This document shows positions 1-47,882 of a stretch of DNA of 47,882 nt, piece by piece. Every line of letters begins with the position of its first letter. Position 1 is the first letter of the stretch. The position numbers and the translations under genes are program-made. The notes under the pieces were generated by a model. The model was not told where the DNA came from and ran no database searches. It saw only the letters and a list, made by a program, of their open reading frames with translations. The DNA is from Spirochaetota bacterium (GTDB taxonomy: Bacteria > Spirochaetota > Spirochaetia > Treponematales > UBA12059): contig JAIFMD010000153.1 of assembly GCA_020048755.1 (NCBI GenBank), forward strand, positions 1 to 47,882, in the 5' to 3' direction.

Positions 1-145
1 CCCCAACAACGCGCCTCGCGAAGCGAGCGTCTCCATCCCCCAACAACGCGCCTCGCGAAGCGAGCGCCTCCATCCCCCAACAACGCGCCTCGCTCAGCGA
101 GCGCCTCCCCCTCCCCTCAGCAACGCGCCTCGCGCAGCGAGCGTC
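1..145. repeat. Four tandem copies of a ~37-40 bp GC-rich hairpin unit
   Basis: The unit CAACAACGCGCCTCGC...GCGAGCG recurs four times, with the hairpin cores at about 15-27, 52-64, 89-101 and 129-141 (period 37, 37, 40). Each copy has a perfect 5-bp stem, CTCGC/GCGAG, around a three-base loop. The loop differs between copies (GAA, GAA, TCA, GCA) while the stem is unchanged, which hints at selection on structure. The array runs off the left edge of the window, so the copy number is a minimum. It is not a CRISPR array, because there are no unique spacers. Function unknown; a REP-like intergenic element is the simplest reading. Confidence 0.8.
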
Positions 146-174
146 TCCCCAACAACCCACTCAACCTAAAAGGA

Positions 175-299
175 CTTTTTTAAAATATCGGGGATGATCG
201 CAAGGAGCGACCCGAGAGGGGCTCCGCCGGCGTACGTTGGTACGCCAAGGAGCACCGCGAGGCGAGCGACGCCGCGAGCGCCCCGAGATTTTAAAAAAG
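175..299. repeat. 125-bp inverted-repeat element with internal hairpin
   Basis: Two 19-nt arms, CTTTTTTAAAATATCGGGG (175-193) and CCCCGAGATTTTAAAAAAG (281-299), are reverse complements with one mismatch and enclose 87 bp. At the centre a second hairpin, GGCGTAC-GTTG-GTACGCC (229-246), is flanked by GCTCC/GGAGC, so the whole segment could fold into one large structure. No transposase is nearby. It may be a small non-autonomous repeat. On the minus strand the right arm also supplies the U-rich tail of the adjacent terminator. The ORFs called over this segment are not supported. Confidence 0.7.
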
Positions 300-338
300 A
301 AAAGAGGGGTATGTCTGGACGTCACCCATACCCCTCTT
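288..338 (-). terminator. Rho-independent terminator of the lepB-ftsI-maf operon
   Basis: A perfect 12-bp stem, AAGAGGGGTATG (302-313) with CATACCCCTCTT (327-338), encloses a 13-nt loop. Read on the minus strand it is followed at once by a U-rich tract (TTCTTTTTTAAAA). It lies about 80 nt past the stop codon of the Maf-like gene, the right place and direction to end that operon. Confidence 0.85.
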
Positions 339-420
339 GTTGCAGGCTGTTTTTGCCTACCAATAGTATCGGAATCATTGCATGAGGCATTAACATCTAT
401 TTTGGTTGCGTTGTACTTTG

Positions 421-2211
421 CTACAGACTTCGCGCGTGCCAGCGCGCGCTTTCCGCTACGGCGCGGTAGAGTCTCGCAGTATGGATCAGGCTGTCATCCA
501 GGTTTCTTGCCCGCCCCCCGACGGCTTCAGCCGCAGAAGCAAACAGGAAGCCCACGACATCACGCGCTTCGCTTTCCAGCACGGCGGTATCAAGTTGGGT
601 CAGTTCGGCCAGCGCTTGATGAACTGCATCACCGCTGGCTCCCATGACGCTCTCGGCGACCTGAACCGCATGGTCGGCTATTCCAGCCAGCCTCAGCAGT
701 TCCAGTTTCAAGCCATCCACGACGACATCTACCGCTGTAGCGTGTGTCACATCCTGACCGCCAGGAGCGCTCATCGCATCCAGCGCGCCTCCAAGAAGAG
801 CATTCAGTTCACGACGACGCTGAGGTACATCGTACAGCGAGCCTACGGGAACATGATCCATACCTGGTATCGCGAGTCCACGAGAAGACAGGTTGTACGT
901 AGGAGCTTCGGGATGACTGGACAATTTACGGGCAAACCAGGTGGAATACAATGAAAGGCGCTCGTCACTCGTCACCTCGGAGCCATCATTGGCCCGGGCC
1001 AGGTAGGGTCGACCTCCACGCATGGCCCTGAACGCCGCGCTGGAAGCCGGGTCCAGTCTCGAACCTTCAGCCAGCGACCGTTGTTCGAAAAGACTCGCAT
1101 TGGCATGCGTTTTGCCGTCGGGAAACGACAGGTCGAGGCCTGCCATATAAATTGGAGCGCAGCCAATAATGCGGGCAAAATCCCAGGCCGTTGTAGCAAC
1201 CGAGCCACCTGCACCAAGGGAACCCTTAGGCGGACCAAGCCTGTCTTCGACATAGCGGCCAAGCGGATACATCGAAGAACACAGTGCTGTCTGCCTGGCG
1301 CGGAACCGCAATACCGAAGGCCATACGGCAGCCTCGGTGATCAGGATGCTGCCTGGAGAAGAACAGCGGTCAAGATGACGCATATTCCAGTACTGAGGGT
1401 CAACCACGATGATGAAATCAGGTTCCACACCAGTCCTGAGCACTGTCCGAAGGGCGGTATCCACACAGATTATGACCATCCGCTTTGCGAGTTCGGGCAA
1501 CAAGCCCGCGATTTCATCGAGGGAAGGGCCTGCGGCCAGCACCAGGGCGGGAAAGCCATGAAACCGTGCGACAAGGGAGGACAAGCCCGGGCAGGCCGCG
1601 GCTATTCTGATGTTCCTGGACAAGTTGTTCACCCAGAGCCGACCAAAACGACGTAGTGTAGCCGCGTTGATCTCATCCTTCTTGCGATAGCTGGCAACCT
1701 GGGATCTGAGTGCTTCCGCCGCCTCTGGGAAAGCAGCCATGGTGGCCCCGTTTTCTATGATGGCGATGGACCGGGGTGCTACTTCATCAAGATATTCCGA
1801 GACCCCGTAGCCTTCTGGACACAGAATCAGGGCACAATGTTCGTTTGATATGATGTCGACCAACTCGCTGGAATGTAGCAAGGCCGCAATCCAGGCTGCG
1901 CTGGACTCGATGACGGCAACCCTTGCACCAGAGGAGAGCGCAGCCTGTGTGGCATAGCCAAACCCCAGGCCGAGCACTACGATGAGATCGGCGCCGGTTG
2001 CAATGGCTTCATCCGCTATCCTTCGGCCTTCAGCCTGTGGGTCATAGCGAGAGTGCAACCATACCCCACAAGCCTTGGCCGTACGAGCACCGCTTCGCGC
2101 AATGGATGTTTCAAGCTGAAATGGAACAGCCGCGGCTACACAGGCAGCAAGTTCAGGCGATCGGGCGTCCAAGGCCTCAAGGTTGGCAGTATACCAGTCA
2201 GGGTTGATCAT
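421..2211 (-). CDS. Maf/DUF115-type motility-associated glycosyltransferase-like protein
   Basis: A 596-residue protein of the DUF115/MptE-like family, whose bacterial members include the Maf motility-associated factors that transfer nonulosonic-type sugars to flagellins. The N-terminal third has a Rossmann-like stretch (VLGLGFGYATQA). The middle carries the family core: ALVLAAGPSLDE near residue 225, then CVDTALRTVLRTGVEPDF and AGLDLSFPDGKTHA. There is no signal peptide or membrane span, so it is probably cytoplasmic. Its ATG overlaps the ftsI stop as ATGA, so the two are translationally coupled. Treponema FlaB flagellins are known to be glycosylated and two flaB genes lie 36 kb away, so flagellin modification is plausible but inferred. 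The sequence alone does not exclude another DUF115 role. Confidence 0.75.
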   Translation of the reverse strand: MINPDWYTANLEALDARSPELAACVAAAVPFQLETSIARSGARTAKACGVWLHSRYDPQAEGRRIADEAIATGADLIVVLGLGFGYATQAALSSGARVAVIESSAAWIAALLHSSELVDIISNEHCALILCPEGYGVSEYLDEVAPRSIAIIENGATMAAFPEAAEALRSQVASYRKKDEINAATLRRFGRLWVNNLSRNIRIAAACPGLSSLVARFHGFPALVLAAGPSLDEIAGLLPELAKRMVIICVDTALRTVLRTGVEPDFIIVVDPQYWNMRHLDRCSSPGSILITEAAVWPSVLRFRARQTALCSSMYPLGRYVEDRLGPPKGSLGAGGSVATTAWDFARIIGCAPIYMAGLDLSFPDGKTHANASLFEQRSLAEGSRLDPASSAAFRAMRGGRPYLARANDGSEVTSDERLSLYSTWFARKLSSHPEAPTYNLSSRGLAIPGMDHVPVGSLYDVPQRRRELNALLGGALDAMSAPGGQDVTHATAVDVVVDGLKLELLRLAGIADHAVQVAESVMGASGDAVHQALAELTQLDTAVLESEARDVVGFLFASAAEAVGGRARNLDDSLIHTARLYRAVAESARWHARSL

Positions 2212-4112
2212 TCAAGTTTCAACAGCACGGTCGAACCAGGTTCGACCAGTGAACCAGGTGCTGGCGACTGTTCCCTCACCCAGCCATCACCTTCTATTTC
2301 AACAACGATATCGTCACGTTCCAGAAGCGCTGTAAGAGCGCGTTTGGGTGTTCCACGAAGGTCTGGCATCGTTTCACCTATACGGACTGCATCCGTGCCG
2401 GTTACCATGACGCGGCCATCATGTAACGCTGAAGCTGAACCTGTCCGTGCTACCCCGTACAAATCGGCAATGACATTGGCAACATCCTTGACTAACGGAG
2501 CGGCGATGCGACCTCCGTAGGTCGATATCCCCTTGGGATTGAATATAGCCGCATATACTATGTATTCCGGAGCCTCGCTTGGAAACAATGCGATGGTACT
2601 GGCAATGAAATCGGTATCCGAATAGCGTCTCGTTTCAGGATCGATGACCTGGGCCGTACCTGTTTTTACCGACATGCGCAGGTCATCGATGCGCGCCCTG
2701 TGCCCGGTGCCCGTAGAGAGAGTCGCGTTTTCCATAGCACCGAGTATTGAATCTGCCTCAGCTTTCTCCATGACCCGCCTGATCACGATTGGCTGGGGAT
2801 CATCGATGCTGGTACCATCCGGGCCAACGATCCGGTCCAGGGTCCGTGCCCTGATGAGAATTCCGCCATTCGCGATCACGGTAGCAGCGGTGGTCATCTG
2901 CAGGGCCGTGACCAGTAATTCCTGGCCTATGGCGATAGTCGGTTTTGTCCTGCCTGACCAGGTTTCAGGCTTGCGGATGACACCGGGACTGTCGCTTGCC
3001 AGATCGGCCCCCACTCTCTCGCCAAAGCCGAATTCCCTGACTTTGGAATAAAAATCTATCGGGGACACGGTATCGGATGCATATGCCGCACCGGAATTGC
3101 AGGAATATTCAAGTATTTTTGCCACATCGACAGTGCCATGGGAACCAAGACAGGTAATGACTATCTTTTCGCCGGACGGCATGGTTTTTTCATAACTGCC
3201 GTCACACGTGAACTCAGAATGTTCATCGATGCCACCAAGGGCAATAAGCGAACTCATGCTGTAGACCTTGAACACCGAACCAGGCTCATAGGCATAGATT
3301 GAAACTCGATCCACCCATGTGGATCGGTCGGAGGCAAGGAACTGGTTAGGATCGAAATCGGGAAGGGAGACATACGCAAGGACCGAACCGGTTCTTGCTT
3401 CCATGGCTACCAGGGCTATTCCTTCTGCAGCATTCCTGACAAGCGCAGCGCGCGCAAGGCTTTCGAGCTTGAACTGCAGATCGGCATCGATACTAAGATA
3501 CACGGCGTTTCCATACGCATAGCCACCGATAGCCTGAGCAGGATCTGCCGCCAGTGAAGACTCGAAGGCGGCTTCCGCGCCGGACAGTCCGCGATTTTCG
3601 GTGCCAACAAAACCGACGAGATGCGCAGCGAGGGCTCGCTCCGGGTATACCCGACCCGCAACACGGTCGATTCTGATACCATTCATGTTGGTATCAGCCA
3701 CGGCTTGCTCGATGGAACGAGCAACATCGCTTGAAACCCGGCGGGCTATGTAGGCAAAGTCAGCGCCTTCTCCAGTCAGTCTGGCAAGGATTTCTGATTC
3801 TGGAACCCCGATGGCAGCGGCCAGAGCAGTCGCAAAAACCGCCTCTTTTCCCCTGGAGAGTGACGGTTTCCAGATGGACACGTCGTAGAGGTCAGTATCG
3901 ACGGCCAGCAAGCGACCTTCGCGGTCGTATATCGGGCCACGTATGGAAACAATCCGTGCGGACGAGGCAAGTGACTGTCCTGTTGTTCCCAGAGCCAGCC
4001 GACCGTATCGAACCAACGTCACTGATGCCAGCACAAGGAGTACGGCTAAAATGATGTAATGCCGGAAGAATCGTTTATCTATCGACATCAGCCGCAGCAT
4101 CCTTGGATTCAT
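2208..4112 (-). CDS. ftsI: Class B penicillin-binding protein with C-terminal PASTA domain (FtsI type)
   Basis: Septal-type D,D-transpeptidase that cross-links peptidoglycan from the periplasmic side. The ORF track starts at 4220, but the ATG at 4112 has a good AGGA Shine-Dalgarno and gives a 634-residue protein with one N-terminal membrane anchor (YIILAVLLVLASVTLV). In that numbering the catalytic motifs are SVFK (Ser about 279), SCN (about 337) and KTGTAQ (about 483). Residues from about 570 to the end form a PASTA-like domain (PDLRGTPKRALTALL), as in SpoVD/PBP2x-like enzymes. It overlaps the end of lepB by 38 nt and maf by 4 nt. Confident on family. FtsI rather than another class B PBP is likely, but no division-cluster neighbours are present to confirm it. 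Confidence 0.88.
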   Translation of the reverse strand: MNPRMLRLMSIDKRFFRHYIILAVLLVLASVTLVRYGRLALGTTGQSLASSARIVSIRGPIYDREGRLLAVDTDLYDVSIWKPSLSRGKEAVFATALAAAIGVPESEILARLTGEGADFAYIARRVSSDVARSIEQAVADTNMNGIRIDRVAGRVYPERALAAHLVGFVGTENRGLSGAEAAFESSLAADPAQAIGGYAYGNAVYLSIDADLQFKLESLARAALVRNAAEGIALVAMEARTGSVLAYVSLPDFDPNQFLASDRSTWVDRVSIYAYEPGSVFKVYSMSSLIALGGIDEHSEFTCDGSYEKTMPSGEKIVITCLGSHGTVDVAKILEYSCNSGAAYASDTVSPIDFYSKVREFGFGERVGADLASDSPGVIRKPETWSGRTKPTIAIGQELLVTALQMTTAATVIANGGILIRARTLDRIVGPDGTSIDDPQPIVIRRVMEKAEADSILGAMENATLSTGTGHRARIDDLRMSVKTGTAQVIDPETRRYSDTDFIASTIALFPSEAPEYIVYAAIFNPKGISTYGGRIAAPLVKDVANVIADLYGVARTGSASALHDGRVMVTGTDAVRIGETMPDLRGTPKRALTALLERDDIVVEIEGDGWVREQSPAPGSLVEPGSTVLLKLE

Positions 4113-4662
4113 GAGATTTTCCTGCAGAGCCAGAAAGCCCGCCAGAATAGAGTAGCACTTTTCCCAGTATCTTCTCAATCGGCAGGGAACCATAGTCGCG
4201 CGAATCGAAAGACCTGTCACCGTTGTCGCCGACTATGAATACCCTGCCCGAAGGTAGATAGGAAAATCCAGAAAACCGTGACGAAGAATCCGGCTCGAGT
4301 TTCACAGAACCACCTCGGCCGGACAGCACACCAGCTTCAGCATTCAAGTATGCCGGTCCCAGTTCGAATACCCGTTTGATCACCCTTCTGGGATTCCGGT
4401 CCACAGGCGCGACGAGTACGATATCACCTGGTTCTGGTTCAGCCCAGCGCAGGACCCAGGTCCCTGAAACCGGAAGCCGCAGTCCGTAGGCACAACGGGC
4501 AACAAGGGCCACGGTACTCGTGCCAATCGTAGGACTCATGGAATCGCCTCGTATTATGACTAGGTCCACGGCAAACGTCTTCATGAACAGGGCAACCAGC
4601 ATGGCCGTCATGATGATACGCGGAACATGAATATATCTTGTATTCGTTCTCACTTCATGCAT
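4075..4662 (-). CDS. lepB: Signal peptidase I
   Basis: Membrane-bound S26 serine protease that removes Sec/Tat signal peptides. The sequence has an N-terminal membrane segment (IIMTAMLVALFMKTFAVDLVII). Next come box B with the nucleophile Ser in RGDSMSPTI, box D with the general-base Lys in NPRRVIKRV, and box E GDNGDRSFDSRDYG. The ORF track begins at a TTG at 4701 with no ribosome site. The ATG at 4662 is preceded by AGAGG at proper spacing, giving 195 residues, and is preferred. It heads the lepB-ftsI-maf operon and is transcribed divergently from the M23/LysM gene. The sigma-28-like promoter of that gene falls just upstream of this start. Confidence 0.9.
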   Translation of the reverse strand: MHEVRTNTRYIHVPRIIMTAMLVALFMKTFAVDLVIIRGDSMSPTIGTSTVALVARCAYGLRLPVSGTWVLRWAEPEPGDIVLVAPVDRNPRRVIKRVFELGPAYLNAEAGVLSGRGGSVKLEPDSSSRFSGFSYLPSGRVFIVGDNGDRSFDSRDYGSLPIEKILGKVLLYSGGLSGSAGKSHESKDAAADVDR

Positions 4663-4697
4663 ATGCAAAAACCTCTGTTCAACAAGGTGCTCGTCTC

Positions 4698-4725
4698 TCA
4701 ATGCCGGGCTGAGTTGCGCCGATAG
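4698..4725 (+). promoter_or_regulatory. Sigma-28 (FliA)-like promoter of the LysM/M23 gene
   Basis: TCAA (4698-4701), 16 nt, then GCCGATAG (4718-4725). The -10 matches the flagellar sigma-28 consensus GCCGATAA in seven of eight positions. The same arrangement with identical boxes and spacing lies ahead of the first flagellin (37460-37487). The predicted transcription start, about 7 nt on, is almost at the annotated ATG (4734), so the mRNA would be leaderless or use a later start. Confidence 0.65.
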
Positions 4726-4733
4726 TAGAACGT

Positions 4734-5933
4734 ATGGAAATGCAGAATGTCATGGAAACCCAGTATGTAGCACCTCGTCAGAAGCCAGTCAGGATAATCC
4801 TCGATCAAGGCCTGATCAGTCCAGCCTGCAATGGCCGCATAGAAAGAAAAGCCTCAAGGGCCAGAATCCATCCCGGGCACAACTCCGAGCCTGGGACCAA
4901 TCAACGAATAAAAAGCCTGGAAACGCAGGTAGCGCAGCCGGTTGTTGCCCGCGAGCGGTTCCATTATATAATCCGGATCCTTGAAACGCTGTCATCCGCA
5001 AAATCACTGAAAACAGTGTTGATCATTCTCGGCGTCCTTTTATTCGCTGTAGCAATAGCGGCAGTAGGTGCAGTGGAACGCCCGGCTGATCTGCATGAGT
5101 TTTTCCTGCCTGAAGACGGAGTGGCTACCTCACTCCTGCTCGACTCCCTTATGGCGATGCCTCCCGAGCCAGACGATGCCGAACTGGTACCAGCCCTGCC
5201 CATGACACTGTCCATCTCCAGCTACCGGGTAGCAAAAAATGACACGCTTGATGCAATATCACACAGGTTCGGGATTCGCCTGGACACACTCATAAGCATC
5301 AACGGTATAGGAGACGTCCGCAGGATACAAGCGGGTGCAACTATAAAAATACCAAACCTGGATGGAGTCGCTTACAAGGTTAAAAAAGGTGAAAGCCTCT
5401 CGGGAATAGCCTCCGCAACACAGGTTTCCATGCTGGACATCGTCGATGCCAACGATCTATCGAGCCAGACTATAACGCCCGGACAGACATTGTTCATCCC
5501 GGGAGCCCGGTTATCAAGCTACGATCTTAAAAAAGCGCTGGGAAAACTGATCATCTGGCCAGTAGTTGGCAAAATCAGTTCGCAATTTGGATATCGGGCC
5601 AATCCGTTCACGGGAATACGCCAATTCCATAGCGGACTTGACATCGTTGGCCCTCTGAACTCTCCCATACATGCGTCTATGGATGGCCGGGTTGCTGAAA
5701 CGGGATACAGCACTATATTCGGTAATTTCATAATACTTACACATGCAGAAGGGTATCAGACTCTGTATGCCCACCTGAACAAGATACTTGTCAAACAAGG
5801 TGCCAGCGTGCAACAAGGCAAATCCATAGGACTACTTGGCTCAACGGGGTACAGTACTGGTGCGCATCTGCATCTGGGTGTCTTCAAACGCGGTACAGCA
5901 ATAGATCCATTGAAATTCCTGAATGGAAAATAG
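4734..5933 (+). CDS. Membrane-anchored LysM / M23 (LytM) peptidoglycan endopeptidase
   Basis: A 399-residue cell-wall hydrolase. It has a basic cytoplasmic N-terminus of about 90 residues, one membrane span (TVLIILGVLLFAVAIAAVGAV), two LysM peptidoglycan-binding repeats (SYRVAKNDTLDAISHRFGI... and AYKVKKGESLSGIASATQV...) and a C-terminal M23 domain. The zinc and catalytic residues are intact: HSGLD, YAHLN and HLHLG. It probably cleaves cross-links in the periplasm. No Shine-Dalgarno precedes the ATG, and ATG codons 6 and 18 nt further on are alternatives. The sigma-28-like promoter directly upstream suggests it is expressed with flagellar genes, perhaps to open the wall for periplasmic flagella; that role is inferred. 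Confidence 0.87.
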   Translation: MEMQNVMETQYVAPRQKPVRIILDQGLISPACNGRIERKASRARIHPGHNSEPGTNQRIKSLETQVAQPVVARERFHYIIRILETLSSAKSLKTVLIILGVLLFAVAIAAVGAVERPADLHEFFLPEDGVATSLLLDSLMAMPPEPDDAELVPALPMTLSISSYRVAKNDTLDAISHRFGIRLDTLISINGIGDVRRIQAGATIKIPNLDGVAYKVKKGESLSGIASATQVSMLDIVDANDLSSQTITPGQTLFIPGARLSSYDLKKALGKLIIWPVVGKISSQFGYRANPFTGIRQFHSGLDIVGPLNSPIHASMDGRVAETGYSTIFGNFIILTHAEGYQTLYAHLNKILVKQGASVQQGKSIGLLGSTGYSTGAHLHLGVFKRGTAIDPLKFLNGK

Positions 5934-5996
5934 CCTTCAAATCTTGAAGTAATCCAGCAGGCAGTGTATCCTGATGATGTTTCCGGAGGGTTTGCA

Positions 5997-6119
5997 ATGC
6001 GAAAACTAGTCGTTGTCATAGTTGCAGTTCTGGCAATTTTTACATTCATCAGAGAGTACAAAGTTGTGCCTGCACAGGGACTCGGACAGGCTCAGATACA
6101 AACTGCACCGCCAAACTGA
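5997..6119 (+). CDS. 40-residue single-span membrane protein (small ORF)
   Basis: Too short for the ORF track. GGAGGG at 5985-5990 sits 6 nt ahead of ATG 5997. The protein begins MRKLVVVIVAVLAIFTFI, a clear hydrophobic span after two basic residues, followed by a short polar tail ending in APPN. The frame ends just before an intrinsic terminator, as expected for the last gene of a transcript starting at the M23 gene 63 bp upstream. The strong ribosome site, membrane-like composition and terminator make it credible. No family recognised; it may be a small partner of the upstream peptidase. Confidence 0.6.
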   Translation: MRKLVVVIVAVLAIFTFIREYKVVPAQGLGQAQIQTAPPN

Positions 6120-6136
6120 GCGCATGTACCTCCAAC

Positions 6137-6170
6137 TAAAAAAACCGTCCGTCAAGGGCGGTTTTTTTAT
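6137..6170 (+). terminator. Rho-independent terminator
   Basis: AAAACCGTCC-GTCA-AGGGCGGTTTTTTT forms a GC stem of about 9 bp with one G-U pair, followed by a run of seven T. It ends the M23/small-ORF transcript and insulates the sigma-factor promoter downstream. The A-run on the other side makes it potentially bidirectional. Confidence 0.85.
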
Positions 6171-6310
6171 CATTTTGTATACCCTTAAAAAGGGATTTTG
6201 TGCACGAAAGTATACTTATTCCAAGAATTCTATAACTTCATCACTGCCATTTTAAATACAATTTGTTATATTATATATAATTACAAATTCATACTTCAAA
6301 TACAATTACT
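6171..6310. promoter_or_regulatory. AT-rich upstream region with candidate activator sites
   Basis: About 140 bp of very AT-rich DNA between the terminator and the sigma-54 promoter. It contains two GTATAC palindromes (6177-6182 and 6210-6215, centres 33 bp apart), the 13-bp palindrome CCCTTAAAAAGGG (6182-6194), and a direct repeat AAATACAATT (6254-6263 and 6298-6307). Sigma-54 promoters need an enhancer-binding activator, usually 80-150 bp upstream, and often DNA bending by IHF-like proteins. These palindromes lie about 120-160 bp upstream of the predicted start. Which, if any, is the real site cannot be told from one sequence. Confidence 0.4.
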
Positions 6311-6326
6311 TGGCACAGTTACTGCT
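6311..6326 (+). promoter_or_regulatory. Sigma-54 (RpoN) promoter of the alternative sigma gene
   Basis: TGGCACAGTTACTGCT matches the -24/-12 consensus TGGCACG-N4-TTGCW in all but two positions. The invariant GG (6312-6313) and GC (6324-6325) have the exact required 10-bp gap. The predicted start near 6337 leaves a leader of about 16 nt that still contains the AGAGG ribosome site (6339-6343). No comparable sigma-70 promoter is seen closer to the gene. Confidence 0.8.
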
Positions 6327-6352
6327 CTAATAATAGGCAGAGGTAACACAAA

Positions 6353-7195
6353 ATGAGCGGAAGAACAGAGGCGTCCATGTCTGAGGACACGCTGAAGATA
6401 TATTACGAGAGAGTTAAGCAGATTCCATTGCTCACCGCAGAAGAAGAACGGGACCTCTCCATGAGAATTCAGGCTGGTGAAGAAGTAGCCAGATCCAGAC
6501 TCATCGAAGCCAACCTCCGCCTCGTCATAAAAATAGCACGCGCCTTCGCAAATTTTGACGTTCCCCTGATCGATCTCATCCAGGAAGGCAACATGGGCCT
6601 CATCAAGGCAGCCGAACGATTCGACTACCGGCGCAACGTGAGGTTTTCAACGTACGCTTCATGGTGGATCAAACAGGCTGTGACCAGGTCCCTGGTCAAT
6701 TCTCGCCGCGCGATCCGCCTCCCCCACCGCAAGGAAGAACTGATAAAACGCATCCACAAGACATATGGATACCTCTCGCAGAGCCTGTCACGGGAACCGT
6801 CCCGTTCAGAAATTGCGCGGGAACTCGGCATAGAAGAACACTTGGTCAAGGAAGCACTCGAGATGTCAGGTAGCATCATGCCACTTGAAGGTGACAACGA
6901 TGACGAGGAATCCGGTAGTGTGCTCGATGTATATGCGGATGAAACCTACAGCCCCGATGCGGCCTTTGTACGAAACTGTGTGCGGGAAAAGACTATCAAA
7001 TTACTTGAAGCCCTCATGGAAAAGGAGCGGCAGGTCTTGATTTATCGATTTGAATTTTATGGGAATCAGAAAAAAACCCTCAAGGGAATAGGCGAAACCA
7101 TGGGTATTTCAGCAGAAACCGTAAGGCAGATAGAGAAGAGGGCTATCCGCAAGCTTCGCAATCAGAGCGAATACGCTGATTTCATCGGAGCCTGA
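6353..7195 (+). CDS. Alternative sigma-70-family RNA polymerase sigma factor (RpoS/SigA-like, no region 1.1)
   Basis: A 280-residue group 2/3 sigma factor. Region 1.2/2.1 lies at about 10-60 (LTAEEERDLSMRIQAG). Regions 2.3-2.4 contain LIQEGNMGLIKAAERFDY...FSTYASWWIKQAV. Region 3 follows, and region 4.2 has the helix-turn-helix TLKGIGETMGISAETVRQIEKRAIRKLR. It lacks the long N-terminal region of a housekeeping RpoD and is close to the length of Borrelia RpoS. AGAGG lies 9 nt ahead of the ATG. The upstream sigma-54 promoter implies expression only when RpoN and its activator are on. Calling it RpoS would be by analogy; the regulon is unknown. Confidence 0.88.
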   Translation: MSGRTEASMSEDTLKIYYERVKQIPLLTAEEERDLSMRIQAGEEVARSRLIEANLRLVIKIARAFANFDVPLIDLIQEGNMGLIKAAERFDYRRNVRFSTYASWWIKQAVTRSLVNSRRAIRLPHRKEELIKRIHKTYGYLSQSLSREPSRSEIARELGIEEHLVKEALEMSGSIMPLEGDNDDEESGSVLDVYADETYSPDAAFVRNCVREKTIKLLEALMEKERQVLIYRFEFYGNQKKTLKGIGETMGISAETVRQIEKRAIRKLRNQSEYADFIGA

Positions 7196-7275
7196 CGCTA
7201 CAATTCCTGCATTGACCGGCTGCAGCCCGGGGTCTTGCGATGTTTTCCGTGACCATCGTATAGTAAAATGACACG

Positions 7276-8277
7276 ATGCCGACAAAAAAACGGAAACGTG
7301 CGCCAACGGTGCAAAGCGCTCACATCATTCTCTTGACAAGCGCATTTCTTGTAGTTGGCGCACTCGGGCTTGCTTTTTCACTCACGAGACTTCAAAGCAG
7401 CCGCATTCATACACCGCTGACTGGTTCTGGTCCAGATGAATCTGGTTCTGACGCATCCAGTCTGGTGGATCCCGTGTCCCAGGAACACGTGCCGCCGGTT
7501 GAATATGCGCAGGATCCAATTATCGATACTGAGCCAGCTGCAACTACGGCCAGACCTGTTCCAGATGCACGCAGAATAAAAAAAACCAGAGGGATACTCG
7601 TGTTCGTAATAGACGATGCCGGGCACAATGAATGGCAACTCAAGCCCTTTCTGGAACTGCCCGGACCAGTAACCATAGCCGTGCTTCCTGGCCTGCCGTT
7701 TACAACCAGTTCCGCAGAATCTGTAAGGAATGCCGGCAAGGAACTGCTGCTGCATCAGCCCATGGAGGCACTTGCAGGTCTCGACCCGGGCCCTGGAGCA
7801 ATCCGTGCCGATATGGACGATGCGACAATACGGCGGGTGCTCAGAAACAACCTGGCTCAGGTTCCTGGCGCAGCTGGAGTAAACAACCACATGGGCTCCA
7901 GGGCTACGTCCGATATCAGGGTCATGTCGACCGTACTCGATGAACTGTCCACGGCCGGCGTGTATTTTCTGGACTCTTTAACCATAAGCGATTCCGTGGT
8001 ACACTCTGTAGCCTCGCTTATGAGACAGTCTATATGGGAGCGCAGCGTGTTTCTAGATAATACCCCCGACAGAGCCTCGATGCTTCATTACATCGCCGAG
8101 GGCACTAAAATTGCAGAGAAACGGGGCTACGCCATCATGATAGGCCATGTATGGTCGGCTGAATTGGCCCAGACCCTGGCAGACCTCTATCCTCAACTCA
8201 TGGAACAGGGATTCAGCCTATCCACCATCTCGCGCATCATGATGGATTCGGATGACGATGACGATATTGGGGATTGA
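7276..8277 (+). CDS. Divergent polysaccharide deacetylase family protein (YibQ/DUF610)
   Basis: A 333-residue protein with one N-terminal membrane span (IILLTSAFLVVGALGLAFSL), a low-complexity linker to about residue 95, and a divergent deacetylase domain (GILVFVIDDAGHNEWQLKPFL, AVLPGLPFTT, LLHQPMEALAG, NNHMGSRAT, GHVW). The conserved Asp and His positions of the NodB-like fold are present, suggesting a periplasmic sugar-modifying enzyme, but no substrate is established for this branch. No Shine-Dalgarno is visible. TAAAAT lies 6 nt ahead of the ATG, so the mRNA may be leaderless. The last 26 nt overlap the start of tsaD. Confidence 0.8.
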   Translation: MPTKKRKRAPTVQSAHIILLTSAFLVVGALGLAFSLTRLQSSRIHTPLTGSGPDESGSDASSLVDPVSQEHVPPVEYAQDPIIDTEPAATTARPVPDARRIKKTRGILVFVIDDAGHNEWQLKPFLELPGPVTIAVLPGLPFTTSSAESVRNAGKELLLHQPMEALAGLDPGPGAIRADMDDATIRRVLRNNLAQVPGAAGVNNHMGSRATSDIRVMSTVLDELSTAGVYFLDSLTISDSVVHSVASLMRQSIWERSVFLDNTPDRASMLHYIAEGTKIAEKRGYAIMIGHVWSAELAQTLADLYPQLMEQGFSLSTISRIMMDSDDDDDIGD

Positions 8278-9274
8278 GTCATCCTGTGATGAGTGTGCGG
8301 CGGCCGTCGTCATGGACGGCCGCCGTGTCGTTTCCAGCATTGTAGCAACGCAGATTGCACGGCACGCCGAATTCGACGGTGTCGTACCGGAAATTGCTTC
8401 AAGGTTGCATACAGAATGGATACATGATGTAGTTGCCCGATCGCTCGACGAAGCGGGAATCTCCGTTTCTGACCTGGATGGAATCGCAGTTACCTCAAAA
8501 CCAGGACTCGCGGGCTCGTTGCTCGTTGGAGTTTCGTTTGCAAAAGCCCTCGCCTGGGCTGCGGGAAAACCATTTGTAGGCGTCAACCATGTGCTGGCCC
8601 ATTTATATGCCCCGTTACTGGCAGAGGACATCGAATACCCGTTCATCGGGCTCATGGTCTCCGGTGGACACACGATGATCTGCAAGACCAACGGCTTTGA
8701 TGATATCGAGGTACTCGGCACAACCATAGACGATGCCATCGGTGAAGCCTTTGACAAGGTAGCCAAGCATTACGGTCTCGGGTATCCAGGCGGCTCGGCG
8801 ATTGACAGGCTGGCACGCAAAGGCAACGCAGCTGCGTGCAAATTCCCCGCAACCAACCTGTACAAGGGCGAACACCGCTATGATGTATCGTATTCCGGCA
8901 TCAAGACGGCGGCCATCCGGCAACTTGACCAGTTCTGGAATCCTGCATTCGAGCGGACCGACGAGAACCTCGCAGCGGCATTTGAAAAAGCCGCCGTGGA
9001 CATGCTGGTATCGCGACTGTTGCGGGCTGTAGACGATACGGGCATCACTACGGTGGTAGCAGGCGGAGGGGTCGCGGCAAATACCTACCTGAGGGCCAGA
9101 CTCGCAAAGCGGTCCGACCTGACCTTGTACTTTCCACCCTTGTCACTCTGCGGAGACAATGCAGCCATGGTAGCCGGACTGGGCTACCGCATGCTCGCCA
9201 GGGGCGACCGCGACAGCCTGTCACTCAACGCTTCGCCACGAGTCACCGCCTTCAAGCGTTCCGTTCGCTCCTGA
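8252..9274 (+). CDS. tsaD: tRNA N6-adenosine threonylcarbamoyltransferase
   Basis: TsaD (Gcp/YgjD) is the catalytic ASKHA-fold subunit that transfers threonylcarbamoyl to A37 of ANN-decoding tRNAs, working with TsaB and TsaE. The 340-residue sequence has the N-terminal LGIESSCDECAAAVV signature, metal-binding HVLAHLYAP, GLMVSGGHTMI, the LGTTIDDAIGEAFDKVAK segment and the nucleotide loop VVAGGGVAANTYLR. It starts inside the 3' end of the preceding gene. The partners tsaE and tsaB are 35 kb away in this same window. The in-frame ATG at 8258 is an equally good start. Confidence 0.96.
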   Translation: MTMTILGIESSCDECAAAVVMDGRRVVSSIVATQIARHAEFDGVVPEIASRLHTEWIHDVVARSLDEAGISVSDLDGIAVTSKPGLAGSLLVGVSFAKALAWAAGKPFVGVNHVLAHLYAPLLAEDIEYPFIGLMVSGGHTMICKTNGFDDIEVLGTTIDDAIGEAFDKVAKHYGLGYPGGSAIDRLARKGNAAACKFPATNLYKGEHRYDVSYSGIKTAAIRQLDQFWNPAFERTDENLAAAFEKAAVDMLVSRLLRAVDDTGITTVVAGGGVAANTYLRARLAKRSDLTLYFPPLSLCGDNAAMVAGLGYRMLARGDRDSLSLNASPRVTAFKRSVRS

Positions 9275-9325
9275 CGCGCCATACACACCGACAGAAATGC
9301 AGGATACAGCACGAGGAGGCAGCAG

Positions 9326-9733
9326 TCACTCTGTAAGCCTCTTTCCCTCGTCGATCCGCCTGATGGATTCAATCCGGTTTGAGAGCCCTACCCTGCTGAA
9401 TTCCATTGCGCCGAGTACGGCGCGTTTGTCGCCATCAGGCCCTGGCGCAACCAGCACGAAGTGCAGCGTGCCATCGGCTTCTTCGCCAAAATCGTAGAGT
9501 TCATAGGTTTCCCGCGACAAGGTCCCCAGAACCAGATCAGACTGGAACGAAGAAGTCGTCAGATCTCCGACCGCGGCTTCATCAGAGTCGGACAGCGCAC
9601 GAAAATACTTGACCAGAAGAGTAGCCTTGCCTTCATTGCTGCCGGAATAGACACTCAGGGCAATGACCGCAGCAAGTCCGAGAGCTACAGCACCTGCTCC
9701 GACTCCCAGTACAAGGCGTCTGACATTCCTCAT
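9326..9733 (-). CDS. Small membrane-anchored protein of unknown function
   Basis: A 135-residue protein with one N-terminal hydrophobic segment (RLVLGVGAGAVALGLAAVIALSVYSG), acting as an uncleaved anchor or signal, then a soluble domain of about 105 residues. In it, the run ATLLVKYFRALSDSDEAAVGDLTTSSF resembles the helical start of NTF2-like or DUF4878-type periplasmic domains, but this is weak. It lies 14 nt after kbl and is probably cotranscribed. It is convergent with tsaD, with no obvious terminator between. Confidence 0.65.
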   Translation of the reverse strand: MRNVRRLVLGVGAGAVALGLAAVIALSVYSGSNEGKATLLVKYFRALSDSDEAAVGDLTTSSFQSDLVLGTLSRETYELYDFGEEADGTLHFVLVAPGPDGDKRAVLGAMEFSRVGLSNRIESIRRIDEGKRLTE

Positions 9734-9747
9734 CGTATCACGTGTCC

Positions 9748-10941
9748 TTACTTCTTCACGGCACCCAGTTCAGCGCCGACTCTGGCAAACGCGGCCAACG
9801 CAGAATCGATCTGCTGCGTTGTATGGGCGGCCGAAACCTGTACGCGTATCCTCGCCTTGCCGCGTGGCACAACGGGAAAACTGAAACCGATGACATAGAT
9901 GCCTTCGTCGAGCAGCCTGTCAGCCATGGCGTGGGCGAGGCGCTCATCGTACAGCATCACAGGGCAGATGGGGTGTACTCCGGGCCGCACTTCCAGACCG
10001 GCTTTCGCGAGCCCCTCGCGGAAACGCAGGGTGTTGGATTCAAGCCTGTCCCGCAACGCAGTCGATGCGGACAGGATTTCAAGCGCCTTGAGGGTACCTC
10101 CAACGATGGCTGGAGGTACGGTGTTTGAAAATAGATAAGGCCTGGCCTTCTGGCGCAGGTATTCCACGATTTCCGCGCGCCCCGCTATACAACCGCCGGA
10201 TGCTCCGCCGAGGGCCTTGCCAAAGGTCGTGGTTATTATGTCAACGCGGCCCATAACTCCACAGTATTCTGGTGTACCTCGGCCACGCGCTCCGACGAAC
10301 CCGGTAGCATGGCTGTCATCAACCATCACCAGTGCATCGTATTTTTCGGCAAGATCGCAGATGCGTCCAAGATCGGCGATGTCGCCGTCCATGGAAAAAA
10401 CGCCGTCGGTAGCAACAAGGCGCAAGCGCTTGCCTGCCGCTGACTTGAGCTTGGCTTCAAGGTCCTCAAAATTGTTATGCTCATAAATGAGCCGGTCGGC
10501 CTTGCTGAGACGTACACCGTCGATGATCGAGGCATGGTTGAGGCTGTCTGCGATTATGGCACAATCAGCATCCAACAATGGTTCAAAGACCGCCGCATTG
10601 GCATCGAAACACGAGGAAAAGAGTATCGTGTCTTCAGTCCCCAGAAAATCCGAGAGGGCTTTTTCCAAAAGCTTGTGAGGCTGCTGGGTTCCGCAGATAA
10701 AACGGACGCTCGAGAGTCCGTACCCCCACTCATCCAGAGCTCGTTTGGCCGCCTCGCGTATTGATGGATCATTGGCCAGCCCAAGGTAATTATTGGCGCA
10801 GAAATTAACGACGCTTTTTCCATCCTTTACGGAGATGACAGAACCCTGAGGCGTCATGATGACGCGCTCGCCCTTGTAAAGGCCTTCGCTGCGTATAGCC
10901 TGGAGCTTGCCGTGCAGCTCCTCTTTCAAAGTTCCATACAT
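9748..10941 (-). CDS. kbl: 2-amino-3-ketobutyrate CoA ligase (glycine C-acetyltransferase)
   Basis: PLP-dependent alpha-oxoamine synthase that cleaves 2-amino-3-oxobutyrate with CoA to glycine and acetyl-CoA in threonine breakdown. The 397-residue length is normal. Landmarks are [12 protein letters not shown], the [13 protein letters not shown] segment, [13 protein letters not shown] with the PLP-binding Asp/His, and the Schiff-base Lys in [19 protein letters not shown] precedes the ATG at good spacing. Its usual partner, threonine dehydrogenase (tdh), is not in the window, so a close relative using another acyl-CoA is possible but less likely. Confidence 0.92.
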
Positions 10942-10967
10942 TGAAAACTCTCCTTTGGATGTACTTT

Positions 10968-10996
10968 ATTCTATCTCCCGGCTACCCCTGAAACAA
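10968..10996 (-). promoter_or_regulatory. Candidate sigma-70 promoter of kbl
   Basis: On the minus strand TTGTTT, 17 nt, TAGAAT, ending 27 nt before the kbl ATG. The boxes match the consensus only moderately. It is the best candidate in the 76-nt gap between the PhoH gene and kbl. Confidence 0.4.
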
Positions 10997-11017
10997 TGAC
11001 TGGGGCCACAGGGACAC

Positions 11018-12331
11018 TCAAAGCAAGGTAGAAGCCAGCTCCGCGAGTTCACTCCGCTCCGTCTTCTGAAGCGTTACGTGGCCATAGATGGACTGACCTT
11101 TGAACGCATCGACCAGGTACGAGAGACCGTTGGAATTGGCATCCAGGTACATATTGTCTATCTGGTATGGATCCCCGGTCAAAACTACTTTAGTGCCCTT
11201 GCCTGCCCGCGAGACGATGGTCTTGATTTCATGCGGGGTCAGGTTCTGGGCTTCGTCGATGATGATGTATTCGTCTGGAAGCGAGCGGCCACGAATATAG
11301 GAAAGTGCTTCTATCTCTATCTGCTTGTCCTTGATCATCTGGTCTACCGTCTTCATCTTTTCTTTGTCCCGCTTGTGGGCACCCATGATGTATTCCAGGT
11401 TATCGAACAGCGGCTGCATCCAGTTGGACATCTTGGCTGACTTTTCCCCTGGCAGGTAACCGATATCCTTGCCGACCGGTACGACAGGCCGGGTGACGAG
11501 CATCTTGGCGTAGACCTTCTCGTCGAAGACCTTCCTGAGTCCTGCGGCGATCGCAAGGAGGGTCTTGCCGGTACCGGCTTTGCCGACCAGGGTGACAAGC
11601 CGTAGATTGTCGTCCATGAGCAATTCCAGAGCCACGCGCTGTCGGGCATTGAGGGGAGCAATGCCGGAGACAGAACCAACATCCTCCTTCAGAGCCTCGA
11701 TGACGCCTTCATCAGGCCTGCAGCGTGCGATGCGTTCCCGTGTCGAGCCACGTTCTTTTAGTATTACAAACTCGTTGGGCCGCAGGCGGTCCTTCCACGG
11801 CAGGCTTCCTGTGGCATCGAATGCCGCAAAAAGATCTTGTGCTACTTCCACCTCGCTCACACCCTGGTACAGCGTTGCGATATCTACTTTTTCCTTCTCG
11901 TAGTCAACTGCCTTGACACCGAGGGCTGTGGCCTTTACACGTGCGTTGATGTCTTTTGATACGAAAAAAACCTGCCGGCCGCTTTCCTTGATGGCAGCAG
12001 CGCACAGGATTATCCGGTTGTCAGGCTTTGTGGTGTCAAAACCCTTGGGACCTTTGTCAGACTGCGCCAGTGACACACGCAGGATTGAACCGTTTTCCAG
12101 CTTTACTCCATCATGGAGATCTCCGCGCCTGGATACCGAATCAAGAAAGCGTATTGCATCGCGGGCAGTCTTGGCCCGCTGGTCGGCATAGGTCTTAAGA
12201 TTGTCGAGTTCTTCGAGTACCTGGAGCGGAATCACTATTTCGTTGTCCCTGAACGACAGGATAGATTCAGGGTTGTGGATGAGCACATTGGTGTCAATGA
12301 CGAATACTTTGCGGTCGCCTGATTCAATCAT
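11018..12331 (-). CDS. PIN-PhoH fusion ATPase (YlaK/PhoH2 type)
   Basis: An N-terminal PIN ribonuclease domain is fused to a C-terminal PhoH ATPase. PIN acidic residues appear in VFVIDTNVLIHNP, LEELDNLK, TTKPDNRII and FVSKDINARVKA. PhoH has Walker A VGKAGTGKTLLAIAAGL and Walker B YIIIDEAQNLTPHEIK. PhoH2-type proteins couple RNA unwinding to cleavage. The ORF track begins at 12403, but ATG 12331 has AGGAGGC just ahead and starts right before the PIN domain, giving 437 residues. It is 29 nt downstream of the rhomboid gene in the same direction. No PhoAT-like antitoxin ORF precedes it. Confidence 0.9.
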   Translation of the reverse strand: MIESGDRKVFVIDTNVLIHNPESILSFRDNEIVIPLQVLEELDNLKTYADQRAKTARDAIRFLDSVSRRGDLHDGVKLENGSILRVSLAQSDKGPKGFDTTKPDNRIILCAAAIKESGRQVFFVSKDINARVKATALGVKAVDYEKEKVDIATLYQGVSEVEVAQDLFAAFDATGSLPWKDRLRPNEFVILKERGSTRERIARCRPDEGVIEALKEDVGSVSGIAPLNARQRVALELLMDDNLRLVTLVGKAGTGKTLLAIAAGLRKVFDEKVYAKMLVTRPVVPVGKDIGYLPGEKSAKMSNWMQPLFDNLEYIMGAHKRDKEKMKTVDQMIKDKQIEIEALSYIRGRSLPDEYIIIDEAQNLTPHEIKTIVSRAGKGTKVVLTGDPYQIDNMYLDANSNGLSYLVDAFKGQSIYGHVTLQKTERSELAELASTLL

Positions 12332-12360
12332 GCTGCCTCCTGTGAAGATAAAACTTTTCG

Positions 12361-12918
12361 TCAGCGTTTTGCCGGTTTCAGATAGCCAAAGATGCTTCCG
12401 CAAAGACCGCCTATGATGTGGCCGAACTCCGATACGTTATTGGCCCTGAATGCGTTGAACACTTCCTTGCCCAGATACAACAGCATGATGAGGATGAAGG
12501 TCAGGGGAATCTCACCCTTGTTGAAATTGGTGAACGACGCAAGCAGTATCATCATGAAGACAATGCCGCTTGCCCCCATGAGGCCGGTGGGAAACAGCAG
12601 TATATTGAGCAAGCCGGTTACCAGGGCCGTGATTACGGCCATCAGGGCCATTCCGCCGGATCCATACGTTGCCTCCAGTATCGGGCCAAGCAACAGGATG
12701 AACGAGAAGTTGGACAGGAAATGGTTGATGTCGGCATGCCCGAATACATGCGTAAAGAGACATATATAGTCACGGATGGAACCAGCCTGGAAATCACCGC
12801 GACCAGGTACGGAAAACCAGTTGGCTGTCAGGCCCGGGAACAAGGCATTGAGAAGCAATACAACAGCACAGATAAACGTAAAAGTCAAAGTCGTGGGGGC
12901 GTTGTAGCGTATGGTCAT
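12361..12918 (-). CDS. Rhomboid family intramembrane serine protease
   Basis: A polytopic membrane protein of 185 residues with about six hydrophobic segments. The conserved HxxxN (HFLSN), the catalytic Ser in LMGASGIVF and the catalytic His in EFGHIIGGLCG are all present, so it should be active. ATG 12918 with GAGGAG at 6 nt is a better start than the track start at 12948, which lies inside xth. It follows xth by 13 nt. Substrates unknown. Confidence 0.85.
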   Translation of the reverse strand: MTIRYNAPTTLTFTFICAVVLLLNALFPGLTANWFSVPGRGDFQAGSIRDYICLFTHVFGHADINHFLSNFSFILLLGPILEATYGSGGMALMAVITALVTGLLNILLFPTGLMGASGIVFMMILLASFTNFNKGEIPLTFILIMLLYLGKEVFNAFRANNVSEFGHIIGGLCGSIFGYLKPAKR

Positions 12919-12931
12919 AGGGTGCTCCTCG

Positions 12932-13714
12932 TCAAAGCTCGAGCTCAAGCGTTACCGGACAATGATCGGACCCCGTAATGGCATTCCGGATAGCCGCTGA
13001 CTTTATGGCCGGCACCAGTCCTTCATCGACACAGTGATAGTCGATGCGCCAGCCTATGTCCTTCTCGCGAGCCTTCATCCGGTAACTCCACCAGCTGTAA
13101 TGGCCAGGCTCTCCTGGATGCAGGCGGCGGAAGGTGTCAGCATAACCGCTGGACAGGTATCGGGCCATCCAGGCCCGTTCTTCGGGCAAGTAGCCGGGGT
13201 TTCCTACATTTTCCTTGGGGCGGGCAAGGTCTATGGGCTCGTGGGCGATGTTGAAATCCCCGGCAACGACAATGTGCCGTCCTTCGGCAACAACGGCATC
13301 ACAGCGGGCGAGTACGGCATCACAGAATCGCAACTTGTAGTCTATCCGGGCCCCGGCATCCTGGGAGTTGGGAAAGTACGCGCTGGCAACGACAAACTCG
13401 CCAAAATCAGCTTCAAGATAGCGCCCCTCGTCGTCGAATTCCTCGACTCCGAGCAGCCGCACCGACCTGGGCTCGATCCTGGTGTATATGGCTACGCCTG
13501 AGTATCCGCGGCGTTTGGCACTGGACCAGAATGGTGTAAACCTTTTACCTTCCGCATCATCAGCCTCGAAGAATTCCTTGCTTAGTTGTGACGGATCTGC
13601 CTTGGTTTCCTGCACGCACACGATATCCGCCGATTCATCGGCAAGCCACTGAAAAAACCCTTTCGTAGAGGCCGACCGTATGCCATTCACGTTCCATGAT
13701 GCAAGTCTCGTCAT
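12932..13714 (-). CDS. xth: Exodeoxyribonuclease III / AP endonuclease
   Basis: Base-excision repair nuclease of the EEP fold, 260 residues from the ATG at 13714 (GGAG 6 nt upstream; the track start four codons earlier lacks one). Motifs are LASWNVNGIRS, the metal-binding Glu in VCVQETKAD, YFPNSQ, GDFNIAHEPIDLARP, WRIDYHCV and the catalytic GSDHCPV. The length and order of motifs are normal for ExoA/Xth. Confidence 0.94.
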   Translation of the reverse strand: MTRLASWNVNGIRSASTKGFFQWLADESADIVCVQETKADPSQLSKEFFEADDAEGKRFTPFWSSAKRRGYSGVAIYTRIEPRSVRLLGVEEFDDEGRYLEADFGEFVVASAYFPNSQDAGARIDYKLRFCDAVLARCDAVVAEGRHIVVAGDFNIAHEPIDLARPKENVGNPGYLPEERAWMARYLSSGYADTFRRLHPGEPGHYSWWSYRMKAREKDIGWRIDYHCVDEGLVPAIKSAAIRNAITGSDHCPVTLELEL

Positions 13715-13761
13715 GCGTTGCTCCATTCATCGATGCATTCCGTTGCCCGGACAGGGCAGTG

Positions 13762-14958
13762 CTATGAAAAGAAGCCGTCAAATACCATATCGCAGGCTGC
13801 ACGGCCAGCCAGAACCGGATCCCAACGATAGCCCCTGACACTCGGAGCATGCCCATCAGGTCCCGGACGCCCGGATAGATACTGCCCGGTTTCCCGCGCG
13901 ATGAGTTCCGATAGCGCTGCCGACCGTGAAATGATCATGAATTCACCCGGATCGAGCAGGTGGCGCACATTGAGCAGCGCTATCGATGCCTTTCCCATGG
14001 ATGGACCCAGTGCGTCGAACGTAGCTCGATCTCCTGCGCAGAGCAGGCTGTCGAGTTCCTTGAAATCAATGCAGGGACGAGCTGCGGCAACGGTAGAGAC
14101 AAGAGCTTCTTCCGACAGGTAGGCTTCAAGGCAACCAGTTCCACCGCAGGCGCAGCCTGGCCCGAGAGGATCCATAGTCATGTGCCCTATCTCTATGGCG
14201 GTTTTACCACCGTTTTCATAAGGTATGCCAGCCCGCACGAAAGCACCGCCAACGCCAGCCCGCACCAGCAAGGCAAAAGTACTGCCGGCATCGCTGACGC
14301 GCGAGGGCGTCGATGCATTGCGGCTGGAACCATACCGGTATGCAGCTACAGCGGCCACGGTGGCATTGTTACCCATCCTCACTGTAGCGCCAAATCGTTC
14401 AGACAGTCTGTCAGCCAGAGGAAACCCGGACAGGCCGGGGATTCTATTATATTCCAGAACTTTGCCCCGGGATAGGTCAACAACTCCAGGAGCACCTACC
14501 CCGATACCGAGAAGCGGGCCTCCGGGGGCCCGGTCCAGTGCGTCGGCAGCAAGCTGTACCACGATGGCGTAAGCCGCGTCCGCATCTGCATCAAGAGGTA
14601 TCGCACGCTCTTCGGCATACAGTACTGTAGCCGAGAAATCCTCTACCACGACCGACGCTGCACCAGCCCTGAAATCCAGCCCGACGATACGGTATGCGCC
14701 GGGAACAGTGGCATACCAGGTTGGTCTACGGCCTTTCCTGTCGGTTGCGAGCGGAGGAGACGCAACGGGTTCTATGAGTCCCGCACGCTCGAGTTCACCA
14801 AAAATCCTGAAAACAGTAGGCGCCTTGAGGCCGGATGTAGCAGCCACTTCACTCTGGGATGCCTTGGGAGCGTGGAATACCATGCCCAGGACCAACCGTT
14901 CGTTCCGTTCCTTGATATCCGCAGCCCGGATGGGTACCCGGTCCCTGAGGTCGGTCAT
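13762..14958 (-). CDS. ROK family transcriptional regulator
   Basis: A 398-residue ROK protein (repressor, ORF, kinase). Residues about 15-75 form a winged helix-turn-helix (ASQSEVAATSGLKAPTVFRIFGELERAGL). The ASKHA domain follows, with GLDFRAGAASVV, GVGAPGVVD, an IEIGHMTMD segment and the zinc signature CACGGTGCLE. Proteins with both parts usually repress sugar genes in response to a sugar or sugar phosphate. Its start overlaps the preceding gene by ATGA, so it is the last member of an envelope-protein operon rather than beside a sugar transporter. The regulated genes are unknown, possibly its own operon. Confidence 0.88.
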   Translation of the reverse strand: MTDLRDRVPIRAADIKERNERLVLGMVFHAPKASQSEVAATSGLKAPTVFRIFGELERAGLIEPVASPPLATDRKGRRPTWYATVPGAYRIVGLDFRAGAASVVVEDFSATVLYAEERAIPLDADADAAYAIVVQLAADALDRAPGGPLLGIGVGAPGVVDLSRGKVLEYNRIPGLSGFPLADRLSERFGATVRMGNNATVAAVAAYRYGSSRNASTPSRVSDAGSTFALLVRAGVGGAFVRAGIPYENGGKTAIEIGHMTMDPLGPGCACGGTGCLEAYLSEEALVSTVAAARPCIDFKELDSLLCAGDRATFDALGPSMGKASIALLNVRHLLDPGEFMIISRSAALSELIARETGQYLSGRPGPDGHAPSVRGYRWDPVLAGRAACDMVFDGFFS

Positions 14959-15941
14959 GGTGTGGCCAGAATGTTCAGTTCTACCGACAGCACTACATGA
15001 TAAACCTTGCCGCGGAGTGCCATGAACTTCCGTGTCATTGCATAGTCGCCTATTCTAAAGAACAAGGTATGCTCTCCGGGTTCCACCGCAAATCCGTCCA
15101 GTTCGGACATGGGGACTACCTGACCGTCCAGCGATACATACGTGCCGGCGGGAGCCTGGAATACCAGCAGGGGTGCATTGGGAGTAAGTGTGACATTCAG
15201 CGGTATGACGCGCCCTGCTTCGACAGCGACTGTGATTATTTCTTCACGATAACCCTCGGCACTCACCCGAACGACCCGAGGGCCTTTTTTTGCCAAGATC
15301 ATGGCTTGTGCGTCTTCGGCGCGTTTGTCATCGACGAATATCGATACTAAAGGGCGATCAGCGCCATCTGGTACTGAAACGGAAACTCTAAGGCCTCCCT
15401 CATCACGAAGCACAGGTCTGACAGTCAGCCTGAACTCGGCCGTTTCCATGGAGGGCAGGATTCCTTTACCGATGGGTGTAAGTTTGAAAACGAGTGGAAA
15501 CCGGTCGATTCCTGCAACTGATGGAACCAGACTGGCAAATGGATTGTTCTTGATGCCATGCCTGTCGATTATGGGGACTATGAGGTTCAACGATACCCGG
15601 GCCGGTAGTGGTTGGGTTGCAACGAGGTCAGCGACATAGTCAAACCTGCCAGGGGACGGCTGGGGCTGTAATCTTGTGAAGATTGACCATGCAATGGAAG
15701 ATTCTGCCCCCTGGAATGTTTTTGGTATCCGCAACTCGAACTCTACACCCTGGATGAATGTCGGATCAGCAGGAAAACTCACGGCTACAGCTTCATTGTA
15801 CCGCAGAACGACGGTTACCCCTTCAGGGTTCTCAGATGAAAGCGTTGCCACTGAGGCAAAGTCGGTCCTGAGTCCTTGCGAAAAGACCGATGCAGTGGAG
15901 AGGATCAACAGCAGGCATAAAAGGCTATGGACACGTTTCAT
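14955..15941 (-). CDS. Secreted protein with PEGA-like C-terminal domains
   Basis: A 328-residue protein with a clear Sec signal (MKRVHSLLCLLLILSTASVFSQ). The body looks all-beta. Near residues 190-250 and 250-320 it has PEGA-like elements (VSIFVDDKRAEDA...GPRVVRVSAEGY, then APAGTYVSLDGQVVPM...VEPGEHTLFF), a fold common in spirochaete surface and periplasmic proteins. It is flanked by ATGA overlaps with the M23 gene upstream and the ROK gene downstream. Likely periplasmic and peptidoglycan- or surface-associated; exact role unknown. Confidence 0.7.
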   Translation of the reverse strand: MKRVHSLLCLLLILSTASVFSQGLRTDFASVATLSSENPEGVTVVLRYNEAVAVSFPADPTFIQGVEFELRIPKTFQGAESSIAWSIFTRLQPQPSPGRFDYVADLVATQPLPARVSLNLIVPIIDRHGIKNNPFASLVPSVAGIDRFPLVFKLTPIGKGILPSMETAEFRLTVRPVLRDEGGLRVSVSVPDGADRPLVSIFVDDKRAEDAQAMILAKKGPRVVRVSAEGYREEIITVAVEAGRVIPLNVTLTPNAPLLVFQAPAGTYVSLDGQVVPMSELDGFAVEPGEHTLFFRIGDYAMTRKFMALRGKVYHVVLSVELNILATP

Positions 15942-16858
15942 TGCTTCAATCCAGGTATATAACTAGAGGGATCCCTGGCTTTACCACTGAGCCGTATCTC
16001 AAAGTGAAGATGCGGCCCGGTTGACAAGCCGGTCGAACCGACCGCTCCTATTATTGTACCCGATTGAACCGTTTGGTTCAACACGACAGCAATGCGGGAG
16101 AGATGGCCATAGATAGTGCGTAGTCCCCCCTCATGTTCGAGGATGATGCGCAACCCTAAAACGGGGTCATCACCAGCAGCTACAACCGTGCCTTCCCGTG
16201 CCGCAATCACATTCGTTCCAAACGGAGCAGCTAGATCAACACCTTCATGCATCCTGTCGTGGCCATCTATGGGGCTACTCCTGAAACCATACCTGCTGGT
16301 CAACACACTGTCAGGCAGTGGCATGCGGAACCCTATTTCAAGAAAAAAAGAGCGTTCTGTGGGGAAAAGCCTTGAGCCCGGATAGAATGTAAAACCACGC
16401 TCCACGCCGCCAACTGTAGCGACTACCCGCTGCATCGGAACGTTTGCAATGGCACTACGGGACGCCAGCAGCACATCCAGATCATTGCGTGGCGTGTCTG
16501 GTACGAACACGCCTGCAATTGAAGGTATGAGGACAACTTCTCCCTCCCTGAAAGATCTTGTCTTACTGATTCCATTGAGTGTTACAAGTGTTTCGTAGGG
16601 CATCGAAAGCCGGGCGGCTACAGCAAGAAGCTCCTCACCTCCTGTCGCAATCCATTGACAGATAAAAAAATCAGGATAAGGGGCGGTTGCCATCTCAGCC
16701 CTGTAACCCTGAGCCAGGGAATCCTGGATCTGTACAAAAAGAAGATCCCGTGGTGACAGTCGCTGGATGGAGGGATAACTCGATGGGATGGCTGCCGCAG
16801 GAAGCCCCAGCAGCACTGAAAAAGAACAAAAACACAGCAAGAAAACCGCAGGCTTCAC
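15938..16858 (-). CDS. Secreted LysM-like / M23 peptidase
   Basis: A 306-residue protein with a signal peptide (MKPAVFLLCFCSFSVLLGLPAAA). A divergent LysM-like region (GGEELLAVAARLSMPYETLVTLNGISKTRSFREGEVVLIP) is followed by a C-terminal M23 domain. Zinc and catalytic positions are present: MHEGVDLAAPFG, YGHLS and PHLHFEI. Unlike the M23 protein at 4734 it is secreted rather than membrane-anchored. It overlaps both neighbours by four bases, so it belongs to the same operon as the sensor-like and PEGA proteins. Confidence 0.88.
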   Translation of the reverse strand: MKPAVFLLCFCSFSVLLGLPAAAIPSSYPSIQRLSPRDLLFVQIQDSLAQGYRAEMATAPYPDFFICQWIATGGEELLAVAARLSMPYETLVTLNGISKTRSFREGEVVLIPSIAGVFVPDTPRNDLDVLLASRSAIANVPMQRVVATVGGVERGFTFYPGSRLFPTERSFFLEIGFRMPLPDSVLTSRYGFRSSPIDGHDRMHEGVDLAAPFGTNVIAAREGTVVAAGDDPVLGLRIILEHEGGLRTIYGHLSRIAVVLNQTVQSGTIIGAVGSTGLSTGPHLHFEIRLSGKARDPSSYIPGLKQ

Positions 16859-17109
16859 GATTCAGGGGCTGCGTTGGTCGAATCCGCTTTACGACGCCTT
16901 GATTTCTCACGAGTTACCGCTATGAGGCCACCTGCTGCTACGACCAGCATCAGGAACGAATAGATGCGTGTGTGCGATGTAGCAAGGTACCACAAAGGCC
17001 AGACAACCGCAGTAGCTACAGCTACGACTAACACTACGCCTGCAAGTCCGAGCAACATACTCTTTATGGCCCCTTGCACCTGCACGCAGGCAACATGAAG
17101 GGTCTTCAT
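16855..17109 (-). CDS. Small two-span membrane protein, unknown function
   Basis: 84 residues when started at ATG 17109, which overlaps the upstream stop as ATGA; the track start at 17166 lies inside the upstream gene. It has two hydrophobic segments (MLLGLAGVVLVVAVATAVVWPLWYLA and IYSFLMLVVAAGGLIAV) joined by a short loop, and a basic cytoplasmic end (REKSRRRKAD). No family recognised. Tight coupling with both neighbours suggests it is a small membrane subunit of the same module. Confidence 0.7.
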   Translation of the reverse strand: MKTLHVACVQVQGAIKSMLLGLAGVVLVVAVATAVVWPLWYLATSHTRIYSFLMLVVAAGGLIAVTREKSRRRKADSTNAAPES

Positions 17110-17858
17110 TCTGCACTCTTGAGGGCCAAGGGGATAAGACGCAAGTACGCCAGAGCCAGAGCGCATTCCTCATTTCCCAGTCTCCTCGCAGCCTTATCAA
17201 GGAGTAGCCCAGGAACGCGGCCATTAGCCGAGGCCTCATAGAGTTCGGCGACGACAGGCCTGGACTTCCATCTTCTGGCGAGCAAGGAACAGAGAGCCTG
17301 GGCTTCTTCTTTTTCATCGCCTGACAGCACGGGTTCCATGGCATCGGATTTATAGAATGCTGCAGGTCCGAGGGCCACAGCCTCGTCACGCCAGGCCTCA
17401 ACCAGGTCGACGATACGACTTTCAGAGAAATATGCACCATCTATGGCGCGCCTGAACCTGAGTACGGATTCCAGATGCCGGGGAGACGATAAAGCATGTC
17501 GCTCGCTCGCAAAGAACACCGCAGCTGCTGCCAGCGAACCCAACAGTAACTCGTCGATCAGTGGAACTGGATCCCTGACAAGGATGGACAGAAACAGGTA
17601 CACAGCTATGAAGGTCCCCGTTGTAAGGGCAAGTCGGAGATAGTACCCCTTATTCAGATAATATCGTCTGGTTCCCTTCTCCATGGCTGCGTACAACGCA
17701 GTTCTAATCGAATCAGCATCCCTGGGTGAGTCACCTGAACTATATCTGCCAATGATCGAGCCGGTTTCAGCGGATTTGAATACTTCAGCCGTATCGAATG
17801 GGTGCAGTACTATGGGCTTTCTGGAATCGAGTACGAAGATATAATTGGTTGGGCTCAT
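17106..17858 (-). CDS. Membrane protein of unknown function
   Basis: 250 residues. The N-terminal 75 residues are soluble (NYIFVLDSRKPIVLHPFDTAE). Two adjacent hydrophobic spans follow at about 75-117 (LALTTGTFIAVYLFLSILV and LLLGSLAAAAVFFAS), then a C-terminal soluble helical domain of about 130 residues. No enzymatic motif was recognised. It begins 33 nt after the sensor-like gene and overlaps the next gene by four bases, so it is part of the operon running to the ROK regulator. Confidence 0.65.
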   Translation of the reverse strand: MSPTNYIFVLDSRKPIVLHPFDTAEVFKSAETGSIIGRYSSGDSPRDADSIRTALYAAMEKGTRRYYLNKGYYLRLALTTGTFIAVYLFLSILVRDPVPLIDELLLGSLAAAAVFFASERHALSSPRHLESVLRFRRAIDGAYFSESRIVDLVEAWRDEAVALGPAAFYKSDAMEPVLSGDEKEEAQALCSLLARRWKSRPVVAELYEASANGRVPGLLLDKAARRLGNEECALALAYLRLIPLALKSAE

Positions 17859-17891
17859 GTAGTGTTAAAGTACGATTGACCCGAGCGGCTG

Positions 17892-20717
17892 TCAAGCGCC
17901 GCGATGCTGCAGCACTGAATCAGCCAGAGCCTTCAGGGTGCTGTCCCCGGCAGTAGTGGCGGACAAACCACTACGGTTGACGGTGTACACCCCATCGATC
18001 ATCACGATTGCGTCACCAGGCTCAGTATCTTCCAGCGGGAGGGCGTCGGACGGCCCGGTTTCAGACACGATGGGCAATTCTTCTAGCTGGCCGCTGGACC
18101 AATCAGGGTTACGATGGGAGAATGCGCTGATTATCTGGCGGTAACCAGAACCTTCAAGAGGTTCGACATCGACAATCTCTGAATCGTCAAAGGTAACAAC
18201 CTGCAACTCCTCGATACGCTCCCGTTGCTCATCGGTAAGCATAGATATTCCGTCGCTGGCTATTTCTTCTGAATAATCGGCTTCGGGCTCCGGTAATACC
18301 GAGGGTTGTACCTCCCCAAAGCTGGCATCATCGATCTCAAGGAAACCATCTTCATCGCTGTAGCCTTCGAGCCCGCTTAAATCCAGCGCGCTCAGGAAGA
18401 GGTCAAACTCGACTTCCTCAAGCAAGTCTTCCATGTCCTCAGCGGTTTCTCCAGGTTCCTGGTCAATTACCGCCAATGATACTCCCAGTTCCTGAACTGT
18501 TTCGGCTATGTCTTCAAGCGGAGATGCGAAAACCAATTCAGTAACAGGCTCTTCTTCGATGGAAATCTCGACTTCAACTCTCGCAGGTTCCTGATAGTCC
18601 GGCTCTTCTTCATACCTGCCTGCTTCAAGGTAGCCTATGATGTCAGCCAGATCAGTCTCTTCTACAAGCTCAAGGCCAAGGCTCTCAGGAATTATTGGAT
18701 AGTCATCGTCATCATCGGTTGCCAAAGCCAGAGCTTCTGCCGACAGACTGCCCCACTCGACAGCCTCTTCATCATCAGAATCAACGCTCTCAGCAAGTTC
18801 CTCGAGTTCCTCGAGAACTTCTGCTTTCTCAAGCCCGTCTGGTTTTTTGGCTTCAACTGGCTCGCTGGTTTCTTCAAGTTCCTCTAGTTCTTCAAGTTCC
18901 TCAAGTTCCTCAAGTTCCTCAAGTTCCTCAATTTCCTCAAGTTCTTCAAGTTCTTCAAGTTTTCCGGGTTCCCTGGTTTCCTCAAGTTCCCCGGCTTCTT
19001 CAAGCTCTTCAATTTCCTCTTGTTCTTGAACTTCGTTAACTACCTCGACTTCTTCAAGTTCTCCAACTTCTTCAACTTCTTCAAGTTCTTCAAGTTCTTC
19101 GGCTTCGACAAGTTCAGAAGCGGACGTGGTTGCCGGAGCTTCTACAATTTCGTCCCTGGCAATCCCGGCAGCGGCTTGTGCTTCCTCGAACGCTTCTATT
19201 TCTTCAATTTCATCAAGTTCTTCAATTTCCTCGGCTTCTTCCAACTCACCAAGTTCCTCAACGTCACCGACTTCACTGACTTCAGCGATTTCCTCGACGT
19301 CCCTGACTTCCTCAGCATCTTCAATTTCGCTGAGTTCTTCCAGGTCTTCAATTTCTTCGGCAACCTCGGTTGCTCCAACGAGGCTGGCAAGGCCGGGTTC
19401 CACCTGCACGATGCGGGAAGGACGTGTCGCAGGTGCTTGACCCTGCGCATTTCCGATAACAAATGAACCCTTGCTCAAGGCCTCTTTCAGGAGCGCTTCG
19501 ATCTTGGCCAGATCCATACCGCCCGCCCGTTCGCCCCGTGAGGTCATGACGGCAATGATCTCGTCCCAGGATTTATCTATGAGTGCATCAACATCGGCAG
19601 AGCGTTTTTTGGCTATTTTCCCAGCACTCTTGCGTATCCGGTCCCGGGTTTCGGCCCTGCGGGCCTCAAGTTCTCCCTTCCAGCGCGCGAGATCCATGTC
19701 CCCCTTGCGTTCCAGATACTCTTCAAGGAGTTCGATCTGGAAACGCTTGATCCTGCCAGCAAGCACGGCAAAACGATCCTGCCTGAGGTTCAGTAGCAAG
19801 AACAGGGCCAGATACACGGTTATGAAGAAGGTGGTGAGTAGCAACCAACGGAAGGATTCTGGCATTTCAAACCAGGAAGCGGGAACAAGCAGTCCTACGA
19901 GGCCGGATTCTCCACGCCGGGAAAACAGGATGTAGGAGCCTGAGGCTTCGGAAGCGCCTACGGGGATGGGTTCTGCGTTGGGACCGGCAGACCAGATTTC
20001 AGCTACGCGCGATACAAGATCCTGCCCCCCCCAGGCGGGGGCTCCGATCAGGATACCCTGCGTTTCTACTGCTATGACATCGTCGCCAAGCGGTATGCGA
20101 CCATCCTGCACGAGTCGTTCAAGGAGGCCAGAGAATGCAACATAGAATACGGCGCTACCGCGGTACACACCAAATCCGTCAACGAACGGGAATCTGTAGG
20201 CAAACGAGCGCTTTGTCGGAAGCGTTGTAACTGTCCCGGCCTGGCTTTCGGGGATGGACAGGAGTTCAAACGGTTCATCCCCTGCCTCGCCATAATTGCG
20301 ATACACAATCCTGAGAGATTCAGAACGGACGACATCGCCAGGAAAGGTGCTGAAGTGGATGCGTTTGCCATCCTGATCGAGGATTCTGATGCCTTGAAGC
20401 CCGGCCGTCTCCTCTGCCAGTAGTCCAAAGGTCCGCGTGCGGTCAAATATGTCCTGGGCACTCTGATTCGGCAGGAAACTGCGTCTGACATAGTCGATTT
20501 TGAGCAGTTCGGCAAAGCGCTCGATATTGCGTTGATGGTAGGCAGTCGTGGATTCGGTCAGGCCGTCTATCGAAATTTCAACAGAACGCCTGACCCGTTC
20601 ATCAAAGAAGCTGGTTTCAATGACCGAGAACAAGCCTGAATACGCCAAGGCAGCAAAGCCAGCGGCTAGCAGGGTTGAGACGAGTAGGCTTACTGAGGCC
20701 TTCTGTCCTACGGTCAT
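17892..20717 (-). CDS. Two-span sensor-like protein with long Glu/Leu repeat domain
   Basis: The track start is 20825, but ATG 20717 has AGGA 5 nt upstream and begins directly at the first membrane span (ASVSLLVSTLLAAGFAALAYSG), giving 941 residues. A periplasmic domain of about 260 residues resembling a Cache sensor (LQGIRILDQDGKRIHFS, SFAYRFPFVDGFGVYRGSAVFYVAFSGLL) lies between that span and a second one (WLLLTTFFITVYLALFLLLNL). A basic helical segment follows, then about 250 residues dominated by EELEE-type repeats including nine or more consecutive LEE triplets, and an acidic C-terminal part. There is no kinase, cyclase, GGDEF or methyl-accepting motif, so the output is unknown. It heads an operon with two membrane proteins, an M23 peptidase and a ROK regulator. 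Confidence 0.75.
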   Translation of the reverse strand: MTVGQKASVSLLVSTLLAAGFAALAYSGLFSVIETSFFDERVRRSVEISIDGLTESTTAYHQRNIERFAELLKIDYVRRSFLPNQSAQDIFDRTRTFGLLAEETAGLQGIRILDQDGKRIHFSTFPGDVVRSESLRIVYRNYGEAGDEPFELLSIPESQAGTVTTLPTKRSFAYRFPFVDGFGVYRGSAVFYVAFSGLLERLVQDGRIPLGDDVIAVETQGILIGAPAWGGQDLVSRVAEIWSAGPNAEPIPVGASEASGSYILFSRRGESGLVGLLVPASWFEMPESFRWLLLTTFFITVYLALFLLLNLRQDRFAVLAGRIKRFQIELLEEYLERKGDMDLARWKGELEARRAETRDRIRKSAGKIAKKRSADVDALIDKSWDEIIAVMTSRGERAGGMDLAKIEALLKEALSKGSFVIGNAQGQAPATRPSRIVQVEPGLASLVGATEVAEEIEDLEELSEIEDAEEVRDVEEIAEVSEVGDVEELGELEEAEEIEELDEIEEIEAFEEAQAAAGIARDEIVEAPATTSASELVEAEELEELEEVEEVGELEEVEVVNEVQEQEEIEELEEAGELEETREPGKLEELEELEEIEELEELEELEELEELEELEETSEPVEAKKPDGLEKAEVLEELEELAESVDSDDEEAVEWGSLSAEALALATDDDDDYPIIPESLGLELVEETDLADIIGYLEAGRYEEEPDYQEPARVEVEISIEEEPVTELVFASPLEDIAETVQELGVSLAVIDQEPGETAEDMEDLLEEVEFDLFLSALDLSGLEGYSDEDGFLEIDDASFGEVQPSVLPEPEADYSEEIASDGISMLTDEQRERIEELQVVTFDDSEIVDVEPLEGSGYRQIISAFSHRNPDWSSGQLEELPIVSETGPSDALPLEDTEPGDAIVMIDGVYTVNRSGLSATTAGDSTLKALADSVLQHRGA
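18870..18962 (-). repeat. 9-bp tandem repeat encoding (Leu-Glu-Glu)n
   Basis: Within the gene above, the plus-strand unit TTCCTCAAG (or TTCTTCAAG) repeats about ten times with few changes; the looser repeat region extends over roughly 18790-19110. An in-frame 9-bp tandem array is prone to slippage, so repeat number probably varies between strains. Phe/Ser-rich ORFs on the opposite strand are artefacts of this array. Confidence 0.85.
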
Positions 20718-20788
20718 CGACATCCTAACATAAGGGTACTTCATTACATTTTCGGAATGGGCGAAGGTTTTGTTGAGCGCTACATCGC

Positions 20789-20817
20789 TTGTTGCACTCC
20801 GTTTGTCATAATATACT
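20789..20817 (+). promoter_or_regulatory. Candidate sigma-70 promoter of the HEXXH protease gene
   Basis: TTGTTG, 17 nt, TATACT, with predicted start near 20824 and a leader of about 48 nt. The -10 is good, the -35 only half matched. On the other strand the same AT-rich stretch offers TATATT/TATTAT for the divergent sensor gene. Confidence 0.5.
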
Positions 20818-20871
20818 GCCAACACATGCTCGCCAAGTCAAATACAGGCGGATACCGTGCGGAGGATAACC

Positions 20872-23676
20872 TTGAAACGCTCTGTTTTGGCGGCTTTAAT
20901 GGTCGGAATGCTCGTTTGTCCAGCATCGGCAGACCTCTTCTCTCCCGATCGGCATCTTGAAATTGTGCAGACTCAATACTTCTCGTTCATATTTCCGGCA
21001 GAATCCAGGCCTGCCATAGAGTACCTGGCAGGTTTTGCCGACGATGCCTACCGGGAAATAGCGTCGTTGCTGGGAACCACTCCACAGCACCGCTTTCCCG
21101 TGGTCATCACTCCCGATTCAGAGGAGCTCAACGGCTACTTTACCTGGGTACCGTACCTCAAGATAGTGCTATACCAGGCTCCTACAGACATGAATTCCAC
21201 CCTCGGATCGTTCAACGATGACCTGCGCAAGCTCTTTTACCACGAACTGACGCATGCGGTTTCACTTACCATCCGGTCTGGAATCGAGAATGCCGTAGTT
21301 GCGATCTTTGGTGCGCCCCTTGGCGCATCTGCATACCTTGCACCGCTGTCCTTCGTTGAGGGCGTTACCGTCTCACTGGAAAGCCAAGACGGCCATGGCA
21401 GGGCCACAGATCCGCTGCTTGGTGCATGGTTGCGCCAGGATATTGTTGAAGACCGCTGGAAAAGCTTCAGTCAGGCCGCAGGCGCATGGGATCTCCATCC
21501 CGGACGTGGACTCTACTATATTTATGGTGGTTTTTTTTCCCGCTATCTGCAGAAAACCTACGGCATGGAAGCATACGCCCGGCTTTGGCGCAGCTTCGGT
21601 GCAACATCCGTGTTCAGGCCCCTCGATGACGGCTTCATCAAGAGAGGCAGGTTTTCAAGCATATACGGACTGAGCCTCACTGACGCCTGGAGCCAATTCA
21701 AAGCCTCGGTGACGCCCCGGACGCCGGTATACATGGCAGCGGAACCACTCAGAGGGCTCTCAGGCATATCAGCAATCGCGTCACAGGGGACAAGCCTGTA
21801 TTACGCTGACTATGAACACGGGATTGTCTACGAATATAACCTGAAAACCGGTTCTGAAGAGGCGCTGTTCCGCGCCGGGGCAGACATATCGCGCATCGAC
21901 GTCTCGCCCGATGGTTCGAGGCTGCTCATCTCGACAGTACGCTACAATTCCGATTTTCCGAGGTTGCTCCTGAAAACCTGGAATCTGAAGACTGGTGTGC
22001 TGGAAGACCTGCCCGCGGCAAGGATACGTGACGCGGCCTGGCTGCCTGGAAGTTCGTCATATGCCGGCATTGCGATAGACGGCTACCAGACCGACCTTGT
22101 AATCTGGAATGGAACCACGACGACAACGCTGCTTTCAGGAACTGAGCGTATCAGTTATGCGTCTCCTGTAGCCTCAATCGATGGCAAGACGTTGTATGCG
22201 CTGGCCAGGGAGGATGGAGCTGTATCCATCATACGGATAGCGCTCGATGGTTCATCAAAAGCGATCACTTCGGTGGACAGGCTGATCCTGCCGGAAAAAC
22301 TCACCTGGATACGCTACCTGTCGATGGGAACCGATGGCATCCTGAGATTCTCGTGGGATGACGAACTTTTCTACCGTCTGGCTGAACTCGACGGTGACAC
22401 CCTCGCCTATCAGAACGTACCCATGTCAGGTGGCGTACATTGGCCGCTAAGCGCCGATGGCAAGACATACTATCTGGGTAACTTCTCAGCCGGCATCGCT
22501 CCCTGCGCATTTCCGGAGGATAGGACGCCGTTCGGATTCGTCGAGGCGGAGGCTATCTGGCAACCGGCAACCGGGTTTGCGGAGGCACACTCGGTCTATG
22601 ATGAACCCGCAACGGTGGCAACCGCTCCTTACAACGTCCTGCGCTGGCTCGTACCGCAATTCTGGGTTCCCACCGCGCGTGGAGATGCCGGCGGACTGGA
22701 AGCCCTGGGCGTCCTCCTCTTCATAGCTGACCCGGCAGAACGGCTGTCGGCCTCGGCGGATGTTGACTGGAACCTGAGGGCCAGCGCAGTGGATTTTGGT
22801 ATATCGATAGATTGGTCTGGCTTTGCTGTCCCCGTCGCGCTGCAGGTATCCGATTCGTTTGAGGCCTCTGCAAACGGTACCACCGGAAGGACCAGCATGG
22901 CGACGATCGGCTTGAGCGACGTGCTATACCCATTCCGGGGCAATTCCTTTGCATGGAACCTGCAGGCAGGTTTGGCCGGAGCCGCACAAACCTCTACGGG
23001 TGCTTCCGCGTACCACCCCTGGAGCATCGTAGCGGCCATGCTCGCGGCCCAGGCGGGCTGGAGCGACTTTACCGCCGCCCGGTCGGATCAGGAAGCTCAG
23101 ACGGGATATTCAGCAACCCTTGCGGCCAGACTGGATACTCTGATCCATCCAGAGCTGGGAGCACCAGCCGCGGGCATAGAGGCCATGCTGACGGGCAGGC
23201 TCGCTCCCGGCGCCTTGTCTGTCTCGGCATATGGAGCGGCAGCCCTGACGAATGGCATGGCCTATGGACCAGCCGGGCGATACTCTTCGGTTTTCCTTTC
23301 TCCCATGCCAGCGCTTTACCCGGACTGGAATGAATTCTGGCAGTATTCAGCGGGCGTCTGGTTCGCAGAAGGCGAAGCAAGCCTCAGGCTGCTGGGGTTG
23401 GAGATCCAGCGTGGCCAGGGCGCATTCTATGCAAACAGGCTTTCCATCCGGGCAGGAGGCCGGGGCTACCTGAATTCCGGTGTCGCGTGGGCAGACGGCA
23501 TTACATACTCCGGATGGTCGCTGTTCGGACGGGCCAGCCTGACCTGGACACCGGCGATCGGTTCATGGGCCAGGATCCACCCGGTATCATATCTGGAAGT
23601 CTGGTGCCGCCCCGACCTCGCCACCGGTGACTATCTGCCACACGGGCTCTCGTACCTGCTCGTTGCGTCGTACTGA
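20872..23676 (+). CDS. Secreted HEXXH metalloprotease with beta-propeller and C-terminal beta-barrel-like region
   Basis: The track uses a GTG at 20857, but GGAGG at 20861-20865 points to the TTG at 20872. That gives 934 residues with a clean signal peptide (MKRSVLAALMVGMLVCPASA). Residues 124-128 are HELTH and a likely third zinc ligand lies in FVEG about 30 residues on, as in gluzincin (MA clan) peptidases. The middle, about 280-560, looks like a TolB/WD40-type beta-propeller (ISRIDVSPDGSRLLIST, SYASPVASIDGKTLYAL). The last 350 residues are rich in aromatic-alternating strands and end in an aromatic residue (LVASY), like an outer-membrane barrel. Probably an outer-membrane-tethered protease; substrate unknown. 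Confidence 0.72.
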   Translation: MKRSVLAALMVGMLVCPASADLFSPDRHLEIVQTQYFSFIFPAESRPAIEYLAGFADDAYREIASLLGTTPQHRFPVVITPDSEELNGYFTWVPYLKIVLYQAPTDMNSTLGSFNDDLRKLFYHELTHAVSLTIRSGIENAVVAIFGAPLGASAYLAPLSFVEGVTVSLESQDGHGRATDPLLGAWLRQDIVEDRWKSFSQAAGAWDLHPGRGLYYIYGGFFSRYLQKTYGMEAYARLWRSFGATSVFRPLDDGFIKRGRFSSIYGLSLTDAWSQFKASVTPRTPVYMAAEPLRGLSGISAIASQGTSLYYADYEHGIVYEYNLKTGSEEALFRAGADISRIDVSPDGSRLLISTVRYNSDFPRLLLKTWNLKTGVLEDLPAARIRDAAWLPGSSSYAGIAIDGYQTDLVIWNGTTTTTLLSGTERISYASPVASIDGKTLYALAREDGAVSIIRIALDGSSKAITSVDRLILPEKLTWIRYLSMGTDGILRFSWDDELFYRLAELDGDTLAYQNVPMSGGVHWPLSADGKTYYLGNFSAGIAPCAFPEDRTPFGFVEAEAIWQPATGFAEAHSVYDEPATVATAPYNVLRWLVPQFWVPTARGDAGGLEALGVLLFIADPAERLSASADVDWNLRASAVDFGISIDWSGFAVPVALQVSDSFEASANGTTGRTSMATIGLSDVLYPFRGNSFAWNLQAGLAGAAQTSTGASAYHPWSIVAAMLAAQAGWSDFTAARSDQEAQTGYSATLAARLDTLIHPELGAPAAGIEAMLTGRLAPGALSVSAYGAAALTNGMAYGPAGRYSSVFLSPMPALYPDWNEFWQYSAGVWFAEGEASLRLLGLEIQRGQGAFYANRLSIRAGGRGYLNSGVAWADGITYSGWSLFGRASLTWTPAIGSWARIHPVSYLEVWCRPDLATGDYLPHGLSYLLVASY

Positions 23677-23688
23677 AGGAGGCGCAGC

Positions 23689-26124
23689 ATGCTCGCGAGC
23701 GAACGATTTACCGCCGAGGCAGCCGCCGACCTGCGCGAAGCCATAGCCGATGCCGGTTACAACGAAGTCTTCGTGGCGGGCAAGCTCGACGGGAATGGAC
23801 TTGTCGCCGAGATCATCGTCGGAGCACGCGGAGGTGTATCCAGCGTTCCGGCTATTGCGGGATTCCTGGACCGTGGCGACGTCCTGATACACAACCATCC
23901 ATCAGGTCTCCTGGAACCCAGCAATGCTGACCTCTCGGTAGCCTCGCGCGCCGGCGAGAATGGCGTAGGCTCTTACATCGTCGATGGCGACGTGCGGGAA
24001 GTATACGTCGTCGCAGAGCCTGTCAGGGCACGGGCACTGATCGCCATAAATCCGGAAGAACTGGCGGGAGTACTCGATACGGGAGGCAAACTTGCCGAAC
24101 GATTGCCTGGCTATGAACCAAGACAGAGCCAGCTTGAACTCGTTAAAGCCATCGCGGATGCACTGAATGGCGGTTACGTGCTGGCCGCGGAGGCCGGCAC
24201 AGGCGTAGGAAAATCGTTCGCATACCTAATCCCGGCTTTTGCTTGGGCAGCGCGCAACAAGGAACGGGTCGTCGTCTCCACGGCTACCATAAACCTCCAG
24301 CGCCAGTTGATGGACAAGGACATCCCGCTCGTCGCGTCGATCTTCAAGAAGAAACTCAAGGCGGTACTCGTCAAGGGACGCGGCAACTACCTGTGCAAGA
24401 TACGGCTCCAGGACGCGCTGGACGAAGAAGGACTGTTCGCGGGCGAGGATCACCCGCTCAGGCAGATAGAAGCCTGGGCAGGAACCACGGGAACGGGTGA
24501 TCGCTCTGACCTGTCATTCTGGCCGGAGGACGCGCTCTGGACCAGGGTCCGCTCGGAGTCTGACGACTGCCTGAACATGGCCTGCCCCCACCGTGATTCA
24601 TGCTTCGTGCTCAAGGTAAAGCGTGATGCGGCAGATGCCGACCTGATCGTGGCAAACCACCACATTCTGTTCAGCGACCTGGCCTCCCGCGCCGGAGGAT
24701 CCGGCTACGAATCCACTGCGGTACTTCCTCCGTACAACACCATCGTGTTTGACGAGGCCCACGCCATAGAATCTAGTGCAACCAGTTTCTTTTCAGAAGA
24801 GCTGACCAGATTTTCAGTCATGCGACAGTCGTCCAAGCTGTACCGCGAAAAACGGGGCAGGAAATTCGGCGTCATAGTCAAGCTCCAGAACCTCAAGGGG
24901 CTGAAGCCAGGTATACTCAAGCGCTTTCCAGATGCGGCTGACGCACTGCTCCTGGCAATCGATGTGGCTGATGCTGCGGCGCTCGCACTCATTGGCGAGG
25001 GCATGAACTACCGCCTCGTTAACCGGAGCCCGGAGGTCGAACAGGCAATAATCAAGCCACTCGGAGAGGTCGAGCGCGCAATACTGTCCATCGCAGAATT
25101 GCTCAAGGACGCGCTGGAAGGTGTTCCCGAAGAAGACGAGGCGGACCAGTCAGTGATAGAGACCAACCTGGCGCTCGTCAGGCTTTCAGAAATGGCATCG
25201 GTCTGCGCCCGGTTCCGGACCTTCGACGAGGACCCCGAGAGTGTATTCTGGCTGGATCGACGCAAGACCAGCCAGGGAGATCCCTTCACGCAATTCAGCA
25301 TTACCCCGCTGGACATCTCCATCATGATGAACGAGGCAGTATTCGATCAGTTCCGTGCCGTAATCTGCCTCTCGGCTACACTATCAGTAGGCAATTCATT
25401 TGAATTCTGGAAGCACCGCGTAGGCCTGTCCAACTCCGACTCGCGCACCGAATGCACAGCCTTCCCCTCCCCGTTCCCCTTTGAACGCAATGCACTCCTG
25501 GCGGCCGCCAGCGATGCGCCGGAGCCAAACTCGCCTGAATGGCAACCCTGGATCAACGATGCCGTGTTCAAGCTCGTAGAGGCCTCAGGAGGCAGGGCCC
25601 TCGTGCTGTTCACATCGTATACAGCGTTGCGGGCGGCCTGGGACTCGGTGAAGCCCCGCCTCGATGCGCTGGGCATCTCAGCGTTCCGGCAAGGCGATGA
25701 CGAGCGCACCCGGCTCATGGATGCCTTCAAGACGGATATTTCAAGCGTACTGTTTGCCACCGATTCGTTCTGGGAAGGTGTAGACGCACCCGGCGAAACG
25801 CTGGAACTCGTCATCATCACGAAATTGCCGTTCCGTGTGCCGACTGACCCTGTGCAGAAGGCCCGGGCCGAGGCTGTGGAACGCCGGGGTGGGAACTCCT
25901 TCATGGACCTTTCACTACCCGAGGCTGTGATACGCTTCAAACAGGGTTTCGGCCGGCTGATACGACACTCGGACGATAGAGGCGCAGTTGTCGTCCTTGA
26001 TGTACGCCTGCTCACCAAACGTTATGGCAACATTTTTATTTCTTCGCTGCCCAGGACAAAGACCAGCTTCGGCACGCTTCCGGAAATCACCGCCGACCTG
26101 CGCGCGTTCATCGGTAGACCGTAG
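23689..26124 (+). CDS. JAMM domain - DinG/XPD-type DNA helicase fusion
   Basis: An 811-residue superfamily 2 Fe-S helicase with an unusual N-terminus. Residues 68-81 (HNHPSGLLEPSNAD) fit the JAMM metal motif HxHx7SxxD, as in RadC-like proteins, with Glu26 a candidate catalytic acid. From about residue 140 it is a DinG/YoaA-like helicase: ETRQ-like YEPRQSQLELV, Walker A AEAGTGVGKSFAYLIP, Fe-S cysteines in NYLCKIR and CLNMACPHRDSC, DEAH box VFDEAHAIE, late motifs LFATDSFWEGVDAPG and QGFGRLIRHSDDRG. DinG enzymes unwind R-loops and damaged DNA. The JAMM part could add isopeptidase- or nuclease-like activity, not shown for this family. AAGGAGG precedes the ATG. Confidence 0.87.
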   Translation: MLASERFTAEAAADLREAIADAGYNEVFVAGKLDGNGLVAEIIVGARGGVSSVPAIAGFLDRGDVLIHNHPSGLLEPSNADLSVASRAGENGVGSYIVDGDVREVYVVAEPVRARALIAINPEELAGVLDTGGKLAERLPGYEPRQSQLELVKAIADALNGGYVLAAEAGTGVGKSFAYLIPAFAWAARNKERVVVSTATINLQRQLMDKDIPLVASIFKKKLKAVLVKGRGNYLCKIRLQDALDEEGLFAGEDHPLRQIEAWAGTTGTGDRSDLSFWPEDALWTRVRSESDDCLNMACPHRDSCFVLKVKRDAADADLIVANHHILFSDLASRAGGSGYESTAVLPPYNTIVFDEAHAIESSATSFFSEELTRFSVMRQSSKLYREKRGRKFGVIVKLQNLKGLKPGILKRFPDAADALLLAIDVADAAALALIGEGMNYRLVNRSPEVEQAIIKPLGEVERAILSIAELLKDALEGVPEEDEADQSVIETNLALVRLSEMASVCARFRTFDEDPESVFWLDRRKTSQGDPFTQFSITPLDISIMMNEAVFDQFRAVICLSATLSVGNSFEFWKHRVGLSNSDSRTECTAFPSPFPFERNALLAAASDAPEPNSPEWQPWINDAVFKLVEASGGRALVLFTSYTALRAAWDSVKPRLDALGISAFRQGDDERTRLMDAFKTDISSVLFATDSFWEGVDAPGETLELVIITKLPFRVPTDPVQKARAEAVERRGGNSFMDLSLPEAVIRFKQGFGRLIRHSDDRGAVVVLDVRLLTKRYGNIFISSLPRTKTSFGTLPEITADLRAFIGRP

Positions 26125-26149
26125 CGCTGACCGCGGGTACAATGTGCTC
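26115..26149 (+). promoter_or_regulatory. Candidate leaderless sigma-70 promoter of manA
   Basis: TAGACC (26115-26120), 17 nt, TACAAT (26138-26143), then exactly 6 nt to the ATG at 26150. No Shine-Dalgarno is present. The predicted start coincides with the A of the ATG. The -35 box overlaps the end of the helicase gene. Confidence 0.55.
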
Positions 26150-27373
26150 ATGGCACTCTATTTGCTTGAAAACACCGTACAGAACTATGACTGGGGTTCC
26201 ACTGTGGAACTTCCCGGATTGTTGGGCAAGGACAATCCATCCGGAGAACCCTGGGCGGAACTCTGGATGGGAGCGCATCCCAAGGCTCCATCTATCGCGG
26301 TCGACCCGGCCACCGGAGCACGGATACCGCTGGACAAGCTCATAGCAGAAGCACCCATAAAAGTACTCGGCAGTTCGGTGGCAGGCCGGTTCAACAATGC
26401 GTTGCCATTCCTGTTCAAAATCCTGTCTGCGGCAAAACCCCTCTCCATCCAGGCCCATCCCTCCAAGCGCAAGGCGGAGCATGGATTCGCACGGGAGGAT
26501 TTCGCGGGCATACCTCTTGATGCACCAGAACGCAATTATAAAGACACAAACCATAAACCCGAGACAGTTGTTGCATTGACCTCGTTCGAAGGCCTATGCG
26601 GCTTCAGACCCATTGATGAGATCGTAGCGAACATCAAGTTGCTGGCACCCCAGGACTGGCAACGACTGGTTGGCAGACTGGCCGATGATCCGGGCAGACT
26701 GGAACTCTCGGTTTTTTTCCACACCATGATTTCGCAGACAGGCGATGTGATACAAAAACGCCTGGAGTATACCCTTGCCAGATGCAAGCGCATCGTTGCT
26801 TCAGAACAGCGGAACAGTCCCGGCGGCCTGCTTTTCTCCTGGGTACTCAAATTGCTGGAAACCCATCCTGGAGATGTCGGCGCTCTGGCTCCCCTGGTAC
26901 TCAACCTCTTCAGGCTCGAACCTGGCCAGGCGTTGAATATAACGGATGGCCAACCGCACGCATACCTGTGTGGAACCGCGGCAGAAATAATGGCCAACTC
27001 CGACAACGTACTCCGTGGAGGACTGACGAGCAAACATAGGGATGTTGCGGAATTCATTTCAACGCTCGGGTTTGACAGCGGACTCCTCCAGCCGGTGGTA
27101 CCGGTAGATTTGTCTGACGGTTTCAGCATGTACCACTGCGATGTTCCGGATTACGCGATAGCCAAAGCCGTTGTCTCCGGAGTTATGGAAGGACCCAAGC
27201 GGCAGTCGGTTCCCGAGATATTGCTGTGCACTGATGGAAAAGTCGAACTGGTTTCCACGAGCGGTCAACGAATTGCGCTTCCCAGGGGTACTTCAATATT
27301 CGTCACAGCCAACGAAAAACGCTATTCGATTGCTGGCAATGGAACTGTATTCAAGGCAAGCGTACCGTCATGA
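26150..27373 (+). CDS. manA: Mannose-6-phosphate isomerase, class I
   Basis: Zinc-dependent isomerase interconverting fructose-6-P and mannose-6-P, which supplies GDP-mannose and sugar-coat precursors or allows mannose use. Seen: MALYLLENTVQNYDWGS at the start, EPWAELWMGAHP, the zinc/active-site run PLSIQAHPSKRKAEHGF, and NHKPETVVALTSFEGLCGFRP in the typical order. The length, 407 residues, is normal. The track begins 54 codons earlier inside the helicase gene, but homology begins only here. It is joined to yaiI by an ATGA overlap. Confidence 0.94.
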   Translation: MALYLLENTVQNYDWGSTVELPGLLGKDNPSGEPWAELWMGAHPKAPSIAVDPATGARIPLDKLIAEAPIKVLGSSVAGRFNNALPFLFKILSAAKPLSIQAHPSKRKAEHGFAREDFAGIPLDAPERNYKDTNHKPETVVALTSFEGLCGFRPIDEIVANIKLLAPQDWQRLVGRLADDPGRLELSVFFHTMISQTGDVIQKRLEYTLARCKRIVASEQRNSPGGLLFSWVLKLLETHPGDVGALAPLVLNLFRLEPGQALNITDGQPHAYLCGTAAEIMANSDNVLRGGLTSKHRDVAEFISTLGFDSGLLQPVVPVDLSDGFSMYHCDVPDYAIAKAVVSGVMEGPKRQSVPEILLCTDGKVELVSTSGQRIALPRGTSIFVTANEKRYSIAGNGTVFKASVPS

Positions 27374-27936
27374 CGATCTGGGCCGATGCAGATTCCTTGC
27401 CGCGCGAAGTAAAAGACCTCATCGGACGGCGCGCTGGTTCTTCCGGGGTCGAGCTTCCCATCCGGGCGGTATTCGTTGCCAACCGCCCCATGCCCCTGCC
27501 ACCTGGTAAAAACATGCAGGCCATCATCGTCGGACCCGCAGGAGCTACGGCAAAACCAGCTCGGAATCCTACGGATACTCCCGCTACAGCATGGGACAAT
27601 GCTGACGATTACATCATGTCTGCCGCCCATTATGGTGATATATTGATAACAAGAGATATTCCTCTGGCAGGAAGAGCAATAGCAAAGGGCATCACGTCGC
27701 TGAATGACAGGGGAGATCTGTGGACTGCGGATGCGGTACGTGAACGCGCATCGCTACGGGACCATATGGCAGCGTTGAGGGATCTCGGGGTCGCACCGCC
27801 TTCTCCAAAAAGCCGGAGTTACGGACTCAAAGACGTCAGGGCTTTTGCCAACGCCCTGGACAAGGCGATACGCATTGCAGCAACCGCACAGCGAGTGCAG
27901 CCGCTCAGAGATAGCGACGGTGACGGCAACGCTTAG
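27370..27936 (+). CDS. YaiI/YqxD family protein (UPF0178, DUF188)
   Basis: A 188-residue protein of the NYN/PIN-like DUF188 family. It starts with IWADADSLPREVKDLI and has NADDYIMSAAHYGDILITRDIPLAGRAIAKG, LNDRGDLW and FANALDKAI, in the family order, with several conserved Asp residues expected for a metal-dependent nuclease-type site. No activity is established for the family. Coupled to manA by ATGA, and convergent with mtgA with a 4-nt tail overlap. Confidence 0.88.
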   Translation: MTIWADADSLPREVKDLIGRRAGSSGVELPIRAVFVANRPMPLPPGKNMQAIIVGPAGATAKPARNPTDTPATAWDNADDYIMSAAHYGDILITRDIPLAGRAIAKGITSLNDRGDLWTADAVRERASLRDHMAALRDLGVAPPSPKSRSYGLKDVRAFANALDKAIRIAATAQRVQPLRDSDGDGNA

Positions 27937-28802
27937 CGGACATAGCGATCGAGTAGAAATTCGTAGCGCCAGAGCAGGAGTTTGCTATTGCCCAGAGTTG
28001 CGGGAGTAAACCGGATTGGCGACGAGAGCACCGCCATCAACCGTGCCATCTGAGTTGCCGTTAGATTGGCAACAGGCGCCTTGTTGTATAATTTGGAAGC
28101 CGCCTCGATGCCGAACACCCCTTTGCCCCACTCCGCCCAGGAAAAATATAACTCCAGGATTCGTTCTTTGGAAAGCAGGATTTCCAGTTCAAAGGCAACG
28201 ATCACCTCAAGGTACTTCCTTAAGTAACTCTTGAACGGCACGAGGAACAGCGTCCTGGCCGTCTGCATCGTCAGGGTCGAGCCGCCATACATGGGCCTGC
28301 CTATCTGCTGGTTCACCTCATAAGCCCGCGCAAAAGCCTCCAGATCGATGCCATGGTGCTCGTAGAACTTGTAGTCTTCTATTGAAACGAGCATGCGCCT
28401 GGCTGTTTTGGGTATGCGCCCAAGCTCTGTCTTCACAGGCCTGACGATGGCCCAGCCATCGACATACTTGCGATACACTGAAAGTGTGGTAGCAGCCGGA
28501 TCGACAAAGGAAAAACACGCCACAATTATTGTCGTGGCGCATATGTACCAGATATGAAAAATCACGGTAGCAGAAAAACCCGCCCTCAGTCCTTTCACGA
28601 GCAAGGTACGATATCTGACGCGAGCTTTCATGGCTTTCGTTGCCAGGGGAAGACTCCGGATGCGACTGGAACCTTGGTTATGCAAAACCTCTTCGGAAGA
28701 GGTACCGGGTGATGCGCCTATGGCGCTGCCTATGGCCTTGTCGCGACTCAGGGCCAAAGTGGTACGTTTAATAGCCCGTTTGCATAGAAGTGCTGTGATC
28801 AT
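27933..28802 (-). CDS. mtgA: Monofunctional peptidoglycan glycosyltransferase
   Basis: GT51 transglycosylase that polymerises lipid II into glycan strands on the outer face of the inner membrane. One N-terminal anchor (SATVIFHIWYICATTIIVACFSF) is followed by the GT51 motifs: MLVSIEDYKFYEHHGID with the catalytic Glu, GGSTLTMQTARTLFL, KYLEVIVAFELEILLSKERILELYF, and WGKGVFGIEAAS. There is no transpeptidase domain. The start at 28802 has no Shine-Dalgarno but has TATAGT 5 nt upstream; the ATG at 28631 would remove an unusual 57-residue basic N-terminal extension. Confidence 0.9.
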   Translation of the reverse strand: MITALLCKRAIKRTTLALSRDKAIGSAIGASPGTSSEEVLHNQGSSRIRSLPLATKAMKARVRYRTLLVKGLRAGFSATVIFHIWYICATTIIVACFSFVDPAATTLSVYRKYVDGWAIVRPVKTELGRIPKTARRMLVSIEDYKFYEHHGIDLEAFARAYEVNQQIGRPMYGGSTLTMQTARTLFLVPFKSYLRKYLEVIVAFELEILLSKERILELYFSWAEWGKGVFGIEAASKLYNKAPVANLTATQMARLMAVLSSPIRFTPATLGNSKLLLWRYEFLLDRYVR

Positions 28803-28807
28803 CGCCT

Positions 28808-28835
28808 ACTATAGTACATGATTCATCGGGACAAG
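28808..28835 (-). promoter_or_regulatory. Candidate leaderless promoter of mtgA
   Basis: On the minus strand TATAGT is followed by AGGCG and the ATG. A weak -35 (TTGTCC) lies 15 nt upstream. The predicted start falls at or next to the start codon. Confidence 0.4.
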
Positions 28836-28921
28836 CCTAGATGTCTACCGCAAAGACAGACATACAATAACGTATTGGCGCAAACAGATGAACGCTTCGC
28901 TACTATTTCAATATTTTTTCC

Positions 28922-28950
28922 TTGACAGGAAGAACAGGCACTCCTAGTCT
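28922..28950 (+). promoter_or_regulatory. Sigma-70 promoter of the M16 peptidase pair
   Basis: A perfect TTGACA -35 (28922-28927), 17 nt, then TAGTCT as -10. The predicted start near 28957 leaves a short leader with AGGAGG (28963-28968) 8 nt before the ATG at 28977. Confidence 0.6.
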
Positions 28951-28976
28951 GAAACGGCTTTCAGGAGGTCTACATC

Positions 28977-30443
28977 ATGAAACGTTCTTTAGCGATGCTG
29001 GTTGTTCTGGCTATCACCGCCATGATTCCCGTTTTCGCTGACGGTACCCCCATCCAGGGACTACACAGGTACCGACTGGACAACGGACTCGAGCTGTTCG
29101 TGCTGGAAAACCATGCCGTTCCACTCACCCGGGTGCAGATTACATTCCGTTGCGGGTCGATCACGCAGGAACCAGAGACAGCAGGGTTGTTCCATCTGTA
29201 CGAGCACATGCTCTTCAAGGGCAATTCCAGATATAGAACAGAAACAGAATTCTCGGCTGCAATGACGGAACTGGGCGTCGCTGAATGGAATGGGGGCACA
29301 TCCACTGAATATGTTACCTATTACTTTACAGTACCCTCTGACAAGACAGAGGCTGGCCTCGAATTCTGGTCCTATGCCATGCGCGAACCTTCTTTTGATC
29401 CCGCTGAACTCACGGTGGAACAGGCTGTGGTAGCAAATGAAATAAACGGCTTTCTTTCAGATCCTGACCACATATACTCGGCGGCCATGGACAAGGCCCT
29501 GTTCGGAACCTACCCATGGCGCCGCGATATTGGAGGCAACGAGGCGGTCGTCCGCGCAGCTACGGTACAGAATCTTCGCGACATCCAGGCTACCTACTAC
29601 CTGCCCAATAACGGAGCATTGTTCGTGGGAGGAGATGTAGACCCCGAGTCTGTCTACGCTATGGTTCAAAAATGGTATGGCGAGTGGAAAGCCGGAGTCG
29701 ATCCGTGGGAGACGCCCGCCAAAGCCCACCCGATGCCAGGCGTTACAAAGCCCGTGTATCTGGCTTATCCTGACGAATCGCTGCCTGAGGGCATCGCATA
29801 TATCGAGGTACGCTATCGTGGCCCCGATGTGATCATGGAACCGGAACCAACCTATGCAGCCGATGTTTGGGGCTATCTCATACAGGCTCCCGGTGGCCGC
29901 TTCAAAACAAATATATTTGATACGGTACCGGCGTTGTACGAAAAGGACTACATCGGCGGCTATTACTACACGCAACGTGATGGTGGCCAGGTATCGTTTT
30001 ACACCTATGCCTTTATCGACCCGGCGTTGCCTTTAGCCCAGCGCGCCAGAACAGCATTCAAGGACGCCGTAGTTGCTGGTGAAATCAAGGCCATGGTTAC
30101 CGATCCAGCCTATTTCTCCGAGGCAGCATTCTCCATCGTCAAACAGAAAATGGAAGACGAGCAGATTATTAACCTCGAGACGCCTGAAAAATTCATAGAG
30201 ACTCTGTCGTTCTGGTGGGCTGTCGCCTCCAGCGAATACTTCTTTGAGTACGTGCCAAACATGAAAAAAGTCGAGCACAAGGATATCGTTGCGTTTCTTG
30301 AAAAATTTGTACTCTCGAATCTGGAGGTCATAGCCGTGCGCCTGAATCCGGCTGATTTCGGGCTTGAGTCAGCTTCGCTGGCCACGGCGGGTTTCGTGAC
30401 GGTGACTCCAGAGACCGCGTTCTGGTGGAAGGACGGCAAATGA
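28977..30443 (+). CDS. M16 family zinc peptidase, catalytic subunit
   Basis: A 488-residue secreted insulinase-family peptidase. The signal peptide is MKRSLAMLVVLAITAMIPVFA. The inverted zinc motif HxxEH is HLYEH at 73-77, followed about 75 residues later by the third-ligand Glu in VEQAVVANEINGF, so it should be active. The second M16 lobe follows (YIEVRYRGPDV...). The length fits M16B enzymes, which work as dimers of an active and an inactive subunit. The next gene encodes just such an inactive homologue and starts in an ATGA overlap. Likely periplasmic; substrates unknown. Confidence 0.9.
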   Translation: MKRSLAMLVVLAITAMIPVFADGTPIQGLHRYRLDNGLELFVLENHAVPLTRVQITFRCGSITQEPETAGLFHLYEHMLFKGNSRYRTETEFSAAMTELGVAEWNGGTSTEYVTYYFTVPSDKTEAGLEFWSYAMREPSFDPAELTVEQAVVANEINGFLSDPDHIYSAAMDKALFGTYPWRRDIGGNEAVVRAATVQNLRDIQATYYLPNNGALFVGGDVDPESVYAMVQKWYGEWKAGVDPWETPAKAHPMPGVTKPVYLAYPDESLPEGIAYIEVRYRGPDVIMEPEPTYAADVWGYLIQAPGGRFKTNIFDTVPALYEKDYIGGYYYTQRDGGQVSFYTYAFIDPALPLAQRARTAFKDAVVAGEIKAMVTDPAYFSEAAFSIVKQKMEDEQIINLETPEKFIETLSFWWAVASSEYFFEYVPNMKKVEHKDIVAFLEKFVLSNLEVIAVRLNPADFGLESASLATAGFVTVTPETAFWWKDGK

Positions 30444-32038
30444 TGAAAACCCTGAAATCATATTATCCAGTGCATGCCAAAACATACAGGCGGTCAGCAC
30501 TTGCGGCCATAGCCCTTATGATGATCCAGTCTGCCTGCGTCAGTTCGCCACCAGCAGCAAGCATGATTGAACAACCAGCAGTGGCTACCGCTCCTGTCGT
30601 GACCAGCGTGCCTATCACAGCACCCGCACCAGCGGCACCTGCAAAACCGGCTTGGTCGCTGCCCGTAACACCAGTATCTACATGGAAGCTGCCTGCGATT
30701 TCGAGTCCGTACATGCAGGCTAATCTGGCGACAATGGAGACACGCACCCTGGCAAACGGTATACCGCTCATAGTCAAGAAAAATCCAGCCAATCGCATAT
30801 ACACCATTAAAATAGCCTTCAAGGGTGGCTCGGCCATGACTACCGTGGAGAAGGCCGGCATAGAAGCCATGACCCTCGCCATGCTGGCCCGCGGTTCAGC
30901 ACAGTATCCTTATGCTGAAATCAAGCGCCTGCAATACGAGCGCTCAAGCGCCCTGGGCTATAATGCATCCAGTTACGACTGGGCCAGCTTCGACCTCAAT
31001 ACCATAGATAAATATTGGGACGAGATGTTTGCGGTCTACGCAGACTGCATACTCGCACCAGCCTTTGATCCGGCCCAGTTTGCCCTGGTCAAAAACGACT
31101 TCAAGGTAAGTCTGCAGAAATCCATGGCTGATCCATACAATTATGGAGTGGCAAAACTTCATGGCACGATGTTTGCCGGACATCCTTATGCTGCGGATTT
31201 TACCGGAACTGCTTCGTCGATAGAAGCTATCACGCTTGATGACATCAAGGCGTATTACCGTGACGCGATGACTGCAGACAGGATAGTCATCGTTGCCGTG
31301 GGTAACTTCAATGCAGACAAACTAGCCACAGCACTTGACCGCACCGTTGGCACCATGAACAAAAAGGGACCGGGCGTGCCTGAAATTCAACCCTACCAAC
31401 CCCGACAAGCGCTGTATCTGGAGAAGTTTGACAAGTCCAAAGGCATAGCCTACGTTCGTGGTGACTATCCCATCGCAGATGCCCGCAGTCCCGACTTTGC
31501 CACACTGCAACTGGCATACTCGATGCTGGACGAACTGCTTTTCAGCATCGTACGCACCGAACACGGGGCAGCCTACTCTGTGTGGTCCCGTGCTTTTGGA
31601 TTCAAGAGTGCTTATGGATCCATGGTTGTCTACAAGACCGATAAACCCAGCGACGCCAAGACCTGGGTGGACGAAGCCATCGCGGTACTTGCCTCCGGAA
31701 AAACACTGAACCTCAAGGGTGGTATGGATACGTACGCGCCGCTTGCAGCGACAATTGATGCGTACAAGGCCAAGTACATAAATGCTTTCTACGGCAACCA
31801 GCAGACAAACGCCGAGACGGCCGCGCAACTTGCTTCCAGCTATGTATACTTTGGCGACCATCTGGAATACCTGCGGTTCATCGACAAGATCAATGCAATC
31901 CATCCGGAAGACATCATTGCCGCCGTCAAAGCCTACGTGATTGCGGCACCCATCACCTGGATGGTTGTCTCCGACCAGGCCACCCTGTCAAAGGTAGACA
32001 AGACAAGATTCGACCACTTCACCGGGGTTGTCGAGTAG
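30440..32038 (+). CDS. M16 family lipoprotein, non-catalytic partner
   Basis: Started at ATG 30440 (ATGA with the upstream stop; the track start is 15 nt earlier). 532 residues. A lipobox-like IQSAC (Cys33) follows a basic and hydrophobic leader, so it is probably lipid-anchored, with a Pro/Ala-rich linker to about residue 85. The M16 fold is recognisable (ANGIPLIVKKNPANRIYTIKIAFKGGSAM, VAVGNFNADKLATALD), but where the active site would be it reads KAGIEAMTLAMLARG with no HxxEH. This matches the inactive subunit of heterodimeric M16B peptidases. It may anchor the catalytic subunit to a membrane. Confidence 0.85.
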   Translation: MMKTLKSYYPVHAKTYRRSALAAIALMMIQSACVSSPPAASMIEQPAVATAPVVTSVPITAPAPAAPAKPAWSLPVTPVSTWKLPAISSPYMQANLATMETRTLANGIPLIVKKNPANRIYTIKIAFKGGSAMTTVEKAGIEAMTLAMLARGSAQYPYAEIKRLQYERSSALGYNASSYDWASFDLNTIDKYWDEMFAVYADCILAPAFDPAQFALVKNDFKVSLQKSMADPYNYGVAKLHGTMFAGHPYAADFTGTASSIEAITLDDIKAYYRDAMTADRIVIVAVGNFNADKLATALDRTVGTMNKKGPGVPEIQPYQPRQALYLEKFDKSKGIAYVRGDYPIADARSPDFATLQLAYSMLDELLFSIVRTEHGAAYSVWSRAFGFKSAYGSMVVYKTDKPSDAKTWVDEAIAVLASGKTLNLKGGMDTYAPLAATIDAYKAKYINAFYGNQQTNAETAAQLASSYVYFGDHLEYLRFIDKINAIHPEDIIAAVKAYVIAAPITWMVVSDQATLSKVDKTRFDHFTGVVE

Positions 32039-32067
32039 CCCTATATACGATTTTAACTTTTAAAAAA

Positions 32068-32282
32068 TATGGCTGATACAGGATATGAATTTGCACAGAG
32101 ACACAGAGAAGATGAGGTAAGAAAGAAAAGAGAAAGAAGGAAAAGAAATTTACAACCCCTTTTCCTTCTTAATCCTTCTTATTTCCCTCGTCTTCTCTGT
32201 GTCTCTGTGCAAAATTCTTTTTCAATATTCAACGTATCTACTCTGTGGCTCTTTGCCCAAATTTCCTACTCTATCTGCCATA
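32068..32282. repeat. Long nested inverted-repeat element with CACAGAGACACAGAG core
   Basis: GAATTTGCACAGAGACACAG at 32087 onward and its near-reverse-complement ending at 32217 make arms of roughly 60 bp with a few mismatches and a small loop near ACAACCCC. An outer weaker pair, TATGGCTGATACAG (32068-32081) and CTCTATCTGCCATA (32269-32282), encloses them. The composition is purine-rich on one arm and unlike the flanking genes. The core motif resembles an intergenic repeat I have seen scattered in many unrelated bacterial genomes. It could also act as a terminator for the M16 operon, though no T-run follows. The 252-residue ORF over it is not credible. Confidence 0.7.
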
Positions 32283-32319
32283 ACTTCTTTGTAACTGTGC
32301 CCGAAATTCCTGATAAGGT

Positions 32320-32784
32320 TCAGGTGAGGTCGGCGAAGGTGGCGTGGCTGGCTCTGGCAAGATCGTCAGGGGTAAGTATCATCTGCAGCCCTCGGGTACC
32401 TGCGCTGACTGAAATGGTCTCCCACAGCCGGGCAGTCTCGTCGATGAATACGGGCAGGTTTTTCTTTGTGCCTACAGGAGAACAACCGCCGCGTACATAC
32501 CCTGTGAGCGGTTCCAGTTCCTTTAGCGGCAGTGGTTGCACAGCCTTGTCGCCCGTTGCCCTGGCTGCCTTTTTCAGGTCAACTTCAGCGGAACCCGGCA
32601 CCACGCAGAGGAAGGGACCGTACTTGTCTCCCTGTACCACGATAGTTTTGAACACACGATCTGGATCCAGACCAAGCTTTTCTGCAGCGGCGGAGGCAGA
32701 GAGGTCGTCTTCTGACCAGGCATATGCAAGCGTCTCTACGGCAATGCCGAGCGACCGAACGATCCTCAATGCGTTCGTCGTCAT
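32320..32784 (-). CDS. ybaK: YbaK/EbsC family aminoacyl-tRNA deacylase
   Basis: A 154-residue trans-editing protein that hydrolyses mischarged tRNAs, typically Cys-tRNA(Pro). Typical features are VFKTIVVQGD, a catalytic Lys region (DLKKAARATGDKAV), the GYVRGGCSPVGTKK loop and DETARLWETISVSAGTRGLQ at the end. The length is normal. It is the last gene of the pcnB operon, 11 nt after the GH57 gene. Related members act on other tRNAs, so the exact substrate is inferred. Confidence 0.92.
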   Translation of the reverse strand: MTTNALRIVRSLGIAVETLAYAWSEDDLSASAAAEKLGLDPDRVFKTIVVQGDKYGPFLCVVPGSAEVDLKKAARATGDKAVQPLPLKELEPLTGYVRGGCSPVGTKKNLPVFIDETARLWETISVSAGTRGLQMILTPDDLARASHATFADLT

Positions 32785-32795
32785 GACCGTAGAGC

Positions 32796-34385
32796 CTACC
32801 GTTTATGCCGGAATACCCGGTAATTGATGCTGGGGAAGATGTTGTTTCGCTTCTCGAGTTTCGTAAGCCATTCGGTGCCTACAGTATTGGCGCACAGCAT
32901 CTCATAGATGCGGTTGAAATTAGTAACCGCATCTTCTATCTGCTTGCGCGCAAAGGAACCCGATTTTCCGGCACGCAGGAGGAAGGGCCAGTCTGAAGCC
33001 TGGGCAAGCATCACTTCCCGCGCGGCCTGGTTGAGCACTCGCTCACGCAGTCCACTCTCGTTGGGGAATCTCTCGGCAAGTTCTATCATGCGCTCTATCA
33101 GCTTGAACACATGGCGGTAAACCCAGTCATTTGATTTCTCCAGCCAGATACCGCCATAGCCACCATCGCCCCACGATGAGTATTCAGGGACTGATTCAAA
33201 ATTGTCTGGATACGACCTGCGGTATTCTGACAGTGTGACAAAACGGAGGTCTTCTGTGGCTTGAGCCTTCCTGAACACTGTCTCGAGCCACCCGGGCCCT
33301 TCAAACCATCCATGTCCAAACAATTCGGCGTCGTAGGGTGCTACCATCAACGGTGGCCGGCCATTCATGTGCACAGAAGCGGCCTTTGCCTGGGCAGCCC
33401 GGGCCTGCAGGAATCGTGATGCATGTTCTTCAACCCGCGCCGCGGCCAGTTCAGGTGAATACGGCGCTTTCTGATCATTGCCACCGGTGATGGACCAGTA
33501 TTTGAAACCGGTAAATGTCCTGATCTGGTTCTGTTCGATGTACGGACCAACATAGTCCAGGGGCAGGTCAAATCCAATATCCCGGTAGAAATCACGGTAT
33601 GCGGGATCAGCAGGGTAGCCGCTGGTTTCAGACCAGACATCATTGGTAGACGCTATATCGCGTATGAAAGTTGTAAAACCATTTGGGCATGAAACAGGAG
33701 CGTATGACCCATAGCGAGGAGTTGGATCACCGAGCAAAGCGCCTCGCGTCGAGACTACACTGTATTGAAGGCCGTACGCGCTCAGGGTTTCTTCGATACC
33801 AGGGTACCATCCAAGCTGCGGCATCCAGAACCCGGATGGAGAACGACCGAATGCAGCACGGAACGAGACAACGGCCGCTTCTACCTGCGCCGTCGTAGCC
33901 GCCTGGTAATTCCGGTAGATAGGCATGAATGCGTTGGTGGCACCGCTCGTCATCAGATCTATGCGGCCCTTCTTATAATAGAAATCAAGTGCACCAAGGA
34001 GGTTGCCACTGTACAGCATGGTAAAATCTTCAGAATCCTTGAGATAGAGGTTGTAATACATCGTTGCCAGGGGCGCAAAATCCGGATCACCGGCACAACG
34101 GACCATCTCTTTCTCGGCAAGTTCAAGCTGCATCTTCAGCCAGGCGGTATAGCGGCTGCGAAGCAGGGCGTCCCCGAACATGGCCTCGAGTGTCGGGGAC
34201 AGGGCAAGAGTGAGTTTCCAGGGCACCTTGTCCGACTCAAGCCTGGCGAATACACGGAGCAGGGGCAGATAGGTTTCTGACAATGATTCAAAGAGCCAGC
34301 GCTCTTCCAGGAAACGGGGATAATCGGGTTGCCGCACAAAGGGCAGATGTGAATTCAGTACGAGAGCTACGAGTCCACTGTCCAA
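32796..34385 (-). CDS. GH57 (DUF1957) alpha-glucan branching-enzyme-like protein with Gln at the nucleophile position
   Basis: 529 residues from a TTG start with GGAGG at good spacing. GH57 branching-enzyme landmarks are present: ALVLNSHLPFVR at the N-terminus, the second-catalytic-acid motif APYDAELFGHGWFEGP (Asp352), and the helical C-terminal domain (QASDWPFLL). The nucleophile motif, normally W-x-P-E, reads FWMPQLGW, with Gln190 (codon CAG) where Glu is expected. Sequence is otherwise well conserved, so this may be an inactive or repurposed family member rather than a decayed gene. Neighbours DUF4912 and pcnB are cotranscribed. Glycogen-related function is inferred only. Confidence 0.82.
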   Translation of the reverse strand: MDSGLVALVLNSHLPFVRQPDYPRFLEERWLFESLSETYLPLLRVFARLESDKVPWKLTLALSPTLEAMFGDALLRSRYTAWLKMQLELAEKEMVRCAGDPDFAPLATMYYNLYLKDSEDFTMLYSGNLLGALDFYYKKGRIDLMTSGATNAFMPIYRNYQAATTAQVEAAVVSFRAAFGRSPSGFWMPQLGWYPGIEETLSAYGLQYSVVSTRGALLGDPTPRYGSYAPVSCPNGFTTFIRDIASTNDVWSETSGYPADPAYRDFYRDIGFDLPLDYVGPYIEQNQIRTFTGFKYWSITGGNDQKAPYSPELAAARVEEHASRFLQARAAQAKAASVHMNGRPPLMVAPYDAELFGHGWFEGPGWLETVFRKAQATEDLRFVTLSEYRRSYPDNFESVPEYSSWGDGGYGGIWLEKSNDWVYRHVFKLIERMIELAERFPNESGLRERVLNQAAREVMLAQASDWPFLLRAGKSGSFARKQIEDAVTNFNRIYEMLCANTVGTEWLTKLEKRNNIFPSINYRVFRHKR

Positions 34386-34397
34386 GGAAATCCTCCG

Positions 34398-35150
34398 TTA
34401 CTCGTCAAAGCCGCCAAGGATGCGGGAAGGATGGCGCATGGGTGCCTGAACTATCTCGAGGATTGCAAGGCCTGAGAGCGCGGCAAGTTCCGCCGCTCCT
34501 GGATCAAGATCGGCAAGCGAATCGGCCATCAACGCCCTTGGAGTACGTATTACTGGTGAATGAGCCAATAATCGCGATTTAGTACCAGTCTTGGCATACA
34601 GATCGACCCGATATGAGCGGTCTTCTTCTGGCAGATGGAGGTACCAGTGATCATCTTCTTCACCGACGACCACCTCAAATGAAGCAGTAGACTTGCCATC
34701 GTAACCAGGTTCCTTGATGACTCTAAGAAAAAGATGCGAAAAAGAGTCAGAGGCTCTCAGCTCATCGAGTTCTTCGTCACGCAGATCCCAGAATACAAAA
34801 GCCCACGCCGGGTCGCGCGCGATCACGTGCACAATAGTTTCATTATACCTGCACACGATGCACGGAGCGGCATCGATGGAGGCGTCAATTTCGTCGAGTT
34901 CCGAGCCCGAGTACTTCTTTTCTTCTATATGAACAGCCGCATCACCAGCGGACTTGCGGTCTTCATTGTCTTCTTCAAAAGCCTCGAACAGAGCCTCGAC
35001 AATAAAGACCTTTTCAAGATCCGGGGGGAGATCGAGCGCCATCTTTTCAGAGAGGGCATAGAGAGCATCAATGGATAGACTATTCAAACGTTCGACATTC
35101 ACGTTTTCATCATCCGAGAAATAGCGCCGCCGTGTCAAGCCGTGCCTCAA
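34398..35150 (-). CDS. DUF4912 domain protein
   Basis: A 250-residue acidic cytoplasmic protein. The C-terminal half has the DUF4912 pattern: HVIARDPAWAFVFWDLRDEEL, FEVVVGEEDDHWYLHLPEEDRSYRVDLYA and SPVIRTPRAL. DUF4912 genes often accompany GH57 DUF1957 genes, as here (12 nt apart), suggesting a shared role in glucan metabolism. The domain may bind carbohydrate, but this is unproven. The TTG start at 35150 has no ribosome site; a GTG at 35102 would fit equally well. Confidence 0.75.
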   Translation of the reverse strand: MRHGLTRRRYFSDDENVNVERLNSLSIDALYALSEKMALDLPPDLEKVFIVEALFEAFEEDNEDRKSAGDAAVHIEEKKYSGSELDEIDASIDAAPCIVCRYNETIVHVIARDPAWAFVFWDLRDEELDELRASDSFSHLFLRVIKEPGYDGKSTASFEVVVGEEDDHWYLHLPEEDRSYRVDLYAKTGTKSRLLAHSPVIRTPRALMADSLADLDPGAAELAALSGLAILEIVQAPMRHPSRILGGFDE

Positions 35151-35167
35151 AAAGCGGCACGGTTAGA

Positions 35168-36313
35168 CTAATTTCCATCGCGAGGCTTATCTTCAGCTCC
35201 ACCATGTATTGCGGGATCACCAGGACTTGTGGGGGACTTTCTCCGTCTGCGCCGCCGGGGCCGCTTTGGTTTCTGTTTAGGCTCTGGAGCCGTGAACACC
35301 GCATGGACGGCGGCTTCAACCTCTATGCGGGGCATGGTCAGTGGTGAGAGGAATTCCCTGGCGGCTTCAAGCGCATTGCGGTATGCATCCTGGGCGTCCT
35401 CGGCGGGAATGGCCTGAGCTGCTGAAACCGCATCCTTGAGGACGAAGGACAAAAGCGCACCAAGTGTTTTATCGCCCGTATCGGCCACGTACGAATCAAG
35501 CTGATCGAGGGAGGAACGCATCGAAGCCGCTGCGGCAGTGCCCGCGAGCAACCGCGCTCCAACACCTGGCATTATTGCGGACAACAGGCCATAACGCTGC
35601 AAAGAATCGATTATCCGACGGGCATTTCCTGAATACAGGATCTTTGTAGCCTCTTCGCCCAGCCTGCTGACCGATGCGCCGGAAAGCAGGGGAGCATGCC
35701 GCTTGATGGCGTGCCGTGTCAGGAACGGTATGGTAAAGCCGGTAGCCTCGGCATACTTGACCGCCCGTATCATGCGTACGGGATCTTCGGCAAAGATAGT
35801 CTTGAGCGGTATTACCGGCACGATGCGCTTGGCACGCATATCCTTGAGGCCACCGACATAATCCACCAGTTTGCGGTCCAAAGGGTCAAAATAGAGGGCG
35901 TTCATTGAAAAATCACGCCTTTTTGCATCATCGTCTATGGTGCCGTAGGTGTTGCCTACCGTGCCGTTTGCTATGGACCGGAAGGTTGAAACTTCATAGA
36001 TCCGTTCTCCGACATACACATGGACCAGCCTGAACCGTTTACCTATGATGCGACTCCGGTAAAACAGCTTCTTGATGCGCGGTGGTTCGGCATCGGTGAC
36101 TATGTCGTAGTCCTTGGGAGCCCTGCCGAGGATAAGATCCCGGACAGCGCCTCCGACTATGTAGGCGGAGTGTCCAGAGCGCCTGAGGCGTTCAATGATC
36201 CTTACAGCATCCGGATCAACGGCATCGGGATCTATCCCGTGCTCGCGCTCTGTATATACTATGGCCTTTTTTACCGGTTTGCCGTCCGGGCCGTTCTGAT
36301 ATCGTACGAGCAA
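35168..36313 (-). CDS. pcnB: Poly(A) polymerase I / tRNA nucleotidyltransferase family
   Basis: A class II nucleotidyltransferase of 381 residues. The head domain has VGGAVRDLILGRAPKDYDIVT with the catalytic DxD, then RFRLVHVYVGERIYEVSTFR and RRDFSMNALYFDP. The neck region has EDPVRMIRAVKYAEATGF. The extreme C-terminus is strongly basic (KRPRRRRRRKS), as in RNA-binding tails of PcnB rather than CCA-adding enzymes. TTG start with AGGGGA 5 nt upstream. It heads the operon pcnB-DUF4912-GH57-ybaK. CCA addition cannot be fully excluded by eye. Confidence 0.85.
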   Translation of the reverse strand: MLVRYQNGPDGKPVKKAIVYTEREHGIDPDAVDPDAVRIIERLRRSGHSAYIVGGAVRDLILGRAPKDYDIVTDAEPPRIKKLFYRSRIIGKRFRLVHVYVGERIYEVSTFRSIANGTVGNTYGTIDDDAKRRDFSMNALYFDPLDRKLVDYVGGLKDMRAKRIVPVIPLKTIFAEDPVRMIRAVKYAEATGFTIPFLTRHAIKRHAPLLSGASVSRLGEEATKILYSGNARRIIDSLQRYGLLSAIMPGVGARLLAGTAAAASMRSSLDQLDSYVADTGDKTLGALLSFVLKDAVSAAQAIPAEDAQDAYRNALEAAREFLSPLTMPRIEVEAAVHAVFTAPEPKQKPKRPRRRRRRKSPTSPGDPAIHGGAEDKPRDGN

Positions 36314-36443
36314 TTTTTCCCCTGAAATCGATATAGGGATTGGTCCGGGCAGTCGTAGGACGACAGCACTGCGGAGTCACAACTATACTCCCTCCCGGGC
36401 CTCGCTGGTCAAGGCCGGAAAGGGGGGAGCGGGTCTGGACGGA

Positions 36444-37364
36444 TCAGTTGCAGGAGTTCAGCCAGGTAATTACGTCGGTAGTCGCTTCTTCCCTGCAGGT
36501 ATCATTGAGTACCTCATGGCGGCCCTCAGGATAGAGTTTTTTGCTCAGCTTGACGATACCGAGGGACTTGTATCGATCGAACAGCCAGTCAAAGGATCCT
36601 GTAGCGGCTCCTACGGGATCCTTGGCTCCCGCAAACATATGGAGTGGCAGGTCTTTAGGCACGCCCGCCATCGTAGCCGGAGCATGGATCCAGGAGAGGC
36701 CAGCGAGCAGGTCCCTGAAAAAGCCATAGGTACACAGAAAACCACACAAGGGACTGGCGATGTACTTGTCTACCTCAGCCGGATCGCGGGACAGCCAGTC
36801 GAACTTGGTCCGGGCTGGCTGGAACGCCTTGTTGAAGGCACCAAAACTCATCGTGTCCATCAGCGGAGCCTTGGCCTTCTGCCCCTTGAGTGCGCATCCG
36901 AGTGCCGCGACGACACTGCCAGCCTTGACCGTAATTCCTCCATCCCCTGCCGTGCCGCTCAATATGCAACCCGACAATTCCGAACCATACAGTGAAATAT
37001 AGCCCTGGGACAGGAAAGAGCCCCAGGAATGGCCGAACAGGAACAGCTTCTTGCCCGGACGGTCGGATTTGATGCGCAGGGCAAGACCGTGGAGATCCTC
37101 CACGACACGGCGGAATCCATCACGGTCTGCAAGCCAGCCCAGTTCACCCTCGGAGGCAGTCTTGCCATGCCCCCGGTGATCGGGGGCCCAGACTTCATAC
37201 CCAGCCTTGGTGAGCGATTCCGCAAACCTGGCGTAACGGGCTGCGTGTTCTGCCATTCCGTGTGCCACAAGCACGCAGGCGCTGGCCTCAGTCTCCGGGC
37301 TCCAATGGTAGACATGCACACTTTTGCCATCATCCGCTATGTAGGAAAATTCTTCTGTTTTCAT
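36444..37364 (-). CDS. Alpha/beta hydrolase, monoacylglycerol lipase/lysophospholipase-like
   Basis: 306 residues from ATG 37364; the track start at 37463 extends upstream of the promoter. It has VAHGMAEHAARYARFAESL (oxyanion region), DHRGHGKT, the nucleophile elbow FLFGHSWGSFLSQ, an acid in FAGAKDPVG and the catalytic His in EGRHEVLND. No signal peptide. Probably hydrolyses mono- or lysolipids in the cytoplasm. It stands alone between pcnB and the flagellin leader. It lacks a Shine-Dalgarno, and its -10 hexamer is 6 nt from the ATG. Confidence 0.88.
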   Translation of the reverse strand: MKTEEFSYIADDGKSVHVYHWSPETEASACVLVAHGMAEHAARYARFAESLTKAGYEVWAPDHRGHGKTASEGELGWLADRDGFRRVVEDLHGLALRIKSDRPGKKLFLFGHSWGSFLSQGYISLYGSELSGCILSGTAGDGGITVKAGSVVAALGCALKGQKAKAPLMDTMSFGAFNKAFQPARTKFDWLSRDPAEVDKYIASPLCGFLCTYGFFRDLLAGLSWIHAPATMAGVPKDLPLHMFAGAKDPVGAATGSFDWLFDRYKSLGIVKLSKKLYPEGRHEVLNDTCREEATTDVITWLNSCN

Positions 37365-37399
37365 GGTGTCAGTATACACCCGCTCAGGCTGAGCCGCAA
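37365..37399 (-). promoter_or_regulatory. Leaderless sigma-70 promoter with palindrome, hydrolase gene
   Basis: On the minus strand TTGCGG, 17 nt, TATACT, then GACACC and the ATG, so transcription should begin at the start codon. The -10 sits inside the palindrome GGTGTATACTGACACC (37365-37380), and the spacer holds GCTCAGCCTGAGC. Either could be an operator. Confidence 0.6.
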
Positions 37400-37459
37400 A
37401 TGGAAAGCAACCGGACACCAATGATGCATAAAGATCTGGATAATGGGGAGATTTCGTAT

Positions 37460-37487
37460 TCAAGTTTCAGGGGTAACTTGCCGATAG
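37460..37487 (+). promoter_or_regulatory. Sigma-28 (FliA)-like promoter of the flagellin cluster
   Basis: TCAA, 16 nt, GCCGATAG, the same boxes and spacing as ahead of the M23 gene at 4698-4725. The predicted start near 37494 gives flaB a leader of about 220 nt. Its place directly upstream of the first flagellin supports the call. Confidence 0.72.
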
Positions 37488-37493
37488 TTGAAG

Positions 37494-37714
37494 AAGAGAC
37501 GGATTTCGATCCTGGTGCGGCATTCCTGCCCTTCAGTTCGTACCCTACTCTACGATCATCGGCTCCGGCCAGAATTACTTGAGCGTGTACCGGAAGACGG
37601 AAGGCGCCAAGCAGGTCACCGAACAACGAAAGGAGAAAACAAGGCGACGACAACCGGAACCACGATCGGTACGCGGGACATGGATGCCCCGCGCATAGAC
37701 TCAAGGAGGAAGTC
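37494..37714 (+). promoter_or_regulatory. Long flagellin 5' leader with CsrA-like GGA hairpin
   Basis: The 350 bp between the hydrolase and flaB holds no convincing ORF. The leader is rich in GGA. At 37672-37693 a perfect 6-bp stem, CGCGGG/CCCGCG, presents the loop ACATGGATGC, very close to the CsrA/RsmA consensus (ACA-GGAUG in a loop). The Shine-Dalgarno AAGGAGGA (37703-37710) supplies a second GGA 23 nt downstream. This two-site layout matches the Bacillus hag leader, where CsrA blocks flagellin translation. Binding here is inferred. Confidence 0.6.
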
Positions 37715-38575
37715 ATGATCATCAACCACAACATCAGCGCCCTGTACGCCAACCGCCAGCTCGGCATCAATGGTATTTCTGTTGACAAAGGCATGGAAAA
37801 GCTGGCATCGGGCATGCGCATCAACCGCGCAGGCGACGATGCATCTGGACTCGCTGTCTCTGAAAAAATGCGATCCCAGATTCGCGGCCTCAACCAGGCT
37901 TCGAAAAATGCCGCCAATGGTGTCTCTTTCATCCAGACGACTGAAGGGTACCTCCAGGAAAGTTCTGATATCCTGCAGAGGCTCCGCGAACTTTCCATCC
38001 AGGCTGCCAACGGCGTTTATACGTCAGAAGACCGCATGCAGATCCAGGTTGAAGTCTCCCAGCTCGTAGACGAGATCGACCGCATAGCCAGCCATGCCCA
38101 GTTCAACGGCATGAACCTCCTGACTGGACGATTTGCCCGTGAAGACGGCGAAAACCTGGTTACTGGCTCCATGTGGTTCCACATCGGTGCCAACATGGAC
38201 CAGCGGGAGCGCGTGTTCATTGGCACCATGACGGCCAAGAGCCTCGGCGTCAAACAGATTTCCAGCGATGAAATCGTCTCGCTTTCCACCCCTGCTGGTG
38301 CCAACAGGACGATAGGCGTGCTCGATGAAGCCCTGAAAAAGGTTAACAAGCAGCGGGCTGACCTCGGCGCCTACCAGAACAGGCTCGAGCATGCGGTACG
38401 CGGCATCGACATCGGCGCAGAGAACCTCCAGGCAGCCGAGAGCCGCATCCGCGACACCGACATGGCGGCCGAGATGGTCAACTATACCAAGGACCGCATC
38501 CTCATCCAGGCCTCCAGCGCCATGCTCGCGCAGGCCAACCAGAAGACCGCTTCTGTCTTGCAGTTGCTCCAGTAA
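37715..38575 (+). CDS. flaB: Periplasmic flagellar filament core protein FlaB (copy 1)
   Basis: 286-residue spirochaete flagellin, the core of the periplasmic filament. It has only the conserved D0/D1 ends: [19 protein letters not shown] and [25 protein letters not shown] at the front, [19 protein letters not shown] in D1, and [24 protein letters not shown] at the end. It lacks a signal peptide, as expected for export through the flagellar type III system. AAGGAGGA lies 5 nt ahead of the ATG. It differs from copy 2 mainly in the middle of the chain ([20 protein letters not shown]). Sigma-28-like promoter and GGA hairpin upstream. Confidence 0.95.
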
Positions 38576-38601
38576 GGGGATATACTGTTCGTTGATCGGG
38601 T

Positions 38602-38621
38602 GGCGGACCTTACGGTCCGCC
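38602..38621 (+). terminator. Hairpin after first flagellin gene (possible attenuator)
   Basis: GGCGGACC-TTAC-GGTCCGCC is a perfect 8-bp stem with a 4-nt loop, 27 nt past the stop codon. No T-run follows, so it may stabilise the 3' end or partly reduce read-through to the second flagellin rather than terminate fully. Confidence 0.5.
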
Positions 38622-38778
38622 GCCATTGATCGTTCTTTGACAAACACCCTCATGCGCATGCAGGCGGAGATGCCAGCCCCCGGAAGGGGACTGGTTTCCC
38701 CGCCGCGCGGGGCATGAACGGACGGGAACCGGCGCGATGCAATAAATTCCCGGCCCCGAAGCCATGCGCACGGGACTT

Positions 38779-38816
38779 GCGGCAAGGAATGCTGCTTGTT
38801 AGTCCTGCAAGGAGGG
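38779..38816 (+). promoter_or_regulatory. CsrA-like GGA hairpin and Shine-Dalgarno of second flagellin
   Basis: GCGGCA-AGGAA-TGCTGC (38779-38795) makes a 6-bp stem with one G-U pair and the loop AGGAA. The Shine-Dalgarno AAGGAGGG (38809-38816) carries another GGA 25 nt downstream. The layout parallels the leader of copy 1 although the sequences are unrelated, which argues for function. No sigma-28 or convincing sigma-70 promoter was found in this 245-bp gap. Confidence 0.5.
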
Positions 38817-38820
38817 TCAT

Positions 38821-39669
38821 ATGATAATTAACCACAACATGAGCGCGATGTACTCCAACCGAGCGTTGGGTGTCACGCAGACCGAGCTCAACAAAAATAT
38901 GGAGAAGCTCGCTTCCGGGCAGCGGATCAACCGCGCCGGCGACGATGCTTCCGGCCTCGCGGTCTCAGAGAAGCTGCGCGGACAGGTCCGCGGCCTCAAT
39001 CAGGCCCAGCGGAACATCGAGAACGGCGTTTCCTTCATCCAGACCACCGAGGGTTACCTCCAGGAAACGCAGGACATCCTGCACCGTGTGCGCGAACTGG
39101 CAGTCCAGTCGTCAAACGGTATTTATACCGCTGAAGACCGCATGCAGATCCAGGTAGAAGTTTCGCAGCTCGTCGACGAGATCAACCGTATCGCGAGCCA
39201 CGCTCAGTTCAACGGCATGAACATCCTGACCGGCCGTTTCGGCAGGGAAGGCGGCCAGACCATGCAGCTGCAGGTCGGAGCCAACATGGACCAGAACGAG
39301 CGAGTGTTCATCGGTACGATGACCGCCCAGGCCCTCGGGCTCCAGGGTGCGCAGGGAACGGCCGAGATGATTTCCATCTCGACGCCCGACAGCGCAAACG
39401 CGGCGATCGGAAACCTCGACGCGGCCCTCAAGTCGGTTTCAAAGCAGCGTGCCGACCTCGGTGCCTACCAGAACCGTTTCGAGATGGCTTCCAAGGGTGT
39501 CGCGATAGCAGCCGAGAACCTCCAGGCCGCCGAGAGCCGCATCCGCGACACCGACATGGCCTCGCAGATGGTCGATTACGTGAAGAACCAGATCCTGACT
39601 CAGGCAGGTGGAGCTATGCTCGCCCAGGCCAACACCAGGACCCAGTCGGTCATGCAGCTGTTGGGTTAA
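38821..39669 (+). CDS. flaB: Periplasmic flagellar filament core protein FlaB (copy 2)
   Basis: 282 residues, closely similar to copy 1 through the whole of D0/D1 ([73 protein letters not shown]). It differs in the middle ([43 protein letters not shown]). AAGGAGGG precedes the ATG. Spirochaetes commonly mix several FlaB isoforms in one filament, so the pair is probably not redundant. Third-position GC is high, as expected for a strongly expressed gene. Confidence 0.95.
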
Positions 39670-39740
39670 GAGAACCGTTCTGATTTCTGTAGCGGAGAGC
39701 TTCCTGGACGTCGTCTTTCCGCGACGGATTACATGCGATC

Positions 39741-39774
39741 GGAAGGGGGGGGATCGCGCCCTCCCCCCTTTCAC
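39741..39774 (+). terminator. G-run/C-run hairpin between flaB and flaG
   Basis: AAGGGGGG and CCCCCCTT form an 8-bp stem, extendable by a G-U pair, with a loop around GATCGCGCCCT, followed by TTTCACTT. The short T-run suggests partial termination, which would lower flaG-fliD expression relative to flagellin. Confidence 0.55.
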
Positions 39775-39844
39775 TTAACAGACGAGCCAAGCAGCCAACA
39801 CATGAAAGCGTTGTGCCATGCGGCCAATCCGATAGGAGGAACGT

Positions 39845-40177
39845 ATGTCGATAGACGTTTCCACCATTCAGACACTCTCGGTGGCGGCGGTAGCCCAGAA
39901 ACAGGCAGTTGCCGTACCCCGGGTCAAGCAGGGCGATGCAATGAAAACCGAGCCGCCCATATCCACTGAAGCCATCCTCAGTGAACTGACTGAAGTGAGC
40001 GCGGCCATGAACAAGCGCCTGACCTTCAGCATCAATGAAAAACTGGACCAAGTCGTCGTCAAGGTCGTCGATACAGCGACCGATAAGGTAATCAGGGAAA
40101 TACCGCTTGAAGCGCTACAACGCGTCCACGAACGAATCAGGGAGGTAATCGGCATCCTGTTCGACGAGAGGGCGTGA
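39845..40177 (+). CDS. flaG: Flagellar protein FlaG
   Basis: A 110-residue FlaG-family protein. The C-terminal half has the family pattern: LTFSINEKLDQVVVKVVDTATDKVIREIP followed by LERVHERI-like LQRVHERIREVIGILFDE. The N-terminal part is variable. FlaG influences filament length and is typically encoded between flagellin and fliD, as here. AGGAGG precedes the ATG. It lies 26 nt before fliD and is probably cotranscribed with it. Confidence 0.9.
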   Translation: MSIDVSTIQTLSVAAVAQKQAVAVPRVKQGDAMKTEPPISTEAILSELTEVSAAMNKRLTFSINEKLDQVVVKVVDTATDKVIREIPLEALQRVHERIREVIGILFDERA

Positions 40178-40186
40178 ACCGGAAGG

Positions 40187-40202
40187 AGGGCTTTAAAGCC
40201 CT
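40187..40202 (+). promoter_or_regulatory. Perfect 16-nt palindrome between Shine-Dalgarno and start of fliD
   Basis: AGGGCTTTAAAGCCCT ends directly at the fliD ATG and its left arm overlaps the GGAGGG ribosome site. In RNA it would form a 5-bp hairpin that hides part of the Shine-Dalgarno. In DNA it could be an operator. The linear Shine-Dalgarno spacing (about 12 nt) is too long without folding. Confidence 0.55.
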
Positions 40203-42206
40203 ATGTCGGATATCAGCATTCCAGGCGTCACAAGCAAGTACGACACCAAAGGTATAGTCGAAGGCTTGATGGCCGTCGAACGCATACCCCAGAAACGCGC
40301 TGAAGACAGGCTCAAGCAAATAGAGCTCCAGCGCACCACGTGGATGGACCTCAACCGCCGCCTTACTGCACTCCGGGAGAGTTCCCGCTCGCTCTACTCA
40401 TTCCAGAACCCCTTCAATGAACGCCTCGCTACCTCTACTGACGAGTCGGTGCTTACCGGAACGGCAACCCGCGAAGCCATCGAGGAAACAAAAAGCTTTG
40501 TCGTCAAACGGACGGCCGCGGCGGATCGTTTCATGTCCGACCCTCTGGCTTCAGACTATAAAGTAGCCTCCGGAAACTATACCTTTACCGCAGGCGACAA
40601 GTCGGTAAAGCTCTCCTATGGCGGAGGTTCAATCAAGGACTTCGTCGATGCCATCAACCGCAAGGGTGGAGAGACAGTGCGCGCCCAGCTCGTCGCTGTG
40701 CGCTCAGATTCCAGCGTACTGGTACTGGAATCACTTAAAACAGGCGCAAAAAACAGACTGGGATTCAGCGATGCCGCGGAAAAATTCGCCCTGACCACCG
40801 GCCTTGTTGAAAAAGCCAGTTCTACACTCAGGAATTTACCATCTGACGCTCCCACACGCTTTGAAAAGCCTCTGGATATGACCAAAGTGTCATTCAAGGA
40901 TGGAGTGCTTTTCGTCGCACCAGGAGCAGAAGCAGCACTCAAGCTGTCTTCACCGACAGCTACCACAGGACTCGTACTCGAGCTGGAACTGGAACTGAGC
41001 GATAAACCCGCTGCAGGAGACACGGCTGAAGGGCCCCCGCCCGGACCGGCTATCCCCGCTACCGGAGGCATTGAATATGAAGGCATCCGCATAGAAAGTG
41101 CTCCCTCGGAAGCGGTCCTGCCCGAATGGGCCCCCCCACCTATCCCGCCCAGAAGCGATGATTTTTCACCCCTGTACCTCCTTGATGGTTCCGGAAGGCC
41201 CATTGCCTTGCCGGCTGTAACGGCGGGAACGGGATTCAGGACGATAACGGTACCGCTTTCAGCCTACCTGGACTCGCTGTCCGGAATTGGTGTCCGCAAC
41301 GGCAACACGGACCGTGAAGTACGTGTCAGAGCCGCCCGTGTCTTCGACCCTACTGAAACCGCAGGCATGCGGCCCAAAAATCCCGTCGCAACGGCATCTG
41401 ACGCCATCATCGTCATGGACGGCATCGAGGTGACCCGTGACAGCAACGCCGTGGCAGACCTGGTGCCAGGGCTGACGATCAACCTGTGGCAACAGTCAGA
41501 CAAACCGGTAAAACTGAAGATAGAACCAAACCGCGAAGTGGCCAAGGAATCCCTCATAGAGCTTGTGGGCAACTACAACCGGCTGATGGCAGAACTGAAT
41601 ATCCTGGCAAGGCCAGACGCGAACATCGTGGAAGAGATAACCTATTTTACAGAAGACGAGAAAAAAAAATACAGCGAACGTCTCGGGCTCTTTCAGGGCG
41701 ACACCACCCTGTCGCAGTTGCGCAGCACACTGCAGCGCACCCTCACCGAGGCCTACCCTACGAGTGGCGGCATAGACCAGCTTGCGGCTTTTGGCATTTC
41801 AACCGATTCGCGCCGGGGTGGATCGTACGACGCCACAAGACTCAGGGGTTACCTGGAAATTGATGAATCTGCGCTGGACAAGGCACTTCTGGAGAAATTC
41901 CCTCGGGTCAAAGAAGTTTTCGGGTATGATACCGACAATGACTTGCTTATAGACTCAGGTGCCGCCTTCAAGATGGACACGATGATGAAAGCCTATGTGG
42001 AAACCGGTGGCATCGTGCAGATCCGGACCCGGACTCTCGACGAACAGATTACACGCCAGAAGCGGGATCTGGAGAGCCTCGAGACCCAGCTGGCGCGCAA
42101 GGAAGACGACCTCAAGCGCAAGTATGGCCTCATGGAGAGTGCGCTTGGACAGATGGAAAGCTCGTCGAGCGCCTGGGACAATTTCAACACAGGTCAGGGA
42201 AAATAA
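40203..42206 (+). CDS. fliD: Flagellar filament cap protein FliD
   Basis: 667 residues, longer than enterobacterial FliD but usual for spirochaetes. The N-terminal signature is MSDISIPGVTSKYDTKGIVEGLMAVERIPQ. The C-terminal part (IDQLAAFGISTDSRRGGSYDATRLRGYLEIDESALDKAL, then a coiled coil to the end) is the conserved FliD_C region. A proline-rich insertion (about 275-320) is the least conserved part. The protein caps the filament and helps flagellin fold at the tip; in spirochaetes this takes place in the periplasm. Expressed behind flaG. Confidence 0.92.
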   Translation: MSDISIPGVTSKYDTKGIVEGLMAVERIPQKRAEDRLKQIELQRTTWMDLNRRLTALRESSRSLYSFQNPFNERLATSTDESVLTGTATREAIEETKSFVVKRTAAADRFMSDPLASDYKVASGNYTFTAGDKSVKLSYGGGSIKDFVDAINRKGGETVRAQLVAVRSDSSVLVLESLKTGAKNRLGFSDAAEKFALTTGLVEKASSTLRNLPSDAPTRFEKPLDMTKVSFKDGVLFVAPGAEAALKLSSPTATTGLVLELELELSDKPAAGDTAEGPPPGPAIPATGGIEYEGIRIESAPSEAVLPEWAPPPIPPRSDDFSPLYLLDGSGRPIALPAVTAGTGFRTITVPLSAYLDSLSGIGVRNGNTDREVRVRAARVFDPTETAGMRPKNPVATASDAIIVMDGIEVTRDSNAVADLVPGLTINLWQQSDKPVKLKIEPNREVAKESLIELVGNYNRLMAELNILARPDANIVEEITYFTEDEKKKYSERLGLFQGDTTLSQLRSTLQRTLTEAYPTSGGIDQLAAFGISTDSRRGGSYDATRLRGYLEIDESALDKALLEKFPRVKEVFGYDTDNDLLIDSGAAFKMDTMMKAYVETGGIVQIRTRTLDEQITRQKRDLESLETQLARKEDDLKRKYGLMESALGQMESSSSAWDNFNTGQGK

Positions 42207-42225
42207 AGAATCCGAGGAGCTGGAA

Positions 42226-43092
42226 ATGCTATTTACGATGAACGGAACGACTGCTCCGGTTGAGGCCGAAGGGCAGACGATAGGCGATATACTCGCGATA
42301 CTGGACGAACGTGCGGAGGCTATGGGTGAGATCATAGTCGAAGTGGCAGTCAACGGCACGGCGCTTACACCCGACGAACTGGCGGAGGCTTCGAATCTGG
42401 CCGCTGCTGGCGATGGCACGGTCGCGCTGGTCTCGGAGCCGGCGGCCGATCTCAAGGCCCGAGCGCTGGAGTCGCTGATAGAACTTGTTCACGCAGCCGC
42501 AGAGGCCATGGCTTCGGGTGATGCTGAAGCTTCGGATTCTGCCCGCAAGGCGTGGGAATCGTATCGTACAGCTTTCGGGGGCCTGTTCTCGGCAGAAGAA
42601 GCCTCGTTCATGGACGCATTCGCAGAACGCCTCGAACCCGGCAATCCAGGCGCCGCACTGAAACCGCTGGCTGATAATCTGGCAACTTTCTTTGGCGAGC
42701 GACTGGCAGAACTGCGCAATCCGGCTGAAGCTATGATGGCTGCGGCAAAATTCTTTGATTCCATAAAGGCAGACCTTTCGGAGGTGCCGGTTCGGTTGCA
42801 GACAGGCAAGGACGCCGAAGCGATGCGGACCATGGTGCTTGCTGTAGAGTTGATAAACAAGACCGTCCGGATTATGCCGGAGTTCGTGCGTACATCATCG
42901 TCTGTGCCACTGGAAGTCGAGGGCACGGACATGCCGGCGTTTTACGGAGCCCTCAACGGGGTGCTCAGGGAACTGGCACAAGCCTTTGAAAACAAGGACG
43001 GCGTGCTTATCGGCGACCTTGCCGAGTACGAAATACGGCCGCGGCTGGAATCATTTTATTCCGCGATCAGGGTTGCAGCAGGTACGCCATGA
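42226..43092 (+). CDS. Conserved-looking protein of unknown function in the flagellar cluster
   Basis: 288 residues from ATG 42226, which has GAGGAG 7 nt upstream; the track start is inside fliD. Residues 1-70 look like a small beta-grasp-type domain (MLFTMNGTTAPVEAEGQTIGDILAILDERAEAM...VAVNGTALTPDEL). The remainder is helical and acidic, without membrane spans. It occupies the place after fliD where many bacteria have the flagellin chaperone fliS, but no FliS-like sequence was recognised. It overlaps the PilZ gene by ATGA, so it is probably flagellum-related. Confidence 0.7.
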   Translation: MLFTMNGTTAPVEAEGQTIGDILAILDERAEAMGEIIVEVAVNGTALTPDELAEASNLAAAGDGTVALVSEPAADLKARALESLIELVHAAAEAMASGDAEASDSARKAWESYRTAFGGLFSAEEASFMDAFAERLEPGNPGAALKPLADNLATFFGERLAELRNPAEAMMAAAKFFDSIKADLSEVPVRLQTGKDAEAMRTMVLAVELINKTVRIMPEFVRTSSSVPLEVEGTDMPAFYGALNGVLRELAQAFENKDGVLIGDLAEYEIRPRLESFYSAIRVAAGTP

Positions 43093-44192
43093 TAGCGGTA
43101 TTTGATGGCCGGGCCTTGCTCGCCCAGACATACTGGAAAGAATCTGATCCCGCTGAAACCAGGAATTTCCTGCTCCTTGTAGGCGGACTGATATTCGTAT
43201 CCATCGTATACTCCATCATCAAGCGGATAGCCTCAGGCAAAGGCATTACCCTCGGGACAGGCCAGCAAAGAGGATTCAGTGGTAGCGCTTTCAGGCGCAG
43301 GGCCGAAGATTTCGGATTTTCCTCAGGCGAGGCAGAGTTCCTGGAGTTTTATGCCCGAAAACTCGCCGTAACAAGCCCGCAGGCGGTATTCGGCAGCAAG
43401 GCACAACTCGATGCCTTCATGCGGAACGCATTCAAATATATTGAACGGCATGCGGACACCGAGGAGTCGGCAGAAGAACAGAAGCACCAGCTGTTCGGGC
43501 TCAGGGAAGCGCTGGGAGCGCGTTCCAGTTCGGGTTCCGCCATACGATCGACAAAACAGCTCAGGACAAAGACGCCGCTGTCTATCGTAACCGCCAAGGA
43601 AGCACATTACTCGTCCATCCTGGTGGTCAATGAATCCAGGGCGATGTATCTTGAACCGGCGCTGGATGCATTCGGTACTCCCATACGCTTTGGCTACGGT
43701 TCCCGCCTGACAATTTATTTCTATGCTGGCAGCCATGTTGGCTACAGTTTCCAGTCAAAATCCCGTGGCATGGTGGATATCGACGGCAAGAAATTTCTAT
43801 CAATCTCACATAGCGACAAGATAAAGCCCCTGCCCGCCAGACGACATCAGCGAAGCGAGGTGCACATCTCCGGCCGCTTCTACCTGGTGCACGTGCACGC
43901 GGCCAAGGACAAGGGCAAGGTCGTAAAGACTGTGCAGGTGGAGCGGGCGGCCGTAGCCGGCATCATCACGGACCTGTCCGGCGGTGGCCTGTCCATGCAG
44001 ACCATGAGCCCGGCCAATGCCGGCGAATTCGTCAAGCTGGAGTTTGAACTGGAATCAGGCAAAATCTCAGCGTATGCAACAGTTGTACGGGTGAGCCGGA
44101 CCAGAACGGGTGCGCTGATGCACCTGAAATTCGTGAGGGCTGCGCGGAAGACAATCAATGAAATCCGGGCCATGGTGTACGGGTACGAATGA
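43089..44192 (+). CDS. Membrane-anchored PilZ domain c-di-GMP receptor
   Basis: 367 residues with one membrane span near 27-46 (FLLLVGGLIFVSIVYSII) and a long cytoplasmic part. Residues about 160-255 may form a YcgR-N-like domain. The C-terminal PilZ domain has both c-di-GMP motifs: RRHQR (RxxxR) and DLSGGGLSM (D/NxSxxG). YcgR-type proteins slow or bias the flagellar motor when bound to c-di-GMP; membrane tethering is unusual for YcgR itself. Position after fliD supports a motility role. An HD-GYP phosphodiesterase lies 1.5 kb downstream. Confidence 0.85.
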   Translation: MIAVFDGRALLAQTYWKESDPAETRNFLLLVGGLIFVSIVYSIIKRIASGKGITLGTGQQRGFSGSAFRRRAEDFGFSSGEAEFLEFYARKLAVTSPQAVFGSKAQLDAFMRNAFKYIERHADTEESAEEQKHQLFGLREALGARSSSGSAIRSTKQLRTKTPLSIVTAKEAHYSSILVVNESRAMYLEPALDAFGTPIRFGYGSRLTIYFYAGSHVGYSFQSKSRGMVDIDGKKFLSISHSDKIKPLPARRHQRSEVHISGRFYLVHVHAAKDKGKVVKTVQVERAAVAGIITDLSGGGLSMQTMSPANAGEFVKLEFELESGKISAYATVVRVSRTRTGALMHLKFVRAARKTINEIRAMVYGYE

Positions 44193-44206
44193 TGCCCTGC
44201 ACGAGC

Positions 44207-44235
44207 TTGACCGGGATGGATGCTGACATTACAAT
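44207..44235 (+). promoter_or_regulatory. Leaderless sigma-70 promoter of the tsaE-tsaB operon
   Basis: TTGACC (44207-44212), 17 nt, TACAAT (44230-44235), then 6 nt to the ATG at 44242. Both boxes differ from consensus by one base and spacing is ideal. The predicted start is the A of the ATG, and no Shine-Dalgarno is present. Confidence 0.75.
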
Positions 44236-44241
44236 TCGCGC

Positions 44242-44502
44242 ATGAAGATAGTTGACCTGACAAACATTCTACGCAAAGAAACACACATCTACTACCGCAG
44301 GGAATTCAAGGCCGACGCGGTCTTTGAAATAATGCAGCAGACAAAGAGTGTTCCCATCGAGTTTGTGCTTGAACATAAACCAACGGGATCAGTGGATGTC
44401 AGTGCTACTATCGTTGAGGATCTCGACTATCCAGTCATGCCCTTCGTGACAGAGCTCAAGCTCTTCATCTCAGCCATGGACAAGCGGGGAGCCTTACCCT
44501 GA
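44242..44502 (+). CDS. Small conserved-looking protein, unknown function
   Basis: 86 residues: MKIVDLTNILRKETHIYYRREFKADAV...VPIEFVLEHKPTGSVDVSATI, mixed alpha/beta, cytoplasmic, no recognised motif. First gene of the operon with tsaE, tsaB and the HD-GYP gene. Its stop overlaps the proposed tsaE start. The near-consensus promoter directly ahead and tight packing support a real gene. Confidence 0.7.
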   Translation: MKIVDLTNILRKETHIYYRREFKADAVFEIMQQTKSVPIEFVLEHKPTGSVDVSATIVEDLDYPVMPFVTELKLFISAMDKRGALP

Positions 44503-44936
44503 TCAGTATCCAGTGTGTTGATGTAGAGGCAACCGAGGCATTGGGCGAACGGATCGGACGAGTAGCCAGGCCCCGCACGGTAATCGCGTTCAGGGGCGGA
44601 CTCGGTGCCGGGAAGACGGCCATGTGCCGCGGCATTGCGCGCGGGCTCGGCGTTGCCGAACCCATTACGAGTCCTACCTATACACTTATCAACGAATACG
44701 AGGGTACGTTGCCGTTCTACCACTTTGACGCCTACCGCCTGTCCTCTGCCGACGAATTCCAGCAATTGGACTCCGACCGGTACTTTTACGATGATGGAGT
44801 CTGCGCCGTAGAATGGAGCGAACGCGTCGCGGATGCGTTGCCAGACGATGCCATCATTGTTGACATAGAACCAGAACCGGACGGAAGCCGTCGGGTAAGC
44901 ATAACCGGAGCCGCAATGGAAGGTGCGCTGGTATGA
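44499..44936 (+). CDS. tsaE: tRNA threonylcarbamoyladenosine biosynthesis ATPase TsaE
   Basis: P-loop ATPase that drives the TsaBD complex in t6A synthesis. It has Walker A FRGGLGAGKTAMCRGIARGLG, the TSPTYTLINEY switch and VCAVEWSERV. The track begins at TTG 44541, but the frame stays open upstream. The extension ISIQCVDVEATEALGERIG looks like the normal TsaE N-terminus. The only start there is CTG 44499, in a CTGA overlap with the preceding stop, giving 145 residues. A rare CTG start is therefore proposed; TTG 44541 is the fallback. Confidence 0.88.
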   Translation: MISIQCVDVEATEALGERIGRVARPRTVIAFRGGLGAGKTAMCRGIARGLGVAEPITSPTYTLINEYEGTLPFYHFDAYRLSSADEFQQLDSDRYFYDDGVCAVEWSERVADALPDDAIIVDIEPEPDGSRRVSITGAAMEGALV

Positions 44937-45673
44937 ATGTGCTCGCCATCGATTGTTCAGGAGAACTTTTATCAGTCGGTGTGGGCCGGGGCTGGGCAAG
45001 CGGTGGACGTGGACCTGAATCGGTCAAACATCCTTACCGCGAGGAAGCTGGACATGGCCATGCGGCAGGCCCTGGCTTTGTAGGCATATCCATAGATGCT
45101 GGTTTCAGGCATGCAGAACGCGTGATGAGCGCTGTAGAATACTGCGTTGCCGAGGCCGGACTGAAGCCGGCGGAGCTGGACCTGCTGGCCTGTGCAGGTG
45201 GCCCAGGATCATTTACCGGCCTGCGTATAGGCATGGCTACTATCAAGGGACTGTCGCTCGGCCTCGGAAAACCCTTCGTAACGGTGCCGACGCTGGACGC
45301 GATAGCCGCGGACTGGGAGGGCTCGGCCAGTATTGTCGTACCTGTCATAGATGCCAGACGATCACGATTTTACTTTGCCGTGTACGATAAGGGCCGCCTT
45401 GTAGCTGGTCCTTATGACGACGGGCTGGCGCGGCTCATAGCGCTGACGCAAGCTTACCCGGAGGTGCTGTTCGTCGGCCCCGATGCAGATTTGCTCGAAA
45501 CGACGGTGTCGGAACGCCCGGGATACAGGATAGCCACAGAGCGGCGACGGTCGCCCATAGCGGCGATGACAAGACTGGCTGTCGGGATTTTTGAACGATC
45601 CGGGCCTGGTCAGTCGGGTTCGGGGCTGGTCTACCTGCGTGCCAGCGATGCCGAGGAAGCGGTGAAGCAATGA
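44933..45673 (+). CDS. tsaB: tRNA threonylcarbamoyladenosine biosynthesis protein TsaB
   Basis: ASKHA-fold non-catalytic partner of TsaD, 246 residues. It starts MNVLAIDCSGELLSVGV and has the hallmark CAGGPGSFTGLRIGMATIKGLSLGLGKPFVTVPTLDAIA, then VVPVIDARRSRFYFAVYD. The loop at about 20-55, where dimer-contact residues usually lie, carries a Gly/His-rich insertion (GRGPESVKHPYREEAGHGHAAGPG) longer than I expect for the family. ATGA overlaps with both neighbours make this a tight operon. Confidence 0.93.
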   Translation: MNVLAIDCSGELLSVGVGRGWASGGRGPESVKHPYREEAGHGHAAGPGFVGISIDAGFRHAERVMSAVEYCVAEAGLKPAELDLLACAGGPGSFTGLRIGMATIKGLSLGLGKPFVTVPTLDAIAADWEGSASIVVPVIDARRSRFYFAVYDKGRLVAGPYDDGLARLIALTQAYPEVLFVGPDADLLETTVSERPGYRIATERRRSPIAAMTRLAVGIFERSGPGQSGSGLVYLRASDAEEAVKQ

Positions 45674-46797
45674 TCGATCCAGACGACGACGGACTGGAAT
45701 TGCTGGAAGTACTCGAAGAACTGGAACCAGACGAAACCCCGGTACTCTTGCCCGAAGAGCCCGGGGAAATACAGCATCCGCTACCGGCGGGACCAATTGC
45801 CGAGATTGTAAAAGACCTGGTCTCATCGTACTCCATAGTACCCCTGCCGATCGCGATCATCGATACATCGCTCTCCTTTCTTTACAGGAACAAACCGTTT
45901 GAAACACTGCTGAGGTCGTTCAACGCATCCAATAGCCCGACTCTGTTCAGTGCTATCGGCCGGTTCCTGGAAGCCGATACAGCCAGAAATCTATATGTAA
46001 ACCTTAAAGATAGCTCAAAAGGCTATAGCTGGAGTGGCACGATACGGCTCAAAGCCAAGGATGCCAGCAACGTTTTTGCAAAGACAACAATAATGCCATT
46101 CAAACCCGAAGGTCTGAATGGTTCGGAGCCACTCGCATGGGTTGTCTTCTTTGATGACGTTACCGAAGAGCGAAGCGGTTTCCTGAGGGGACTGTTCTCC
46201 AGCCTCCTTGAGGCGTCAAAACTCAAGGACAACGACACAGGCAAGCACATCGAGCGGGTAAACCTGTATACCGAACGCCTCGCCAGGGAACTCTACAGGC
46301 TGGGGTCATGGCCTGACGTCGACATCGACTTTATCGAAAACATAGGTTTCCTTGCTGCCATGCATGATGTGGGCAAGATAGGCACGCCTGACGATATCCT
46401 GAACAAGAAGGGACCGCTTGACGAGTTCGAATGGAACATCATGAAGGAGCACACGATAAACGGAGCCTTCATCCTGTCGAGCTACCCGAACCCTATGGCC
46501 AAGCAGATAGCCCAGTCGCACCACGAGTGGTGGAATGGTTCCGGCTACCCGTACAATCTTGTGGGTGACATGATTCCGTTACCCGCCCGCATTGTATCGC
46601 TGGCGGATGTGTACGACGCATTGCGCATGAAACGTAGTTACAAGCTGCCGTTCACTCATGACCGCGCCACGCTCCTCATTGCCGCCGACGCGGGAACTCA
46701 CTTTGATCCCGCGCTTGTAGACGTGTTCAAGAGCATCGCACAGGAATTCGATGAAATCTACGAGAAGAATGCTGACAAGGCAGAAGCCGAGGCCTAG
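45670..46797 (+). CDS. PAS - HD-GYP cyclic di-GMP phosphodiesterase
   Basis: 375 residues. The N-terminus is acidic (DDDGLELLEVLEELEPDE), followed by a PAS domain (about 45-170; PLPIAIIDTSLSFLYRN, WVVFFDDVTEERSG). The C-terminal HD-GYP domain has DTGKHIERVNLYTERLA, the metal-binding HD in LAAMHDVGKIG, and the signature HHEWWNGSGYP. All key residues are present, so it should degrade c-di-GMP. No receiver domain and no membrane span, so the signal is probably sensed in the cytoplasm by PAS. Its placement near the PilZ and flagellar genes suggests motility control. Confidence 0.9.
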   Translation: MIDPDDDGLELLEVLEELEPDETPVLLPEEPGEIQHPLPAGPIAEIVKDLVSSYSIVPLPIAIIDTSLSFLYRNKPFETLLRSFNASNSPTLFSAIGRFLEADTARNLYVNLKDSSKGYSWSGTIRLKAKDASNVFAKTTIMPFKPEGLNGSEPLAWVVFFDDVTEERSGFLRGLFSSLLEASKLKDNDTGKHIERVNLYTERLARELYRLGSWPDVDIDFIENIGFLAAMHDVGKIGTPDDILNKKGPLDEFEWNIMKEHTINGAFILSSYPNPMAKQIAQSHHEWWNGSGYPYNLVGDMIPLPARIVSLADVYDALRMKRSYKLPFTHDRATLLIAADAGTHFDPALVDVFKSIAQEFDEIYEKNADKAEAEA

Positions 46798-47039
46798 CTG
46801 CTGGACTCGCGCCGGTTGATATAACTCTCGTATGCATCGATCATGGCCTGCACGATGATATCCTGCAGTTCGCCCCGCCCCACCCAGTTGTTGCCATCAT
46901 TTATGTACAGGTGCTTCAATTGCCCCTTGGCGTCATCAAGGGTAAACGTCGGATCATCGAATTGCCTGCGCTGCAGGCTTCTTAGCGTATCTGAATAGGT
47001 GTCATCATACGAGGTCTCTTTCCATGCAGTGGTTGACAA
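46794..47039 (-). CDS. 81-residue protein, unknown function
   Basis: The track ORF begins at 47231 but would run through a terminator and the tRNA remnant. A TTG at 47039 with GGAG 5 nt upstream gives a cleaner 81-residue protein (STTAWKETSYDDTYSDTLRSLQRRQFDD...WVGRGELQDIIVQAMIDAYESYI). It is soluble and helical at the C-terminal end. No family recognised. The terminator just upstream means it has its own promoter or depends on read-through. Tail overlaps the HD-GYP stop by 4 nt. Confidence 0.55.
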   Translation of the reverse strand: MSTTAWKETSYDDTYSDTLRSLQRRQFDDPTFTLDDAKGQLKHLYINDGNNWVGRGELQDIIVQAMIDAYESYINRRESSS

Positions 47040-47053
47040 AGTATCTCCATGAG

Positions 47054-47083
47054 TAAAAAGCCGCCCCTTGGGGACGGCTTTAA
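47054..47083 (-). terminator. Rho-independent terminator
   Basis: On the minus strand AAGCCG-T-CCCC-AA-GGGGCGGCTT is a 10-bp stem with one bulge, followed by TTTTT. It lies about 10 nt beyond the 3' end of the tRNA-like segment and ends that transcript and coaX read-through. Confidence 0.85.
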
Positions 47084-47092
47084 GGAAAACTA

Positions 47093-47144
47093 TAGCGGCG
47101 GGGGGGATTGAACCCTCGACACAACGGATATGAGCCGTTTGCTC
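47093..47144 (-). pseudogene. Truncated tRNA-Met(CAT): 3' half only
   Basis: On the minus strand GAGC is followed by an anticodon arm AACGG-CTCATAT-CCGTT (anticodon CAT at 47132-47130), variable loop GTGTC, T-arm GAGGG-TTCAATC-CCCCC and acceptor 3' strand CGCCGCT. The matching 5' acceptor strand (AGCGGCG) and most of the D-arm are missing, and the T-stem has an A-C mismatch. So it cannot be a working tRNA. A near-perfect promoter sits where the 5' half should be and a terminator follows, so an RNA of about 90 nt is probably still made. Confidence 0.75.
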
Positions 47145-47150
47145 TCGGAC

Positions 47151-47179
47151 TTTATACAGAACGCAGGGCTTTTTGTCAA
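47151..47179 (-). promoter_or_regulatory. Consensus sigma-70 promoter ahead of the tRNA remnant
   Basis: On the minus strand TTGACA (47179-47174), 17 nt, TATAAA (47156-47151). The -35 overlaps the coaX stop codon. The predicted start at about 47144 falls at the first tRNA-like bases. It is the best match to the consensus in the window. Confidence 0.8.
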
Positions 47180-47882
47180 CCGCCGGTACCGGGAAAGCCT
47201 TTGGACTCGACACGCCGGTTACGACCTGCAATGGTTACCAATCCGTCCAGGGCCAGATTCGGCATGAAAAGTCCGTAACCTGCCTCAGCCATGACCACCC
47301 TGCCGGTATCATCGCCGGTTCCTATCACCGTCACAGGCACACCCAGTTCGGCAGTCATCAACTCGACAAGTCGGCGCACCAGGCCCCCATACCCCAGAAG
47401 TATGCCAGACTGGAGCGCCTGTGCGGTATTGCGGCCTATGGCGCGCCGGGGCTGATCCAGGCGGATTTCAGGGATCTGGGCTGCCGAGGCACGCAACGAC
47501 CTGGCCGCGGTCTCAAGGCCTGGTGCTATGGATGCGCCAAGCAACTCGCCAGACTGGTCGATTGCCGAAAGGACCAGTGCCGCACCAAAATCCACGATGA
47601 TGCAGGCTCCGGCATGGGTGGCTGTTGCGGCAACGGCCGAACAGACGATATCACTCCCCAGTTCAGAGGGCGTATCAGTGCGTATCTTGAGGCCAGTCTT
47701 GATACCCGGCCCTACAACTGACGCAGCAATGCCAAAAGTCGAGGATATTGCCGCGACGATGCGGGGTGTGAGGGCCGGTACGACGCTCGATATCCAGGCT
47801 TCGGCAAGCCCGAGTTCTGCGCCAAAGCCAGCACGCCGCGCGCTGGCCTCCAGCAGGATGCCGAGTTCATCAGCACTCCGGT
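47176..47882 (-). CDS. coaX: Type III pantothenate kinase (5' end outside the window)
   Basis: First enzyme of coenzyme A synthesis, ASKHA fold. The track shows only the last 139 residues from an internal GTG, but the same frame stays open to the right edge of the window. It reads RSADELGILLEASA, SSVVPALTPRI, VGPGIKTGLKIRTDTPSELGSDIV and IIVDFGAALVLSAI, then LGASIAPGLETAARSL and GRNTAQALQSGILLGYGGLV, all CoaX signatures. About 235 residues are visible; perhaps 20-25 N-terminal residues are missing. The stop codon overlaps the -35 box of the downstream promoter. Confidence 0.92.
   Translation of the reverse strand, partial: RSADELGILLEASARRAGFGAELGLAEAWISSVVPALTPRIVAAISSTFGIAASVVGPGIKTGLKIRTDTPSELGSDIVCSAVAATATHAGACIIVDFGAALVLSAIDQSGELLGASIAPGLETAARSLRASAAQIPEIRLDQPRRAIGRNTAQALQSGILLGYGGLVRRLVELMTAELGVPVTVIGTGDDTGRVVMAEAGYGLFMPNLALDGLVTIAGRNRRVESKGFPGTGG

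Follow-up and report, generated by a model that had tools for sequence, protein, structure and literature searches.

What remains of a tRNA gene when its promoter runs straight into its 3' part? On the minus strand of the window, by which we mean the whole 47,882-nucleotide stretch analyzed here, the order of elements from 47179 to 47054 is TTGACA-N17-TATAAA, the 3' 53 nt of a tRNA-Met(CAT), and an intrinsic terminator. The initial annotation read this arrangement as a possible tRNA-derived small RNA, a decoy or mimic of tRNA, and gave as its alternative that a small deletion, in the cell or in the assembly, had damaged the gene. Below we discuss the anatomy of the locus, its counterpart in related genomes and the state of other tRNA genes in the same assembly. 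Taken together, these point to a truncated elongator tRNA-Met gene that is probably the product of a wrong join in a metagenome assembly.

Anatomy of the truncated gene

The elements of the locus and its neighboring genes are listed below, with four relatives from the same genus (G003, G004, G006 and G007) as reference.

47176..47880, minus strand: coaX, type III pantothenate kinase, upstream of the tRNA part and cut by the contig end (Pfam PF03309, E 1.6e-44; NCBIfam)
47174..47179, minus strand: -35 box TTGACA, from the sequence; same box in all four relatives
47151..47156, minus strand: -10 box TATAAA after a 17-nt spacer, from the sequence; conserved in same-genus relatives
47146..47150, minus strand: GTCCG between TATAAA and the tRNA part, from the sequence
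47145..47146, minus strand: junction at which 32-33 bp of the relatives are absent (leader end and tRNA positions 1-20), from alignment to relatives
47093..47145, minus strand: 3' 53 nt of elongator tRNA-Met(CAT), 100% identical to the intact genes in all four relatives
47054..47081, minus strand: intrinsic terminator of the tRNA-Met gene, stem-loop 47081-47057 and T-run, from its fold; terminator at the same place in relatives
46797..47039, minus strand: conserved ORF of ~80 aa downstream of the tRNA gene, without Pfam or NCBIfam family

The -35 box overlaps the stop codon of coaX, and the terminator has a predicted fold of -18.2 kcal/mol (z = -3.4). Both promoter and terminator were missed under the strict rules of a generic scan for such elements. 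Neither ARAGORN nor Rfam at its gathering score detected a tRNA anywhere in the window. A permissive Rfam search recovers the tRNA family (RF00005) over model positions 10-63 of 71, with 13.9 bits where the cutoff is 29. The complete cloverleaf with both acceptor strands that marks a functional RF00005 gene is lacking at the locus, as the 5' acceptor strand is absent. Known Rfam small RNAs were considered as well; nothing scored above cutoff, and the sub-threshold matches to BjrC1505 and rli32 are at chance level.

The initial annotation had described the promoter, the tRNA-Met(CAT) part, the strong terminator and the missing 5' acceptor strand correctly. It left the strand of the feature unstated, and its estimate of a deletion of about 25 bp was too low, since leader bases are lost in addition to tRNA positions 1-20.

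The ~80-aa ORF has matches in 48 of 59 genomes of the order, and within the family it is often found just downstream of tRNA-Met. An HD-domain ORF on the plus strand (45670-46797) is convergent with it, and their stop codons overlap at 46794-46797.

The intact counterpart in relatives and its copy number

A search with the whole 134-bp unit among 58 relatives found the 53-nt tRNA part with 100% identity in the four same-genus genomes, and the resemblance to tRNA-Met is therefore not due to chance. In these genomes the promoter half also adjoins the tRNA part, but it lies 32-33 bp further off. Do they contain an intact gene between coaX and the ORF, a check suggested at the outset? ARAGORN identifies a complete tRNA-Met in four of four, preceded by the same promoter as in the window and located between coaX upstream and the same 80-aa ORF downstream (copies L120-L123). 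This supports the alternative, damage to the gene through a small deletion that is either real or introduced by the assembly.

The comparison also defines what is missing. In G004 the leader reads TATAAAGTCCGGGCGTCAGGAAT and the complete tRNA comes next, whereas in the window the sequence GTCCG^AGAGC joins a leader of the TATAAAGTCCGGGCGTCAGGAAT type directly to tRNA position 21. Relative to the same-genus genomes, the lost piece comprises the end of the leader, the 5' acceptor strand and the 5' half of the D arm. G007 and G004 are otherwise collinear with the window over 47 kb, and in neither comparison do the aligned blocks contain a larger gap than the one of 32-33 bp at 47145. The window hence shares its neighbors, promoter, 53-nt 3' part and terminator position with the elongator tRNA-Met gene (RF00005) found at the coaX/80-aa-ORF locus of this spirochaete genus, and differs from it by these 32-33 bp on the 5' side. 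In a further member of the genus, G002, a contig ends at the 3' end of the elongator tRNA-Met gene. Named records with an identical 41-nt tRNA stretch all belong to Spirochaetota metagenome-assembled genomes (MAGs).

How many such genes does a genome of this group carry? A pattern for tRNAs with a CAT anticodon was run over 20 genomes, and the matches fall into three classes, which we take from established knowledge to be the initiator, the Ile2 type and the elongator. The broken copy matches the third class of the relatives, which identifies it as elongator Met rather than initiator or Ile2. No relative in this census has more than one elongator tRNA-Met. The window's own genome, G000, contains an initiator (contig C109), an Ile2-type tRNA (C60) and, as its sole elongator, the broken copy. 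The second check suggested at the outset, for another elongator tRNA-Met, found none in this assembly, which is 64.8% complete, and the 5' half of the gene occurs nowhere else in it.

Elongator tRNA-Met is indispensable, as internal AUG codons cannot be decoded without it. Fixed loss of the only copy should therefore be lethal, and we consider such a loss very unlikely unless a second copy resides in the unassembled third of the genome, where the level of completeness would leave room for an intact one.

Other tRNA genes in the same assembly

The draft of G000 comprises 234 contigs with a total of 2.81 Mb, and the window is contig 124; fragmentation and completeness suggest that this genome is a MAG. 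Repeats shared between species are known sites of breakage in metagenome assemblies (PMC9386100), and the literature found on tRNA genes and misassembly offers support of a general kind only. Of 33 tRNA matches in G000, eight are no more than 60 bp away from the end of a contig, against an expectation of 0.33 (p ~1e-9), and two of the matches near contig ends are cut by the end itself.

A similar defect is present elsewhere in the assembly. At C97:20155-20284 (minus strand; loci L031 and L134) a tRNA-Leu(TAG) truncated on its 3' side runs directly into a tRNA-Gly(GCC) without its 5' acceptor strand, so that both genes are damaged and 57-58 bp found in same-genus relatives are absent. The defect is not shared by the relatives: the Leu and Gly parts are 56-58 bp apart in eight of them, seven from the same genus, and both tRNAs are whole at the three same-genus loci printed in full. 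The tRNA-Leu(TAG) gene is single-copy in G000 and in the members of the genus examined. Microhomology of the kind that could account for a simple repeat collapse is seen neither at 47146/47145 nor at the C97 junction. That single-copy tRNA genes were hit twice in one assembly, each time by a clean short deletion lacking microhomology, is more readily attributed to the assembly process than to biology.

A third site is of a different kind. The 3' half of a tRNA-Arg(CCT) at C148:1821-1889 (minus strand; L132, L147 and L156) has an intact copy 1.7 kb away, at 45-118, and the pair shares at least 92 identical bases, downstream terminator included. It resembles a mobile element's attachment site that has been duplicated, or else a repeat that has collapsed, and because of the former resemblance we did not count it in favor of an artefact.

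Wrong join, real deletion or regulatory RNA?

An assembly error would mean that this uncultured spirochaete has one elongator tRNA-Met(CAT) gene with a normal sigma-70 promoter and terminator. The 32-33 bp would have dropped out of it through a wrong join at conserved tRNA sequence, where the G000 assembly tends to break, and the living cell would possess an intact gene. The intact syntenic gene, the limit of one copy per relative, the second tRNA deletion and the enrichment of tRNA matches at contig ends all support such an artefact. Pointing in the other direction are the absence of microhomology at the junctions, the correct assembly of the tRNA-Met gene in many other MAGs of the order, and the 64.8% completeness of G000, which means that another intact copy could exist. 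We infer that the join is artificial, made by the assembler or scaffolder, and not a real deletion. A genuine, recent loss of 32-33 bp in the sampled cells, leaving a decaying pseudogene, appears unlikely, though the clean junction between otherwise normal flanks would fit it. Such a deletion might affect only part of the population or be compensated by a second intact copy, for which the unassembled third of the genome provides space. Against it speak the lack of a second elongator tRNA-Met in every relative examined and the fact that the deletion is shared by none of 293 other genomes of the order. It would also need a second potentially lethal event to account for the C97 defect in another single-copy tRNA gene.

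If the sequence is real, its strong promoter and terminator make a transcript possible, and a functional RNA of ~90 nt, a mimic or decoy of tRNA-Met as initially proposed, has a precedent: a regulatory defective tRNA is known in Bacillus cereus (PMC3399842). We nevertheless regard this proposal as highly improbable. Both signals are those with which the normal gene is equipped in relatives, and the genome would be left without a known elongator tRNA-Met. The truncated form, whose conservation in relatives would be expected of a regulatory RNA, was found in no other genome searched. A pattern search for the junction form returned none in 293 other genomes of the order, the remaining 20 matches being ordinary D arms, TATAGCTCAG. 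For the 61-nt body, predicted folding hardly surpasses that of shuffled sequence (z -1.15). Anticodon arm and T arm, which the RNA had been said to keep, are present in its sequence but missing from the predicted fold minimum; folding says little about the mimic idea, given that the same prediction also misses the cloverleaf of the intact tRNA. In B. cereus, the pseudo-tRNA tRNA-Other lies beside a genomic island, belongs to longer transcripts that were mapped experimentally, and has a deletion phenotype (PMC3399842). The window locus resembles it in being a tRNA-like sequence unusable in translation, but has neither an island nor a conserved truncated form. Equally remote is the scenario in which the deletion is real and fixed, the ~90-nt RNA is stable with a function of its own, and the Met elongator is supplied by an unassembled second copy. 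We assign a comparably slight chance to the 3' part being the remnant of a mobile-element attachment site, or belonging to a split or permuted tRNA as one of its halves. Attachment sites of integrative elements typically consist of a 3' tRNA half standing by itself, and the tRNA-Arg(CCT) half near its intact copy on C148 offers an example in this genome. At the window locus, however, there is neither an inserted element nor an intact partner copy, and the native promoter and both native neighbors are kept. The intact neighborhood contradicts an attachment site; the absence of the 5' half from the rest of the G000 assembly speaks against a split or permuted tRNA.

An assembly error, then, accounts best for the locus, which takes a spurious tRNA-derived regulatory RNA off the list of candidates. 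The same reasoning provides a cheap test for similar finds in metagenome assemblies: one asks whether relatives carry an intact gene, how many copies of the essential tRNA there are, and whether the assembly contains sister defects. Should the deletion be real after all, one would have to ask how internal AUG codons are read in this cell.
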